Assembly (NCBI RefSeq): GCF_003054445.1
Contig: NC_042507.1
Span: 2,294,001 to 2,358,000, forward strand
Direction: 5' to 3'
Source of the DNA: Pichia kudriavzevii
Lineage: Eukaryota; Ascomycota; Pichiomycetes; Pichiales; Pichiaceae
DNA: 64,000 bases
Position numbers and translations under genes: made by a program. Shown one piece after another: positions 1 through 64,000 of this stretch. The notes under the pieces were generated by a model that did no database searches, had not been told where the DNA came from, and saw nothing but the letters and a program-made list of their open reading frames with translations. Position 1 is the first letter of the stretch. Each line of letters opens with the position of its first letter.

Positions 1-1
1 G

Positions 2-619
2 AGTAAAATTGCAAAAGATCATATTTCGCATGAAAAGGTTGTTAATGATGATATTGCAAGAGGGGATGATCACATTCACGAGTTGTCTTTGAGGGAAGAA
101 ATGGAGAGGCAAGGCTATTTGAAGAGTGAAAACATACCGAAGCACAAATTCAAATTTAAAGGAAAGAGAAGAAGGAAAGCCAATAACGATGATGATGACG
201 ATGAAGAGGAGGATGACGACGACGACCAAGACAGCGACCAAGATGAAAGGAATAGGGGTGATTATGGATACAGCGTGCTTGGATTTGATAGTTCTAGTTT
301 ACAACAAGCCGGTGGAGAAGTAGAAAATTCAGGGGATAGGTTATCAGTTGAAAGTAAGTCTCATATGGAAGAATACGAAAGTGAAGAGCATGGAAACACG
401 AATGGAGATCAAGGCCATACTCCTGATGATTCTGGAGAATTTGAAGTGTGTTCCACGGATTTGAAGCTAACTACGCCAGCTGTTCCTAGTGGTAGTATGC
501 CTAGTTTGCACAAAGAAGGCGGAGAAGAAGCATTAGGACCTTCTCAGAAGTGGGGAAGTACTAAAACACCATGTCCATTAAAGAGAGGTGACTCAACGGT
601 AAACTTAATAGATTTATAA
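2..619 (+). CDS. C-terminal part of an unknown acidic protein (left-edge partial)
   Basis: The reading frame is open from the window edge to the stop at 617-619, so this is the last 205 or so residues of a longer protein. I do not recognise it. The visible part has a basic patch (KFKFKGKRRRKAN) followed directly by a run of about 15 Asp/Glu residues, then a polar, Ser/Gly/Glu-rich tail ending STVNLIDL. Basic patch plus acidic run is common in nuclear or nucleolar proteins, but that is only a composition argument. No catalytic motif or membrane segment is visible. There is no convincing ATG near the edge, so the start lies outside the window. Confidence 0.7.
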   Translation, partial: SKIAKDHISHEKVVNDDIARGDDHIHELSLREEMERQGYLKSENIPKHKFKFKGKRRRKANNDDDDDEEEDDDDDQDSDQDERNRGDYGYSVLGFDSSSLQQAGGEVENSGDRLSVESKSHMEEYESEEHGNTNGDQGHTPDDSGEFEVCSTDLKLTTPAVPSGSMPSLHKEGGEEALGPSQKWGSTKTPCPLKRGDSTVNLIDL

Positions 620-768
620 GATAGGGGTATTTGGTAACACTGAGTTTTGAGAGCGATCGAGTCACTGGAAACTGAACGAGATGAATACTTGACTTATTAT
701 TTACATGAGTATACAAGCGAATGTTTACAAGAGCTCTTGGGACAGAATGTATTCATTCCAAGACGAGT

Positions 769-1200
769 TCATTGTTTTGAATCACCAATCTTTGGGAAGT
801 AATCATAAAACCATATTTGTCTTGGGGGATACTCCGTTGGAACTCTCATTTCCAATGGGAACCTCTTACCGTGTTGATGTTGGTTTGCAATTTCGTAGAG
901 TTCAGGACTAAGTTTTTGAAGTTCCTCAGCGGCTTCTTCCATGGATTCATATTGCTTTTTCAGAGTATCTAGCCTGTATTGTTTCTTTGACTTTCTCAAA
1001 ACAGACCACGCCTTCATCACGGTCTTGTGTTTAATGTAGTCCTCATTGCACAGCTTCAAAAGTCTTGGCTGCTTTCTGCCTGCTGACAATACAGAAAGTT
1101 GGTTGACAATTCTTTCAAGTTGAGGGTTGAGAGCTGTACTCTTGGCTCTCACTTGTTGCGTGGACACCTTGATGGTCTTACAAATATTTCTGGAAAACAT
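769..1200 (-). CDS. MRPL28: Mitochondrial large-subunit ribosomal protein mL40
   Basis: 143 residues, close to the 147 of S. cerevisiae Mrpl28. The central block LSVLSAGRKQPRLLKLCNED, followed by YIKHKT, is the family signature, and the C-terminal FPLEMRVPTEYPP segment also matches. The N-terminus (MFSRNICKTIKVSTQQVRAKS) is basic and free of acidic residues, as expected for a mitochondrial presequence. The product would sit in the 54S subunit of the mitoribosome in the matrix. The gene is divergent from the Ser-rich gene at 1602 and shares a 400-bp promoter region with it that contains a Cbf1-type site. Confidence 0.9.
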   Translation of the reverse strand: MFSRNICKTIKVSTQQVRAKSTALNPQLERIVNQLSVLSAGRKQPRLLKLCNEDYIKHKTVMKAWSVLRKSKKQYRLDTLKKQYESMEEAAEELQKLSPELYEIANQHQHGKRFPLEMRVPTEYPPRQIWFYDYFPKIGDSKQ

Positions 1201-1601
1201 CTGTTCTAAGAAATGGTAATTGTCTCTATTCCCAACCTGTAGTTCTCTCTCGTTATAGGATGCACAGTGTCTAGCAACACAGCTTCACACCTTGAAAATC
1301 ATCCCCTTCTTGAAAAAATGTCGAAAATTTTGAAATCAATGCATTTCGTAACTTCTGGCCTGTGGCGCATGTGTTATGCACGTGACTGCGTGCTGCTGCG
1401 CCAAAAAAAATTTTAAAAAGGCGTTGAATTAGCGACCTGGCGTGAAATTTACAGTGCTGCGCTTATGCACTGATAATAGAATAGGGGAATGTAGCGCCTG
1501 AGTTAGATATGGAAGGTGTGACATGAATCTTTTGGTGGCTTAGAACAACTTACAGAAGTAGTTGAAAAGCAGAGGAATAGGTGAAAGTCGTTGAACTCTT
1601 G
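1201..1601. promoter_or_regulatory. Divergent promoter between MRPL28 and the Ser-rich gene
   Basis: This 401-bp gap lies between two divergent starts and holds no credible ORF. It includes the CACGTGAC element listed separately, a GC-rich patch with several TGCTGC/GCGCC motifs (1362-1403) and a short A-tract at 1404-1411. No clear TATA box was seen. Confidence 0.6.
1379..1386. promoter_or_regulatory. Cbf1-type E-box (GTCACGTG on the minus strand)
   Basis: CACGTGAC is an exact match to the Cbf1 consensus RTCACRTG read on the minus strand, about 180 bp upstream of the MRPL28 start. In Candida-type yeasts Cbf1 is tied to ribosomal, respiratory and sulphur genes. Control of MRPL28 by this site is inference from position. 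Confidence 0.45.
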
Positions 1602-3221
1602 ATGGACAGTGCTCCTTTGAAAACAAACCCATTTTCCGATCTTGCAAAGGGAGAAAGAGCCCAGCAGTTGGACACTGCCGTCCCATCCAGCGATCCGGTT
1701 TGCAGAGATAACAACGGAGATGGCAGTGCACGTCATTTAAAATGTAATAATAATGGAAGTGACAGTGACAGTGACAGTGACAGTGATGGGCCCACCGAAT
1801 TGTCTCTACTAGATCCAGTAGAAGTAACCCATCAACTACTAACTGCAGAGTCTTCTATAACAAGTGATGCAGACTCTCTTAACTCCGTGCGTAGAGCTCC
1901 TAATCAAAGTCATCCATTAGAGAATATACCAGAACTCCCGAGAAGACCACCTTTGTTGCCCAAGAGAAGAACGAGTGAATCGGTGAAGCGTGTCTCCATA
2001 TTGGATCCGGGATCCTGTTCCACGATTGAAACATACAATTTCCTAGAAAACAGAGATGACACAACTTACACCAAACCCTTAAGTCGGCTGAATCACCAAA
2101 AAGCTTCTAAGGATGAAGCATTAAAAACGTCTTCTCAAACCCTGCCCAGGATTACTCTGGTTAATCTGACAAAGATGCAAGCATTGCCGGCCAATTCAGC
2201 CACAAAATCCTTATCAACTGCGTACCCATGTTCAAACGGAAAAATGACAAGCGGAGTTGGCTTCAACAGCAATAACCCTAACGTCCATGCTTTAAATTCC
2301 ACTTCCAAAGGAGGGAGGGCTTCCTCATTACCAAAAATTACCGTTTCAGAGTCATCCCATGACTCGCAGGCGTCACCATCGCTTCCACCACTCCCAAATA
2401 GGAGCTCTTTCAGTGATCCCACCAAAACTAATGCTGCCCAACTACTTGAAGCTTATGCTAGGAGATCGTCTCTTTCCAGTGTGGATAGCTATTCATCCGC
2501 TGATGATAATCTTAGTAGCAGGGAATACAGTTTGGATTCGTCTGAAGAGCTAGACAAAGACACGTTGAGAAGTTTGGGAATCACTGATGAAGATATCAGA
2601 CTACAATCCCAGATTGAAGCAAGATATGAGCAGGTTCGTGATGAAGAGCTACGTATAAGAAGACAACTAATTCACAATGAGATGAATTTGCCGACAAACG
2701 ATGAAGACCATTCTTTACTTGACATAAATACTGTATCAAGAGCCCATAGTAGTACATCGACCGATGAAAATTCTTTAACTCCTACAATGTCCAACAGTTC
2801 CTACTCTATAGATATATTTGCCGGTGGGGATTTAACAGAGGAAGAATTCATAAAATTATTACCGCCTGTACCTGAATATACCGAAAAGGCGCTTGATACC
2901 GAGCTTTCTATACCGAACGGTAAAGCAATTGATATAATGCAAATAAATGAACATAGTATCACAGAAAAACCTCCTGCATATTCCCCTGTTTCTGAGAATC
3001 TAAGAGCATATATCCAACGGCCACAATTCTCTCAAACAGGTGGTGATACTTATTCGTATCGTAGACGAGAAAGAGATTCACAATTACGGTATTTCCGTAC
3101 CAGTCTCAATTCGAGAACTGGTAGCTCAATAGTAGTCCCACTAAGAGTCTCTTCACGATCTTCCCGTCGCCCACCTCCGACGAGATCAATGATACCACCC
3201 TCTATTAATTCGAGATACTAG
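1602..3221 (+). CDS. Ser-rich protein with a PPxY motif, function unknown
   Basis: 539 residues from the ATG at 1602; the frame is open 21 bp upstream but only through GTG/TTG. I do not recognise the family. The N-terminal third is low-complexity and begins MDSAPLKTNPFSDL with an SDSDSDSDSD run from a hexanucleotide repeat. It contains proline-rich stretches (LPRRPPLLPKRR), SH3-ligand-like. A compact, more conserved-looking segment (LDKDTLRSLGITDEDIRLQSQIEARYEQVRDEELRIRRQ) is predicted helical; it is quoted here only by its theme of charged heptads. Near residue 460 there is PPAYSP, a PPxY motif that WW domains such as those of Rsp5 bind. No membrane segment is seen. A role as an adaptor or cortical protein is possible but not shown. 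Confidence 0.75.
   Translation: MDSAPLKTNPFSDLAKGERAQQLDTAVPSSDPVCRDNNGDGSARHLKCNNNGSDSDSDSDSDGPTELSLLDPVEVTHQLLTAESSITSDADSLNSVRRAPNQSHPLENIPELPRRPPLLPKRRTSESVKRVSILDPGSCSTIETYNFLENRDDTTYTKPLSRLNHQKASKDEALKTSSQTLPRITLVNLTKMQALPANSATKSLSTAYPCSNGKMTSGVGFNSNNPNVHALNSTSKGGRASSLPKITVSESSHDSQASPSLPPLPNRSSFSDPTKTNAAQLLEAYARRSSLSSVDSYSSADDNLSSREYSLDSSEELDKDTLRSLGITDEDIRLQSQIEARYEQVRDEELRIRRQLIHNEMNLPTNDEDHSLLDINTVSRAHSSTSTDENSLTPTMSNSSYSIDIFAGGDLTEEEFIKLLPPVPEYTEKALDTELSIPNGKAIDIMQINEHSITEKPPAYSPVSENLRAYIQRPQFSQTGGDTYSYRRRERDSQLRYFRTSLNSRTGSSIVVPLRVSSRSSRRPPPTRSMIPPSINSRY
1758..1787 (+). repeat. Hexanucleotide microsatellite AGTGAC x5 (last copy AGTGAT)
   Basis: Five in-frame 6-bp units inside the Ser-rich gene encode five Ser-Asp pairs. 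Such in-frame repeats often vary in length between strains. Confidence 0.9.
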
Positions 3222-4492
3222 TTCTATAATTTTTTTATAACTTTCCATGTTAATAGATACCGCTTTACTCAAAAGTCAAATGTTTCGACTTCGTCTTGAA
3301 ACAAATCAACATTACAGAAGGATATATGTATCTAAGCAATAAACTGTAAAGTACTCATAAGTCCATTAAAAGCAATTGTGTTTTATAACGGGCTCCGGCT
3401 CGGCAGATATTTGTTTTTGGTTTATGAAATACCTTTTCTTATTCCAAATGGATGGTTAGGTACAAAAGTAAAAAGTTCCAAATGCTTGAATACTCCCGAT
3501 TCTATAGTGACCAGATCCTGAAGTTCATCTCTGGAATAGTTCTTATTGTATGAATGTTTCTATACCTCCCATAATAACAAAGCAATGTTAACCTCAAGCT
3601 AGAATATCATTGATACGCAGCTTTTCAGTGCCCAACAACAAAAAAGAACTTTTTATTACATGGTGTGTTTACATTATTTTCCACTATGGAAGTTGCTTCT
3701 TCCAGAAACAACATACTTATCAACTGTTGAATCCAGTTATATTAGCTTATTTTTTACCAATAGCTAGGGACTATTAATTGTGTCATGTAATCAGTTATTA
3801 GTAAATCAAACTGAACAAAATATAGCCCAGGTAATATCTAGATCTGCAACTTAGTAAAAAAAAAATATTTATTTTCAGACTCCTTAAAAGTGCTAAATTA
3901 ATATTTAGTCCAGTAGCGTCAAGAAACACCAAAACATGAAACGTATCGGACTTTGTAATCCATATTTTTTCTCCAAAAATAGCCGTTTCTGATAATTGTA
4001 CTTTCTTGATAACTTTAACCATCCATTGATATTATTTATATACTTTCTGCGTTGAATTATTACATGTCTAAATAAAAAATCCATTTCTAGAACATTTACA
4101 TCTTTCAATCAATGTGGATTATGTTATCTTGTTTGTAAATTATATAAGCAAAAGTAGTTCGCATATTTTCCATATATAATGATTTATTACAGGTCAAGTA
4201 ATATTCAATTTCTTAATTTCTATGAAGGTGTTGCTGGTGGTGCGTACTTTAGAATCTGATTATTGCTTCTTTATATCTTATATATTTTTATACGTTAATT
4301 CTCTGAGAACATATATGGAATGTCCTCTGTTTAAATAGTAATTCTTTAATTTAAAAATAGCATTTTGAGGGATTTAATTATTTTCTAGAACTTCTGTTTA
4401 GCCTTCTATAATCTTCTTCAACCTTCTATATGATTACCCGATTAGAAAATAGAGAGATAGTCCTTTGTCTGATCTCTTACATTCTATCCATT
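3222..4492. other. Long AT-rich intergenic region with no recognised gene
   Basis: About 1.27 kb between the Ser-rich gene stop and tRNA-Glu. Only short overlapping minus-strand frames (3798-4108) occur, with no homology I recognise. The region is very AT-rich. There is a short imperfect repeat of CCTTCTATA at about 4402 and 4420. In other yeasts LTR remnants often sit upstream of tRNA genes, but I could not find matching ends or a duplicated target site here. Confidence 0.6.
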
Positions 4493-4564
4493 TCCGATAT
4501 AGTGTAATGGCTATCACGGTCCGCTTTCACCGGGCAGACCCGGGTTCGATTCCCGGTATCGGAA
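4493..4564 (+). tRNA. tRNA-Glu (anticodon UUC)
   Basis: A 72-nt cloverleaf, acceptor stem TCCGATA pairing with TATCGGA, plus discriminator A. The anticodon loop is CTTTCAC, giving UUC. The B box GGTTCGATTCC is canonical, and the sequence closely resembles S. cerevisiae tRNA-Glu(UUC). There is no intron and no encoded CCA. A T-run right after the gene (from 4566) serves as the Pol III terminator. Confidence 0.97.
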
Positions 4565-4853
4565 TATTTTTTTGAATGTGTTGTATTTTATTTATTTTAT
4601 TTTTTTATATCTGGCGGGTATTTCCAGATTTGGTAATTAGCGACCTTATCGATTAAGGTATCTCCGCTTTTGACTATCTTAGCGCTAGTTCTAATTCAAT
4701 TTCAATGGTAATTGATGATATCCAACCAGCGGGCTATTTAAGGTAGAAACCTCCTCTCTTTTCTCCCAAATTCATCTAAATTAACATAAGAAACTTTTTC
4801 TGTCAAATAACAACAAAAAAAAAATAAATTCTAGCCAAAGAGTAAAAATTAAA

Positions 4854-6275
4854 ATGACCGTTGACACTGATACTAAATCTTATGTCTTTCAAAAGAAAAT
4901 TGCACACAAAGGTTTAATGTGTGTTGGCTCTAAAAATGATGGTATGTACCTTGTTTTAAAAGATCCATCTAATGGTGAAGTGAAGGTTGTTTTGGATGGT
5001 GTATCTGGTGCTGCAGTTTGTTCTTTAGGCCATAATGATCCTGAAATCACTAGTCAATTCACCAAGTGGGCAGAAGAATCGACATATACTTTTGGTGCTT
5101 ATTATGGTAATGATGCTGCAGAGGAGTTAAGTAAATTTATGTGTGAGAAATCTAAAGGCGCCTTTGAATCATGTCTATGGACACAGTCTGGATCAGAAGC
5201 TACCGAAAATGCAATCAAGATTATGAGACAGTACCACCTTGAGAGAGGCGATGATAAGAGATACAAGGTTATTTCTAGATTGCAATCTTATCATGGTTTC
5301 ACTATAGGCGCTTTATCAGTTGGTGATGGTACAAGAAAACCTCCATTCAAGCCAGTTCTATTATCCGATGAACAAACCCCTAAGATGCAACAGCTTTATC
5401 CTTACAGAGATTGGAAGGAAAATATGACTGAGGAAGAATATACCGAACTTCTACTTAAGCAAGCAGAACAATGTTTTATTGATAATGATCCTTCGACTAT
5501 ATCTGGTGTCATAGTTGAGACTGTCGGTGGCTCTACCATCGGTACTCCAACACCACCTAAAGGTTATCTTGACGGATTAAAAGCAATCTGTCACAAGTAT
5601 GGTGCTTTATTTATGCTAGATGAAGTTATGTGTGGATTGGGTAGATGTGGCTACGATTTTACCTGGATGCATCCTGATTTTGGTTTAACCACAGGTGGTC
5701 CTGATATTTTATCTGTTGGTAAGACAATTGGATCTGGACTTGTTACTCTAGCTGGCCTCTTTTTCTCACCAGGGGTCTGTGAGGTTTTCAACCAGGGTAG
5801 CGGCTATATTATGGGTGCTCAAACATACCATTCACATGCTTTCACATGCCGGGTTGGTTTGGCTGTTCAACAAAAGATTGTCAGAGACAATTTAGTGGAA
5901 AATGTTAGGATTGTTGGTGCCTACATGAAGGAGCAGCTAAAGGAGAAGTTAAAGGATTGTAAAATTGCTGGCGATGTTAGAGGTGCAGGTAACTTTCTTT
6001 CAGTTGAAGCAGTTAAGGATAAATCCACAAAAGAGTCTTTTGACCCTAAACTTGCTGTTGGTCCAAAACTTCACCAGAGGATCTTCGACAAGGGTGTTGT
6101 TGTTATGGGTGCAAGCGGTACTGTTGGTTATGAATATCATGGTTTGAACGATGTAACGTGTTTTGGCGACCATGTTACCATGGGTCCAGCCTTCACTTTT
6201 ACTAAGAATCACGCAGATATCATCGTCAAGGCTGTTACTGAAGCTTTCTTCGAATTAGAGAAGGAGTTGTTATAA
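4854..6275 (+). CDS. Class III (fold type I) PLP aminotransferase, substrate unassigned
   Basis: 473 residues, a full-length class III aminotransferase. Visible family features are the phosphate-binding TQSGSEATENA (about 110-120), the LDEVMCGLGRCG block with the pyridine-binding Asp256, and the Schiff-base Lys290 in LSVGKTIGSG. The C-terminal GPAFTFTKNHADI closes the fold as in omega-amino acid transaminases. It has no clear mitochondrial presequence and no PTS1, so a cytosolic enzyme is likely. It does not look like ARG8, CAR2, UGA1 or BIO3, which have different signatures. Related fungal proteins are annotated only as class III aminotransferases. The 5' leader is AT-rich with an A-tract just before the ATG, and a TATTTAAG element lies near 4735, as in well-expressed yeast genes. 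Confidence 0.85.
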   Translation: MTVDTDTKSYVFQKKIAHKGLMCVGSKNDGMYLVLKDPSNGEVKVVLDGVSGAAVCSLGHNDPEITSQFTKWAEESTYTFGAYYGNDAAEELSKFMCEKSKGAFESCLWTQSGSEATENAIKIMRQYHLERGDDKRYKVISRLQSYHGFTIGALSVGDGTRKPPFKPVLLSDEQTPKMQQLYPYRDWKENMTEEEYTELLLKQAEQCFIDNDPSTISGVIVETVGGSTIGTPTPPKGYLDGLKAICHKYGALFMLDEVMCGLGRCGYDFTWMHPDFGLTTGGPDILSVGKTIGSGLVTLAGLFFSPGVCEVFNQGSGYIMGAQTYHSHAFTCRVGLAVQQKIVRDNLVENVRIVGAYMKEQLKEKLKDCKIAGDVRGAGNFLSVEAVKDKSTKESFDPKLAVGPKLHQRIFDKGVVVMGASGTVGYEYHGLNDVTCFGDHVTMGPAFTFTKNHADIIVKAVTEAFFELEKELL

Positions 6276-6380
6276 ACTGTTAGTTTCTTTTCCTGTTTTC
6301 TTGAGTTCTTGGCAGAGCCTCGATTGTGGTTAAACTTTATTCTTTTTATCATCTGTTATAGTCCTTAGTTTTTATAGTAA

Positions 6381-7397
6381 TTATGCAAGATTGGGATTCT
6401 CAATGTAGTATTTCTTCAGCATAGTATCGAATGCTTCCCCATTCCAGAGGTCTTCGCCATTGTCACCAACGGTTAGTTTGGGCAATCCATGTTGTTCAAG
6501 ACAGAGTCCAGCAGCTATAGTTGCCTTCACTGCTGCCAACTTGAAGTTCTTTCTACTTTTAACAAACTCAGTTGCAAAAGCCCCAACAAAAGTATTTCCA
6601 CAACCAGTTGGGTCAATGATCTTAGCTTCACCCTTATGATAAGCCGGAAACCACATGGGTTTTGGATTATTTTTGGTCACAACAACACAGCCAAGTGGAC
6701 CACATCTAAGTACAATCCCGCTATCGGGCTTAGTCATGTATTTAAGAAAACTCGAGGCTATCCTTTCACAATTTGGTTTATCCACAGGTTCATCCTCTCC
6801 ATAAAACATTGCAGCTTCTGCAGCATTAGGAGTGAAAATGTCGATATTGCCCAAAATATCCAATGTTTCTTGCAGATTTCTAGGACTACAGCAATCAGGA
6901 ATTGGTTCCCACGCAATAACAGGTGATGATACGACTATGCCCAAATCTTCAGATATTTCGTGTAATTCTTCGATGAGGCTAATGCATCGACGCGGAGAAC
7001 AAACAAAATGGAACGATTTGCTTTGAAGCATTACGGGGTACTGTTTTAAGTCTGCCATTGTCACTCTCTTCTTTTCGGTTAAGTATTTAAATTCTCTAAA
7101 TTGATTTTGATTGTATCCATTCCATCCTCTAGTACATTTGCGTGTATCGTCAAATCTAAAAATACCTCCTGTATTTAAAATCCTTAATTCTTTTAGTATT
7201 TCTCTAGGACAGTCGTTTCCAATATCAACAAACCAAGAGCACAGGTCCGAATCCCGAGAACCTAAAATAATTCTAGAACCTAAAATTGCGAACGTTCCTC
7301 CACCTCCTAATATTCCATCCATTTTATAGTCTGGGAAATTTATTTCATCAATAATAAACATCCCGAGGGAAGTAAAATATGGTAGTCTTGCAGACAT
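6381..7397 (-). CDS. MAK32: pfkB-family carbohydrate kinase-like protein, Mak32 type
   Basis: 338 residues with a ribokinase-like fold. The C-terminal pfkB signature is present as IIDPTGCGNTFVGAF, where the usual DTTGAGD catalytic block reads DPTGCGN. The normal catalytic Asp is therefore Asn, as expected of Mak32-like proteins that may not be active sugar kinases. The N-terminal GMFIIDEI and GGGGTFA motifs correspond to the substrate-side glycine block. In S. cerevisiae MAK32 (363 residues) is needed for stable maintenance of the L-A dsRNA element; its biochemical activity is unknown. The gene is convergent with the aminotransferase (105-bp gap) and divergent from TYW3. Confidence 0.8.
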   Translation of the reverse strand: MSARLPYFTSLGMFIIDEINFPDYKMDGILGGGGTFAILGSRIILGSRDSDLCSWFVDIGNDCPREILKELRILNTGGIFRFDDTRKCTRGWNGYNQNQFREFKYLTEKKRVTMADLKQYPVMLQSKSFHFVCSPRRCISLIEELHEISEDLGIVVSSPVIAWEPIPDCCSPRNLQETLDILGNIDIFTPNAAEAAMFYGEDEPVDKPNCERIASSFLKYMTKPDSGIVLRCGPLGCVVVTKNNPKPMWFPAYHKGEAKIIDPTGCGNTFVGAFATEFVKSRKNFKLAAVKATIAAGLCLEQHGLPKLTVGDNGEDLWNGEAFDTMLKKYYIENPNLA

Positions 7398-7577
7398 GTT
7401 CCGATTCCGTAGAATGTTTATATTCTAGATATCTTTTTAAATTTTTAGCAGTGTATAGACAAGGGGATGCTGTGGGGGGTATTAAAACCGGTTTACAAGA
7501 ACGAGAAACTCAAAATTTTAAAATTCACAAAAAGCAGGCTCAAGTACAACGTGAGCCGTGTGGATGAAGTTTTTCTA

Positions 7578-7599
7578 TTTTTTTTTTTTTTTTTTTTTT
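7578..7599 (+). repeat. Poly(T) tract, 22 bp
   Basis: An uninterrupted run of 22 T in the 258-bp divergent promoter of MAK32 and TYW3. Poly(dA:dT) of this length usually excludes nucleosomes in yeast promoters. Confidence 0.9.
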
Positions 7600-7655
7600 C
7601 AAGCTCCAGCTTGGGGATAATATAGCTTGTTTTACATTTAGGTATCTAGAATCAA

Positions 7656-8546
7656 ATGAGTGACTTTGATAAGAAGAAGCAATATCTTTTGAAAGAGATT
7701 GGATTGAACAGTACAGGAAAGATCGATGCATCTCCTAAAGGTACTATCGACGAGTTATGCATGCCATTAATCTGCTTGATAAATTCGCATCATGATATGG
7801 TCACAACATCCTCTTGTTCCGGGAGATTATCCGTTTTTGTCGAAGGCAGAAAAGAAGCAGTGACGGATACCAATGGGGCTAACAGAGACCAAATCAAAAT
7901 AGGTGCAAAAGGAGATGGTGGACATTGGTTGTTTGTATCCCATGAGAAGAATGAAATTAGGGATTGGTGGAAGAGAGAAGATATATCTTTGATTTATCGA
8001 TTGGACCCCGAGGAGCGTATTTATGATTCAAAAACCAGATATATCCTATTCAAATATGAGCCGTTGATTCTCCATGTAAAATGTCGTGATTTTAAGTCTG
8101 CGTCACGTTTATACAGCACAGCAATGGGATGTGGGTTCCGAGAGTCAGGGATCGGTGCGAATAACAATGTTGCTATTAGAATTTCTATTAAGCTTGATAT
8201 TCCTATCGGCTATTTAGATGTGGATGACAATCTTGTATGTGTGGTTGGAGAAGATTATTTGAAAATGGCTACCAAATTGGCCCATGATAGATTTTTGGAG
8301 AATGAAAGAAAAATGGAAGTATTGTATAATAAGATCAAAGATGAAGTAGTTAACTATGTTGAGAAAGAAGAGAGGAAAGAAACAAAAGAAGAAAGAAAGG
8401 AAAGGAAGATTAGAGAAGGTTTGGCTAGAAGAGCGGAAGTTCGCAAGCAAAAGGAAGAGAAAAAAAGACTTAAACAGTTGGAAGTAGAGAAAAGTACTGA
8501 TAAAGAAGACACTTTAAAAGAAGAAAAAGATTTGGTTGCTACATAG
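7656..8546 (+). CDS. TYW3: tRNA wybutosine-synthesizing protein 3 (N4-methyltransferase)
   Basis: 296 residues. The N-terminal half carries the Tyw3 signature MVTTSSCSGRLSVFVEG, then the GGHWLFVSHE and IRDWW-type blocks, ending in GYLDVDD. Tyw3 methylates the yW-86 intermediate during formation of wybutosine at position 37 of tRNA-Phe in the cytosol. From about residue 215 the protein becomes a highly charged Lys/Glu-rich helix (KEERKETKEERKERKIR), a common feature of fungal Tyw3. It is convergent with the oxidase gene, with only 19 bp between stops. Confidence 0.92.
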   Translation: MSDFDKKKQYLLKEIGLNSTGKIDASPKGTIDELCMPLICLINSHHDMVTTSSCSGRLSVFVEGRKEAVTDTNGANRDQIKIGAKGDGGHWLFVSHEKNEIRDWWKREDISLIYRLDPEERIYDSKTRYILFKYEPLILHVKCRDFKSASRLYSTAMGCGFRESGIGANNNVAIRISIKLDIPIGYLDVDDNLVCVVGEDYLKMATKLAHDRFLENERKMEVLYNKIKDEVVNYVEKEERKETKEERKERKIREGLARRAEVRKQKEEKKRLKQLEVEKSTDKEDTLKEEKDLVAT

Positions 8547-8565
8547 TACTCATGCTTTTAAGAAG

Positions 8566-9879
8566 CTACAGTTTGGGAACTTCGACCTCAGTGATGAAGT
8601 CAATCTCGGTAATATCTTTTGATTTCCCTTTAGAAACTCTCCACTTAGAGTTTGCAGGATCCTCACATTCTTCATTCGTTCTTGGAGTCCACTTCCAGAG
8701 TTCTTCGATTTTATTAGCCAATACACCGTCTAATTTTTGGACAATGTATTTTCCAATATTGGGGAAAAACTTGTAACCATGGCCCGAGTCACCTGTAGCT
8801 ACGTATAGGTTTTTGTAATAAGGAACCTTATCTATAAGAAAATGGGTGTCCTTCGTGTCTCCTATCCAACAAATCTTTGAACCAAACAACCTATGCTCCT
8901 TTAGTTCTGGGACATATTTTTCCAAAAGTCGTTGAATATCTTGCACTAATTCTTTGGGAAATGTGTCACTAGGGTTCTCAATATGAAATCTGGGTAACGA
9001 AATTTGCTTTCTGGAATCGAAAGGATCAGTAACAGATCTTTTAATTCCACATCCTGTTAAGCATATCTTCATAATTTTGGTTGTTAAGTCTGGAGGGAAG
9101 AAATATCCCATCTCCGCGTCAAACAACACAGGAATATCCCTATACTTTGTGTATTCTTCATCAGATAGTTGAATATGAGTTACAAACAGGCCAGTTGCCG
9201 ATTGTTGGTTCTCTAAATTTACAATTTTTGCCGTATTAGCACCGAGTGACAAGATGACAGTGCCTGCACTATGAACAAACCCAGATTCTGTGATCACCCC
9301 TACTTCTCCAGAACGATACCTTTTTAGGCCTACTGCAGCTCCTTTTTCACCAAAAATAAATTGAACATTCGGGTGAGACGAAAGGTACTTGTAGACATCC
9401 TTTAGAGTTTGATGTGAACGGCCCAGTCCACAATCTGGATTATATTTAACTTCTTGTTCAGGGGGGATAGAATTGTTTTCGAAACCGGGAATAAGTCTCG
9501 AAATTTCAGCACCTCCCGAAAAGAAACAAAACCGATTGCCTTCACCTAAAGTTTTAAGCACTTCGATACCTTTTCTCTCAAATTCAATTCTACCCCTATG
9601 CTCCTTTGGTGTGACTAACAATCTTCCACATTCATCATATGATTGCTTGAATAGAGGATCTGACCTCCAAAAATGAAGTGCTTCAATTGCCATTTCTGCA
9701 TAAATAGGATCTGCATACTCACATCGAATTATTTTGTTAAAGTCACATGCAGCTGACCAAGGAGATGGTGGTGGATGCTTATCAAGAACGTAGACGAAAT
9801 GTCCTTTTTTAACTAATTCCAGCGCAGTTGAAAGCCCAAAAACACCGGCGCCAACTATCAATACTGGTCCAACAACCAT
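8566..9879 (-). CDS. FAD-dependent amine/imino-acid oxidase of the MSOX family (saccharopine/pipecolate/fructosyl-amino-acid oxidase type)
   Basis: 437 residues. The N-terminal Rossmann motif VGAGVFGLSTALEL (residues 9-22) binds FAD. Cys337 in SKICWIGDTKD is placed like the cysteine that links FAD covalently in sarcosine oxidase relatives, and ATGDSGHGYKFFPNIG (361-376) is the family's C-terminal flavin block. The C-terminus is PKL, a possible variant PTS1, and fungal members of this family are usually peroxisomal. Candidate substrates known for the family are saccharopine, pipecolate, sarcosine and fructosyl amino acids; the sequence alone does not decide among them. There is no close S. cerevisiae equivalent that I know of. 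Confidence 0.85.
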   Translation of the reverse strand: MVVGPVLIVGAGVFGLSTALELVKKGHFVYVLDKHPPPSPWSAACDFNKIIRCEYADPIYAEMAIEALHFWRSDPLFKQSYDECGRLLVTPKEHRGRIEFERKGIEVLKTLGEGNRFCFFSGGAEISRLIPGFENNSIPPEQEVKYNPDCGLGRSHQTLKDVYKYLSSHPNVQFIFGEKGAAVGLKRYRSGEVGVITESGFVHSAGTVILSLGANTAKIVNLENQQSATGLFVTHIQLSDEEYTKYRDIPVLFDAEMGYFFPPDLTTKIMKICLTGCGIKRSVTDPFDSRKQISLPRFHIENPSDTFPKELVQDIQRLLEKYVPELKEHRLFGSKICWIGDTKDTHFLIDKVPYYKNLYVATGDSGHGYKFFPNIGKYIVQKLDGVLANKIEELWKWTPRTNEECEDPANSKWRVSKGKSKDITEIDFITEVEVPKL

Positions 9880-10106
9880 TTCTTTCTTAGAGAACTCAAA
9901 AGATATAAGAATTTATGTGAGATTGAGAGCAGAGAAGTTTACATTAGAGAAAAAGATAAGACGATTTAAAATTCACGTTGGACAAAATAAAGCGGCTATC
10001 TGCGAACTTTTCACGGATTGATACTACTTACGGAAAGAAAAAAAAACTATCTTTTTGCTAACATTAGAGGCAGTGATTAGTACACAAGATATGCATAGAG
10101 CAACTA

Positions 10107-11660
10107 TTAGTTATCTGGGAGTGCCCCACTCTTGGGAGTGGATTCTTTTTCGAGGAATTCTGTCCATAATGATACAAAAGACTGCGAGCTTCCAACTGAA
10201 CGGCGTCCAAGTTGTGGAACCTCAACGACACTGTTGGATTTCGCTCGATAATCGCCGGAGGAAAGCAAACCTGCATGTCTTCTCTTATCATCATCCCAGT
10301 CTAAAAAGTTTGCCAAAAGTTGTAGCACTTCGAACTTTTTGGTGTCTCCCCTAGGGATTTGAAGGAAACTAATGAATAAATTGGAAACCAACTCCCTATC
10401 CACGGTTTCTTTTCCGGACTCCTTCTTGATTAGTCTCATGGCTTTTGTAAGGTGTTCATTCAATGTTATTGTTTCATGCCTTAATTTTCCGATAAGCAAT
10501 TGCTTTTCCTTTAAGCTCTTTTCCAAACCCTCAATAGCCTTCAGTTTTTCGTTTTTTTCTAACGAGTGTTTCTTTAAATTGTCAATTTCTTTTGTAAAAT
10601 TGTCTATTTCCTCCACCTTTGTTGCTAGCTGTGATTTTAAAGCTTCAATGGTCTTCTTATTTTCATCCTCAAATGAATTACGTGATTCTAGCACCTTCAT
10701 CAATTCTTCACTTAGTTCTTTGGCCTTTTCCTTTACTGTCATATTTTCTGCTTCCAAGTTCGCAATCTTTGTAGTTAGATTGCTAACTTCTTGGACTAAA
10801 CCAGCTTTAGTCAACCTTTCCTCTTGAACTAAGATTAAGTATTCCTCTAATTCAGACCTTGTCTCTTTTAACTTTTTTTTCAGCGATTTGTTTTCATCTT
10901 CAAGGTTTTTGAAATCACGACTTTGTCGTAGTTCTTGTAATTCAAGCTCTTTTGTTAATAATGAGTTTTTTTCTACAAGTTTATCACATTCTGAATTCAA
11001 ACCTACAATTTCCGATTTCAGTTCCTCAAGCGCAGAAATTTGCGAAGAACTATCATCCAGTTTTTCTTTCAATTGCTTATTCTCCAATTCTAAAAGTTCG
11101 AGTTTTTTCTCTGACTTTTTCATGTTTTCAAAGACACCCTTCATTTGTGAAACTCTTTTGAGTAATGCATCATAATTTGCCTTATTTTTTTCACTCTCTT
11201 CGGTTTTCTTTGCAAGTTGAGCTTTAAGGTGCTCAATTTCACCAGCTGTTCTATCGCAATCTTGCGTTTCAATACCAGTCTGCTCAAAATTCTCACTGTT
11301 TTCCAACCCTAATTGTGTTTGGTCTTTTGCTGGGCTGTCTTCCTTCTCTTTTTGCAACTGCTTTAATTTTTCATCCTTTTCATTAAGCTGTAATTTAAGA
11401 TCTTCCAGTTGCTTCTCCAACAGAGTGTGTTGATTTTCGAGATCTTGCATTTTTTCATTTGTTTTCATATTCAACTGTTCTTGCTCGGTTTCAGTTGTAC
11501 CACAATCCCCAAATTCATCGTTGTTCCCGCTATTAGGTTTTATTGGATGGTTCTGAGTTGTTGACTGTAAATTTTCCGGTTTTTCTATGCTGTCGATTTT
11601 TTCTGAAGTTTCCTTCGCAACAGGTTTTTTCCCTGTGTTTTTCGACTTCTTTTTAGCCAT
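10107..11660 (-). CDS. RUD3: Golgin with a GRAB domain, Rud3/GMAP-210 type
   Basis: 517 residues (S. cerevisiae 484). A basic N-terminus (MAKKKSKNTGKKP) resembles that of Rud3. Residues of roughly 60-400 are almost entirely heptad coiled coil. The C-terminal GRAB domain is clear: IGKLRHETITLNEHLTKAM, then VDRELVSNLFISFLQIPRGD and KFEVLQLLANFLDWDDDK, each closely matching S. cerevisiae Rud3. The end FVSLWTEFLEKES also matches. Rud3 tethers vesicles at the cis-Golgi and is recruited by Arf1 through GRAB. Imh1 was considered, but the domain lacks the GRIP tyrosine and fits GRAB better. It is divergent from GAB1. Confidence 0.95.
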   Translation of the reverse strand: MAKKKSKNTGKKPVAKETSEKIDSIEKPENLQSTTQNHPIKPNSGNNDEFGDCGTTETEQEQLNMKTNEKMQDLENQHTLLEKQLEDLKLQLNEKDEKLKQLQKEKEDSPAKDQTQLGLENSENFEQTGIETQDCDRTAGEIEHLKAQLAKKTEESEKNKANYDALLKRVSQMKGVFENMKKSEKKLELLELENKQLKEKLDDSSSQISALEELKSEIVGLNSECDKLVEKNSLLTKELELQELRQSRDFKNLEDENKSLKKKLKETRSELEEYLILVQEERLTKAGLVQEVSNLTTKIANLEAENMTVKEKAKELSEELMKVLESRNSFEDENKKTIEALKSQLATKVEEIDNFTKEIDNLKKHSLEKNEKLKAIEGLEKSLKEKQLLIGKLRHETITLNEHLTKAMRLIKKESGKETVDRELVSNLFISFLQIPRGDTKKFEVLQLLANFLDWDDDKRRHAGLLSSGDYRAKSNSVVEVPQLGRRSVGSSQSFVSLWTEFLEKESTPKSGALPDN

Positions 11661-11884
11661 TGCGTTTATGTGTTACAGAATCTGCAGCTAGCTAACGTTT
11701 TTGTTGGAAAAGTACCTAAATAAGCACATAGTTTTGCAGTTGCGAGGTAAACAAGATCAACACTTTTGTGAAGAAAAGTTCGCTCTTGGAAAACACGTTT
11801 TAAAAATAAAATTCTGTGATGTTCAAACAGTACCGTGTTGTGTTTTTACTTAAAAGAACCAGAATGTTTAGCAATAATTACACT

Positions 11885-13126
11885 ATGGATAAATTTACAA
11901 CTCTTGCTTTACTTGGAGGTGTTTTACTTCGATTAGCCGCTTTTCAATGGATCCCACATCTTCCAGCTCTATTAGATCAGTTTGTTTTATTTTCTACGCC
12001 CATCAATTCGTACAGATCCTTGAATGAAGGTATTTTTCTACTTTCAAATGACTTGAACCCATATAAGCAGGGAGAAATCTTACATCATCCGCCTATTTTA
12101 TTGTGGTTTTTCAATGTCTTAAAAGGTTCCCGAATTACTGATAATTTGAGTACGAATATATTCTTTTCAGCTATTGACTTGCTCATATGTCTTCAGTTGA
12201 TCAAGATCAATAGGATGTTGAATAAAAAAGAAGGATTTTCGTCTTTTCAAATCGCAGGTTTCTACATGTTCAATCCATTTAGTATTTTGTCTACTCTAGC
12301 AAAGTCGACTTATATTATAAACAACTTATTAGTCACATGCATGATGGCCGAAGTGATGACAGATAACTTCGAACTTGCTGTTTTACTGTTGTCTATTTCA
12401 GCATATTTAACTTATTACTCATGGTACCTTCTAATACCAATCGCTTACTATGTTTACATAAACAATGGCTTTGGAAAATGTTTGAAATTGATCATGTTAT
12501 TTATCTCGGCAATTACCGTTTTACTTGGGATCAGTTATAAGTTATGTGATGATTCATTCAATTTTATTAGTTTATGCTATATGACCATCCTTAGGTTTGA
12601 AAAAATCACTCCAAATTTAGGATTGTGGTGGTACTTTTTTACCGAAATTTTTGATTTTTTCAACAATTTTTACTTGGCAGTATTTAATATTTACAGCTTT
12701 GTTTTTGTTGTCCCACTTACCATGAGATTTATTCTTTCCGACAGGAAAATTGATTTGCTTTTTGTGATTTGGATTATTGTGGGATTAATCAACTTTTCAA
12801 AAGCCTATCCCGTTCTTGCAGATTACACTGTGTTTTACTCTGCAATGTTTTTGTTTAAAAGATATTATCACTACTTGAAATTTAAGCCAGCGGTGAGTTT
12901 CGTTGCATTAATAGTGGTGCTATTACAGTCTCCAACATTCTATATTATTTGGATGTCACTAAATTCAGGTAATGCAAACTTCTTTTATGCAATGGGGTTG
13001 GCTCTCAGCCTTGTGGAGTCATTATTCCTGAGTGATTTTATTTGGGCGTACATCCAAGACGAATACTATTCCACTCAGAAAATTCCAGAGGAAACCAGAC
13101 ATACTAAAAAGCTCACTCAGATTTGA
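11885..13126 (+). CDS. GAB1: GPI transamidase subunit, PIG-U family
   Basis: 413 residues from the ATG at 11885, whose MDKFTTLALLGGVLLRL matches the usual N-terminus; in-frame ATGs also exist at 11819 and 11864. The protein is polytopic, with about 8-10 hydrophobic segments. Recognisable blocks are FSTPINSYRSLNEG, NPYKQGEILHHPPILLW and, later, LGLWWYFFTEIFDFFNNFY, which is the PIG-U fatty-acid/GPI recognition-like segment. It acts in the ER membrane as part of the complex that attaches GPI anchors to proteins. LAS21, which modifies the same anchor precursor, lies 15 kb away in this window. Confidence 0.93.
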   Translation: MDKFTTLALLGGVLLRLAAFQWIPHLPALLDQFVLFSTPINSYRSLNEGIFLLSNDLNPYKQGEILHHPPILLWFFNVLKGSRITDNLSTNIFFSAIDLLICLQLIKINRMLNKKEGFSSFQIAGFYMFNPFSILSTLAKSTYIINNLLVTCMMAEVMTDNFELAVLLLSISAYLTYYSWYLLIPIAYYVYINNGFGKCLKLIMLFISAITVLLGISYKLCDDSFNFISLCYMTILRFEKITPNLGLWWYFFTEIFDFFNNFYLAVFNIYSFVFVVPLTMRFILSDRKIDLLFVIWIIVGLINFSKAYPVLADYTVFYSAMFLFKRYYHYLKFKPAVSFVALIVVLLQSPTFYIIWMSLNSGNANFFYAMGLALSLVESLFLSDFIWAYIQDEYYSTQKIPEETRHTKKLTQI

Positions 13127-13853
13127 CTTGGTGTTTTGTATTGAATTTCTCTTAAGTATTTATACAGATTATCCTGAGGGAAACAAAAATTCAGCTAGGT
13201 AGCAAAGTATAAAAAGTTTTTTCGATTTTTTCTTCATGTAGTTTTTCTTGGATTCAATCAATAATCCAGCCAAAAGGGTATGAAAGCTGCTTTACGTCTA
13301 AAGCGTACAAGTGTGTTCGATCAAACATAAAGTCTTGGGACAGTTTAATCCTTTTCTACTGAATTAAAACTAGTAACTTTCACAAGGATTTTGATTTCAT
13401 AGATTGAATAAATAAAATTCCGAATTTGTAATTAACCAACTCTGTATCATCAACAAGTGATTCTGATTTAGTTATTGTTTATAATTTTCTTCCAAGTCCA
13501 TATTTGCAAGATAAGTAAGACATAATTAAAGCCATAGCGCATGTTTATCTTGCAGTAAAATGATATTAATACAGCAAATTTTTACAGAGATAATGCAGTC
13601 CAACTACAAGCTCCAAAACAATTCATAAGAAATGTTTCATCAAAAATAATTTCTTTTCATTTTGACACCTAAGAACTTCAACGCTTGGACACGCTATCTT
13701 GAAGACTAAATATCCTATGAACTGTACCGGCGTGGAATGAACACATTTACACAAATATTAGATTAGTTGCTGCTAGAATGAAATGTCTTCTCTTGTAAAG
13801 AGAAGCATGGATATAGGTATAATATAGAAAGATGTTAATACAGGCAAATAATA
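13127..13853. other. Convergent intergenic region, 727 bp, no gene seen
   Basis: Both flanking genes (GAB1 and HDA3) end here. This is long for a convergent gap in this window, where others are 4-180 bp. It is AT-rich and has no ORF of interest. A small RNA could be hidden here, but I could not identify box C/D or H/ACA elements. Confidence 0.5.
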
Positions 13854-15866
13854 CTAACTTTTGTTACGGGAATGATAATTCGTGTGTCTTGACCTATGTC
13901 CTATTTCACTCAAATTAATTAAGGTTTCCTTAATTTTAGCATGCAGTTCATAATGTTTCTCCTCGAGGTCTTTTAATTTTTCATTCAAAGTCCTTAATTC
14001 CGCTTCTTCCGCTTCAATACTGGAGTTATCGTCCTTAATTTTTTGTACTAACTTCTGCAATGATTGATTGTTTATTTTGTGTTTATCGATTTGTGTATGT
14101 GATTCAACAATAGCCTTTTCAGCCCGATCAATTTCTTCAGTCATATATTTGTTTTCATTATTCACACCTTCAAGTTTTTGCTCCAATCTGTTAATCTCTT
14201 CTAAAATATCATATTTCTCCATATCTTTAACGATGTAATCCTTTATCTCATTGTCAATCGTGCTAGATACACTAAGTTTGTCAATGAAATCATGATATTC
14301 GGTGTTTTCGTGCTTTATTTTTTCAATTTGTTGATTCCGTTCTTCTATTTTCTTATTCACATTGAAATGCGATTGTTGAGTCTCTGAAAGGTCTCTGCTA
14401 AGCTTTTCATAGGCAACTATGACAACTTCAAAGTCTTTAATTCTTACATTACTGACTTTATTGAAGCTGTTGACCTCTTCATTCAATCTGGTGGTTTTCT
14501 TAATACTATTACTGAAATGATGAACTAATGTGTGAGTGAGAACATCATGCTGATTGAGTTCTGATGAGATGCCAGACAGATATTTGTACTCTTTGTTCAA
14601 TGGATTCATTAAATAATTTTTCTCAAGTCTCTTGTTGTCATAATAGTTTTTAACTGTAGGGTTTTTTTTCGAGAATCTGGGTTGTATAATATGTCCAATC
14701 ATCTGTGTTTTACCGCCGAAGTTAGTGTTCAAACTCTCATGAACACTTGGACGATTTTCCTCTTCTTCTCTTAAAATTTCTTCATTGTCAAAATTAAACT
14801 TAACCTCGGTTAACAAGGACCGTTCAACGTCTCTTGATGTGAAATTTCCAATATGTGGTAAATCCGGAAGTGGCCACTTAACATATAGGGGATTTGCTAG
14901 ATAATCTCTTAAGTAAAGCAAATTATTTGTATAGGCTGGTTTTAAATTAGACGGCAATTGGCCCACTCTATCCCGTAGACAAACAATTGCAGCTGTTATT
15001 GGTTTTAAAAGCTCACCAATACCCTTTGAACTTATCTGCTGTTCATAATATGATTGTATGTGCTCAACTGAATTGATTGGAATGAGTTTAAAAAACTTGG
15101 TAAATGATTGATCAACTAATTTATTCATAAAGGGGTGAGTTAAATCTGTTTCTAGCTCAAATAAAAAGATGAAGTTCATCTTATTTTTAATATTTAGCTC
15201 GATTTCTTTCTCATTTATATCTTCAAAATTACAAGGTAATAAGTGAATGTTCAGATTTAAGTTCATGTTTTTTTTTTGATTTGCTGAAGAATCTCTAAGT
15301 TTTATTCCCGTATATCTTTTCAAATTACATCTATGTCCAATACACAAGGCATCCACTAGATCCATTGCCTTTCCTGCTCTAACTAAGACCGCCACATTGA
15401 TCTCCGGTCCTTTTTTTAGTTTATTTGACTTACTTGCTGGATTATAAATGGCATCCAATTGAATCAGTAAATCATTCAAAATTTGGAATTTACCACTTGT
15501 CTCAGCCAATCTATTAGGTAGGTCTCTAGTGGTTAAACTCTTAGGAAAGAAATGGTTGATCAATAAGTATGGGTGTAGACAGACAAGTTTTGTATTCTCA
15601 AGGAGTGTTTCAAGGGACGACGCAATAATTTCTTTCCTATTATTAGACATGTTATCCCAAGACTCGTCATCCAATTTTTCAAAAAACCTTAATATATCAC
15701 TGTAGTGTAAGGACACTATTTGATCAATTAGCTCCTTTTGGAAATCACTCATTGGAGTAGCAATTTTATAAACATCTGAGTTTTGATAGCCCGGATCAAT
15801 TTGAAAATGATCGGTATCGACTATCCTAGGTTCTGGTTTAGCATCCAATATACGTAATAGATCCAT
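13854..15866 (-). CDS. HDA3: HDA1 histone deacetylase complex subunit 3
   Basis: 670 residues (S. cerevisiae 655). The N-terminus MDLLRILDAKPEPRIVD and the block QKELIDQIVSLHYSDILRFF are near-identical to Hda3. HPYLLINHFFPKSLTTRD, VRAGKAMDLVDALCIGH and FTSRDVERSLLTEV follow in the family order. The first 400 residues form the helicase-like DNA-binding module; from about 470 the protein is coiled coil, used for pairing with Hda2. The complex deacetylates histones H3 and H2B to repress genes. It is divergent from AOS1. Confidence 0.95.
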   Translation of the reverse strand: MDLLRILDAKPEPRIVDTDHFQIDPGYQNSDVYKIATPMSDFQKELIDQIVSLHYSDILRFFEKLDDESWDNMSNNRKEIIASSLETLLENTKLVCLHPYLLINHFFPKSLTTRDLPNRLAETSGKFQILNDLLIQLDAIYNPASKSNKLKKGPEINVAVLVRAGKAMDLVDALCIGHRCNLKRYTGIKLRDSSANQKKNMNLNLNIHLLPCNFEDINEKEIELNIKNKMNFIFLFELETDLTHPFMNKLVDQSFTKFFKLIPINSVEHIQSYYEQQISSKGIGELLKPITAAIVCLRDRVGQLPSNLKPAYTNNLLYLRDYLANPLYVKWPLPDLPHIGNFTSRDVERSLLTEVKFNFDNEEILREEEENRPSVHESLNTNFGGKTQMIGHIIQPRFSKKNPTVKNYYDNKRLEKNYLMNPLNKEYKYLSGISSELNQHDVLTHTLVHHFSNSIKKTTRLNEEVNSFNKVSNVRIKDFEVVIVAYEKLSRDLSETQQSHFNVNKKIEERNQQIEKIKHENTEYHDFIDKLSVSSTIDNEIKDYIVKDMEKYDILEEINRLEQKLEGVNNENKYMTEEIDRAEKAIVESHTQIDKHKINNQSLQKLVQKIKDDNSSIEAEEAELRTLNEKLKDLEEKHYELHAKIKETLINLSEIGHRSRHTNYHSRNKS

Positions 15867-16127
15867 TCCTTTTTTCTGTTTATGTGTATGCTGTGTGAAG
15901 AAAATTTATCAGACGTAAACTAGGCTTTTGAAAAGTAAAACTACGAGTTTAATCTTTCAAAATTCGATTGAGGGGTGTGCTCCACATTGGTTTTTTTTTT
16001 TCAATTCAAGGAGCAAGAAAATAACATAAAGTGAGTTACGAAATCCGAGCAATGCATAGAAGAGAATGGCGTTTTGTTTTGCTGGTTTCGTTGTTGCTTG
16101 GTGATAACTCGGCTAAATAGGAAAACG

Positions 16128-17174
16128 ATGAATAATACTCCATTAACTGCCGATGAAATTAGCCTCTATGACAGACAGATACGATTATGGGGGATGGAGG
16201 CCCAGGCAAATCTAAGAAACTCTAAAATCTTGGTCATCAACATGACTGGAGTGGGAGTAGAAATTGTCAAAAATTTAACACTAGGTGGAGTTGGATCCAT
16301 TACAATTTGTGACAATAGTGAATTGAAAGAACAGGATTTGAACTCTAATTTTTTTGTGACCAAGGAGGAAGTTGGCAAGAATAAAGCGGAGGCATCCTTA
16401 GAAAAGATTCAGGCTATGAATCCAAGGGTTGTAGTTTCTGTTGATACTAGAAACTGGGAAGACATAGAGAAGAGTGAAATATCCAAGTATCACATTATAG
16501 TAGCTACGGGGCTAAATTCAGCACAGAATAGTAGATTAAACAACATTTCAAGGGAACTAGCAATTCCACTCATTTCGTGCTGTACACATGGACTATATGG
16601 ATTGATTTTCAATGATTTGATAAAGTGTACCAATTGGATAAAATTGGAAAGATCAGAATCAAGGAAAGTCGGTCCATTGAATCCTGTGAGCAAGATCCTA
16701 GATATTCAGGATATTGTGGAGAACGACATCGAAATGCAAAAGATACTGGTTGAAAATAAATATCGTAAATGGGATGAATTGAGTGGGTCTTTCTTAAACG
16801 AGAAGTATCCAAGTGAACGGAAGAAGAAAAAGAAAATCAACAATGTCTTAATAAGTCTGCTAGGGTTACTTGAGCTGCCTGAGGTTTACCTCAATTTAGA
16901 CATTGAAAGAATTTCTATAGACGGGAACACATTGAAAGATAAAATTACACAAGTTTCAAACAGACTAAAATTACCGGAGTGTATACAAATGGGGGAGGAG
17001 GAACTCGATATTTTCCGAAGACATGCGTATTGTGAGTACCAACCTACCAATTCCATCATTGGAGGAGTTGTTTCACAAGATATCATCAATGCACTAGTTC
17101 ATAAAGAATTGCCAATCAATAACATTAGTATCTTGGATGGATTCAATAACGAGATGCCAATTTATACTTTATAG
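16128..17174 (+). CDS. AOS1: SUMO-activating enzyme E1, small subunit
   Basis: 348 residues from the ATG at 16128 (S. cerevisiae Aos1 347); the frame upstream is open only through TTG. It opens with LTADEISLYDRQIRLWGMEAQ, here noted by its core YDRQIRLWG, the hallmark of E1 N-terminal subunits. The nucleotide-fold segment ILVINMTGVGVEIVKNL lacks the full GxGxxG of the catalytic partner Uba2, as in other Aos1 proteins. The C-terminal AYCEYQPTNSIIGGVVSQDIINAL matches the family. It works with Uba2 to adenylate Smt3 (SUMO), mainly in the nucleus. Its stop overlaps the end of PRP4 by 6 bp. Confidence 0.94.
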   Translation: MNNTPLTADEISLYDRQIRLWGMEAQANLRNSKILVINMTGVGVEIVKNLTLGGVGSITICDNSELKEQDLNSNFFVTKEEVGKNKAEASLEKIQAMNPRVVVSVDTRNWEDIEKSEISKYHIIVATGLNSAQNSRLNNISRELAIPLISCCTHGLYGLIFNDLIKCTNWIKLERSESRKVGPLNPVSKILDIQDIVENDIEMQKILVENKYRKWDELSGSFLNEKYPSERKKKKKINNVLISLLGLLELPEVYLNLDIERISIDGNTLKDKITQVSNRLKLPECIQMGEEELDIFRRHAYCEYQPTNSIIGGVVSQDIINALVHKELPINNISILDGFNNEMPIYTL

Positions 17175-18410
17175 ATTTGAATTGTAAAGCTTAATACTTC
17201 TATCCCAGCCTCCAGTGTAGATTGTGATCGTGTCACTAGTGTCACGTAGTTCCTTAGTTTCCAGTGCCATAATTTTATCCAAGGTTTGGAATTTCTTAAA
17301 GATGAGCCAATTATCCGAAGAGGTCATTGTTAGTGAACCATCGTAACCTGAAGATAGCAGCACGTTGCCGTTCTCGGAAAATTTCAAACAAGAGATTAAC
17401 TTCTTATGGGCTAGAACAGAGGAGAGTTTTTTCATCATTCTAATATCCCAGACCAAGAGTTGGGAATCGGCACCACCAGATGCCAGATGATAACCATTGT
17501 TTCTCCAAGCCAACGAATGGATCGATCCCACATGGCCGTTTTTCATCAAATCCAGGACCAAATTACCGGAACGCAAATCCCATAATTTGATGATAGAGTC
17601 GTTACCAGCGGATGCGAGCAAAGATCCATCTGGGTGATGAGATACGGTGTTGACCGAATCGGAGTGACCTTCTTGAAAGTACAATTCTGTCCCCCTCGAG
17701 ACATCCCATAGTCTCCAAGTCAGATCAGAAGAGGCAGATGCCAATACGGTCCCCGAGGGGTGAAATTGGACATTGTTAATTCTCTCTTGGTGGCCATGTA
17801 GAGTTGTAATTTTTGAGTGGTTATCCCCATTATCAGCATCATGTGTTGGGTTAGAAAGTAGGTTGATTGCACCGTCAGAGCCCGCCGTTGCCAGAATCGG
17901 CTCTATGGGCGACCAGTGTAGTCCAGATACCTTTTCAGGATGTAGGTTGGGATACTCCTTGATGGTCTGTAGAGAGGACGGGTGGACAAGATAACACGAG
18001 CCATTCCAAGAGGCGGCTGCAAGAAGGTCCAACTTGGGGTTGTATGACAATGCTGAGGTGAATCTGTTTGAGAGAAGTTGAGTCCCCTGTAATGATAGGT
18101 CCTTGAACTTTTGCAAATACCCCCTCCTGGAGATGAGATTGTCCACACTGTCCAGGGTTTTCCACTCATTGTACTGTCGTTTCAGTCTTAAACTTGCCCT
18201 TGAAGCTGCAAACTTTGCAATGTCCACACGAACGTTGTAGAGCTCTTCTGGACCAGGCGTGTAAAAATCCTCGTCGTCGTCGTCGTCATCAACTTTACCG
18301 TCTTTGTCTTTCTCCAGCTTGTCTTTCTCATTGCCAACGGTGATGTCAATGTCATTTGGGTTTGAGGAGTCAATCCTATTCCGAACACTCATGTCGATGC
18401 TACCTTCCAT
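17169..18410 (-). CDS. PRP4: U4/U6 snRNP WD40 protein Prp4
   Basis: 413 residues from the ATG whose complement is at 18408-18410. The N-terminal acidic run (DDDDDDED) precedes the FYTPGPEELYNVRVDIAKF segment, the Prp4-type SFM region that binds Prp3 and U4/U6. Seven WD repeats follow, for example LHGHQERINNVQFHPSG, ASSDLTWRLWDVSRG, EGHSDSVNTVSHHPDG and SAGNDSIIKLWDLRSG. It is part of the tri-snRNP in the nucleus. It is convergent with AOS1; the two coding ends share 17169-17174, so the 3' UTRs must lie inside each other's genes. Confidence 0.95.
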   Translation of the reverse strand: MEGSIDMSVRNRIDSSNPNDIDITVGNEKDKLEKDKDGKVDDDDDDEDFYTPGPEELYNVRVDIAKFAASRASLRLKRQYNEWKTLDSVDNLISRRGYLQKFKDLSLQGTQLLSNRFTSALSYNPKLDLLAAASWNGSCYLVHPSSLQTIKEYPNLHPEKVSGLHWSPIEPILATAGSDGAINLLSNPTHDADNGDNHSKITTLHGHQERINNVQFHPSGTVLASASSDLTWRLWDVSRGTELYFQEGHSDSVNTVSHHPDGSLLASAGNDSIIKLWDLRSGNLVLDLMKNGHVGSIHSLAWRNNGYHLASGGADSQLLVWDIRMMKKLSSVLAHKKLISCLKFSENGNVLLSSGYDGSLTMTSSDNWLIFKKFQTLDKIMALETKELRDTSDTITIYTGGWDRSIKLYNSNL

Positions 18411-18595
18411 CTTGTATCGCCTGGCAAAATGCACCTGTCTTTATATCTCTTTACTAAACAATGGATGTGAAGTATAAGTTAGAGCACTAGCAGCAGCCTT
18501 CCGGCCAGTTCATGTGAATAGTTACCAAATCGAGTAATGTCCACAGTCTATGCGTGAAATTCATGTAGACTGACTCTATATTCTAATTTTTTTTT

Positions 18596-18671
18596 ATTTT
18601 CAATCTTTAATTTCTAATTTCTATTTTTTTTTTATTTTCAATCTTTAATTTCTAATTTCTATTTTTTTTTT
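18596..18671 (+). repeat. 38-bp AT-rich tandem repeat, two full copies
   Basis: The unit starts ATTTTCAATCTTTAATTTCT and ends in a T-tract; copies begin at 18596 and 18634 with a period of 38 bp and almost no divergence. A partial copy (TTCTAATTTTTTTT) precedes at 18581. The low divergence suggests a recent duplication. Confidence 0.85.
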
Positions 18672-18784
18672 TTTCATTTTTTTCTCTTTCCCATAACAGA
18701 TACTTGAAATGAAGAAAAAAAAAAATGCCAAAAATTCAGAAATTCTAAAATACGTCATTGACGAGCGCCTCTTTGTCACATTTT

Positions 18785-18795
18785 CGGAGAAACGG
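18785..18795. promoter_or_regulatory. CSRE-like site (Cat8/Sip4 type), one mismatch
   Basis: CGGAGAAACGG fits the reverse form of the carbon-source response element CGGNYNAAYGG except for one base. In S. cerevisiae such sites drive ICL1 when glucose is absent. It lies about 740 bp from the ICL1 start, so the role is uncertain. Confidence 0.3.
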
Positions 18796-19260
18796 TATTA
18801 ATTTCAACAAGTTTTATAAGGACGGAATAGGCAGTCGAGTCTACCGGGCAAACGAAAACGCCGGCCTGCACGGTCGTTTGATCTTTGTAGTCCCTTGGGT
18901 CCGTGCAAGTACCTTTTCCCCGCAGATGCATTTATAACAAAGGCAAAACTATTAAACATTCAAGTAAAACAAGCGCTGAGCCGCCATTACAACCCCCTCT
19001 TCCCATTCCCTTTTCCCCTTTTCGGAGGTAGGGTTTCCCTTCTCCGAGGAACGGACACTCTCCATGAATGTAAAAATGCGGTAATATAGTAGGGAGAATC
19101 GATGTGTCACTAAGAAAGAGGCGGCATTGAAGAGACGGTGATTACAATGATTCACAATTTCCTCTTGTTTATAGAGAATGGTGATTATGGGAAAATGGGA
19201 GGTTCCGATACCCCGTGATTTGTCTTTACTTAACGATGATTAATTGAGTGATTGATTGCT

Positions 19261-19314
19261 TGTATTGCCTGTATTGCCTATGTTGCCTGTATTGTCTATG
19301 TTGCCTATGTTGCC
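19261..19314 (+). repeat. 9-bp tandem repeat, six copies (TRTRTTGCC-like)
   Basis: Six consecutive 9-bp units alternate between TGTATTGCC and TATGTTGCC, one with TGTC. The array ends 49 bp before the ICL1 TATA box, where activator sites usually lie. Confidence 0.85.
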
Positions 19315-19363
19315 TTATGCGTCTCTCAATTGTTTACCCCGGATTTCACATTGAGTAACGTCC

Positions 19364-19370
19364 TATAAAA
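19364..19370 (+). promoter_or_regulatory. TATA box of ICL1
   Basis: TATAAAA lies 158 bp upstream of the ICL1 ATG. TATA-containing promoters are typical of strongly regulated yeast genes. Confidence 0.65.
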
Positions 19371-19527
19371 GGACCAAGAGATCCACTGTTTTGTTGGGGT
19401 GACTCCATGTGGATGGTTCTATATTATCTGTTGTATTTATCTCTCTCTTGTTTTTTGTTTTGTTTCCCCTTTTATCTACAATAAACACCAAACAGATTAT
19501 TAGTATAATACAAGACACTCTTATACA

Positions 19528-21165
19528 ATGGTCTACACACAAATCAATTTAGACGAGGAGGAAAGAGCTTTCCAACAAGAAGTTGAAGCAGTCAAGAAAT
19601 GGTGGGCAGAACCTAGATGGAAAGGCGTTACTAGACCTTACACTGCAGAGGAAATTGTCAAGAGAAGATCTACTGTTGCTAATCCTAATGCTTCGGATGC
19701 AATGGCTAGAAAGGCATTTAAGTTGTTACAAGAACACTCTCAAAAGAAGAGTGCTTCCTTCACCTTTGGTGCTTTAGATCCAATCCATGTCACTCAAATG
19801 GCAAAGTATCTAGACACTGTTTATGTCTCTGGTTGGCAATCATCTTCAACTGCATCGACTTCTAATGAACCTTCTCCAGATTTGGCTGATTATCCTATGG
19901 ATACTGTTCCAAATAAGGTTCAACAGTTGTTTTATGCTCAATTATTTCACGATAGAAAACAAAGACATGAAAGAATGTCTCTCTCTAAGGAGGAAAGAGC
20001 CAAACTTAATTATACCGATTTCTTGAGACCTATTATTGCTGATGCAGATACAGGTCATGGTGGTACTACTGCTATTTTCAAGTTGACCAAGATGTTTATT
20101 GAAAATGGTGCTGCTGGTATTCATATTGAAGATCAAGCTGCTGGAACTAAAAAGTGTGGTCATATGGGTGGTAAGGTTTTAGTGCCAATTCAAGAACATA
20201 TTAATAGGTTGATTTGTATTAGATCTTCTGCAGATGTCTTTGGTTCTTCCCTCTTATGTGTTGCTAGAACCGATTCAGAGGCTGCTACCTTGATTACATC
20301 TACTATTGATACCAGAGATCACTACTTTATCCAAGGTACAACTAACAAGGAGATTTCTTCATTAGTTGATGTTATGAATAAGGCAGAAAGAGAAGGTGCT
20401 TATGGTTCCCAATTGGAACAAATTGAATCAGAATGGAATAAAAAGGCTAATGTCCAGAAGTTCAATGAAGCTGTTGCTGATTCAATTAAGAATGAATCTT
20501 CTATTAAGGACAAGGAAGCTGCAATTGCGAAATTCAACTCCATTGTTACCCCATTATCCCATCATTCCTTGGAAGATGCCCAAAAGGTTGCAAAGGATAT
20601 CTTGGGTTACGAAATTTACTTCAATTGGGACAAACCAAGAGTTAGAGAAGGTTATTACAGATACCAAGGTGGTACTCAATGTGCTGTCAACAGAGCTAGA
20701 GAATATGCTCCCTATGCTGACATGGTTTGGATGGAAACCAAGTTGCCAATTTTTGACCAAGCAAAGGAATTCGCTGAAGGTGTCAAGGCTAAATACCCAG
20801 ACCAATGGTTATGTTATAACTTATCTCCATCTTTCAACTGGAATTCCGCAATGTCCCCAGAGGAACAAGAAACTTATATTCAAAGATTGGCAGACCTTGG
20901 TTACATTTGGCAATTCATTACTCTTGCAGGTTTGCATACTACTGCTCTTGCTGTCGACAATTTTGCAAGAGACTTTGCTAAAATCGGTATGAGAGCTTAC
21001 GGCCGTGATGTCCAAGCAAAGGAAATTGAAGATGGCGTTGAAGTTGTCAAGCACCAAAAATGGTCTGGTGCAGAGTATGTTGATTCCATCGTCAAGTTGG
21101 TCACTGGTGGTGTTTCCTCAACTGCTGCTATGAGTGCTGGTGTCACTGAAGAGCAATTCAAATAG
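19528..21165 (+). CDS. ICL1: Isocitrate lyase
   Basis: 545 residues (S. cerevisiae 557). The catalytic loop [13 protein letters not shown] has the active-site Cys at about residue 210; [12 protein letters not shown] and [19 protein letters not shown] are the magnesium and substrate blocks. The fungal-type insert (about 260-350) distinguishes it from bacterial enzymes. The enzyme splits isocitrate into glyoxylate and succinate in the glyoxylate cycle, needed for growth on ethanol, acetate or fatty acids. The C-terminus is EEQFK, not an SKL-type PTS1, so location is probably cytosolic as in S. cerevisiae. Codon use is strongly biased (TCT, GGT, AAG, TTG), a sign of high expression. The paralogue ICL2 was ruled out because there is no mitochondrial presequence. 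Confidence 0.96.
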
Positions 21166-21629
21166 TGCATGACCTGCCAAATGGGGTCAATTCAAAGTAT
21201 ATTCGATTTGTATTTATGTATCTAATGAAAATAAAGTAACCTTATTTATTGCGCTAGTGTCTAACAGCTTTGCATAAACTCAAGGATGGGTCTACTTGTT
21301 CTAAGCAAAAATTTCCTGTTGCACCTCTACTTTACCTATCCTGCAAGTATTCCCAAACACATATATATCAACGTATGCATTGCCAAGTTTACGGTTTCGT
21401 CTTTTTGTAGGGGCTGATAAGTATTACATAAACTGTAGCTACTGTTTACAATTTTTCTTCTGTTTTGCTCGATGTTCTTTTTTTTTTTGGCCTTCTCGCT
21501 TCTTCTGCTTTTTTGAGTTTATTTTTCAGATATTTTTTATCTTGAATACCCTTTTCCATAACGTAGTTTAAGTAAAGGTATTGAAATTGGTTAGGGCTTT
21601 CTATTAAATAGCCACAAGCTCTGATAGTC
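21166..21629. other. Intergenic region between ICL1 and the downstream gene
   Basis: 464 bp holding the ICL1 3' UTR and the promoter of the next gene. AT-rich, with T-tracts near 21479-21488. No RNA gene or ORF supported. Confidence 0.5.
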
Positions 21630-24293
21630 ATGTTTAATAGGATAAAGAATAGGAGGGTGCGTTTATTACAACTAATCCTGACTCGTGGAGTGCGTACCAG
21701 AGTTCCAATAAAACCACTACGTAAAAAAGAGGAGCCGTTCTCCACACCCACAATGGGGCAACCCGAACAGGCCGGTCCAAATGACAAACCTGAGAACAAA
21801 GACCCTAGATACACATTGAGCAAGTTTTCAAAGGACAATACTGATTTTGTATCACGGATTATCTCAGAAATGAAGTTCAAAACACCTGACCAAATCAAAG
21901 CCGAACTCAGCGCAAGGTTTGAAAAAGATGGAATTGAAGTAGACGAAGAGTTTATTGATCAAATGATAACACAGTCTACAAGGGAAGAACGTAGTGTGCG
22001 TGAGTACATTAGTAACCCGAAAAAAGCCATGGACAAAATCAATGAGGAAGAAATAAATAGTTATGTCGACTGGATAATAAATGATGGTTTTGAACGCTTA
22101 CAGACCCAGAAGAGAGATTTGCATAAGCGTAAAATGGAGATACGGGAGAAACTGAACGATTTTATGATGAATGAAAATGCAAATACTGGTGACCCAAAGG
22201 CACTTACCAATGCCTTCCAAATGGCACAAGAAATGACTATGCTGAATTCAGACTCCTCCTTGGATAAACTACCGATCCTTTTAAAACATTTGACTAAGTT
22301 GTCAAATGCTGATTTGCAAAAATCTGTAGAGTTGGGAAAATACGCCGCTCTATATGAAATTTCCACACAACTGTTGGAGGACCATAATAGAGATATGTGT
22401 ATTTACTTGTGTGGGAAACTTTTGTATTCTGCCCTGGGCAGAGAGTATGGTCCAAGAGCCCGACCAGATGCCATCAATGAAAAGTTCTTCATCGAGAGTT
22501 GTATGAAGTTCGATGATAACGACAGAGCGCTAGAGTTGTTTTTATCCAGAAGAGATAAAGATGTCAAAAATGAACGGTTTTGGGTCGAATTGGGTGCTCA
22601 TGTTTATCTGTCGAGGTACTCTAAAACCGGAGACACCAAAGAATTAGATTCCGGTATTGAGTTAATCAATGAAACTAGAGATAGGTGGGAGTATACAAGT
22701 AACATCCTTCTAATCGATGGATTGAAAAGGTGTTGTACTAAGGGTAATTTTGAAGATGCAGAGTGGTTCTGGGAGGAAATTGAAATAAACATCGATAGAC
22801 ACGGTATTGTCAAACAAATAGAAGTTCCTGAAGCTAAATTGTTTGACGAGAATGAGAGAAACAAGGTTTTTCAATATTACAATAGAGTTGAGCCTCTGTC
22901 TTATGATAGTTTACTAGAATGTATTTTTGCCTTTATCGGTAGCATGAAGATTGAAAAAGGTATTGGAATTTTGACAACTATCGCCACAATTGACAATGAA
23001 TTTACCACTTATTTCTTGGATAAATTTGCTCTTCAATTCAAATATCCTGGTAGAGAGCTACTTTTGTTTGAGCTTGAAAACAATGATAAAGATTTTGATC
23101 ATGAACTTAGAAGTTATCTAATAGAAAATATCAGCCAGTTGCATAAAAATAGATGTTCTTCTGTTGTTGAAGCAAAAATATTAGCAGATATTAGTATTTA
23201 CCTCGAAAGGCTGTCCCTTTTAAAGAACAAGAATTTATCCAAGATAAATGATTTACAAGAGCTAGTCAACAGTGGGGAGAAATTCACATCATTTGATATC
23301 AAATCATTGTTGAAAATTTTACTTGATCACAAATCAACAACCTCATTCCAGATTGCAAGTAGATTGATTCACCTAATGAGCGAGTACAAACTCTCCAAGA
23401 ATAACTCTGGGATTTTACCGCCAGCAAGTTCTCACACATATAGTGAATTTTTTAAGGTTTTCCTTTCACATCCAGCGCAGAGAATTAATGAGTTGAACCA
23501 ATTTTTGAATATGATGGCACAATTTGAAATAAAATTGGATCAATCTTTGGCGACCAAGATTATCATGTCTTACCATTCGAAAAATTTGTATACCGAAGCC
23601 TTGGAATTTATCACAAAATACGTTTTCTCAGATAATCCAATTGCAGTCAATAATGTCAGACTCGGTAAACCAGGATCAAAGAATTTGTATACATGGATAC
23701 TATTGACTTATTATAAGATGATTCTAATTGGAGAGAAAAATAGTGATTTGGTGACTTCAAGACTAGAATCTTTGCATTTTTTTGTTAGAGAAATGATGAA
23801 TCGCCATGTTGATGACACATATACTTTTCAGGAAACAATTGGCACGTTATTAGCATACGGTGATTATCAGGGTACTATCTGTTTGGTGCAATGGTATGGA
23901 CACATACTAGGAAAAAATAAACTAAGCTTTGATTTGATGTTAGCTATTAAAACAAAACTAGAGCTTTCTATCATAAAAGCAGAGAAGTATTTGCTCAGTG
24001 AAAATAGGAACTTACATGATTCCCAGAAAACTAGAATAAATAATTATCGTAGAGAATTTGGTATTCAATCATTACACGATGACATGAAGACTAAAAGAGA
24101 CTACACATGGCAAGAGGTTGCCATTGTTCTTTACCAGTATGCAGATTTATTTGGTTACCGTTCCACATATTCCAAAGATGACCCATTTTCTATGGTTTTA
24201 TCAGATGAGCAGCGTAACCTTAACAAGGATGTGTTTGATCAACAATTACAAAGCCTACAAGATTTTTTCGGAATTCCAAAATGGATACCGTAA
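21630..24293 (+). CDS. Large mitochondrial protein, possible PPR-like translation factor
   Basis: 887 residues. The start MFNRIKNRRVRLLQLILTRG is basic with no acidic residues, a strong mitochondrial presequence. The rest is predicted all-helical, with repeats of about 35 residues such as FIESCMKFDDNDRALELF and IDGLKRCCTKGNFEDAEWFW, which have the look of degenerate PPR helical pairs. I cannot match it confidently to a named protein. Length and style are like S. cerevisiae Sov1 (VAR1 translation) and other mitochondrial RNA-binding factors, but this is a guess by shape. Ccm1 and Rmd9 were compared from memory and did not fit. A second in-frame ATG (MGQPEQAG) lies near residue 42. Confidence 0.7.
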   Translation: MFNRIKNRRVRLLQLILTRGVRTRVPIKPLRKKEEPFSTPTMGQPEQAGPNDKPENKDPRYTLSKFSKDNTDFVSRIISEMKFKTPDQIKAELSARFEKDGIEVDEEFIDQMITQSTREERSVREYISNPKKAMDKINEEEINSYVDWIINDGFERLQTQKRDLHKRKMEIREKLNDFMMNENANTGDPKALTNAFQMAQEMTMLNSDSSLDKLPILLKHLTKLSNADLQKSVELGKYAALYEISTQLLEDHNRDMCIYLCGKLLYSALGREYGPRARPDAINEKFFIESCMKFDDNDRALELFLSRRDKDVKNERFWVELGAHVYLSRYSKTGDTKELDSGIELINETRDRWEYTSNILLIDGLKRCCTKGNFEDAEWFWEEIEINIDRHGIVKQIEVPEAKLFDENERNKVFQYYNRVEPLSYDSLLECIFAFIGSMKIEKGIGILTTIATIDNEFTTYFLDKFALQFKYPGRELLLFELENNDKDFDHELRSYLIENISQLHKNRCSSVVEAKILADISIYLERLSLLKNKNLSKINDLQELVNSGEKFTSFDIKSLLKILLDHKSTTSFQIASRLIHLMSEYKLSKNNSGILPPASSHTYSEFFKVFLSHPAQRINELNQFLNMMAQFEIKLDQSLATKIIMSYHSKNLYTEALEFITKYVFSDNPIAVNNVRLGKPGSKNLYTWILLTYYKMILIGEKNSDLVTSRLESLHFFVREMMNRHVDDTYTFQETIGTLLAYGDYQGTICLVQWYGHILGKNKLSFDLMLAIKTKLELSIIKAEKYLLSENRNLHDSQKTRINNYRREFGIQSLHDDMKTKRDYTWQEVAIVLYQYADLFGYRSTYSKDDPFSMVLSDEQRNLNKDVFDQQLQSLQDFFGIPKWIP

Positions 24294-24639
24294 GCACCAT
24301 ATTACGGTATCTTTAAGAAGCCTGTATATATAAAAAGCTTACCATTTATAGACGAAACCTGTTACATAACTTTTAACAACCTAATACATTGAGGCTTACC
24401 TAAACATACTCCCGTTGTGCAAAAATGCTTTTGAACTTAAACGTGAGTGAATGAGTGAGTGAGTGTCTGTTTGTGTTTTTACTTTTTTTTTTTTTTTTGT
24501 AAATCTTCATTGAAAAAATTTTCATCTGAAAAATTCCGTTAATATCGCATCTAAGACAATTGGAGTAGATAGGATAAAGGGATTGCATCTTTTCCTTTTT
24601 CATTGTAATTAACCAGAAACCAAACAGCAGTGCTAGAAA
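24294..24639. promoter_or_regulatory. NEW1 promoter and upstream 3' UTR
   Basis: 346 bp with a T-run at 24483-24499 and a GAGTGAGTGAGTG microsatellite just before it (about 24450). No gene seen. Confidence 0.5.
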
Positions 24640-27600
24640 ATGCCACCAAAATTTGTGAAGTTTGATCCAAACGCTCCAGACTTCAACCCAAACGGGTCTA
24701 GCTTCAATCCAGGCAATACTAACTGGGGTGCTCAGGATACAGGATATACCGGTTATCAAGGTGCAGGCCAGACATATAATCAAGGTTTCAATACTAATTT
24801 TAACAGCAACTATAACAATAACTATGGAAGCAGCAGGTATCAAAGCAACACTAGACAATTTAACAACAAAAAGAGACAACCAAAGAATATGTCATACGAT
24901 GAGTTCCTGGCAATGCAACAAGGCACTTTAAATAACAAAGTGACCAGTGCCAATTCCTCTGCAGTCTCTTCTCGTGCAAACTCAAGTACGAACATTGCTT
25001 CCTCTGTTGCCATGGGTGCAAACCCATCTACCTCTTCAGTTTCGTCTATTTCATCTGCGCTAGAAAAACTAGATATTACGCCAATTTCAACACAATTATC
25101 AGAAATGAATAGGGCCACGAAAATCTCCGAAATCCGTGAACAATGTAACGCAATCAGTGACTTAATATTTCAAGAAGGTGCCCATGCAATTGTCGATTGG
25201 AAAATTGCAGAGGTTCTCAAGACTTTGAGTAAACCAAAAAATAATGCTCTACTAAGGGAAGGTGCGTCTATTTTAATTCAAACATTAAGTCGTAAATTTG
25301 CAGGTGCAACCCCATTTGAGGCATATTTTGTTGATCTTTTCACATATGCGTTTGAGCTTTTCACCGACAAGGAAAACACAGTCAAGAGAGCGGCACAAAA
25401 TGCAGTCGATTCATTGTACGGTATGTTCCCAACGGAAGCAAAGGCGTCTACTTTAGTTGGATTATTCCTCAATATCTTGAAATCAAGTGCAAAGTGGCAA
25501 TCAAAAATTGCTTGCTTGAAACTATTTGAAAGACTCATTGAGGAGTGTCCAGCTGATTTATTGGAACTGGAGTTCTACAAAGCGGTTCCTATTTTAACAG
25601 ATATGGCTACCGATTTCAAACCAGAACTAGCAAAGGAAGGTATGAAGGTGTTGAAGCAATTTGTTAACGTTTTGGATAATTTAGATTTATCCCCTAGATA
25701 TGACATCATTGTTGAAACATTGGCAAATCCATCGAATGTTCCAAATTGTATCAAGACTTTAGCTTCTGTAACTTTCGTGGCAGAAGTCACCGAACCTGCA
25801 CTTTCTTTACTTGCCCCAATTATTGATAAGTCCTTGAAAATGTCATCCTCTTCTCAAGAACAATTGAGACAGACTGTCAAAATCACCGAGAATTTGACCA
25901 GATTAGTCAATAACAAACGTGAAATCGAAAAGTACATTCCTATTTTGCTTCCAGGTTTGAAGCAAGTTGTTGAGACTGCGTCCCTTCCAGAAGTTAGAGA
26001 TATGGCCAATGACGCATTACATGTTGTTGAGGATGCTGAAAAGGAGCACGGTGATGGTAAGTTCCACGGTAGATTAACAAAAGAAACTGCAGTAGAGTAT
26101 GTCGAGCAATTCAGCGAAAAGGTCAAAAGTGATACGATTTTTAACTTTTTAGTTGGAATTGTCGTTTCGGACTCTAACATTAATAATTGGGATGCATTGT
26201 CTGAATATTTTAACATGGCTTTAGAATCGTTTTATAATGGTGATGAAGAACAAAAGAAATTAGATGTTGAGTCTATGGTGCTAAAGTTAAAAACTTTATT
26301 TACTCCAGATGCAGTTAAAGATGATGAAGAAGATGGTATTGTTATCGTTAATACACCTTTTTCTCTTGCATACGGTGCTAGAATGTTGTTAAACAGAACA
26401 AACTTAAGGTTAATCAAGGGACACAGATATGGTCTTTGTGGTAGAAACGGTGTTGGTAAGTCCACATTGATGAGAGCCATCAACAATGGTCAATTAGAAG
26501 GTTTCCCTGATCAATCCGAATTGAAAACATGTTTTGTTGAACATAAATTACAAGGTGAGGAGGGTGACCTAAACTTGGTAGATTTTATTGCTTCTGATCC
26601 TGATTTAAGCTCGGCTACAAAGGAAGAGATTGCTTCTGCTTTGGAGTCTGTTGGTTTTAATGAAGAAAGAAGAGCCCAGAAGGTGGGATCTCTTTCTGGA
26701 GGTTGGAAAATGAAATTGGAATTAGCTCGTGCAATGTTGTTGAAGGCTGATATTTTGTTGTTGGATGAACCTACAAACCATTTAGATGTCTCTAATGTCA
26801 AATGGTTAGAGAACTATTTAGTTGAACACACCGATATTACTTCCTTAATTGTTTCCCACGATTCTGGTTTCTTGGATACTGTTTGTACAGATATCATTCA
26901 CTATGAAAATAAAAAGTTGGTCTATTATAAGGGTAACTTGTCTGATTTTGTTGAGATCAAACCAGAAGCAAAGGCATACTATACTTTGACTGATTCAAAC
27001 GTTAAAATGCATTTCCCAGCACCAGGCCTTCTAACCGGTGTTAAATCTAATACAAGGTCTGTTGCAAGAATGTCTAACGTTACATTCACATATCCCGGAA
27101 CTGAAAAACCATCTTTGAAGAATGTCTCGTGTAGTATTTCCTTATCTTCGAGGGTTGCAGTCTTAGGTCCTAACGGTGCTGGTAAGTCTACTTTAATCAA
27201 GTTATTGACAGGTGAATTAGTTCCTCAGGAAGGTACCGTTGAGAAGCACCCAAATTTACGTATTGGTTATATTGCTCAGCATGCATTACAACATGTCAAC
27301 GAACACAAGGAAAAAACTCCTAACCAATACTTGCAATGGAGATATAGGTTTGGTGATGATAGAGAAGTTTTGCTGAAGGAGTCCCGTAAAATTGGCTCGG
27401 ATGAAGAGCGTAAAATGATGGAGGTTCAGATTGATGTTGATGACGGACGTGGCCCTAGATACATTGAAGCCATTGTTGGTAGACAAAAGTTAAAGAAATC
27501 CTTCCAATACGAAATTAAATGGAAGAATTGGTTACCAAAATGTAATTCTTGGGTTCCAAAAGAAGTTTTAGTGGAGCATGGTTTCGAAAAGCTTGTTCAA

Positions 27601-28236
27601 AAGTTTGATGATCATGAAGCTTCTCGTGAAGGTCTTGGTTACAGAGAATTGACTCCAAAAGTTATCAGAGAACATTTTGAAGCTATTGGTTTAGATGGTG
27701 AAATTGCCGATCATACTATGTTAGGTTCCCTTTCTGGTGGTCAATTAGTTAAGGTTGTCATTGCCGGTGCTATGTGGAACAATCCACACGTCTTGGTTTT
27801 AGACGAACCTACCAACTATTTAGACAGAGACTCCTTGGGTGCCTTAGCAATGGCTATAAGAGAATGGAAGGGTGCTGTTGTTATGATCTCTCACAACAAC
27901 GAATTCGTAGGTGCATTGTGCCCCGAACAATGGATTGTGGAAAACGGTGAATTGGTTACCAAAGGTGTTGCTGAAATTGACCAATCTCGTTTTGAAGATG
28001 GTGGTAACTCTGAAAAGACCAAGCTTGCTACCGAATTAGCCAAAAAGGCCGCGGCAAAAGCTGACACTGATTCATCTCCTGCTGATATTAAAGTAAAGAG
28101 AAAGAAGAAGAAGATGACCAGAAACGAGAAGAAGGCACAAGAGGAAAGAAGAAGGCTCAGGTACATTGAATGGTTGAATTCTCCAAAAGGTACTCCTAAA
28201 CCTCCAAATACTGATGATGAAGATGAAGATGATTAA
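24640..28236 (+). CDS. NEW1: EF3-family ABC-F translation factor New1
   Basis: 1198 residues (S. cerevisiae 1196). An N-terminal low-complexity part rich in Asn, Tyr, Gly and Ser (about 30-85) takes the place of the prion-forming region. HEAT repeats span about 130-480. ABC domain 1 has Walker A GLCGRNGVGKST (about 600), signature SLSGGWKMK and Walker B ILLLDEPTNHLD. ABC domain 2 has Walker A GPNGAGKST (about 843) and signature SLSGGQLVKV, with a chromodomain insert around GRQKLKKSFQYEIKW. A Lys-rich tail ends DDEDEDD. New1 helps ribosomes terminate or recycle at certain C-terminal Lys/Arg codons. YEF3 was rejected because of the N-terminal low-complexity region and matching New1 ends (WLNSPKGTPKP). 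Confidence 0.97.
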   Translation: MPPKFVKFDPNAPDFNPNGSSFNPGNTNWGAQDTGYTGYQGAGQTYNQGFNTNFNSNYNNNYGSSRYQSNTRQFNNKKRQPKNMSYDEFLAMQQGTLNNKVTSANSSAVSSRANSSTNIASSVAMGANPSTSSVSSISSALEKLDITPISTQLSEMNRATKISEIREQCNAISDLIFQEGAHAIVDWKIAEVLKTLSKPKNNALLREGASILIQTLSRKFAGATPFEAYFVDLFTYAFELFTDKENTVKRAAQNAVDSLYGMFPTEAKASTLVGLFLNILKSSAKWQSKIACLKLFERLIEECPADLLELEFYKAVPILTDMATDFKPELAKEGMKVLKQFVNVLDNLDLSPRYDIIVETLANPSNVPNCIKTLASVTFVAEVTEPALSLLAPIIDKSLKMSSSSQEQLRQTVKITENLTRLVNNKREIEKYIPILLPGLKQVVETASLPEVRDMANDALHVVEDAEKEHGDGKFHGRLTKETAVEYVEQFSEKVKSDTIFNFLVGIVVSDSNINNWDALSEYFNMALESFYNGDEEQKKLDVESMVLKLKTLFTPDAVKDDEEDGIVIVNTPFSLAYGARMLLNRTNLRLIKGHRYGLCGRNGVGKSTLMRAINNGQLEGFPDQSELKTCFVEHKLQGEEGDLNLVDFIASDPDLSSATKEEIASALESVGFNEERRAQKVGSLSGGWKMKLELARAMLLKADILLLDEPTNHLDVSNVKWLENYLVEHTDITSLIVSHDSGFLDTVCTDIIHYENKKLVYYKGNLSDFVEIKPEAKAYYTLTDSNVKMHFPAPGLLTGVKSNTRSVARMSNVTFTYPGTEKPSLKNVSCSISLSSRVAVLGPNGAGKSTLIKLLTGELVPQEGTVEKHPNLRIGYIAQHALQHVNEHKEKTPNQYLQWRYRFGDDREVLLKESRKIGSDEERKMMEVQIDVDDGRGPRYIEAIVGRQKLKKSFQYEIKWKNWLPKCNSWVPKEVLVEHGFEKLVQKFDDHEASREGLGYRELTPKVIREHFEAIGLDGEIADHTMLGSLSGGQLVKVVIAGAMWNNPHVLVLDEPTNYLDRDSLGALAMAIREWKGAVVMISHNNEFVGALCPEQWIVENGELVTKGVAEIDQSRFEDGGNSEKTKLATELAKKAAAKADTDSSPADIKVKRKKKKMTRNEKKAQEERRRLRYIEWLNSPKGTPKPPNTDDEDEDD

Positions 28237-28415
28237 TAAAGCTCAATCCTAACTGTTGTTGGTCGTACAAATCTTTTGATACCATGATTTCAGTTCTTTG
28301 CGTACTATATAGACTCAATTATTACTTTACCGCTTATTTCATATTTTATATACAGAATTATTTATTGTAATAAAGTTAATAAAAAAATATTGTTACTTTT
28401 ATAGTACTACACGTT

Positions 28416-30968
28416 TCAGACGTAGAATGCCACAATAACAGTGCTTAAGCCGAAATCAAAAACTAAATTACAAATTAACCAACTTAGGAAGTACAAGATC
28501 TTAGGGCTAAACACTGTCCAGATGAATAGATGGAACCTTAGGTGGTAGGCACATACCAATAGTAAGAGGCCAGATGTGGAATAAAAGACGAAATTGAAAA
28601 TTAGTCTATCATAAAGCAGTTTCCATTTAACTGCTTGTACCTTTTCCTGAGGAACCTTACTAAAAGTCATATATAAATGAGCAACTGTCCAAAAAATGGG
28701 ACCTGCCCAATTACAAGTATAAGTCAGAAGCCCTGACAAAAACATATTGTAACTGGTCAAACCGTTGAACGAGTTCGTAAGATCCACGGAAGACAACGAA
28801 TTTGTAGAGCCAAATTGGAAGAAGGTAAGATTTTGCATAAGCAAAGTAAACAAGTTGAATATATTCGAGTTAGTTGTTGAGTTTGGAGATATAGCCTTGA
28901 ACCCATTTAGAATGAAGAAAAGAATAAAGAATATTGGAACGTTGGCATAATTTGTCTGTGAAATCAGTATGAAGGAAAATATTGCCAGGATGTTAGACAG
29001 ATAATGGCTTGTGCTTCGTCTATTGTTGAAGATGTATTTGGAAATACTAGGCTGAATTAGCTGAATAATCAGTGCTGACAACCAAACTAATTGTAAAACT
29101 GAGAATATGAAATTGTTGATCTTGTTAACATCGGTAAGCTGCGTAAGCTCACTCAATGTTGAAATAAACCTGTTACTCCAACCTGGCATATTAAGTGCTT
29201 CATTATTGATATCGTACGCTTCGGTTAGAAATGACAACATCTTAGATGCACCTATTGGGAGGGAAAGCATAGTAAATAAGACTTGGAAAATATGTGTATA
29301 AATGCCCTCTGCCATGTGTACGTTCACAAAAATGTTCATGGTTAAAAATGTTAAAAACAATAATCCACCATATACATTAGGTCCAGTTTTCGGTGACATT
29401 TGATTTATATACGTTGAAAGTTTCATGTTGGACTTCATGTTATATTTTTGTCCACTATTGTTCCATGCTTTAAGTAGTCTCAGACCAACCATCATCGTGA
29501 TTACACTGAACCAACTTATATGGGAGGACCTCAGGTGTTTCATGACAATATAGAGGACAAATAAGCTGGTAAAGAACCACCACATATGGTGTTCCTCTTC
29601 CACAAATGATGAAGCAATAAAGTTAGCTGAATACGTAACAAAGAAGACAACATCAAGAAATGCAACAGAGAATCTCCTCTTAAAATATAATCCAAACAAA
29701 ACAAAAGCAATGATGGTTAGAGCAAAATAGCCGCTTAAACCAGCATATATTTCAAAGTAGTTGTATGCAGAAGATGTTTTAGATAACTCGTACTTGGCGT
29801 CTTGAATGTATTCAAGAAGTTCCGGAATACTCGTCTTCGGAAAGGAGGAAATCATCTTATGTGATTTATCCAATAAAACTTTCAATTGCAAGGCATTTTT
29901 AATTAAAATGTTTCTTTTTTCCTCTTCAGTCTGGTATAAATCAAGTAAGTGGGGTATGAAGGCGCCTAGGTTATTGATAGGAACCGATATACCAATCAAC
30001 TCGGACAATGTTGGAACTAAATCAATTTGATCGATTCTAGAAAAGTAATCATAATTATCGTTCCACATAATAGGCGCATGCTGGTGAGTGTCTGGTTTAT
30101 TCTTCTTGAACTTTTGGGAAACAAACATTAAGGCAGCAGATGTCTCGGCAGTTGAAGATCCCCCATGGTTACCAACATCATTCATACCGTGATCTCCCAT
30201 AACAATGAAGAGGGAGTTCGGATTCTTCAGAGTAACTTCATTGAATATCCTCTCAATTATGTGATCCATTTCCTTTTGCTTCTCTGGCATATTCGAACTA
30301 TCTGGACCACCTCTATGACCAATATGGTCCAACCCGAGATAATGTAGAATCAAGCAATCCCAATGCATTTTCCCTTCATCACTCAACTCAAAGTCAAGAT
30401 GCCTTGTAACATTATTATCAACTATAGTAAAATCGGAAACATAAAAACTTGCGGTACCTTCAGTTTTGGCAAAATAGTTTGGAAAGAGCTTATGCCAAGT
30501 ATCATCTCCAAACATGTTTATTTTCCAGCCATTTATAAACATCTGCTTAATCCACGAATCTTGATCACCCAATGAAGAAGATGTGTCATCTTCAGCAATA
30601 TTCAAAACAGCATCGATAAAATTCGGGGTCGAACCGGTGGTTATACCTTTTAACCGTGGCAATGTAACCGTTGGTGGATTGGAGAATGCAGTGAAGCCAA
30701 TTCCATATCCCGTGTTTAACAAATTGTGTGCAAAACTCATGCGTGATTTATTGGAAAACAAAAAGTCTGCCCTCAATGCATCTATCACCATCACAACTAC
30801 CTGGTCAAACTGTGGTTGTGGTTCAACGTACCCTTGTGGTTCACGTGTTCTGTATTCATCTACCTCCGCAGGTGTCAACAACACTTTTGTTGGGAAAAAC
30901 CCCTTGCAGAAAAGCAAATACGATACCAGTTGTAGGAGCAGCAAACCAAACAACAGAAGAAACCTCAT
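28416..30968 (-). CDS. LAS21: GPI ethanolamine phosphate transferase 2
   Basis: 850 residues from the ATG whose complement is 30966-30968; upstream frame has only TTG. The first segment (MRFLLLFGLLLLQLVSYLLF) is a signal-anchor. The lumenal alkaline-phosphatase-type domain shows VVMVIDALRADFLF with the metal-binding Asp, NPPTVTLPRLKGITTGS with the nucleophile Thr, HYLGLDHIGHRGG and GDHGMNDVGNHGG. About ten membrane segments follow from residue 420. The enzyme adds ethanolamine phosphate to the second mannose of the GPI precursor in the ER. The divergent neighbour is SDH8. Confidence 0.94.
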   Translation of the reverse strand: MRFLLLFGLLLLQLVSYLLFCKGFFPTKVLLTPAEVDEYRTREPQGYVEPQPQFDQVVVMVIDALRADFLFSNKSRMSFAHNLLNTGYGIGFTAFSNPPTVTLPRLKGITTGSTPNFIDAVLNIAEDDTSSSLGDQDSWIKQMFINGWKINMFGDDTWHKLFPNYFAKTEGTASFYVSDFTIVDNNVTRHLDFELSDEGKMHWDCLILHYLGLDHIGHRGGPDSSNMPEKQKEMDHIIERIFNEVTLKNPNSLFIVMGDHGMNDVGNHGGSSTAETSAALMFVSQKFKKNKPDTHQHAPIMWNDNYDYFSRIDQIDLVPTLSELIGISVPINNLGAFIPHLLDLYQTEEEKRNILIKNALQLKVLLDKSHKMISSFPKTSIPELLEYIQDAKYELSKTSSAYNYFEIYAGLSGYFALTIIAFVLFGLYFKRRFSVAFLDVVFFVTYSANFIASSFVEEEHHMWWFFTSLFVLYIVMKHLRSSHISWFSVITMMVGLRLLKAWNNSGQKYNMKSNMKLSTYINQMSPKTGPNVYGGLLFLTFLTMNIFVNVHMAEGIYTHIFQVLFTMLSLPIGASKMLSFLTEAYDINNEALNMPGWSNRFISTLSELTQLTDVNKINNFIFSVLQLVWLSALIIQLIQPSISKYIFNNRRSTSHYLSNILAIFSFILISQTNYANVPIFFILFFILNGFKAISPNSTTNSNIFNLFTLLMQNLTFFQFGSTNSLSSVDLTNSFNGLTSYNMFLSGLLTYTCNWAGPIFWTVAHLYMTFSKVPQEKVQAVKWKLLYDRLIFNFVFYSTSGLLLLVCAYHLRFHLFIWTVFSPKILYFLSWLICNLVFDFGLSTVIVAFYV

Positions 30969-31710
30969 AGTTACACTCTTTGATAGTATAAACCTGACTT
31001 GAACTCCTTTGTTCAAAGACTATGCCCACCTAACAAAAAAATAACGTGTTTGGTGTCAATTTTCACCTAAATTTCGGTTCTCAACAATGCACTTTTTTTT
31101 CCTGGACTTTGTTAATTCCGAATTTTCATTGAACTACGGTTTTCTGATTCATAACTACAAATTTATTATCATCCGTTCGTAGAATGGTGTTGCCATCACT
31201 TGTTTGTATATGGTAGTTTATCACGACTTTTTGGCAATGTTCCACCCATTGCTTTTCATTTATACATGTTTGGTATTTGTGTTTTTGTGCTTTAGATCCC
31301 AAGGCAAAAGGCTTGTTTACGTGTAAAGAAGTCGGTTTATGCTGCTTTTCATGCTCATATGTTTTCTTTGCTTTATCCAATTGCCTTTACGCTGAAGTTG
31401 GCTCACTAATGGCCCTTCAAATCTTGTTGTTTCAGATACCACCGAAATCCGATATCTATTAAGGCGCCGGATGGCTCTGTACCCTTCTCCGAATAGTAGC
31501 GAGTGGGCTCCCAGGTACTTGAAAGGCTTTCTTTCTTTCTCCCTCTGTTGTGAAAATCATGGGGGTTTCGTTTTTTTTCGCTGGTCGTGGGAATGACACA
31601 AATTAATGGAGAATGGTGCATATTTGCTAGGTTGATACTTCACTAGATGGACCACTGAAAGTTCTGCAGGTATCACAATATAGTCTTTCCTAGATAAGAA
31701 TTTGACCGAA
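30969..31710. promoter_or_regulatory. Divergent intergenic region LAS21/SDH8, 742 bp
   Basis: No gene is supported. A minus-strand open frame (31126-31380) lacks any ATG near its start and shows no family resemblance. Long for a promoter of two housekeeping genes. Confidence 0.5.
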
Positions 31711-32097
31711 ATGCAAATGGTAAGAGCATCTTTAAGATTGTTCAAGGCCCCAACCCCCTTCTTAAGACTCTATTCGTCCTCTCCATTTGCCAGAAGAGGA
31801 CCTTCCCCACCGGAGTTGGATCCGGAAGAGCAGAAGGAGTTTGAGAAGCTCCAACAGGCTTCCAATACACAAAACGCCATTGACGAGTATAATGAACAGA
31901 TGGGATTCAAGAAGAAGAACGATGCGCCAAAGATAGAGACCTCAGACGTTGGTACCTTTGGAACCATTTTGAAAACTATTCCAGAGTTTGAGGGCGATGT
32001 TAACCCTGACACCGGTGAAGTTAACGGTCCAAAGCAAGACCCTCTCAAACATGGCCATGGCGAGTGGAGCTTTAATGGTAGAACTACCGATTTCTAG
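31711..32097 (+). CDS. SDH8: Succinate dehydrogenase assembly factor 4
   Basis: 128 residues from the ATG at 31711 (a second at 31717). The C-terminal EGDVNPDTGEVNGPKQDPL followed by KHGHGEWSFNGRTTDF is the SDHAF4 (DUF1674) signature and is nearly invariant. The N-terminus (MQMVRASLRLFKAPTPFLRL) is a mitochondrial presequence. The factor binds flavinated Sdh1 in the matrix and protects it before assembly into complex II. S. cerevisiae Sdh8 is 138 residues. It is convergent with NUP82, with a 106-bp gap. Confidence 0.95.
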   Translation: MQMVRASLRLFKAPTPFLRLYSSSPFARRGPSPPELDPEEQKEFEKLQQASNTQNAIDEYNEQMGFKKKNDAPKIETSDVGTFGTILKTIPEFEGDVNPDTGEVNGPKQDPLKHGHGEWSFNGRTTDF

Positions 32098-32203
32098 GCG
32101 CTCAAAGTGGTGAGGTGGTTGATTCCGTTTATTTGTGTGGTCGCTATTTGATTTACTTGAAGCATTTGCTTCATTATAGTATATTAGTTTTATATATAAA
32201 TAC

Positions 32204-34414
32204 TTAATCCAATTGAAAGCTGTTTATCCTTTCAACTAAAGTGTCAATAAAGACCTTCTGTGAAGCTAGGTTTTGTCGGAAGACAGCGAGCGACCGTCTA
32301 TTATGATAATCATTTAGAAGTTCTTCTTTGTTCTTCAAGAGTACACTGTCCTCGGCATTTTTGACGTTTGAGACCAACTCGTTCAATTCTTTCAGTTCTC
32401 TCTCTTTCCTTATAACATAGTCTCTCATACGCGATAATTCCTTGAAGTATGCGTTTTCTTGATAGGATATACTGACACTCTTCATATTACCCTTGGCTTC
32501 AAGGATTTCGGTATTATTCATAACCTTTGCCATTTTCACTAAAAGTTGGTCTTGCCTTTCCTTTGCTTCCAAAAATGCGTTTTTCAATTTAAGGTAATTT
32601 TGAAGAATTTTCTCCTTTTTCATCATTACTGTATGGTATGCGGTTAGTTGCTGATGATACTCAACCGATAGCATCTTCAGTCTTTTGGACAAAATGGATA
32701 ACACTTTGTACAGAATTAGTTGACCAGCACTGACTAATTCGGTGAAATTATGGACAACCTTCAAATCATCCAGAGTAGTTTCATCCTCATTTAAAATAAT
32801 AGTAGGACATTTCTTCATTGCAAGAGTAATCTCGGTGATTTTTTGCAATGACTTCTTGATCTGTGGAACGTCCTCCTCCTCAAAAGTACGAACTAACTCA
32901 GATTTGTATAGGCTGTCTTCACATACCTTGGTTTTACCATTGTCGTATTCTCCCTCTTCATATTTGGACTCCACTGCAACGCTAATTAGAAACATGCTTA
33001 AGATGTCTTCTGTATCTTTCTTGACTACCATAGCAAAAACATCTCGGGTGTTCCAAGCAAACCAAATCTGGTTTTCATGGCTTCTAAGGTGAACACTCGA
33101 GTCCAAACTCTCCTCCTTGGGCAAGTTCATCTTTCCAAGATTTATGATTTCTGTTGGAAGCCTTTCACTTTCGCATAACTTACTGAATTCGGATAAATCG
33201 CCTGTTTCTAGACCTGATGATAACAAAGACATCCATTGTGAAAAGTCAACCTGGATAACAGATCCATTCGATGCCGTTAGAAAAATAGAGTTGTTACTCA
33301 CCGGGTGCGCAGTGGCAGTGTCAATGGACCCGTGCTTTTCATCAAAAAACAAAGTTTCAAGCAGCTGGAAAGAATCTTCAGTATCACCGGTTTGATGTTC
33401 AAAAATCATTCGGGACCCATGGTTTGTACTAAAAACAACAACTGAGTGATCAAACACAATAACCATCACTCCATTGGGCAATGTCAACAGTTTAATAGCA
33501 TTTTGCGCATATAAATCTTCAGGAAAAGATTCCAAACACAGAGGACCAACTAACTTTCCCCTCCGATACACAGCCGGAATAGTGTTCTCAATAACTATTG
33601 ATAAAGGATCCCTCGTGTTCTGCAAGAGTGCTGCAACCTTGACTGAAGATAAAAGCTTTGATTGCTCGATTTCATCTTCAACCGTTTTGAACGTCAATGT
33701 TGTTAAATCAAATAAATCTGATAACCATTCCTTAGAAACTGAGAGTTCAGATGGAAAGAAAGGAAAGATCTTGTAAATTGACGCATCAGACGTTAACAAG
33801 TATAGAGTGATGTCATCTTGTGGTGTTAACTGTTTTGAGTCGCTAAAAATATCCGCCTTTGAAGAACCAAAGCAGATGGAGACAGGATCAACAATGGACG
33901 ACTCATAATCAAAAGCACCTGTGTTTAATTCGTGCAACGCTACTCGTTGGACATATTCTTTCAATGATATATTTATATTATAGGTTAAGATTTCATGGTT
34001 GGTTAAAACAACAATTTCCGAAGAATATTTACTTTTATTGTTAAAAACAACTTGTATAATCTGGGTCCCCTGTTGAAGTGTCAAATCGATTTTATAGGTG
34101 ACACTAAAGCTGAATTTCGACCCTTCTCTAGTTAAGGAGAAAAGCCATATGTTTGAATGATTGTAAATACAGCATAATTCTTCAGTTTCGTTTAATAAGA
34201 TTTCAGAAGGCATAAAGTTCAAATCATCAATCAAATCTATGGTGGAGCTGCCTGTCTTCTCGCTTCCATTTGGAATTAAGTTGGTAAGGAGAACTTTGTT
34301 GTCAGTAACAGTGATGATTTCATGTCCGTTTCTTCTTGTGATTGTTCTGTATTCATTGGTAGACGTAAATTCTTTGGAGCACGCAATTATGGCGTCTTTA
34401 AACGTCCTAGACAT
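32204..34414 (-). CDS. NUP82: Nucleoporin Nup82 (Nup88 family)
   Basis: 736 residues from the ATG at 34414 (S. cerevisiae 713). The first 450 residues have the pattern of a beta-propeller: many short hydrophobic strands separated by turns, including LYLLTSDASIYKIFPFFPSE, cited here by its core YLLTSDASIYK, and AIKLLTLPNGVMVIVF. The last 220 residues are coiled coil (for example LKNAFLEAKERQDQLLVKMA). This two-part layout and length fit Nup82, which holds Nup159 and Nsp1 on the cytoplasmic face of the pore for mRNA export. Identification rests on layout plus scattered similarity, so it is not certain. Confidence 0.75.
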   Translation of the reverse strand: MSRTFKDAIIACSKEFTSTNEYRTITRRNGHEIITVTDNKVLLTNLIPNGSEKTGSSTIDLIDDLNFMPSEILLNETEELCCIYNHSNIWLFSLTREGSKFSFSVTYKIDLTLQQGTQIIQVVFNNKSKYSSEIVVLTNHEILTYNINISLKEYVQRVALHELNTGAFDYESSIVDPVSICFGSSKADIFSDSKQLTPQDDITLYLLTSDASIYKIFPFFPSELSVSKEWLSDLFDLTTLTFKTVEDEIEQSKLLSSVKVAALLQNTRDPLSIVIENTIPAVYRRGKLVGPLCLESFPEDLYAQNAIKLLTLPNGVMVIVFDHSVVVFSTNHGSRMIFEHQTGDTEDSFQLLETLFFDEKHGSIDTATAHPVSNNSIFLTASNGSVIQVDFSQWMSLLSSGLETGDLSEFSKLCESERLPTEIINLGKMNLPKEESLDSSVHLRSHENQIWFAWNTRDVFAMVVKKDTEDILSMFLISVAVESKYEEGEYDNGKTKVCEDSLYKSELVRTFEEEDVPQIKKSLQKITEITLAMKKCPTIILNEDETTLDDLKVVHNFTELVSAGQLILYKVLSILSKRLKMLSVEYHQQLTAYHTVMMKKEKILQNYLKLKNAFLEAKERQDQLLVKMAKVMNNTEILEAKGNMKSVSISYQENAYFKELSRMRDYVIRKERELKELNELVSNVKNAEDSVLLKNKEELLNDYHNRRSLAVFRQNLASQKVFIDTLVERINSFQLD

Positions 34415-34595
34415 ATTCACAAAATTCAGCTTTGCTGCTCACAAGTCAATAACTAATAATCACTTAGGTGATTGCACCAAACTTATGATACGCAACGTTT
34501 GCCATATGAATAAAATAAAGCTACAAGATTTTTTGTTTTTTTTTCAGCGACAAATTTACAAGAAATCAAACTGCTTCATTTTATATATTAGTATT

Positions 34596-36224
34596 TTACT
34601 CCAGTAAATTCTTCAGGAAGTCATTGAAACACAAAACACGAACACCCCATTTTGACGCCAAATTCTGTTTGCGGACAGAGTTTGTTATAGGTGATGATAC
34701 ATGATGACTTGAAAGTCTTTCCACAACAAGAAGTTCACAGCTTTTGTCAAAAATAGGGCTAAATTCCACCCAATTTTCTAATTTTTCCTTGACGATTCGT
34801 TCAATTTGTGATAGATCTGTTCCTTGGAAGCCTGATATACACGTTTTCACCTTTTTTTCGGATTTAACTGTATCCACACTCTCTTGGAGTATACGAATCC
34901 TGAACTCTTTTGTTGTGAATGCTGGTATGATCAATGGCTTGCACCAAAGGCATTGATCGAAATCCACTCTTTCGTTGTAAATAAATCTCTCAATAGCAAA
35001 CTCTGTGACCACGTACCTAGAACATGTGTCAGCAATAACATCATTAAACTTATAGTTAATCACTTTAAAGTCACACGGGCTCTCATCTTCAGTAATTTTC
35101 CCGCCAAACTTAGAGATCACTTTCTGTAGTTTGTGTCTTTCATCATCCGTGTAATGCTCTAACTTGAAGGTATATGCCCCCAATATTGAACCTTTCGGGG
35201 CTATTATAGGTTTCTTTTCTTGTTTTGTATCCTTGACAATCACTTCCTTCTTTTTCATCATCATCCTCTTAAGCAAATCGGGGCTTGATAACGCAGACTC
35301 CACTGATTTGGGTTTTTTCTTTTTGATTACAGAATCCCAGAGTGCATCTGTTTTTGTTGATTTTCTGATCTTCACTATATCGTCTTCATCAGTGTCCCCC
35401 TTTCCAAATTTTCTTTTGAGATCATTGTTGGCTGACAAACTTACATTGGTTGGCAGGACAGCACCTTCAATACTACATTGTGGGTCACTTTGAACTCTGC
35501 TTTTAATGTATGATTCCAATTGTCGATCACTCTCTTTATCTCTCCACTCTTTCAGTTTTTCCCAATCACAAGCTTGATCTCGTCGTCCCAACTGATATGT
35601 TTTGACATAAAATTCACTACCCACCTTGTCTTCATCGTTCTCAAAGTTCAATCTCCTCACAATATTAGTAACGTTGGTGGATAGCTTATAAAACACTGTA
35701 TTTAGCGGTAATCCTCTTTCCAAAGTATCAAAACACCAATCAGGACTTACAACGGGTATCCCCCATTTAACAGCTGCCACATACCTTTGACCTTCAGCAA
35801 CCATACTTATTAGTACATCAGTGTCATTGGTCAAATGACTCACGGCTTTACCTCCATTATTATTAATGATTAGTCGAATTTTGTCCAGCATTCCATCTTC
35901 CAAGCGGCTTAATGAAACCTTTAAATTTTCAAACGGTTTTATGGATGCTAATTCAGATATATCTTTTCCAAAATTATCTGAATCACATATCTCCCTTAAA
36001 TCAATGACTTTAATGTCTGGACGGAAGGATGCAACAAACATGAATTTGCGAGATTTCAGCCATATATTATGGCTTCCACGTTTGTTTATTACTAGGACTT
36101 TCACATCAGTGGTCAAATCTGGACTATAAGTAGTATTGGCATACCTTTCTCTCACTATAAGCTCAAGTTCACTTTTCTCTGTATCCGATAATCCTGTTGA
36201 AGTGATAAAGGTATCAGAACTCAT
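34596..36224 (-). CDS. DPB11: Four-BRCT replication/checkpoint scaffold Dpb11 (TopBP1/Rad4)
   Basis: 542 residues from the ATG at 36224. Two BRCT domains lie at about 10-85 and 100-185 (the latter with KWGIPVVSPDWCFDTLERG), a basic linker includes DALWDSVIKKKK, matching the IWDKAM site of S. cerevisiae, then BRCT3 (about 345-430) and BRCT4 (about 455-542). Dpb11 joins Cdk-phosphorylated Sld2 and Sld3 to start replication and recruits 9-1-1 signalling. The protein ends within the last helix of BRCT4. S. cerevisiae Dpb11 (764) has a further 180 or so residues holding the Mec1-activating segment, absent here. A stop with several others follows, so this is not a near miss in frame. Confidence 0.85.
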   Translation of the reverse strand: MSSDTFITSTGLSDTEKSELELIVRERYANTTYSPDLTTDVKVLVINKRGSHNIWLKSRKFMFVASFRPDIKVIDLREICDSDNFGKDISELASIKPFENLKVSLSRLEDGMLDKIRLIINNNGGKAVSHLTNDTDVLISMVAEGQRYVAAVKWGIPVVSPDWCFDTLERGLPLNTVFYKLSTNVTNIVRRLNFENDEDKVGSEFYVKTYQLGRRDQACDWEKLKEWRDKESDRQLESYIKSRVQSDPQCSIEGAVLPTNVSLSANNDLKRKFGKGDTDEDDIVKIRKSTKTDALWDSVIKKKKPKSVESALSSPDLLKRMMMKKKEVIVKDTKQEKKPIIAPKGSILGAYTFKLEHYTDDERHKLQKVISKFGGKITEDESPCDFKVINYKFNDVIADTCSRYVVTEFAIERFIYNERVDFDQCLWCKPLIIPAFTTKEFRIRILQESVDTVKSEKKVKTCISGFQGTDLSQIERIVKEKLENWVEFSPIFDKSCELLVVERLSSHHVSSPITNSVRKQNLASKWGVRVLCFNDFLKNLLE

Positions 36225-36492
36225 CGTTGGTGGAATTACACTAACCAAGCAGAGGAAAACACATAATAGGGAGAAAATTACTTACGCTTGTCAAAATATT
36301 TATCCATCTTGGTCGCAAACACTCTCTAGTGTCCCCGACAATACGAAAAATTCGACATCAGTTACTTAACCCTATATTACCTGTAGCATTCATGTTAGAG
36401 GACAAAATCTAGTATATGTATAAACTTAATACCTGACTAACTCTATATAGATTTTTTTGCACAAAAGGAAAAGACGAAAAAGAAACAAAAAA

Positions 36493-38229
36493 TTAGATAT
36501 TAATGGTGTATAACCTGTCAAAGTCGAAATCTTCATTGACATGGCCAATAAAGGTATTCCAGTAGTAAACAATACGAATCAAACACCAATTGTAAATAAT
36601 TTTTGGAAAAATATAGTATGACTTAAGAACCCATAAGGCTGTCTTTAAAACGGCCTTCAGCTCTTCAACAAAGATTTCTAAGAATGACCCGTTGTCTTCT
36701 GACCGACTTATGTCTGGAAATATCACATCTTCGTAAATTTCGGCCTCTTTCTTGAAAAGGTCGGGTGTTTTCACAAGGTTCTTCTTTCCTTCCTTCTTTG
36801 TCTCGACACTCCGAACAACCTCGTTATTTGGGTTGAAATCGAATGTTGTATTGATGGTAGATTCCTCTGGTTCACCTAGTTCTTCCTTTCTATATGCTTC
36901 TTCATAGAGTCGTTTGAAGTTATTTATACTTTCAACACTCTTACTCAATCTGTCAAAAGTATTAACTAAAGCTATCAGTTCAATATTGGATAAATCGACA
37001 TCCATGCTTTCTCTATCTTTCAATTCAAATAAAACCTTCAATGCAGTACCGTAACCCGTAGTCTGGAGTTTACCCCACAATCTACATCTATCACAATGGA
37101 CACAATCCATGATTCTAGTAATATTCTTGAAATTTTCTCTAATTTCTTCTTTCACTGTCAAAGAATCTTTCTCCTTAAATAATATATTCTCATCAAACAT
37201 ACACTCATCTTTGTGATCGCTGAACTCAAGTGCTGGATCAGACAATTGTTTGAACTTAGCCTTGAACTCATTTTCCCTTTCCACGAAGTTAGAATCTTCA
37301 CAATACGCTAGTCGGTCAAAAACACCGTGAGTCTCTAGTTTGAGCAAGGCCTTCAGAACAACAATGTAATTCAGATAAAGATTAGCTATTCTATCTGGGT
37401 GGTTACCAACCCTAATCATGAACTGTTCTAAATTTGGTTTATAATCCATGGATTTCTTATCAAGATATTCATTTGATAAATGAGTCGAAATTGAGGCATG
37501 CATACCACTAACAATTTTGTAAAAAAAGTTCTTTTCAATACATTGATCATGACCTAAGTTGAAACAGTTTTCATTATAAACGTTCTTCCAAATCTGCCAG
37601 CTTTGGTCACCACCATAACCAGTGAACCTCTCTGGGTTAGCAACTAGATCAACAAAAACAGTATCATGGATAAACCCATCTAGATCACAATAATCCTTTG
37701 TACTGTTAATGGATGAATCAACTTCATCATTAAGTTTCTTGACCAAAACTGAGTCTTCCAATTTACCCAAAGCTTCAGGCTGCCAAATTTCAGGCAGATC
37801 CTTAAAGTCGTCGATCGTATCAACAGCACAAGTTTGGTGCATACAGAACCCAGTTGCCTTCCAAAAGGGACACTCTTTATATAAGTTTAACCTGAAAATC
37901 CTGAAGAAATTTTCCTTGACTAGTTCTTTAATAACAGGCCTAATTTTTTCATTCAACTGGTTAATGTCCTTGAAAGTTGCTGAGGTTGACTCATCAACTT
38001 TAGATTCCAAAAACAGCTCATAAACATCATCACGAAACGGTGTCCTAGTGAATTGGTGGTAATTATCAAACTGCACAGGTTGTGGTGGCTTTTTCTCGTA
38101 TTTCACTAAAATGTCATCTTCAACTGGATCAAATGAAAATTTACCCAATTTCCCCGTATCGGCTAATGTGAGCCCTGCAAAGAGGAACATCACAAACAGC
38201 ATCCGTCTTATCACCTGTATGTACTTCAT
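36493..38229 (-). CDS. ERO1: ER thiol oxidase Ero1
   Basis: 578 residues. A cleavable signal peptide is visible (RMLFVMFLFAGLTLADTG). The shuttle cysteines are the CX4C in GFCMHQTCAV (preceded by CPFWKAT), and the catalytic CXXCXXC is CVHCDRCRLWGKLQ near residue 375. YCDLDGF and FTGYGGDQSWQIWKNVYNEN are further Ero1 blocks around the FAD site. Ero1 oxidises Pdi1 in the ER lumen. A fungal C-terminal extension with a hydrophobic segment near WVLKSYYIFPKIIY could aid membrane association. A UPRE-like site sits about 120 bp upstream. Confidence 0.97.
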   Translation of the reverse strand: MKYIQVIRRMLFVMFLFAGLTLADTGKLGKFSFDPVEDDILVKYEKKPPQPVQFDNYHQFTRTPFRDDVYELFLESKVDESTSATFKDINQLNEKIRPVIKELVKENFFRIFRLNLYKECPFWKATGFCMHQTCAVDTIDDFKDLPEIWQPEALGKLEDSVLVKKLNDEVDSSINSTKDYCDLDGFIHDTVFVDLVANPERFTGYGGDQSWQIWKNVYNENCFNLGHDQCIEKNFFYKIVSGMHASISTHLSNEYLDKKSMDYKPNLEQFMIRVGNHPDRIANLYLNYIVVLKALLKLETHGVFDRLAYCEDSNFVERENEFKAKFKQLSDPALEFSDHKDECMFDENILFKEKDSLTVKEEIRENFKNITRIMDCVHCDRCRLWGKLQTTGYGTALKVLFELKDRESMDVDLSNIELIALVNTFDRLSKSVESINNFKRLYEEAYRKEELGEPEESTINTTFDFNPNNEVVRSVETKKEGKKNLVKTPDLFKKEAEIYEDVIFPDISRSEDNGSFLEIFVEELKAVLKTALWVLKSYYIFPKIIYNWCLIRIVYYWNTFIGHVNEDFDFDRLYTINI

Positions 38230-38533
38230 CTTATCTTAAGAAGCTCTAGGTATATCACACTTGTCTTTGCTAGACTCAGAACAGTGAAAGTTCTTCAAGT
38301 TGCCACCTATGTATGTCCGAATTTTCTAAATAGGTAACAACGCGCCTTACGTGGCAAGGGTTGAAAGGGGCTCAGCAACCTAAGGCAATAATGGTGAGAT
38401 CTTCTGTTTACTTCTAAAGGACACGTAACTGCAAAATGCTGTACGTTAGAGTGAAATTGAAGTAAATACACCGGAGAAAGGCGGGGATTAATATACAAGC
38501 AATTTACAAAATTACAAATGTGGCAACATCGAA
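38230..38533. promoter_or_regulatory. ERO1 promoter and ARG81 3' UTR
   Basis: 304 bp; contains the TACGTGGC element listed separately. No other gene seen. Confidence 0.55.
38348..38355. promoter_or_regulatory. UPRE-like site TACGTGGC upstream of ERO1
   Basis: The TACGTG core is that of yeast UPRE-2 and the whole resembles the XBP1-type UPRE. It lies about 120 bp before the ERO1 start, and ERO1 is a standard target of the unfolded-protein response through Hac1. The link is inferred from sequence and position. Confidence 0.4.
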
Positions 38534-41500
38534 TTAGGTTAACATAACGTTGGTCTTCCAATCCCTCAACACATCAACCCAACTATTACTTTTAACATTG
38601 TGATTCTTGCGCCTCCAAATTTCTAGCATAATTTGCCTGGCATTCCAATAGGTACCAATACCTGTCTGAGCAATATCTTGCCCCCATTTATTGAATCCGT
38701 TTTGTAAATATAATGTCATTGCTTCACTACCGGCAATGAAGCCTTGCCAAAATAAGGGTATAATATACGAAGTTTCTTTATTATTCTCTAGAATTTCTTG
38801 AATTTTGTTTAAATGGTGTAGAACTTTCTCAATCCTTTCTAGTAAATACATTGGATTGATATCTTCAATAAACCTGTAAAAATAAATGACAAGAGCGTGA
38901 TAGAATGACATCACATGATGATAAATACCCTCGTGTCTGGGTGAAATGAACCTCATTTGTTCTTCATCGGCATTCTCGGTTACTGAAGTATTTTCATCAT
39001 CTTCAACAACCAGTGTCCACTCTAATTTCCAAGTTAACAGTTTAAATTCTAATTGTTGAGATAACTCTTCAAAAAAATCAGGTATAGGTAGATTATGATC
39101 ATCGTGATATTTCTTGAATCTTGTTAATGGAACAATTTCACTAAACATTAGAATGAGGGAATTTGGTAAGCCATAAATAGCATCCGATGACACGACTTTA
39201 TCATCAAGTTTGTTCTTAGAAGGTTGAAAACTATTCCTAGTAATATCAACAAACGCAGGAATGTTGGAACTCTCATTCCCAACATTGGAACTTTTAGCAC
39301 TTTCATGGAATTTTTCGTCGTTATCAAATTTCTTAGCGGCATTCACTTTGCCGTTACTACTACCATGATCTTCCTCGACATCACCATCTACACCATCTAC
39401 ACCACCACCAACAACATTATCATCATCATTGTTCACAATAAATTCAATCCGAACCTTACCATTATCCGTGATTTTTTCATTATATTTACCCCTTTTATTG
39501 TTCGAAGCAGTGGAACCAATTCCACTACCCGGTGTAGTTAAAGAAGTTGTATTTTGTTTAGATGATAATTGTGAGTCATATTTCGAGTATTCAAACTTAT
39601 TCAAGTTTGAAACCGAATTTGCTTTATCAATGTATTGCTCTCTATAGTGGGAGCCGGTTTTACCTAATTTATTTGTTTTAAAACTCCTAAATATACCTCT
39701 AAACTGACCACTATTTAATTCGTCCAATTGTTCGATTGTTGGTTTGGAACCAGTTAAAAAATTCATGTAGTTGTTTTCATTTAAAAAAATTTCATTTTTT
39801 TGGATATTTTCCAAACTCGTTGAATCTTGAATCAACTTTAAAGAACTGAAAATTCTGTGTAGTATAATTGCCTTTGAAGATAATTTCTTCTTGTGTTGCA
39901 TCTTCTTCTCAATGATTTTCTCACAATGATCCAAATGAATTTTACAAGAACTCATGGTCCCCCAAACGACATCAATGGTCACCATTGACAAGACAGCGAC
40001 TAGTACATCCTTATATTTTTGGTTCAATATATCTTCTTGCATGCATTTTCCAACAAATTCATTGGCCTGTCTTCTTAATTGGATACCCAGGTCAACATAA
40101 TATTTCATCTCATCTGAGCCTCTAACAAACTTGCTTTGTAAATTGAATGCACTAACAGCTAACAAGGCATTTAACAATCCATTTCTAGCATTCGATGTTC
40201 TACCCAAGGACGCCAACTCACCGATAGCCATTATAGCACGAGGAAAATAGATGAATTTCCAAGGGTTCTTAGCTAGTGGTATAACTGTCATCATGTCAGC
40301 AACATCTTCAATATAGTAGTTAAGCAAATATCGAGCCATTGGATGCACATTAAGCGATGTTGTCGGAATACCAAATTTGTCAATTGCAAGAGATTTAGGT
40401 AACGGGGTGTTCTCTAAAATTTCCATAATATTTTTAGGCATCTTGACACCATTTGAAGCATGAATTTTGATTTTGTTATCAACGATTGGTTGATTAACTT
40501 GTTTAAATTTGTTGTTCAGATTTGTCGTAGGTACAATGCCGGGATTGTGGTTTTCTATATTGGGAGATGAAGAAGAGGCAGAATGCTCTATACTTGAAGG
40601 GGTGATGCCCTGTGCCTGATCCTTATCCATTGATAAAACAGAATAAATATCTTCTGAATGTGCTGTGCGTTTCTCTTGATGATTTTGGGGCTCCACAGAA
40701 GATGAAGGCTGGAAAGTAGCATGACCACAATCATTAACTTTGTGAACTTTATAGGTGCCTAGTTCATCGACACTGTTTCTACCTTGAAATAACATGTGTA
40801 ACATTTCATTTGGTACATGATCTTGAGTTATATCATTAGATTGCCTATTCTGGGATTTCTGAGTTCCCAAATTATTACTAAAAGTATTTGCATTTGATTC
40901 TAACTTGGAATTCTTCATTGGAGATCCCATCTTAGTAGAATTGGTGTGCTCAATTGAGGATGCTTTTATATTGAAAATGGAACCCATATTTTTATTAAGC
41001 ATATGGTTTGAATTGGTTGTTCTTAAATTATCGGGAGTAGAATTGGTGTTATTGTCATTCTCCATATTGGCCGTGCCATTATTTGTATTGAAACTCTGAC
41101 TATTGCTATTACTATCGTTGTTGTGGTTGTGGTTGTTATTACCAATGGTGCCTCCACCTGTGTTGACTAAATTTTGGTTTTCTAAATCAAACATATCAAG
41201 AAAATGGGTATCACCATTTAGTGCAGATGCAGTCAACAATGCAGCATCTAACAATTCTGTACTTAACCATTCATTGCCAATTGGAGCTTGTTTATTACTC
41301 GAATCCAAATAATTAGGAATCTGAACAATTGAGTTTGAGACATTTTGAGGATACATAAAGCTCTGGTCTTTCAAAGTCCTAAAGTTTATCTTGTTATTGT
41401 TGTTGTTATTATTATTAAAACCATTCTCATGATGCTCACCATTGTGATTGCAAGAATGATAATAAGATGATGGAGTTAAAGGAGTATTTGCTGTCGGGGT

Positions 41501-42055
41501 GTTTGCTGAGGATGTATTGCGAGAATCAATCTTTCTTCTCTTGATAGAATTAGACTGTGACTTGTTGTATGTGTTGTTGGTACTGGTGCTGGTACTGATG
41601 CTGGTGTTATGGTTATTCGTCAACCCAGAGGCATTTGCTTTGCGTTTCCTCTTCTTGGGTATAAGTTTTGTTCCTCTAAAGACACCAAAATGTCCCTTAA
41701 TAATTGTAGGATCCGATTTCGATTGGATGGGCATGTTATGCAAATACCCCAAATCTGCATCCATCTCATCGTATAATCGGTAGGTTTGATGCTCGGGATA
41801 CTTTACATATTCAATTGATCTTCGTTGGCAGTATTCGGTTTCTTGATTCGGCTTGGAAGGTAGTTGATAACCATATTTATCAAATTGAATTGACTGTATC
41901 CAACGGAGCTTCACGTCATACCCTTCACAAACAAATCCGGACTTCTTACACTTCAAACAGGAAGGTTTCCCCAAATCACAGGCTATCTTACGCCGCCTAC
42001 AAGTGTAACATCCCGAAAACGATTTTGACCTTCTTTGGAGCTTCTTCTCTGCCAT
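38534..42055 (-). CDS. ARG81: Zn2Cys6 transcription factor, arginine-responsive Arg81 type
   Basis: 1173 residues from the ATG at 42055 (S. cerevisiae 880). The zinc cluster is FSGCYTCRRRKIACD and LGKPSCLKCKKSGFVCEGY. The downstream LRWIQSIQFDKYGYQLPS, CQRRSIEYVKY, YDEMDADLGYLH and HFGVFRGT segments match the Arg81-specific region after the cluster, which is the arginine-binding part. The extra length is mostly Asn/Ser/Thr-rich low complexity (about 140-360 and 800-900) from CAA/AAC/ACC repeats. Arg81 acts with Mcm1, Arg80 and Arg82 to repress arginine synthesis and induce its breakdown. The second half has the fungal regulatory middle-homology region. Confidence 0.9.
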   Translation of the reverse strand: MAEKKLQRRSKSFSGCYTCRRRKIACDLGKPSCLKCKKSGFVCEGYDVKLRWIQSIQFDKYGYQLPSKPNQETEYCQRRSIEYVKYPEHQTYRLYDEMDADLGYLHNMPIQSKSDPTIIKGHFGVFRGTKLIPKKRKRKANASGLTNNHNTSISTSTSTNNTYNKSQSNSIKRRKIDSRNTSSANTPTANTPLTPSSYYHSCNHNGEHHENGFNNNNNNNNKINFRTLKDQSFMYPQNVSNSIVQIPNYLDSSNKQAPIGNEWLSTELLDAALLTASALNGDTHFLDMFDLENQNLVNTGGGTIGNNNHNHNNDSNSNSQSFNTNNGTANMENDNNTNSTPDNLRTTNSNHMLNKNMGSIFNIKASSIEHTNSTKMGSPMKNSKLESNANTFSNNLGTQKSQNRQSNDITQDHVPNEMLHMLFQGRNSVDELGTYKVHKVNDCGHATFQPSSSVEPQNHQEKRTAHSEDIYSVLSMDKDQAQGITPSSIEHSASSSSPNIENHNPGIVPTTNLNNKFKQVNQPIVDNKIKIHASNGVKMPKNIMEILENTPLPKSLAIDKFGIPTTSLNVHPMARYLLNYYIEDVADMMTVIPLAKNPWKFIYFPRAIMAIGELASLGRTSNARNGLLNALLAVSAFNLQSKFVRGSDEMKYYVDLGIQLRRQANEFVGKCMQEDILNQKYKDVLVAVLSMVTIDVVWGTMSSCKIHLDHCEKIIEKKMQHKKKLSSKAIILHRIFSSLKLIQDSTSLENIQKNEIFLNENNYMNFLTGSKPTIEQLDELNSGQFRGIFRSFKTNKLGKTGSHYREQYIDKANSVSNLNKFEYSKYDSQLSSKQNTTSLTTPGSGIGSTASNNKRGKYNEKITDNGKVRIEFIVNNDDDNVVGGGVDGVDGDVEEDHGSSNGKVNAAKKFDNDEKFHESAKSSNVGNESSNIPAFVDITRNSFQPSKNKLDDKVVSSDAIYGLPNSLILMFSEIVPLTRFKKYHDDHNLPIPDFFEELSQQLEFKLLTWKLEWTLVVEDDENTSVTENADEEQMRFISPRHEGIYHHVMSFYHALVIYFYRFIEDINPMYLLERIEKVLHHLNKIQEILENNKETSYIIPLFWQGFIAGSEAMTLYLQNGFNKWGQDIAQTGIGTYWNARQIMLEIWRRKNHNVKSNSWVDVLRDWKTNVMLT

Positions 42056-42470
42056 CACTTGCCACTAAAAGACGTTTGTCTATTATTATAACCGTTTCAA
42101 TACACGTCAAATTACCAAGGGGGGGAAGGGGAAGGGGGTGATAGCGGACCGGACCGTATCGTCACATTGACATTGCCTGTCAATATTGGCTTCTCTTCTC
42201 TTAGACGACTGCTCTCGCCTCCTCCTGCAGCTAGCTGATTTCACAAAATGAAAATTTTTCATTTGCGCCCATTCGCTAAAAGGTGCCGTTTGTAATCACT
42301 TAATTGTTGTACACCTTCAATTACTTCTTCTCCAATTCTCACATTATCCCATCCTTCTATATCTTCTCTAGTCCATCTCCGTTTTGGTGTTTTAACTTAC
42401 AACTCTTAAAACTTCATCGCAACTCCACTGAGCCTCTTTTACAAAATCCTCTTTCCATTTCTAGCAAATA
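42056..42470. promoter_or_regulatory. ARG81 promoter and TAF13 3' region
   Basis: 415 bp. A G-rich patch (about 42119-42140) and two CGGACC units occur near the ARG81 start. No ORF or RNA gene supported. Confidence 0.5.
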
Positions 42471-42956
42471 TCAACGCTTAATATTGCCCTTTTTATTTAC
42501 TTTACTTGTTTTACTCATTTTACTCGTTTTGCCAGTTTTCCCAAACTTGGTGTTCTTTGTAATACTGGACTTGCCATTATGGACACCGTCACCACTTCCG
42601 CCACCAATGGCACTACCGTTTTGAGCATGAGCCTTCTCACTAACGTCAAACATACGATTGGCACGCGTGATTTCCTTTGAAAGGACAGACAAATCCTCCA
42701 TTCTACCTAGCTTGACGGGTTCACCTCGAAGGGCAAACTTGAGGTCGCTTTCGGCAAACTTGGACCGTTTCTGTAACTTCCTCACGGAATTGGCCTCTGT
42801 AATCACATCAATGAGGTAACTGGTAACACAATCTTCCAGCATATGGATGGTCTCAATGTTTGGAGATGCCGAGTCGCCGTACGCGTAAAGTAGCGACTTG
42901 AGGTCGTTCGTAAACATCCGTTGCTTCCCCTTTGGATATCTCTTAATGACTGCCAT
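42471..42956 (-). CDS. TAF13: TFIID subunit Taf13
   Basis: 161 residues (S. cerevisiae 167). The histone fold is FTNDLKSLLYAYGDSASPN, then DCVTSYLIDVITEA and FAESDLKFALRGEPVKLGRMEDL, closely matching Taf13. The partner is Taf11, and the pair sits near TBP in TFIID. The C-terminal 60 residues are low complexity, Gly/Ser then Lys/Thr-rich (KTSKMSKTSKVNKKG), unlike the acidic tail in S. cerevisiae. It is divergent from the desaturase gene. Confidence 0.94.
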   Translation of the reverse strand: MAVIKRYPKGKQRMFTNDLKSLLYAYGDSASPNIETIHMLEDCVTSYLIDVITEANSVRKLQKRSKFAESDLKFALRGEPVKLGRMEDLSVLSKEITRANRMFDVSEKAHAQNGSAIGGGSGDGVHNGKSSITKNTKFGKTGKTSKMSKTSKVNKKGNIKR

Positions 42957-43705
42957 GTCTCTGCTGTATCTATCTCTATATGATTACTTTCTCCCACTAC
43001 TAGTAAAAAGTATAGGAACTAGAGACGTCACTCTCTTTCTACTGGTGTTGACCTCATGGTGTCATAAATTGCTTTTCAAGTTGGCGGCTCTGGTAACCTT
43101 GAAATTTGCAAAGGCGCGGGTAGCAATTGAGGCCCCACATCACACTTGTACCAGCAAAGAAAAAAAAAAAAAAAAAAAGAAAAAACATGTGCGCGCATAA
43201 TCTATTCTAAGGGGGGGGGGGGAAGAGAAAAGAACTGGTACGCTCACAGCCAGGTGGTTCTCCTTGGGTGCAACTTGCGTGCATAATGTGTTTGTACTTG
43301 ATTATTCATGGATGTATATATGTATTTGTCTGTATATGTGAATCATTAAACAATTATAGAGATATGTTTTGGTGTTTATTAGGTGGTGAAAAGCCCCTTT
43401 GTGTAAATGAGCCATACATCGTATGAAAGGGAATGCCTTTAATTGAGAACCGGGTTTTTTCCGTTCCCAATGAGGAAATTTTCTGGGAAACAATGCCAAA
43501 AATAATGCCAGAAATAATGCCAGAAAAAAAAAAACGGTAAAATCAGATATGGTAAAAAAGTGTAAAATCTTGCCGGATAAAACAAATAATCATGTTATGT
43601 GAAATATCCACAACCGTATACACCCTCTCTGGTATTCTAAAATCCACCCTCATTTTCTAGTTACTGATTTTCTCTGTTGTTGCAGCTATTCACCTGGACC
43701 ACACA
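42957..43705. promoter_or_regulatory. Divergent intergenic region TAF13/desaturase, 749 bp
   Basis: Contains an A-tract (43160-43178), a run of 12 G (43211-43222) and three AATGCCARAA units (43493-43525). No gene seen. Confidence 0.6.
43160..43222 (+). repeat. Poly(A) tract followed by a 12-bp poly(G) tract
   Basis: A run of about 19 A (43160-43178) is followed 33 bp later by an uninterrupted run of 12 G (43211-43222). Pure G runs of this length are uncommon in AT-rich yeast DNA. Confidence 0.85.
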
Positions 43706-45313
43706 ATGACTTTGGAGAAGGAGAAGATACTCCAGCCTAGAGAGGTTGAGGATCTGATTGCTAATGGACATGCCATTGTCGTTTACGGAGACTGTGTTTT
43801 AAAGCTTGATTCATGGATGAAATACCATCCTGGAGGTGATAAGGCCATCCACCATTTGATTGGGCGTGATGCCACGGATGAAATGAACTCGTACCATTGC
43901 GATGAAACAATTTCCATTTTCAAACGTTATAAAATCGGTAAGTTGGATTCCCCCTGGATCAACATGCTACCTCCCATCCAAGGCGGTAAATATAGGTTTC
44001 TTAATGGTGAGATTTCAGAGAAAAAACTATGTGGCCAAACAGAAGTTACTATTAGATCCAAGATTCCTCAAAATGTGGTTCTCTTACAAGGCATGGATGA
44101 ATATTACCCCGTTGAAAATAAAAACTCTAATCCAATCAGAGATCCAAGAGTTGTAATCAATAATTATGATAATAACTTGGTGAAGAATGACTTGAATGAG
44201 CTCCCCCCTCTGGATTACAAAACCCAGCGTCTCTTGTCTGTGAAATATAACGAGATGCACCAAAAAATCATTAATGATGGTTTGTATGATTGTCCATACA
44301 TTGAATATTTCAAGCAATTTTGTATTAATTTAACTCTAGGGCTGTATTCTTTGATATTCTTCAAAACAGGCCACTACTTCATAAGTGCAGCTCTTCTAGG
44401 GTTTTTCTGGCAACAACTTGTCTTTATTGCTCATGATGCAGGCCATATAGGTATAACCCACAATTTCCAAATTGATAACATCATCGGCACAATCATTGCA
44501 GACTGGATAGGTGGGCTATCCCTAGGTTGGTGGAAACGTAGTCACAACGTTCACCATCTAATTACTAACGATCCGATCCATGATCCAGATATTCAACATC
44601 TACCTTTCTTTTGTGTTAGTTCAAGGTTGTTTGGTAATATTTTCTCAACATATTACGAAAAGTACCTTTGGTTTGATAAATTTGCCCAATTCTTATTACC
44701 TTACCAGCATTACCTATATTACCCAATCCTATGTTTTGGTAGGTTTAACCTCTATCGTTTGTCTTGGGAGTATGTTTTAAAAGGCCAGGGCCCGAGGCAT
44801 GGCAAGGCGGCATGGTTCCGGTATTTTGAACTCATGGGGCTTTCCTTCTTTATATATTGGTTTTTCTATCTAATGGTGGGGAGCTTACCCACCAAATGGG
44901 ATAAATTCCAGTATATCATGGTTTCACATATTGCCACGATGATTGTCCACGTGCAAATCACCTTGAGCCATTTTGCAATGTCGACTTCGGACTTAGGACA
45001 AAGTGAAAGTTTTGTTTCAAGACAGTTGCGTACAACAATGGATGTCTCCTGTCCTGAATGGTTAGATTTCTTCCATGGCGGTTTGCACTACCAAGCAATA
45101 CATCATTTATTTCCAAGGTTACCTCGTCATAATTTCCGCAAAGCTCAGCACTACGTTTTAGAGTTTTGTAAGGAAACAGGGCTCAAGTATTCAATTTACG
45201 GTTTTACTGATGGAAATGGTATTGTCATCAACAAATTGCATGATATCGCTAAGCAAGTTATCATTATGAAGGAAGCCTTGGTTGCTGAGAGTAAAAATCC
45301 ACACTTGGATTGA
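43706..45313 (+). CDS. Sphingolipid delta-8 desaturase (cytochrome b5 fusion)
   Basis: 535 residues. An N-terminal cytochrome b5 domain carries the heme ligands His41 in YHPGGD and His64 in SYHCDE. The desaturase has the three boxes HDAGH (243-247), HNVHH (280-284) and QAIHH (463-467), with Gln replacing the first His of box three, the mark of front-end desaturases. About four membrane helices place it in the ER. Fungal proteins of this architecture make 8-desaturated long-chain bases of glucosylceramides (C. albicans SLD1). S. cerevisiae lacks the pathway; many other yeasts have it. A fatty-acid delta-5/6 desaturase is the alternative but is not expected here. Confidence 0.88.
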   Translation: MTLEKEKILQPREVEDLIANGHAIVVYGDCVLKLDSWMKYHPGGDKAIHHLIGRDATDEMNSYHCDETISIFKRYKIGKLDSPWINMLPPIQGGKYRFLNGEISEKKLCGQTEVTIRSKIPQNVVLLQGMDEYYPVENKNSNPIRDPRVVINNYDNNLVKNDLNELPPLDYKTQRLLSVKYNEMHQKIINDGLYDCPYIEYFKQFCINLTLGLYSLIFFKTGHYFISAALLGFFWQQLVFIAHDAGHIGITHNFQIDNIIGTIIADWIGGLSLGWWKRSHNVHHLITNDPIHDPDIQHLPFFCVSSRLFGNIFSTYYEKYLWFDKFAQFLLPYQHYLYYPILCFGRFNLYRLSWEYVLKGQGPRHGKAAWFRYFELMGLSFFIYWFFYLMVGSLPTKWDKFQYIMVSHIATMIVHVQITLSHFAMSTSDLGQSESFVSRQLRTTMDVSCPEWLDFFHGGLHYQAIHHLFPRLPRHNFRKAQHYVLEFCKETGLKYSIYGFTDGNGIVINKLHDIAKQVIIMKEALVAESKNPHLD

Positions 45314-45633
45314 GCGCACTTTCATCATGGAGCTAAGGTCAGGCGTCCTTCGATGTTATAGGTCAATTATATAGATAGAGTATTCATACATGTATATATG
45401 CATGTTTGTATGTATGTGTATCAAGAGCATGCTAGATATACTGAAAAAAATCTCAATACACTAGGCAAATATGGAATTTTATCTATATAAGCAATCTGCC
45501 TGGGCCGTTCATTCAACTTCGAGGTTTTTCTTAAAGAATATATAAAATTTAGAATTGAACGCATCCTTCCTAAGCAGGAAAGCTTTGGCGTCACCGTAAG
45601 CTTCTCCACCAGGATAGTGTACCACGTATAGCA
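45314..45633. other. Intergenic region between desaturase and SCY1
   Basis: 320 bp with short TATGTATG runs (about 45390-45420), otherwise nothing recognised. Confidence 0.5.
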
Positions 45634-48105
45634 ATGTTCAAAGTATTCAAGACATCAGGGATAGAGGGAAACTATAGTATCTCTTCATATCCATTGTTTG
45701 TAAACAACAGTTGTTGGTCAGTTTATCCAGCCAAACATAAAACAACTAAAAAACAGTATTCTGTTTGGCAATTCCAGAAAAAAGAAATTGAACAACGTTT
45801 GACCAATGAGGGCGTCATCAGTAAAAGTAACAAACACATGATCATGAATGATATCTTTGAAAACTTGAGAACATTTATAGGAAACCAAATGAAGTTAAAG
45901 CATCCTAATTTTGTGACAGTGATTGAGCCATTAGAAGATCACAAATCTAGAGTATTGTTTGTCACCGAAAACGTCATTAACGATGTTGAAAACATCAATA
46001 AGGAAGAGCTCGATGAGATAATGATAGCTCAGGGTCTACTACAAGTTTGTACTGGTTTGAAATTTTTGCATGAATCTGTTAATTCTGTTCATCTAAACCT
46101 GAACCCTTCCTCAATTTTGATAACTGATAATTATGACTGGAAAATCTCTGGATTAACGTTTATGGAGAAAATAGTGAGTGGTGCTATTGAAAAATATATA
46201 GACCCAATAGACAATAGATTGCCAACTTTTCTAAGTATCGATTTTAGATTCTCAAGCCCCAACCTAATGTTGAAACACAGAGTTGATTATATTGATGATT
46301 TATTCTCACTCTGTTGTATGGTTTACTACTTATACACAAGTGGAAACTTATTGATCAAGTGTGAAAAATGCTCCAGTATATCGGATTACGAAAGGGGAGT
46401 TGCGAAAATGAACCAACTGCTTCAAAGTGCCAACAGTACGAACAATCATGCTTCGTTTCAAAAGATCCCAAAAAGTTTTTACCATAGGCTTATCGAGGTT
46501 TTGCAAAATACACAAGAGTCGAATACCGATGTTATTCAACTACATAAATCGTATAACATAGACGACTTAATGGAGTCCGAAATTTTCAATAATCCTCTAA
46601 TCAAAGTTTTAAACACGCTTGATGGATACACCACTTTTTCAGCACATGAACGGATCAATTATTTAAAGGGCTTGAAAAATGAAATAGAGAAGTTTCCTAA
46701 GACTTTGATTATTAATAAGTTCATACCTATCTTAATTGGTTCTGTTGATATTGCGCAATTTAAGAAAAAGGAGAAACCACCAACCGAAATTGAAGAGTTG
46801 ATAGTGGAAGTTTGTGATAATTTACTTATTATATCTAAATCCTTGTCACAATTAACATTCACCGATAAAGTGTTTCCCTACATTCTTTCAATTTTGAAAA
46901 AGACTCCATTTGATGGATTCAAGATACTGCTATTGAAAAACTTGTCAGTTATTCAATCTGGGTTAAATGCAAACTCAAGCAGCAATTCAAACAATGAGAT
47001 GTTTCAAAAATTTTCGCTTGATTTATTTGAAAAGTGTATTGGTGACACAAACTCAATGGTTGTCCAAGAGTTAACTTTGACATATATTAAAACTATCATG
47101 CAATTTCAGCAGTACTCCACTATTACAAACAACATATTGCCTAAATTGTGTACGTTATATTCTACCACGACATCTCTCAAGGTAAAAAGCCTATCTGTGA
47201 ATGCATTTATCACCATGGTATCTGATTTAGATACCAAAGTACTTGATGACCATATTATTGTTGAGACTTTATTGCCGCTGATATACAACACTTCACCGGC
47301 TATATTTTCGAACACCAAGTTTACTCAGAGTATCATCAGATTGTACAACAGTATATTTAAAAAACTCTCTGGTTCATCAACAAAGAAATTCAATGTAAAG
47401 GGAACAGATGTTGACCTCTATGACGTTATAATGGAATTAGGTTTCAATATATGGAAACTTGCCAAGTACATGTTTAATAAACAAGACTTAAATAATGTTT
47501 ATCAATTATGGTCACAGATTGAGCAATTCATGAAGAAAGAACTAGATTCAAAAGCGTCGAATAGTATCCCAGAATCTTCACCAGCATTTGAAAGCACGAA
47601 CTTTAATTCTAATATAGCAGCAGCCGCAATTTCTCCAGCTGCGAAAGAACAAAAACCAGTACAGGGCCCAAACATGACAGTTGCAGCAACAAACGATTAC
47701 ACAACACCAAAACCAGGGACAAGTACCAACACATTCAGCACAATGGCAACAATGAAACCAAAGAAAATGGTCTTAGGAAATCAAAACCCAAAAATAGCAT
47801 CGACACCCCGGCTGGTATTTGGCCAAACGAACCAAACGATAAATTCTGTTGCTTCTAACACCATCGATTGGACAACTGCAGAGAGCGGCGTTATGAAGCC
47901 AACTACCCAGAATGGAAAAAAGAACACGACGTCAACATCATTTAATGTCATGCCTGCAATGGCACCTACACGTAGTAGTGTGAATGTACATGTGAATGGA
48001 GCACAACCCCCGGCTGGGGATAATAACACCATCGATGATGAATGGGGGGCTTTTGAGATAGGGTCCACCACAAAAAAAAATGAATGGGATGACTTGCTCA
48101 CTTAG
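45634..48105 (+). CDS. SCY1: Scy1-like pseudokinase (SCYL2 type)
   Basis: 823 residues (S. cerevisiae 804). The kinase-like domain (about 20-310) lacks key residues: the HRD site reads VHLNLNPSSILI and the DFG site reads ISGLTF, so it should be inactive. HEAT repeats follow (about 330-620). The C-terminal 180 residues are Asn/Thr/Ser/Pro-rich and end DEWGAFEIGS and EWDDLLT, acidic-aromatic motifs of the kind that bind clathrin adaptors. Family members act in Golgi-endosome trafficking. It is convergent with MIY1, with a 70-bp gap. Confidence 0.92.
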   Translation: MFKVFKTSGIEGNYSISSYPLFVNNSCWSVYPAKHKTTKKQYSVWQFQKKEIEQRLTNEGVISKSNKHMIMNDIFENLRTFIGNQMKLKHPNFVTVIEPLEDHKSRVLFVTENVINDVENINKEELDEIMIAQGLLQVCTGLKFLHESVNSVHLNLNPSSILITDNYDWKISGLTFMEKIVSGAIEKYIDPIDNRLPTFLSIDFRFSSPNLMLKHRVDYIDDLFSLCCMVYYLYTSGNLLIKCEKCSSISDYERGVAKMNQLLQSANSTNNHASFQKIPKSFYHRLIEVLQNTQESNTDVIQLHKSYNIDDLMESEIFNNPLIKVLNTLDGYTTFSAHERINYLKGLKNEIEKFPKTLIINKFIPILIGSVDIAQFKKKEKPPTEIEELIVEVCDNLLIISKSLSQLTFTDKVFPYILSILKKTPFDGFKILLLKNLSVIQSGLNANSSSNSNNEMFQKFSLDLFEKCIGDTNSMVVQELTLTYIKTIMQFQQYSTITNNILPKLCTLYSTTTSLKVKSLSVNAFITMVSDLDTKVLDDHIIVETLLPLIYNTSPAIFSNTKFTQSIIRLYNSIFKKLSGSSTKKFNVKGTDVDLYDVIMELGFNIWKLAKYMFNKQDLNNVYQLWSQIEQFMKKELDSKASNSIPESSPAFESTNFNSNIAAAAISPAAKEQKPVQGPNMTVAATNDYTTPKPGTSTNTFSTMATMKPKKMVLGNQNPKIASTPRLVFGQTNQTINSVASNTIDWTTAESGVMKPTTQNGKKNTTSTSFNVMPAMAPTRSSVNVHVNGAQPPAGDNNTIDDEWGAFEIGSTTKKNEWDDLLT

Positions 48106-48175
48106 CACGTTTTTTGTGAACTGATAGTTTTTATATTACGTATCTAGGTAGCACCATGTTATTTTTATAAGAACA

Positions 48176-49252
48176 CTAAACAATAATACAGCTTTTCTTT
48201 TTACTTTTCTTCAGAGAACATGCTTTCCCATTTGACGTTTTCTGTACTTTGTTAGAATATGTTTGTTGATGCTGCTGTGGCTGTAGTTCCTGTTTTTGTG
48301 GTGTTTTTTGTGATATTTTCCCTTGTGATTTTTGCTGATGCTTGTTCTTATCCCTTTGTAAACGTTTCGAAAGATGTTCATCCTCTTGAACCTGGATTTG
48401 CCTTGCCAGTTGAAGATCAGCCTCTTCTTGTTCTTGTAGTTTGGGGTCTTTGATTCGTTCGGGGGAAACGATTCTAGACCGTTCAAAGGAAAAGTTTACA
48501 AAGTCAGTGTCATTGTCTAGAGCCAATGGCTGCCAAACAATGTCACGCTGGTTAATATAACCAACGTCGGTGACAAGTAAGTAGATCCGGTTATTATGTT
48601 TAGTGCAAGTGCTATAGTGATCGTTTCTAAAAAATATGGCTATTTCGTCATCTGATAGCTGTTGTGTCAAAAGCTCCAATCCTGATTCTGTCAACTGTGT
48701 CTGTTCGGAAGACAGAAAAGTGCTGATCTGTAGAGCCATGTCATCATCGGGGTGATCTATGTGGGAGACTAGATAATCTTGGCAACTATCAAAAGTAGTC
48801 TCGATACCATTTTCATGCAACCGATCAAGTAAGTCATAGGGCATTATAAATCCATGGTACAGCTTCACCTTGAAATGGCTCAGGATTGCAGAAATCGCTT
48901 CAGAGTAGAGTCCAAAATCAGTAACCACGGGGTCGTCAAACGCCGGGTTGATCAACAACCCACTTTCCAAGACGGGGAGCGTGTTCATAATCTCTGTTGG
49001 GTCTAGGGACTCCATTCCAAGTAGAGAATCGACAAGAAAGGCATATATCTCGTCAATGGGGACCTTCTTTTGAGACTTCTCTAACTCCGTCAATTTTGCC
49101 ACAAAGTCTTGCACAGACTGTGACTGTGACTGTGACTGTGAATCCCGGAGTAAGATGGCGTTAACAAGGGCAATAATATAACATGGTCCATTCTCATTCT
49201 GTCTAAGGACGGGGACCAAATTGGAGTTGACTGTGATTTGGAAGGTAGACAT
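48176..49252 (-). CDS. MIY1: MINDY-family deubiquitinase with a CaaX tail
   Basis: 358 residues (S. cerevisiae Miy1 360). Catalytic Cys24 lies in QNENGPCYIIALVNAILL and the active-site His in FFRNDHYSTCTK near residue 215. Miy1/MINDY enzymes trim K48-linked ubiquitin chains. A SQSQSQSQ run at about 38-45 comes from a hexanucleotide repeat inside a surface loop. The C-terminal part is Gln/Lys-rich with a ubiquitin-interacting-type helix (QEEADLQLARQIQVQED) and ends in SKKKSCIIV, a CaaX prenylation site with a polybasic stretch before it, pointing to membrane attachment. It is divergent from PIC2. Confidence 0.92.
   Translation of the reverse strand: MSTFQITVNSNLVPVLRQNENGPCYIIALVNAILLRDSQSQSQSQSVQDFVAKLTELEKSQKKVPIDEIYAFLVDSLLGMESLDPTEIMNTLPVLESGLLINPAFDDPVVTDFGLYSEAISAILSHFKVKLYHGFIMPYDLLDRLHENGIETTFDSCQDYLVSHIDHPDDDMALQISTFLSSEQTQLTESGLELLTQQLSDDEIAIFFRNDHYSTCTKHNNRIYLLVTDVGYINQRDIVWQPLALDNDTDFVNFSFERSRIVSPERIKDPKLQEQEEADLQLARQIQVQEDEHLSKRLQRDKNKHQQKSQGKISQKTPQKQELQPQQHQQTYSNKVQKTSNGKACSLKKSKKKSCIIV
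49116..49141 (-). repeat. Hexanucleotide microsatellite (GACTGT)n in MIY1
   Basis: Four full 6-bp copies plus two bases, encoding the Ser-Gln pairs of MIY1. Confidence 0.85.
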
Positions 49253-49535
49253 GGCACCGCTTTATCTACCACTATCCAGGTCTCTCCTGGCATGTTTCCC
49301 CTAAAGGAATAAGCTTCAATTGTTGGCGTATATTTTTACTTTGATAAGAACCGAGTAAAGACCGCGGAGTTTGGCTCCGATGAGAGATATTTATTGTCTC
49401 ACCTTGCTTGCCAGGGGATATATAATGGACATTGTCGGCACATTTTCTGAGGTTATTATTGACCCTTTAAACGTTTGTAGCTGCAATGTTTCTCCACTTG
49501 CGTTGCTTCAAACCGTTGGATACTTCTCTTGCAAA

Positions 49536-50393
49536 ATGGCTGATCGCAAAATCGAACTTTACTCTCCAGAATACTACAAGACATGTGCCATTGGTGGGTT
49601 CATTGCTTGTGCTCCCACCCATTCCTCGGTGTTACCTCTAGACTTGGTCAAGTGTAGATTACAGGTCGATTCTAGCCTCTATACGTCCAACTGGGCAGGT
49701 ATCAGGTCCATTGTTAAGAACGAAGGTTTAGCAAAAGTGTTTACGGGATTGCCTCCAACTTTCATTGGTTACGGTTTACAGGGTGCCTTCAAATATGGTG
49801 GTTATGAATATTTCAAAAAGACCTACAGTGACATGATTGGCAAGGAAAATGTGTGTGTGTTCCTAGCAGCCTCTGCATCTGCAGAATTTATTGCAGATCT
49901 GTTCCTTTGTCCTTTTGAGTCCATGAAGGTCAAATACCAGACAACTATCCCTCCTAAGAAAGTGGTGGACTTGACGAAAAACTTGTATTCCGGTTTGGTG
50001 CCTCTATGGTTTAGACAGATCCCTTATACTATGGTCAAGTTCACAACCTATGAGAAAATCGTCGAGGCAATCTATGCTAGATTATCCAAGCCAAAGGACG
50101 AATATACTAAATTACAGCAAACAGGTGTCTCTTTCCTAGGTGGTTATATTGCGGGTATTTTCTGTGCAACGGCTTCCCATCCTGCAGATGTCTTGGTGAG
50201 TAAAATTAACAACGATACTAGGCCAGGTGAGTCAATTGGCCAGGCAACTAAGAGAATCTACAACCAAATCGGCTTTGTCGGGTTATGGAACGGTTTGCCG
50301 GTGAGAATCCTTATGATTGGTACTTTAACTGGCTGTCAATGGTTGCTCTATGATTCCTTTAAAGTTTACGTTGGTCTACCAACCTCCGGTTGA
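49536..50393 (+). CDS. PIC2: Mitochondrial copper/phosphate carrier Pic2
   Basis: 285 residues from the ATG at 49536 (S. cerevisiae Pic2 300). [40 protein letters not shown] and the end YVGLPTSG follow Pic2 rather than Mir1. Three carrier repeats are present: [20 protein letters not shown] and [10 protein letters not shown]. Between repeat two and [12 protein letters not shown] only 14 residues are found, where S. cerevisiae has 26, so most of one matrix loop helix is missing. The frame is open another 52 codons upstream to an ATG at 49380, which would give an extended N-terminus, but the family starts at 49536. Pic2 sits in the inner mitochondrial membrane and carries phosphate and copper. 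Confidence 0.88.
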
Positions 50394-50514
50394 TTGATCT
50401 ATTTATTATACAGTGTTAGATAGTAGGAGCTTATTTTTTTTTTTCCTTTTTCTTTCTTCGGTATATTCATTACATTCATAGTTATTATTTATATCATTAT
50501 TCATAGACTTGTAT

Positions 50515-51540
50515 TCAAATAGTTTGATGTTTATCTAGTCTCTTTGACTGTAAGAATATCAAGCAAACAAAACTCAGAAGCGCAATTGCAACAAATGCTA
50601 TATATTCAATTGCACTCTTGTTCCATATTAACTTTTCCTTACTAGAAGTATGATTTTCATAATCGGTTTCGTAAGTGTAGTCCTGATCATCTATTCGCTT
50701 TATACCTACCGTTTCCCCCCTATTTCTTCTATCATTATTTTTATCTCTGCTGTGTTTGTTTCTATTACTACCATAATCATCAACAGCATCATGGCCTTCA
50801 TCTTTACCATCGTCACCACTGAAGAGGTCTTCAATTACCCCCACGCACGAATTTTCCAACATTTCCCAAGCAATGTCGGAATGACCAACGTCATCAAATA
50901 CCCTTGTTGCATCAACACCCACACAATCAAGTAGACATTCAACACCACCGGGATGATCTTCCAAAATATTTGAAATATCGAAAACCAAACCATGTATCAG
51001 CATCCAAACACCTTGGGAATTCTTCGTCTCTCTCAAACTGTCAATATTAACCTGACTTGAAGATGGTATCATGTGTTTCGACAACTCAGTTCGTGTTATA
51101 CGTCGTAGCTTCGATCTATCTTGTGTAAGTATTTTATATTGCACTGAGTTTGGATCAAGCCTTTCAAGGTGTTGTCTCTCTTGTCTTCTCCTTAATTTTA
51201 ACCGATCACTTAAGGTGTACTCTTTACGTGGTTTTTGTCTAGGTCTGGTCCTCTTCTCTTTCCTTATTCTGGTCCTGCGCACTCTTTTGAACCTGATTAT
51301 TCTGAAATACAATAACAGCTTTGTAATCCAATGCGATTTATCTGTCCATGTATAACCCATATCTTTTCGTTTGGCTTTCCGCATAGCTGACTCCGTCTTC
51401 TCAAAATCGTAGTTCTTGTTGAATTCGTCATAATCATATCTAAAATCATAACCTCCTTGAGGCAAAAGTGGCGATAGAGAGGTTTCACCCAAATTCTCGG
51501 GCTTCCCCTGAGAATGCCGATTAAACTTAAAGACCGACAT
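50515..51540 (-). CDS. Tail-anchored cytochrome b5-like protein
   Basis: 341 residues from the ATG at 51540; the frame extends further only through GTG. The N-terminal 150 residues are very basic (RIIRFKRVRRTRIRKEKR) with a short hydrophobic patch WITKLLLYF. A cytochrome b5-like domain spans about 170-270, with GVWMLIHGLVFDIS, the heme ligand His in LEDHPGG and the second in DVGHSDIA. A polar, charged linker follows, and the protein ends with one membrane segment (IEYIAFVAIALLSFVCLIFL) and a short tail, the layout of a tail-anchored protein. It is unlike ordinary Cyb5 in size and in its basic N-terminus. I do not know the substrate; a DAP1/IRC21-like electron-donor role is possible. Confidence 0.75.
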   Translation of the reverse strand: MSVFKFNRHSQGKPENLGETSLSPLLPQGGYDFRYDYDEFNKNYDFEKTESAMRKAKRKDMGYTWTDKSHWITKLLLYFRIIRFKRVRRTRIRKEKRTRPRQKPRKEYTLSDRLKLRRRQERQHLERLDPNSVQYKILTQDRSKLRRITRTELSKHMIPSSSQVNIDSLRETKNSQGVWMLIHGLVFDISNILEDHPGGVECLLDCVGVDATRVFDDVGHSDIAWEMLENSCVGVIEDLFSGDDGKDEGHDAVDDYGSNRNKHSRDKNNDRRNRGETVGIKRIDDQDYTYETDYENHTSSKEKLIWNKSAIEYIAFVAIALLSFVCLIFLQSKRLDKHQTI

Positions 51541-51866
51541 GCTCGATATAATGGATACTAAGCAGCACGATAGCAACGTATCGCAATAATTCCACAGATT
51601 CTCTGCAATTGACAACTTGGAATCAATCTTTTCACATCCAGGGTAAGGTACCGCATTGAAAAAAGTGTTTCTCACATTCCCACATTTCCTCCTTCTCTCA
51701 GATGCTTTTTTTCTTTCCCTAACAACACCGAAAAACTGAGGAGACCAAAGGAGAAAAAAGAATCACGCTGACGCATATCTGATGTGATGTTTACAAGTGG
51801 CACGTTTTTTCTCCTTTATTGATATACACACATAGCACCTAGAAATTATACCTTTGATTAGCTAGT
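51541..51866. promoter_or_regulatory. Divergent promoter, cytochrome b5-like gene and AIM41
   Basis: 326 bp, AT-rich, with no element I can name. Confidence 0.5.
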
Positions 51867-52424
51867 ATGTTTCCCATTCTCAGATCAAATATTTTCCTTA
51901 GAGCCGCAACAGTTGGTATCAGGTTCAACTCATCCACCGTTTCCAGTGCAGGTGCCTTATACGACGGATTTCTGGTTAAGCTACGGGACGACTTAAAGAC
52001 ATGTATTCGATCCAAGGCGCCACCAATCAAAAAAACCACAGTGAGGGGTATCATGAGTGAGATGAAGAATTTAGAAATTGAGAATCATGGCTCAGTTGTT
52101 GACGAATTCAAGATATACGATCACTTGAACAAGCTTGTCAAACAAAGAAAGGAGACTGCCAATGAGTACCTTAAGCCAGATCAACCAGAGAGGTTCAAAG
52201 AATTGGCACAGAAGGAATTGGATGAAGCTGCAATTATTTCCAAATATCTACTTGATCTTCCTGTTGCTACTGAGGAAGAAATCAAAGCCAAGGTTCAAGC
52301 TCTAATGGCATCTGAGAATATTACTGATAAACGCCAAGTGTTTTCCAAAATTCCATGGGGGAAAATCAACAAGGAATGGAGAGCTTCACGGGGTGCAGTC
52401 AGTGACGTTATTAACAAACTTTGA
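51867..52424 (+). CDS. AIM41: Mitochondrial YqeY-domain protein Aim41
   Basis: 185 residues, the same length as S. cerevisiae Aim41. The presequence MFPILRSNIFLRAATVGIRF is basic. The YqeY domain shows LRDDLKTCIRSK, TVRGIMSEMKNLEIE, KQRKETANEYLKPDQPERF and the end GAVSDVINKL. YqeY domains resemble the tail of GatB and may act on tRNA, but the role of Aim41 is unknown. It is followed by RRP15 in convergent orientation. Confidence 0.95.
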   Translation: MFPILRSNIFLRAATVGIRFNSSTVSSAGALYDGFLVKLRDDLKTCIRSKAPPIKKTTVRGIMSEMKNLEIENHGSVVDEFKIYDHLNKLVKQRKETANEYLKPDQPERFKELAQKELDEAAIISKYLLDLPVATEEEIKAKVQALMASENITDKRQVFSKIPWGKINKEWRASRGAVSDVINKL

Positions 52425-52608
52425 ACGGCAAATTTGGTTTATGCTATTAACCAAATGACTTGCCAAAGTATTCGTGTATATAGGGGAAACACTGTGTAGA
52501 TTCCATGTAAAAATGGAAAGCTGAAAGTTGACAAAGTTGTTAATCACATTAGCTATTTATAAATATACTACAAACGGTTTCTTAATTAAAGTAATGAAGG
52601 GGAGGCGG

Positions 52609-53361
52609 CTATTTACCGGCCTTTTGGACTAAATCGAGGAACTTCTCCTTACTGATTTCGTTCACCAGCTCCTTCTTCTTGGACTGTCCCAAGATACCTT
52701 TCTCCCTATTGATATCATTCTCTGTGCTCGACTGGGTCATCAATATAGCATTGAACAACTTGATTACACCTCTCTGGGCAGTTTTCTTGAGTTTCTTTTC
52801 ATGATCCAAAACCTGTCTTGCAGTCCTATCATCAGTAGGTAATAGTTCCTTGTTTCTATTGGCAGTCAGTTTTTTCTTCTTTTCATTGAGGAGAAGCCTC
52901 TTTGCCTTTTGCTCCAATTTTTCGTCGTCGAACTTCTTCAATTCCTTCTTGGAACGCACCAAGATTGGGTCTTTACGATCATACGCCTTCAAACGAGTAT
53001 CCAAGAGGGCGTTCATGGCGTTTGCAAAATTGTCCGTTTCCTCGGTTTTAGACTTCTTGCTCCTCTTGTGAACATTGAGCAATTCGTCGTCTGAAGTGTC
53101 TCCTTCTGCCTCTTGTGCTTCGTTCTTCTCTTCTTCACTACTACTGCCAATACTGTCATCTTCTGATTCTGCTGATCCTTCTGAATCTTCTTTTCCTGAT
53201 CCTTTTGTTCTTTCTTCGCCTTCTACTTCTACTTCCGATTCTACTTCTGATTCTGGCTCTGACTCGGGTTCTTCTCTGGGTCTTTTCTTAGACACTTGCT
53301 CCTTCTTCTTGCTCGTCTTCACAGACATGCTGAGCGTCTTCTTCGGTTGCACGTTGGCCAT
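52609..53361 (-). CDS. RRP15: Ribosome biogenesis protein Rrp15
   Basis: 250 residues from the ATG at 53361, the same length as S. cerevisiae Rrp15; the frame extends four codons upstream to GTG only. The N-terminal 110 residues are Glu/Asp/Ser/Lys-rich (nucleolar style). The Rrp15p domain holds DNFANAMNALLDTRLKAYDRKDPIL, here noted by its core FANAMNALLD, then LDHEKKLKKTAQRGVIKLFNAI and FLDLVQKAGK. It is a 60S pre-ribosomal factor acting on 27S pre-rRNA in the nucleolus. It is divergent from GCN4. Confidence 0.93.
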   Translation of the reverse strand: MANVQPKKTLSMSVKTSKKKEQVSKKRPREEPESEPESEVESEVEVEGEERTKGSGKEDSEGSAESEDDSIGSSSEEEKNEAQEAEGDTSDDELLNVHKRSKKSKTEETDNFANAMNALLDTRLKAYDRKDPILVRSKKELKKFDDEKLEQKAKRLLLNEKKKKLTANRNKELLPTDDRTARQVLDHEKKLKKTAQRGVIKLFNAILMTQSSTENDINREKGILGQSKKKELVNEISKEKFLDLVQKAGK

Positions 53362-53593
53362 CTCAACTGTCACACTGGTTCAGAACAAGTACTTTTTCCC
53401 TTGGAAATGTTTCTATTTAATCTAATCCGAACAAAAAGTAATAAAAAAAAAAAGCAAATTCAAACTCTACCTTGCCTTGATTCAATACGTTATTTTTGAA
53501 ATTTTCTGTCTTTTTTTTTTTTTTTGCCTCAGTCTATGGAAAATTCATGCTGGAATTTTTTTTTTCATTTTCTTTTGAAATTAAACACTGAGA

Positions 53594-53736
53594 AGTAAAA
53601 AAAATAAAAATAAAAAAAAAAAGAAAAAAAAAAAAGTAAAAAAAAAAGAGAAAAGAAAAAAATAAAAAAAAGTAAAAAAAAGTAAAAAAAAAAAGTAAAA
53701 AAAAGTAGAAAAAAAAGAAAAAAAAACATTTTTTTT
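53594..53736 (+). repeat. A-rich low-complexity tract ((A)nGT-like)
   Basis: About 140 bp of almost pure A on this strand, broken by GT, T and G, preceded by T-tracts at 53512-53525 and 53558-53567. T block then A block forms a loose inverted repeat and is likely nucleosome-free. Confidence 0.8.
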
Positions 53737-53821
53737 TCCAAATTCCTCAATCCATCGCACACAACACTGACAAACGTCGCCTCACAACGCCATCTATGTT
53801 GTCTCTTTGCACGTGCTCTCC

Positions 53822-53865
53822 TCCGGCACCGGCAGCAGAATCCGGCACCGGCGGGTGCGCGCACC
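53822..53865. repeat. GC-rich direct repeat and palindrome upstream of GCN4
   Basis: TCCGGCACCGGC occurs at 53822-53833 and again at 53841-53852. A perfect 12-bp palindrome GGTGCGCGCACC follows at 53854-53865. The stretch is rich in CGG/CCG triplets, the half-site of zinc-cluster factors. Confidence 0.7.
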
Positions 53866-54062
53866 GGTCTAGACCCGCCTGCCCAAATAGGCAACCGCGC
53901 TTGCTGGCTTTATCGGATCTTTTTGCTTTTATCATAGGAGAACCCTAACTCGCCGCGCCAATGAGAAATCGCACCGAGTTTTAACAATACACAGTAGCAA
54001 TTGCCGCGTTCCCCTCCCCCTCTCAGAAATGAGGAAGTTTTAAGAAAAGGTGTGACGAACTC

Positions 54063-54069
54063 TGAGTCA
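54063..54069. promoter_or_regulatory. Gcn4/AP-1 site TGAGTCA upstream of GCN4
   Basis: A perfect bZIP site about 25 bp before the TATA-like element of GCN4. It could let Gcn4 act on its own gene, as is known in other fungi. Inferred from sequence only. Confidence 0.45.
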
Positions 54070-54086
54070 TTTGCGTTTCGCGGGTG

Positions 54087-54096
54087 TTTATTTAAA
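54087..54096 (+). promoter_or_regulatory. TATA-like element of GCN4
   Basis: TTTATTTAAA, about 620 bp before the GCN4 ATG. With a start site 40-100 bp downstream, the mRNA leader would be about 550 nt, similar to the 590 nt of S. cerevisiae GCN4. Confidence 0.4.
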
Positions 54097-54317
54097 GGAG
54101 ACGTTGTGCCGTCAAAGGAACTCAACACTGTCAACGGTTTCACTAGTGGGAAGTTTAATAGTATCTACTTTTATTTCCTTTGAATTTTTTTTGTTTCATC
54201 TTTTATTAAATAACAGGACTTTTAATAACAAACACTTACAGCAACTGCTTCTACAAACAAATCATTTACACTAATACTACGTTTTTGGAACCAAGAGAAA
54301 TATCATATACTCCAGAA

Positions 54318-54329
54318 ATGTCTGCTTAA
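54318..54329 (+). CDS. GCN4 upstream ORF a (3 codons, MSA)
   Basis: ATG TCT GCT TAA, with A at -3. Its size and place (394 nt before the GCN4 ATG) match the reinitiation-permissive uORF1 (MAC) of S. cerevisiae. The sequence after its stop is AT-rich, which in S. cerevisiae favours resumption of scanning. Confidence 0.65.
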   Translation: MSA

Positions 54330-54496
54330 ATCATTTGTTTGATCAAGAATTATATTCATAAAATATTATAAATTAAGTTATCGTTTGTTCCTACCCACGA
54401 TTTTTTTCTAAACATTTGTTCACTATCGAATTAGAAAAAATACTCACTTTAAAAGTCTATTTTTTATCAACCCCTTATTAAAAAAAGTCCTTCAAT

Positions 54497-54508
54497 ATGT
54501 CCCCGTAA
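54497..54508 (+). CDS. GCN4 upstream ORF b (3 codons, MSP)
   Basis: ATG TCC CCG TAA, with A at -3, 215 nt before the GCN4 ATG. It ends in the same CCG-TAA as the inhibitory uORF4 (ATG TTT CCG TAA) of S. cerevisiae. Confidence 0.65.
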   Translation: MSP

Positions 54509-54536
54509 ATTAAATACTATTAAGAAACCGACCATT

Positions 54537-54569
54537 ATGGCGTTCCACTTTTACCCCCCCCTCCTTTAA
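54537..54569 (+). CDS. GCN4 upstream ORF c (10 codons)
   Basis: ATG with A at -3, peptide MAFHFYPPLL, stop at 54567-54569, 142 nt before GCN4. The two prolines near the end may slow the ribosome. It would add a last barrier before GCN4. Confidence 0.55.
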   Translation: MAFHFYPPLL

Positions 54570-54711
54570 CTCATTAATTCAAGAAAAAAAAAATTAATTG
54601 TCACATATTAAAGTCTATCTCTACTATCACTATTATCCACCCTTTATTACAATCTCATTAGAAATTATTACAACAGTCACTGCAACTAATAAATTAACCA
54701 AATTGTCTGAA

Positions 54712-55509
54712 ATGTTACTCGGTGAAAATTTATATGCTACCAACTCCTTGGCATCTCCTTTGGATGTCTTGCCTTCTTCTAATGACGAGTATATTCTCCA
54801 AGAGGCCCCAAGGCTCGAGAATTCCGACTTGTTATTAGAAACTTTGGATTTGAATTTGATGAAAGATGATGGAGCTTCTTCTCCAGTTTCCCCTATTGTC
54901 GACGAACAGCTGACTCCCTTTGTTGTCAATGGTGATGTTTTCGATTCTGTTTTCAAGAATAACGAGTCGCCCCTATCATCGGACTCGTCTGAGTCTTACG
55001 ATTCAGACCTTAACGGCCTGTTTGGTTTGAATGATGGCGTTCCTTGCAAGAGTCTTGATGATGATGACATTTTCAAAGCTCTTGACTTCGATGCTGATTT
55101 GGAAACAAGAAGTAAATCGTCTGGCCCATTGATGGTTACCACAACGTCACCTTCTATTATTATGGAATCGCCAGGCCCATCCAAGAGATCCTACTCCACT
55201 GCGGACTTGGACTCAGGCTCTTCTGATAACAAGCGTCAGCAAACTGCATCTCAAACTAAGGATAAACTAGGATGCACTCCTTATACTAGAAAGCAAAGAT
55301 CTAGTCCTTTGCCTCCTGTTGTTCCAAAGGGTGAAGATAGCGCCTCCTTAAAGAGAGCTAGAAATACCGAAGCTGCTAGAAGAAGTAGAGCAAGAAAGAT
55401 GGAGAGAATGTCCCAGTTGGAGAACAAATGTGAAGGTCTAATCAAGGAAAATGAGTCTTTGAAGGCTCAACTAGAACATTTAAAGAAGTTGCTAGATTCC
55501 AAAGTTTGA
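54712..55509 (+). CDS. GCN4: bZIP activator of amino-acid biosynthesis Gcn4
   Basis: 265 residues from the ATG at 54712; the frame upstream opens only through TTG. The bZIP at the C-terminus has the basic region [18 protein letters not shown], identical in its core to S. cerevisiae, and a leucine zipper spaced [20 protein letters not shown]. Just before it, [10 protein letters not shown] matches the yeast YTRKQRSIPL. The N-terminal half is acidic with hydrophobic clusters ([13 protein letters not shown]), the activation domain; LTPF could serve as a Cdc4-type phosphodegron. It activates amino-acid genes on starvation. The short-ORF leader listed separately suggests translational control. Confidence 0.97.
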
Positions 55510-55723
55510 AACCACTTTGTTTTCCTCTTATCTCTCATTACCGAACTTTTTAACATGCTTTTTTTCCATTTTTATTTGTCTATACTTATCTACCTTGAGC
55601 TATAAATTTATTACTATTTAATGCGATAAAATTAAATTTGCGTTCTTAATACTTGTGAATATCTAGAACAAGTATGTCTAAGTACATGGCATGATATATA
55701 AAAGCGGTATAGGACAAGGTATT

Positions 55724-58700
55724 TTAATTGAAAAGTGTTGGATCTTTGCTATCGTCTCTCTGTTTCGACCCATTACTATTGAACAAATTCAGATCTTCAA
55801 GATTAGAGGGGAAATTCATTTCATCTGAATACATATTGAATGCAGGAGTTGGAACTGAATTAACAGGTGTTATGGAAGGGATAGTAAACCCTTCAGTACT
55901 AAATGAAGACGTGCCCATTTGATCAGTAGCTTTAGAAATTGACGTATCATTCACTGGGGACGTCTCAATCGTGCCACTGGGTACTATGTCATTCATGGCT
56001 CTCTCGAATCGTCTCTTTTCATCGCTAATGTTGAATTTTACATAGTTGAAATTATTCCCCACATCATAATTAAACAGACCTTGAGAAACAGCAGCACATT
56101 TCATCTTCTCACTATCATCCATCATCTCGTTAAGCACATCATTAAAATTATCAGATATTAAGTCATCCAAATCAACATCTTTATTGTTGATATCCATTTG
56201 AATATTATCTGGTACAACGGTATCCATGAAATTATCCATATAATCATCGATTGAAAAATTGTTCACAGCGTATGTTTTCCCTGGTCGTGATTCGTAGCTT
56301 CTATCCGTACTGCTACTAGTATAATTATCGGTGCGGCTGAGATAGTTTGAATCTGCTGTTGATCCGTTAGATACTAGCTCCGGCGTAACTTCTTCTTCAG
56401 GAGAAACCAGTTGCGGATTTAAATACACTGAACATTCTTCTATGCTTTTCTCTTTGAAAAAATTGATGAACATCTTAATAACCATTGAAATTCTCCAAGA
56501 TGAATAGCATTCTGACCTTAAAGAGTGATTGAAAAAAAACAAGCTTTTGACTCTTTGAAATAATAAAAAGCAAAATTCATTTTCTGGCTTTTTATCTTTG
56601 AATTCGTATTCCATGTTGAACCATTTGAGTGCAACTGTTGCATCAATTGTATTGCTAAAATTTGTCATCATCGTTGCAACAGAGTTGTTATTTTCTGCGA
56701 AGTCTCTTAAAAAAATAGAACACAAGAAAAAAAATGCACGAAAGAATGAACATTGGATTCTGCTTAGCACAAAATAATCACATTTAGCTGAAAATGCTTT
56801 CAATGCCTTATATTGTTTGGAATCGCCATCCAGAGTAACAGACTGGGTCATATACTTGGTATAATCATGGTTGATTTTCAATATTGTTAAACATGTTTCA
56901 ATTGCTCTCACGTTACAGCTTGAGTATTTCAGACTTTTGCGCTTCAATGTTTCCTGTGTACTGTGGAAATCGTTAGAACCTCCATTTGCATGTTCAGAAT
57001 TATCTTTATTTTCAACCTTTTCATCTTGATCATTCAAATAAATCAAATAATAAAATCCACTTACGTAAGTTTGTAACATTAATCTAATTTCAAACTTTCT
57101 AATTTTTGGAACACCGTATAGGCTTTCCAAATCATTGGCACTGGTAGAATCATACAAGTATTCCCAGAAGCTTGGAATTCTGTGATCAATAAAATCTTGA
57201 ATTTTTCTAACTGATTCAATTAATTTCGTTTTAGTTGTCGAACCGCTAAAATTCTGAAACTGGTTCAATGCCTCTCTAACTAATTTGATGGCTTGGTACT
57301 CTAATGCGATGTCTTTATTAATAGCATCTTCAACGACTAAACGTTTTATCTCTTCGCCTGATTGTGAAACCTTTATTCCCTTCTTGAAGTCCATCAAAAG
57401 TCTACTGTTATCGTGCGATAATGTTGGTAACTTTATATCATATTCATAATCTGATATTATTAGGGGACAGCCACATTCAAATGCATTATTGACATCAAGT
57501 GAAAGCAACTTGTAAAAAATTCTCCTCCATACTGTATTTTCCCGTGGATCACAGAAAACTTGTGGGAAATTAGAAGGATCTCTATTAATACCAAAAGATC
57601 TGCACATTTGGATAATTAGTGCAAGTGTTAATGATTGTTCTCTATTTTCTTCATGCATTTCAGGAGCATAAACATGATATAATCTCAAGAAAGTCAACAC
57701 CTGAACGTTTCTTAGAGTAATTTTTTTGAAAATACTATCTTCACCTGGGATAGCCATTAACAAGCTTCTTGCAAGAAGGATAAAGTCCGAGTCGATTCTG
57801 ATTCCACTTTTTATCATTGCAATGAGAAAATCGCTACCGATAGACTTATTGTCCTCCCCGTAATCTTTAACATTAACTGACAAGTAAGCATACCTCAATA
57901 TAACCAAAAGTAAACTGATAATAGAAGCATTCTGGAAATGTGTGATTCCAAGTTTACAACCACCATTGGGAGTTGAAATCAAAACGTAACTAAGTTCTTC
58001 TCGAAAAATTTCTTCATTAATCAGGGGTATTAACGGATAAACATATTTGAAAAACTGATCAACGAGAATATTAACCACATACAATGGGGGTAATTTATCA
58101 TTTATCGTTTCAATGATACCAAGCAAAAGTTTAGTTTCAGAATTTGTCAGTACTTTATTTTTAATGGGTATATTGCTATCCTCCAACTGGCAAACTTCAT
58201 TTGCTGATAGCTGATTATTAAGTATGGTTCGTAAATGATTGCCAGCAAAGTCAGCACCATGCTCTGAAGCCTTAGTTTTCAGCAAATTTTGATATTGTTC
58301 GTAAACTGCCAAGTGTTTTTTTCTCTGATATTCCATTAGTTGATTTAGCTGCTTATCTCTGCTCATAAACGTAATATATGATGTTGTTCCTGAATGTAAG
58401 ATCTTATTCTCTTTGATCATCATGGTATCAAATTTCTCTGTCAACGAAATAATCTGGTCCTCATCATTGTCTTTGACGAGATCATTTCGATCTAATTGCG
58501 GCATCATATGGTAATAACTTGAAATGTCAATGTTGTTTATTTGTAATATCTTTTCTAGCTTATTGATATGTAGCTTCAATTTGATGATTTCATTGTTCAA
58601 GTTTACCCTTGGCGTTCTCTTTGGAGCATCTTTTGGCGAAGATGCATATATACACAACTGAGGATGCTTAGCCTTCTCGCAATTAGAGCAGGGTTTTTGA

Positions 58701-58798
58701 CGGTCACATTTTAATTTTCGTTTCCTGCAATATTCGCATGAAGTAGGTACCCTATTTCGAGTCTTTTTGACTTTATGTTGGTTCTTTTGTTCACTCAT
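55724..58798 (-). CDS. Zn2Cys6 transcription factor, Hap1-like family
   Basis: 1024 residues. The zinc cluster is TSCEYCRKRKLKCD and RQKPCSNCEKAKHPQLCIY, followed by a coiled-coil dimer segment (LKLHINKLEKILQ). LVDQFFKYVYPLIPLINEEIF corresponds to a block in S. cerevisiae Hap1. The fungal middle-homology region runs to about residue 700; the C-terminal 200 residues are acidic and Asn/Asp/Ser-rich, likely an activation domain. The heme-regulatory KCPVDH-type repeats of Hap1 are absent, so heme sensing is not expected. It could be one of several Hap1-related regulators. It is convergent with GCN4 (215 bp). Confidence 0.85.
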   Translation of the reverse strand: MSEQKNQHKVKKTRNRVPTSCEYCRKRKLKCDRQKPCSNCEKAKHPQLCIYASSPKDAPKRTPRVNLNNEIIKLKLHINKLEKILQINNIDISSYYHMMPQLDRNDLVKDNDEDQIISLTEKFDTMMIKENKILHSGTTSYITFMSRDKQLNQLMEYQRKKHLAVYEQYQNLLKTKASEHGADFAGNHLRTILNNQLSANEVCQLEDSNIPIKNKVLTNSETKLLLGIIETINDKLPPLYVVNILVDQFFKYVYPLIPLINEEIFREELSYVLISTPNGGCKLGITHFQNASIISLLLVILRYAYLSVNVKDYGEDNKSIGSDFLIAMIKSGIRIDSDFILLARSLLMAIPGEDSIFKKITLRNVQVLTFLRLYHVYAPEMHEENREQSLTLALIIQMCRSFGINRDPSNFPQVFCDPRENTVWRRIFYKLLSLDVNNAFECGCPLIISDYEYDIKLPTLSHDNSRLLMDFKKGIKVSQSGEEIKRLVVEDAINKDIALEYQAIKLVREALNQFQNFSGSTTKTKLIESVRKIQDFIDHRIPSFWEYLYDSTSANDLESLYGVPKIRKFEIRLMLQTYVSGFYYLIYLNDQDEKVENKDNSEHANGGSNDFHSTQETLKRKSLKYSSCNVRAIETCLTILKINHDYTKYMTQSVTLDGDSKQYKALKAFSAKCDYFVLSRIQCSFFRAFFFLCSIFLRDFAENNNSVATMMTNFSNTIDATVALKWFNMEYEFKDKKPENEFCFLLFQRVKSLFFFNHSLRSECYSSWRISMVIKMFINFFKEKSIEECSVYLNPQLVSPEEEVTPELVSNGSTADSNYLSRTDNYTSSSTDRSYESRPGKTYAVNNFSIDDYMDNFMDTVVPDNIQMDINNKDVDLDDLISDNFNDVLNEMMDDSEKMKCAAVSQGLFNYDVGNNFNYVKFNISDEKRRFERAMNDIVPSGTIETSPVNDTSISKATDQMGTSSFSTEGFTIPSITPVNSVPTPAFNMYSDEMNFPSNLEDLNLFNSNGSKQRDDSKDPTLFN

Positions 58799-59055
58799 TG
58801 ATCACAAGTATATAAATAAGTGTCAGATTCGTGATGCTTCCCTTCTCCAGAATCTTTATAACCAAAGAGAAGCTACTTATAGTATTGGTGTTGCTAATTG
58901 CAATTATAATTAGTAGGTGATGACGTTTGAGAGCTAAAAGTGTATAACCTATAACTTGTTCAGTATTGAAAGATAAGATTATCTAGGGTGGCAAAAAGGA
59001 ATGGAACTTTTCAAATTTAGAAAAAAACAATCAAAAAATATGTGATCTGGGTTTT

Positions 59056-59127
59056 TGAGAGGTACGGGATTCGAACCCATGTCGCCACCTTGGAAGGGTG
59101 GCATGCTAACCACTACACTAACCTCCC
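59056..59127 (-). tRNA. tRNA-Gly (anticodon UCC)
   Basis: 72 nt on the minus strand. Acceptor stem GGGAGGT pairs with ACCTCTC (one G-U), discriminator A. The anticodon stem CCACC/GGTGG encloses CTTCCAA, giving UCC. The B box GGTTCGAATCC is canonical. No intron. An A-rich stretch downstream on the plus strand (59020-59040) would supply the T-run terminator. Confidence 0.96.
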
Positions 59128-59540
59128 AAATCACATTGTCTGTTTTTTTTGGCTAATTCACACCGGTAAGGTTTCGTGTTTCCTATTATTATCATTTTTT
59201 AAAATGTGTATGGATGTTAAGATACGTTATCAATTTGGCCCCTTGTCATCACATTTTTTTAGCAAACAGTATTATAAGGACCAATAAAACAAAAAGACAA
59301 AAGTATTAAAGAAAAACTCACAGAAATAAGACAAACCACCCGTGCACCAAGGAATTATGAAGTATAATTTGCTGAGCCTACAAAATTGTTCAGTGGTTGT
59401 TTACATAGCGAACACAAAGAATCGTTTAATTTTGTATGGAAATAGAGTACAACAGTCCAACAGTGGAGCCTTAACAATTTTACTTATTGTAATTTCACGG
59501 GACACAGAATAATATCTACTTACTGTCAGTATCATCGAAC
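59128..59540. other. Intergenic region between tRNA-Gly and the next gene
   Basis: 413 bp, AT-rich, no ORF or element recognised. Confidence 0.5.
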
Positions 59541-60764
59541 ATGATGTTTGACTTTATTTGGTATTTATTGTCACCCTTTACAATGATTTCGTTCCCTTCA
59601 TCAAGAGGTAATGATCACTCAAAAGGGAATGATATAAATATCGGGGCAGTTAATAACAGCAAAAACAACAACAACATTGGTAATAGTGGCAATTCTGCTG
59701 TAAGTTCACAACCTAACTTTAAGTTTGACAAGCCAACTCTAAAGTCTGTAAACATACCTTATTATTTTCAAGGTGAAAATGAGGATTCAATAGCATTACA
59801 AATTAAGTCTATGTTTTATGTTTATCATAGATTCAAGATTTCTCGATTACAACCTTTTCTAAAATACAATGATATGAACGACCAAATGGATTTTGATTAT
59901 TTTTATCCAACCTATGATATGCAACCCAATCATATGAAAAAATCTACCGAAAAAGTCATTTTGAATGACAAGCTTGATACCATCTACAATGTACATCATT
60001 TCAAATCCCAGTTATTGAATGATCCGTACAGAGTCCTATTTGATTACGTCAAAAACAAGTTTAGATCTTTACTGATAATATCTGATTATCCAAATGATAT
60101 AAGCGATGTACCAACTTTGTATCCATCTTCCTACAGGTTTTTGGTATTGAAGCCTAATGATCCAGTGGATAGATACATTGAGGTGCTAGTTCGGCAGTCT
60201 GGTATTTACAGCGAACATAAAGTTAGTAGGAGCAAGAGGGTTGAACTATTACTGAAGATAATTTCAAAACAAAGAAAAATTTCGAATCCTGATAATGAGG
60301 AAAATTTTGAGTTTAGTAGAGATGATAGATCGAACATAATAAGACTTTATGTTCAAAGGTTGGCATTACATGTGCAAATACATAGGCTATTCAAAGCCAC
60401 TCTAAAGTCTAAGGAGAGAGAACGAAAGAATAATTTGCATAGGTTTACCCATGAAAAAAACATCCAATCCTATAAGAGCCTTACATCGGAAAGATCCCGG
60501 TTGCATCTCATTCCAGGATCGTCGCCGATAAAAGGAGGAAACAATGATGCCATTACAATCATGGATATAAATGATTCATGCGTGAACAATTCAACTGACA
60601 ACTTATACTATTCTGACACTGCAGACTCTCAAGCTTCAAGCAGCACAAGTAGCATTAATTTCACAAAACTTTTTACTCATGAAGAAAAGGAGGTGTTTTA
60701 TGAGCAAAGTAAAATGGCTGTTAGGATTAGAATAGAGAGAGAAAGGAGCTCTTTGTTATTCTAA
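59541..60764 (+). CDS. Unknown protein with N-terminal hydrophobic segment
   Basis: 407 residues starting MMFDFIWYLLSPFTMISF, one short hydrophobic stretch that may anchor the protein. An Asn-rich stretch (NNSKNNNNIGNSGN) follows. The middle (about 70-290) looks folded and conserved, with VNIPYYFQGENEDSIALQIK, YVYHRFKISRLQPFLKY and YRFLVLKPNDPVDRYIE. The C-terminal third is Ser/Asn-rich and ends RIRIERERSSLLF. I do not recognise the family, and no enzyme motif is visible. Its neighbours (tRNA-Gly and MED20) give no hint. Confidence 0.75.
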   Translation: MMFDFIWYLLSPFTMISFPSSRGNDHSKGNDINIGAVNNSKNNNNIGNSGNSAVSSQPNFKFDKPTLKSVNIPYYFQGENEDSIALQIKSMFYVYHRFKISRLQPFLKYNDMNDQMDFDYFYPTYDMQPNHMKKSTEKVILNDKLDTIYNVHHFKSQLLNDPYRVLFDYVKNKFRSLLIISDYPNDISDVPTLYPSSYRFLVLKPNDPVDRYIEVLVRQSGIYSEHKVSRSKRVELLLKIISKQRKISNPDNEENFEFSRDDRSNIIRLYVQRLALHVQIHRLFKATLKSKERERKNNLHRFTHEKNIQSYKSLTSERSRLHLIPGSSPIKGGNNDAITIMDINDSCVNNSTDNLYYSDTADSQASSSTSSINFTKLFTHEEKEVFYEQSKMAVRIRIERERSSLLF

Positions 60765-60954
60765 CTTCAGCTTGAACTAATAATGAAAAAAAAAACTGTT
60801 ATTTTTTGTATGATATCCAACTTTATTTAAGATACTTTTTTTTTGGTTTTGTTTTACTTTTCTTGAATTACATTCCTTTACCTTAACTTTTATCTCGTCA
60901 TGGCATATTCATATATATATAGATGATTTATAACACTAAGTTCAGCAAAACATG

Positions 60955-62037
60955 TCACATCTGTAGCGCATCACAATACTGTTGGCATAAGTCACTTAGA
61001 TAGTCCAACTTAGAATCACTTAAGACGTTAAAGCATAAATTACCATCTGGAAAATTGTAGGTTGAAATCAAAGATTTAATCATTGCTATACTTCTAGTGA
61101 ACCTCATAATCAATTTGTTTTTTCTCTCAGTTTCAGGAATATTTTTTAATTCGTTGTCAATCTCCAATTTTTCCATTTCCTCATCAAGGTGTTCAATTTC
61201 AATTAAGAACCCCTTAAATAATCCATGCAATAGACAGTTTATAGTTCTTAGCTTGAACTTTTCTGACGTTTTAGTTTTTCCTGATTCGTTGGTACTAGCT
61301 TTTGTGCTATTATTAGGTTCAGCTTGAGTTATATCTTCCTCAAGCTCGGCATTCAAAATATAACCTAATCCACTTTGACCACGAATTGTCTGTTTTAATG
61401 TCCATAAGCTTTGTAATCTTGAAACTAGCATGAATTCTAGATTCTCTTTTGTCTGGGGATGTAAGTTATTACAGCACCCATTTTGTATATGCTTGAGCAG
61501 CTTCTTACGCCTTTTCATCTCGCCAAGTGATTTTGCCTCATGATTACTGAAAAGTAAATCATCATCTATATCTGTTAATGGTGATATTGCAGTGCTTTGA
61601 TTTGTAATTTGATGCTCTATGCCTGACATCTCAACATCTTTGACATCCTCACTATGATCCTTTGCCTCAGCGTTTGAGTCCTTAGGTTCGTCATCCCTAT
61701 AATAATTTAGTCCTTTAGTGGTGAAGGATTCCAAACTGGATAGAATATTCGTCGAGTTAGGAACACAGGTCACTACACTTTTGTGATTATTTATGATACT
61801 TATCATTTTGTTTCCTCCTTCCTCATTTAAATATGATAATTGCAAAGTATACATATATCGATTCGGAACTTGGTTGGGTTCTGTTGTCAATGGTTTGCTG
61901 AATTTATTATTCAAGAAAATACCAAGCTCAAATTCCCATGATGGTAGAGTTTCCGGTAATTGATTCATTATCATGTCGTGAAACTGCGTTATTGTCGTCG
62001 GTGATGCATTGTTGACAAACAGAACTGCGGTAACCAT
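60955..62037 (-). CDS. MED20: Mediator head subunit Med20 (Srb2), enlarged
   Basis: 360 residues against 210 in S. cerevisiae. The start TAVLFVNNASPTTITQFHD matches SAVIFVERATPATLTELKD of Srb2. LVSRLQSLWTLKQTIRGQSG, FKGFLIEIEHLDEEM and the end LCQQYCDALQM align with the rest of the fold. The extra residues are two polar insertions, about 105-190 (acidic, Ser/Asp-rich) and about 235-260. Med20 pairs with Med18 in the movable jaw of the Mediator head. It is divergent from PRP9. Confidence 0.88.
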   Translation of the reverse strand: MVTAVLFVNNASPTTITQFHDMIMNQLPETLPSWEFELGIFLNNKFSKPLTTEPNQVPNRYMYTLQLSYLNEEGGNKMISIINNHKSVVTCVPNSTNILSSLESFTTKGLNYYRDDEPKDSNAEAKDHSEDVKDVEMSGIEHQITNQSTAISPLTDIDDDLLFSNHEAKSLGEMKRRKKLLKHIQNGCCNNLHPQTKENLEFMLVSRLQSLWTLKQTIRGQSGLGYILNAELEEDITQAEPNNSTKASTNESGKTKTSEKFKLRTINCLLHGLFKGFLIEIEHLDEEMEKLEIDNELKNIPETERKNKLIMRFTRSIAMIKSLISTYNFPDGNLCFNVLSDSKLDYLSDLCQQYCDALQM

Positions 62038-62224
62038 CTTACTACTTTGCAGCTTTCAAATGTTCTCGATGACTTTGTAAAGTATGCAAATAAATGTGTA
62101 GTTTTAGAAAGTTATACGTGAAAGTTGCGAGGGAGTTTTCAACCTTGGTACGAAATTTATAATTCTGAATACATTTTTTTTCTTTTCTGCTTAATCCGTC
62201 AGTGACTCCGTGGAAAGAACAGCA

Positions 62225-63760
62225 ATGTACACAGAGTTAGAGCACAAAAGGCAACTTATTGAAGATTTAGAATTGATAGAACATGCAGTTATCAAGCGTA
62301 TCAGACATAATCCTCAAATATATAAACCGAGAGACACAAGGTTAAATCATGATGTGTTAATTGAAAATCCAAAGATTGACGAATCTATAACATTACTACA
62401 GCAGCATGAAGTTCAAAAACTACTAGATAAGTATGAGGCTGAACGCAAAGTGTTGCTAGAGTTGCTGAATGATGAGGACTCAATCCTTCATGATTTGAAA
62501 GTTTTGAAGGACCCCCAGTTCGAAAATGGCATATTTACCAGGTTTGTAGAAGAATGTCTCTCTATCGAACCTTCCACTACAGAAATAAAAGACCATGAAA
62601 TTTATGACATGTTCTCGAGTAATTCTGCTTATCCAGAAATTAAGAAAAAAATTAAAAGTCTTGAAAATATGGAAATTCCAGAAGATGATAAGCAATTCAA
62701 AAGATTGGTCAAGCAGCATCAGAAGAAAACAAAGACAGACAAATTTAACATTTTATGTTCCTATGCAAGTGATCTCAAACTATCTAAAATAGTCACATCT
62801 TCAGAAAGGAATGGGAAACGATTAGACTTGAAGTCATCGTATAGCGAGTTCTTGACATTGCCAAGATTTAAGCCATTAAATGAAATCCCCAAGTATAAAC
62901 ATTACCTAAAGTCACTTGGGTTAAGGGACATCAATGTACGTATTGAAACCCCGGAATATTTCAATTATCTGAAGAGGCTTTCTGATTACCTTAATGGCTA
63001 TATCCAACGTGCCTATCCATTAGTTTTACCATTAACAGACAACTCGAGACAAACACAACTCGAACGAAACACCTGTTTAGCATGTAATAAGAAGTTCAAA
63101 CTACAAACAACATATGATGCACATCTGAAAGGTAAAAAACATAAGAAGAACATGGAAAAATTCAAACCAGTGTTAGAATTAGAAAACGAGATCAATCGGT
63201 TGCTGTCTATTTTACAGAAACAATTGGATGAGACCATTAATGAGGTTGAAAGAATTGAATTATTAACCGTACGAGAACGAGAGCTTGAGAAGAATAATAA
63301 ACAAATACAATCAGATATTATTTCATTGCATTCGATTTACGGAGACCCTTCGTTGAATATAGACATTTCTGATGATGAAAATGATGATGATGACCTTGTT
63401 ACAGGTATCGAAGTGGACGGTCAGAGGATTCCATTTTGGCTATATAAATTGAAAGGATTGGGTCATGAATTCAAATGCGAAATATGTTTAGGTGTTTATC
63501 ATGGACGGGCGTCATACCTACGCCATTTCCAAGAGCAATCTCACACTGATTCTTTGAAGGATTTAGGCGTTGTGTATGGATTCGAACAATTCAAAGGTAT
63601 CGAAACGAAGGAAGGTGTATTGAAGTTATGGGATACTATAAAGCGCAAAAAAATGGAGGAAACTGCATTTTTGGAGGAAGTTGAAGAGGTAGAAGATGAA
63701 GAAGGTAATGCGATGAGTACCAAGGTCTATGAATTACTAAAGAAACAAGGGTTATTATAA
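62225..63760 (+). CDS. PRP9: SF3a complex subunit Prp9 (SF3a60)
   Basis: 511 residues from the ATG at 62225 (S. cerevisiae 530). The N-terminus TELEHKRQLIEDLELIEHAV matches the family. A first C2H2 zinc finger is NTCLACNKKFKLQTTYDAH, then a helical stretch, and a second matrin-type finger is FKCEICLGVYHGRASYLRHF with QEQSH. The YSEFLTLPRF segment is typical. It is part of U2 snRNP SF3a and is needed for prespliceosome assembly. Its stop lies 4 bp from the end of the convergent neighbour. Confidence 0.95.
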   Translation: MYTELEHKRQLIEDLELIEHAVIKRIRHNPQIYKPRDTRLNHDVLIENPKIDESITLLQQHEVQKLLDKYEAERKVLLELLNDEDSILHDLKVLKDPQFENGIFTRFVEECLSIEPSTTEIKDHEIYDMFSSNSAYPEIKKKIKSLENMEIPEDDKQFKRLVKQHQKKTKTDKFNILCSYASDLKLSKIVTSSERNGKRLDLKSSYSEFLTLPRFKPLNEIPKYKHYLKSLGLRDINVRIETPEYFNYLKRLSDYLNGYIQRAYPLVLPLTDNSRQTQLERNTCLACNKKFKLQTTYDAHLKGKKHKKNMEKFKPVLELENEINRLLSILQKQLDETINEVERIELLTVRERELEKNNKQIQSDIISLHSIYGDPSLNIDISDDENDDDDLVTGIEVDGQRIPFWLYKLKGLGHEFKCEICLGVYHGRASYLRHFQEQSHTDSLKDLGVVYGFEQFKGIETKEGVLKLWDTIKRKKMEETAFLEEVEEVEDEEGNAMSTKVYELLKKQGLL

Positions 63761-63764
63761 AAGT

Positions 63765-64000
63765 TTATGTAGAGTTAGTGATAGAATCAGGTTTATATTT
63801 CTTTAGTATATTTTCAGATTCATTCTTTAGTTGCTCGTTGTTTTTATTAATGGCATCCTTGTACAATTCCTCAACAACTTTGATGCAGGTATCAAAAACA
63901 GGAGGCCTGAACATAATCAAATAAAGAATAGGCTGAAAGCCTAATTTAGAACGAAGTGGGTCAAGACAGATCGACTTCAGTTTGCTGATTAAGGAATAAT
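63765..64000 (-). CDS. C-terminal end of an unassigned gene (right-edge partial)
   Basis: The minus-strand frame is open from the window edge to the stop complement at 63765-63767, about 77 residues. The visible part includes LDPLRSKLGFQPILYLIMFR, PPVFDTCIKVVEELYKDA and a charged helix ending KYKPDSITNST. It looks like the C-terminal end of a helical-repeat protein. I cannot name it. Confidence 0.75.
   Translation of the reverse strand, partial: YSLISKLKSICLDPLRSKLGFQPILYLIMFRPPVFDTCIKVVEELYKDAINKNNEQLKNESENILKKYKPDSITNST

Follow-up and report, generated by a model that had tools for sequence, protein, structure and literature searches.

The transcript leader of GCN4 in the yeast Pichia kudriavzevii, which by prediction is some 560 nt long, poor in G and of ordinary weak folding, probably carries a reinitiation switch of the GCN4 type with three short upstream open reading frames (uORFs). 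This reading is well supported because several kinds of evidence bear on it: the identity of the gene, the form and the spacing of the uORFs, the low G content of the leader and its lack of unusual folds, and the presence in the same genome of Gcn2 and of the Ser51 site of eIF2-alpha. The DNA analysed here, which we call the window, is a stretch of 64,000 nucleotides (bases 2294001–2358000 of contig 2 of the 10.79 Mb, five-contig P. kudriavzevii genome), and all coordinates below refer to it unless a locus is named. The original prediction, which had described a simplified version of the Saccharomyces cerevisiae switch, was right in kind on the grounds of identity, form, spacing and Gcn2/Ser51, while its mapping of the individual uORFs needs revision. 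The features on which the argument draws are the following.

54063..54069, no strand assigned: TGAGTCA, a perfect Gcn4-type response element (GCRE) and possible autoregulation site (pattern scan)
54089..54095, + strand: TATA-like element TATTTAA (pattern scan)
54154..54711, + strand: predicted 5' leader, about 558 nt, its start set at a sharp fall in G content
54318..54329, + strand: first uORF, MSA (ATG TCT GCT TAA), the proposed reinitiation-permissive equivalent of uORF1 (sequence scan)
54330..54341, + strand: AU-rich 12 bases after the stop of the first uORF, 9 of 12 being A or T (base count)
54472..54492, + strand: 21-base block CCCTTATTAAAAAAAGTCCTT, 19 of 21 bases identical to a provisional S. 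cerevisiae leader sequence between uORF2 and uORF3 (sequence comparison)
54497..54508, + strand: second uORF, MSP (ATG TCC CCG TAA), proposed to be non-permissive and uORF3-like by position (sequence scan)
54537..54569, + strand: third uORF, MAFHFYPPLL, 10 codons with a TAA stop, at the position of uORF4 (sequence scan)
54694..54709, + strand: TTAACCAAATTGTCTG, adjoining the GCN4 start, 14 of 16 bases identical to a stretch of the provisional S. cerevisiae leader and weak alone (sequence comparison)
54712..55509, + strand: GCN4 coding sequence, a bZIP protein of 265 aa (domain, PDB and protein-name matches, alignment)

The main open reading frame is GCN4, the gene of a Gcn4/Cpc1-type bZIP activator. 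Its product matches GCN4 chains of the PDB (best E 6.7e-15), is 99% identical over its full length to "General control protein GCN4 [Pichia kudriavzevii]", and shares a nearly invariant basic region with its relatives in alignment A1, whose 19 sequences are the window's protein and 18 relatives chosen among the 120 matches listed of 191. A comparison of this alignment with viral and genome contig collections found no relative, and a distant blastn search of the leader against plasmids returned five records with short matches only.

Upstream of the coding sequence, G content drops from 24% before to 7.5% after position 54154, the strongest single composition step within 53780–54711 and one as sharp as which was seen in none of 500 shuffles. 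The step lies about 65 nt downstream of the TATA-like element, and about 65 nt is a usual distance in yeast from a TATA element to the start of the transcript. From this step we infer a transcript start near 54154, which would place all three uORFs inside the GCN4 mRNA. The predicted folding of 54150–54317 and of 54150–54711 showed no excess over shuffles.

Direct reading and a script scan agree that 54087–54711 holds exactly three ATGs, at 54318, 54497 and 54537, and so bear out the earlier statement that the stretch from the TATA-like element to the start of GCN4 has no more than three; the three frames that had been read from them (MSA, MSP ending in CCG-TAA, and a proline-containing frame of 10 codons) are likewise as described. 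The third carries Pro-Pro inside and ends in Leu-Leu; it is neither a CCG-stop nor a three-codon ORF. The frames, of 3, 3 and 10 codons, do not overlap one another and none overlaps the GCN4 ORF; MSP and the third uORF both have A at position -3 of their ATG, and 11 of the 12 bases 3' of the MSP uORF are A or T. Within the third uORF there is a run of eight Cs (54554–54561), in which one C more or less would give 13 or 19 codons, so that this uORF would remain short if slippage occurred. Two further short ATG ORFs, at 53961 and 54029, lie upstream of the TATA-like element.

The spacing of these elements is what would be expected of a switch that responds to the level of ternary complex, for which some 150–200 nt after the first uORF and then some 140 nt before the main start are anticipated: MSP begins 167 nt, and the 10-codon uORF 207 nt, after the stop of the first uORF, and the stop of the 10-codon uORF lies 142 nt short of the GCN4 ATG. 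For S. cerevisiae we relied on a provisional leader sequence, set down after the window had been read and so open to bias; in it uORF1 is followed at 173 nt by uORF3 and at 198 nt by uORF4, with 139 nt from uORF4 to GCN4. By these distances, measured against the provisional leader, MSP would occupy the position of uORF3 and the 10-codon ORF that of uORF4, with uORF2 absent, and the layout appears better described as a uORF1, a uORF3-like element and something at the uORF4 position, without a uORF2. The original prediction equated MSP with uORF4; its distance (167 vs 173 nt) would fit uORF3 of the provisional leader better, and its 3' flank is AU-rich. The wider claim that sizes, spacing and codon endings all match S. 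cerevisiae is sustained for the spacing, the three-codon form and the CCG-TAA ending, but not for the first uORF, whose last codon is GCT (Ala) rather than Cys, the permissive trait of the S. cerevisiae type. One-to-one orthology of the uORFs is ambiguous because the sequence surrounding MSP, TTCAAnATGTnnCCGTAA, is also similar to uORF4 of the provisional leader, at 15 of 18 bases.

As to the provisional letters themselves, reading through after uORF4 gives 21 codons between stops, which fits the 22 additional codons of a review if the read-through stop is counted. The composition of the provisional leader upstream of uORF2 departs from the percentages that the available part of PMC4027193 gives for a 73-nt segment of unplaced ends, and this mismatch counts against full trust in the letters. 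Among the matches listed, judged in part by title, pieces of the provisional S. cerevisiae leader led to no text on GCN4 and to one unrelated primer; the search also took in PMC10359597, PMC5389480 and PMC10945734.

The apparatus that such a switch would use is encoded in the genome, which contains a Gcn2-like ORF of 1718 aa with RWD, protein kinase, histidyl-tRNA-synthetase and anticodon-binding domains, as well as eIF2-alpha with LLSELSRRRIRS, the Ser51 site (residue 52 when the Met is counted). In the mechanism that we propose, ribosomes would translate the three-codon MSA, and a fraction of the 40S subunits would stay on the mRNA and scan on. With amino acids plentiful, these subunits would regain the eIF2 ternary complex within about 170–210 nt and translate MSP or the 10-codon ORF, after which the ribosomes would mostly leave the mRNA. 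Phosphorylation of eIF2-alpha by Gcn2 would make ternary complex scarce, and more 40S subunits would then pass both inhibitory ORFs and reach the GCN4 start. The permissiveness of MSA is assumed, and the inhibition by MSP and the 10-codon ORF and the response to starvation are likewise predictions. A toy scanning model gave a maximal GCN4 initiation of 0.22 here and 0.21 with the S. cerevisiae spacing, as an illustration and not as evidence.

The most serious competitor to reinitiation is a mode like that of Candida albicans, in which one inhibitory uORF, either MSP or the 10-codon ORF, would suffice and would be bypassed by leaky scanning once eIF2-alpha is phosphorylated, with a minor role for the first uORF and no reinitiation. 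The GCN4 gene of C. albicans, which likewise has three uORFs, is reported in the accessible part of PMC5972666 to work in this way, and the first uORF here offers some encouragement, having no Cys codon and, in the region 5' of it, no fold stronger than in shuffles (z 0.22) and no recognised 5' enhancer hairpin. In S. cerevisiae, uORF1 has a structured 5' enhancer that includes the RPE ii stem and the RPE iv hairpin (PMC3131280). Against such a mode, the distance from the first uORF to the inhibitory ORFs and the three-codon form match reinitiation systems (for S. cerevisiae, by the provisional leader), and the A at -3 of the inhibitory ORFs favours initiation over bypass. The spacing and the -3 A that the two inhibitory ATGs share thus favour reinitiation over leaky scanning, without settling the matter firmly, and we consider the C. 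albicans-like mode unlikely, if deserving of attention.

Far less probable is that the three ORFs are incidental ATG-stop units of an AT-rich promoter and leader, with no regulatory role. Short ORFs are common at such a composition, as the two upstream of the TATA-like element illustrate, and the number of ATGs is in itself weak evidence, since dinucleotide shuffling of the 625-base leader (20,000 rounds, 5.5 ATGs on average) gave three or fewer in 14% of cases, and in 25% of 5,000 rounds when the leader was taken to begin at 54150. The form of the ORFs is another matter, and it argues against accident: of the 20,000 shuffles, 3.8% had at least two three-codon ORFs, 0.16% had one or more three-codon ORFs ending in CCG and a stop of any kind, 0.015% had at least two ATGs, all short and including a three-codon CCG-stop ORF, and none had the full uORF pattern of the leader. 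Orthologous genes are, moreover, known from the literature, as far as the available parts of it go, to be regulated by uORFs.

Genome counts bear on the same point. The unit ATGNNNCCGTAA occurs 36 times on both strands of the 10.79 Mb (reversed control, 56), about 0.001 being expected per 625-base strand, and each site was examined with 1.5 kb of flank on either side. Open frames of at least 100 aa, on either strand, enclose 26 of the 36; eight of the remaining ten have a same-strand downstream ORF of at least 100 aa (L013, L017, L020, L023, which is GCN4, L024, L027, L031 and L039, the ORF of the last overlapping a longer antisense ORF), and two (L022 and L033) have none. Five of these ORFs, those of GCN4, L013, L020, L024 and L027, have the unit outside coding frames and within 300 nt upstream, so that ATGNNNCCGTAA alone is not unique to GCN4, a point in favour of accident. 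In the seven non-GCN4 loci, 4–18 ATGs occur over the 650 nt that precede the ORF, vs 3 for GCN4, in stretches that may include neighbouring genes; GCN4 also has the fewest upstream ATGs (3 vs 6–17) when compared across the 11 ORFs of the window that have a complete 625 nt of upstream DNA, these stretches not being mapped leaders. Of the Pro codons used in 31 window ORFs, CCG is the least frequent (63 of 608). Shuffles and genome counts together led us to reject chance as a full explanation of the uORF pattern.

Two of the other loci are of interest in their own right. At L022, positions 1498–1512 hold a 15-mer, AAGATGTTTCCGTAA, that agrees in every base with uORF4 and its context in the provisional S. 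cerevisiae leader; no ORF of 100 aa and no Rfam match was found in the surrounding 3 kb. At L017, positions 1500–1560 hold two Pro-ending three-codon ORFs (MFP and MTP), at distances of 649 and 602 nt from a downstream ORF whose product, judged by eye, resembles an RNA-binding protein, and these are probably too far upstream to sit in the leader of that ORF.

Equally improbable is a main transcript that begins within the leader, with the TATAAAT at 54367 as one possible source, and so lacks the first uORF, with control mainly transcriptional through the gene's own GCRE: the TATAAAT and the GCRE at 54063 are indeed there, but TATA-like words are frequent in AT-rich DNA (three in this intergenic stretch), and the strongest composition step, matched by no shuffle, lies at 54154.

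Alongside the translational switch that we favour, the promoter suggests a transcriptional layer. TGAGTCA at 54063, which precedes the TATA-like element by about 20 bases, is one of six occurrences in the window of TGA(C/G)TCA, the GCRE consensus (PMC5487733), and its place in the promoter suggests that P. kudriavzevii GCN4 activates its own transcription, which makes autoregulation a reasonable prediction. According to the available part of the same paper, Neurospora crassa cpc-1, Aspergillus nidulans cpcA and C. albicans GCN4 appear to be autoregulated and S. cerevisiae GCN4 does not (PMC5487733). The intergenic DNA has two other marked features: between the Rrp15-like gene and GCN4, some 140 bases (53593–53735) are nearly pure A, interrupted by GTA and single G or T, and may perhaps form a nucleosome-excluding tract, and at 53822–53880 a short GC-rich island stands in the otherwise AT-rich promoter of GCN4 and contains a direct repeat of 12 bases, TCCGGCACCGGC, at 53822 and 53841.

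The leader contains one further candidate element, the block CCCTTATTAAAAAAAGTCCTT, which lies directly 5' of the CCG-TAA uORF at -240 from the GCN4 ATG, its counterpart in the provisional S. cerevisiae leader being at -258. In a scan of 550 chunks of 625 nt, in which its own chunk was counted and L001 and L023, copies of the GCN4 place, were left out, the block was the best match at 30.1 bits; the next three reached 28.8, 28.8 and 28.3, two of them through the very word used to fetch their loci. Shuffles of the provisional leader (n=200) attained the score of the block in 2% of cases ungapped and 6% gapped, a simple expectation being 0.004. With up to one mismatch allowed, the block occurs just once in the genome, the other match, on contig 3, having two mismatches; when two mismatches are allowed, the block and its reversed control have two matches each. 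That the block is a primary-sequence element kept across deep yeast divergence is therefore a tentative suggestion, more doubtful than otherwise, and we treat it as a lead only, because the S. cerevisiae letters are provisional and possibly biased, and one check of their composition did not agree. As a candidate role, the block could correspond to the sequence downstream of S. cerevisiae uORF2 that has been reported to inhibit reinitiation; alternatively, it could belong to the Pub1-dependent stabilizer element, which protects GCN4 mRNA against degradation. If the block were truly common to both yeasts, it would point to a cis-element that merits testing, in a leader that is among the best studied in biology.

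With regard to earlier work, an alignment of the GCN4 upstream regions of 18 fungal species reported the full set of four uORFs in species up to Ashbya, Kluyveromyces lactis being the exception, and uORFs 1, 2 and 4 as far as Yarrowia (PMC1964767), and at least three uORFs have been reported before GCN4 in all hemiascomycetes (PMC4027193). As far as the available parts of these papers go, conservation of the GCN4 uORFs across hemiascomycetes has been published since 2007, and the switch of P. kudriavzevii is not new in kind. Among the matches listed, judged by title and the start of the abstract, we found no description of the GCN4 uORFs of P. kudriavzevii or of Pichiaceae, and the word "uORF" is absent from the accessible main text of a P. 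kudriavzevii paper (PMC12441098). The gene is a good new example of a known switch rather than a surprise, and its novelty is modest. If our reading is true, it places in the Pichiaceae a GCN4 reinitiation switch with a CCG-stop inhibitory uORF, and the missing uORF2, together with a longer frame containing Pro-Pro where uORF4 would lie, would provide a small, naturally occurring variant in which to ask what the switch cannot do without. Because fermentation is among the uses of P. kudriavzevii, a short starvation-responsive leader could also serve as a practical control part.

Three known systems help to place this leader. Neurospora crassa cpc-1, with two uORFs, is alike in that a permissive uORF1 of three to six codons precedes an inhibitory uORF; it is unlike in that uORF2 has 35–70 codons and the main reading frame stays open for a long way upstream, as described in the available part of PMC5487733, whereas in P. 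kudriavzevii an in-frame stop 39 codons upstream of the GCN4 ATG leaves no cpc-1-like in-frame extension. The C. albicans gene shares the number of three uORFs and, with its reported autoregulation (PMC5487733), a counterpart to the GCRE found here, but its uORF3 alone is described as sufficient, by leaky scanning (PMC5972666), the comparison resting on the description in the accessible part of that source. In S. cerevisiae, uORF1 and uORF2 end in Cys codons and uORF3 and uORF4 in CCG, and uORF1 needs an AU-rich 3' flank, as the same partial source reports (PMC5972666). P. kudriavzevii differs from S. cerevisiae in that it has no uORF2, in that its first uORF ends in Ala and not in Cys, in that its third uORF has 10 codons, no CCG-stop and a Leu-Leu rather than a Pro ending, in that MSP has an AU-rich flank whereas uORF4 of the provisional leader is followed by CGGTTACC, and in that its promoter carries a GCRE while S. 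cerevisiae GCN4 is described as free of autoregulation (PMC5487733, available part). The two have in common an orthologous gene, Gcn2 and Ser51 of eIF2-alpha, a three-codon first uORF with an AU-rich 3' flank, a three-codon CCG-stop uORF and, by the provisional S. cerevisiae letters, putatively inhibitory uORFs that begin 170–210 nt after uORF1 and end about 140 nt before GCN4.
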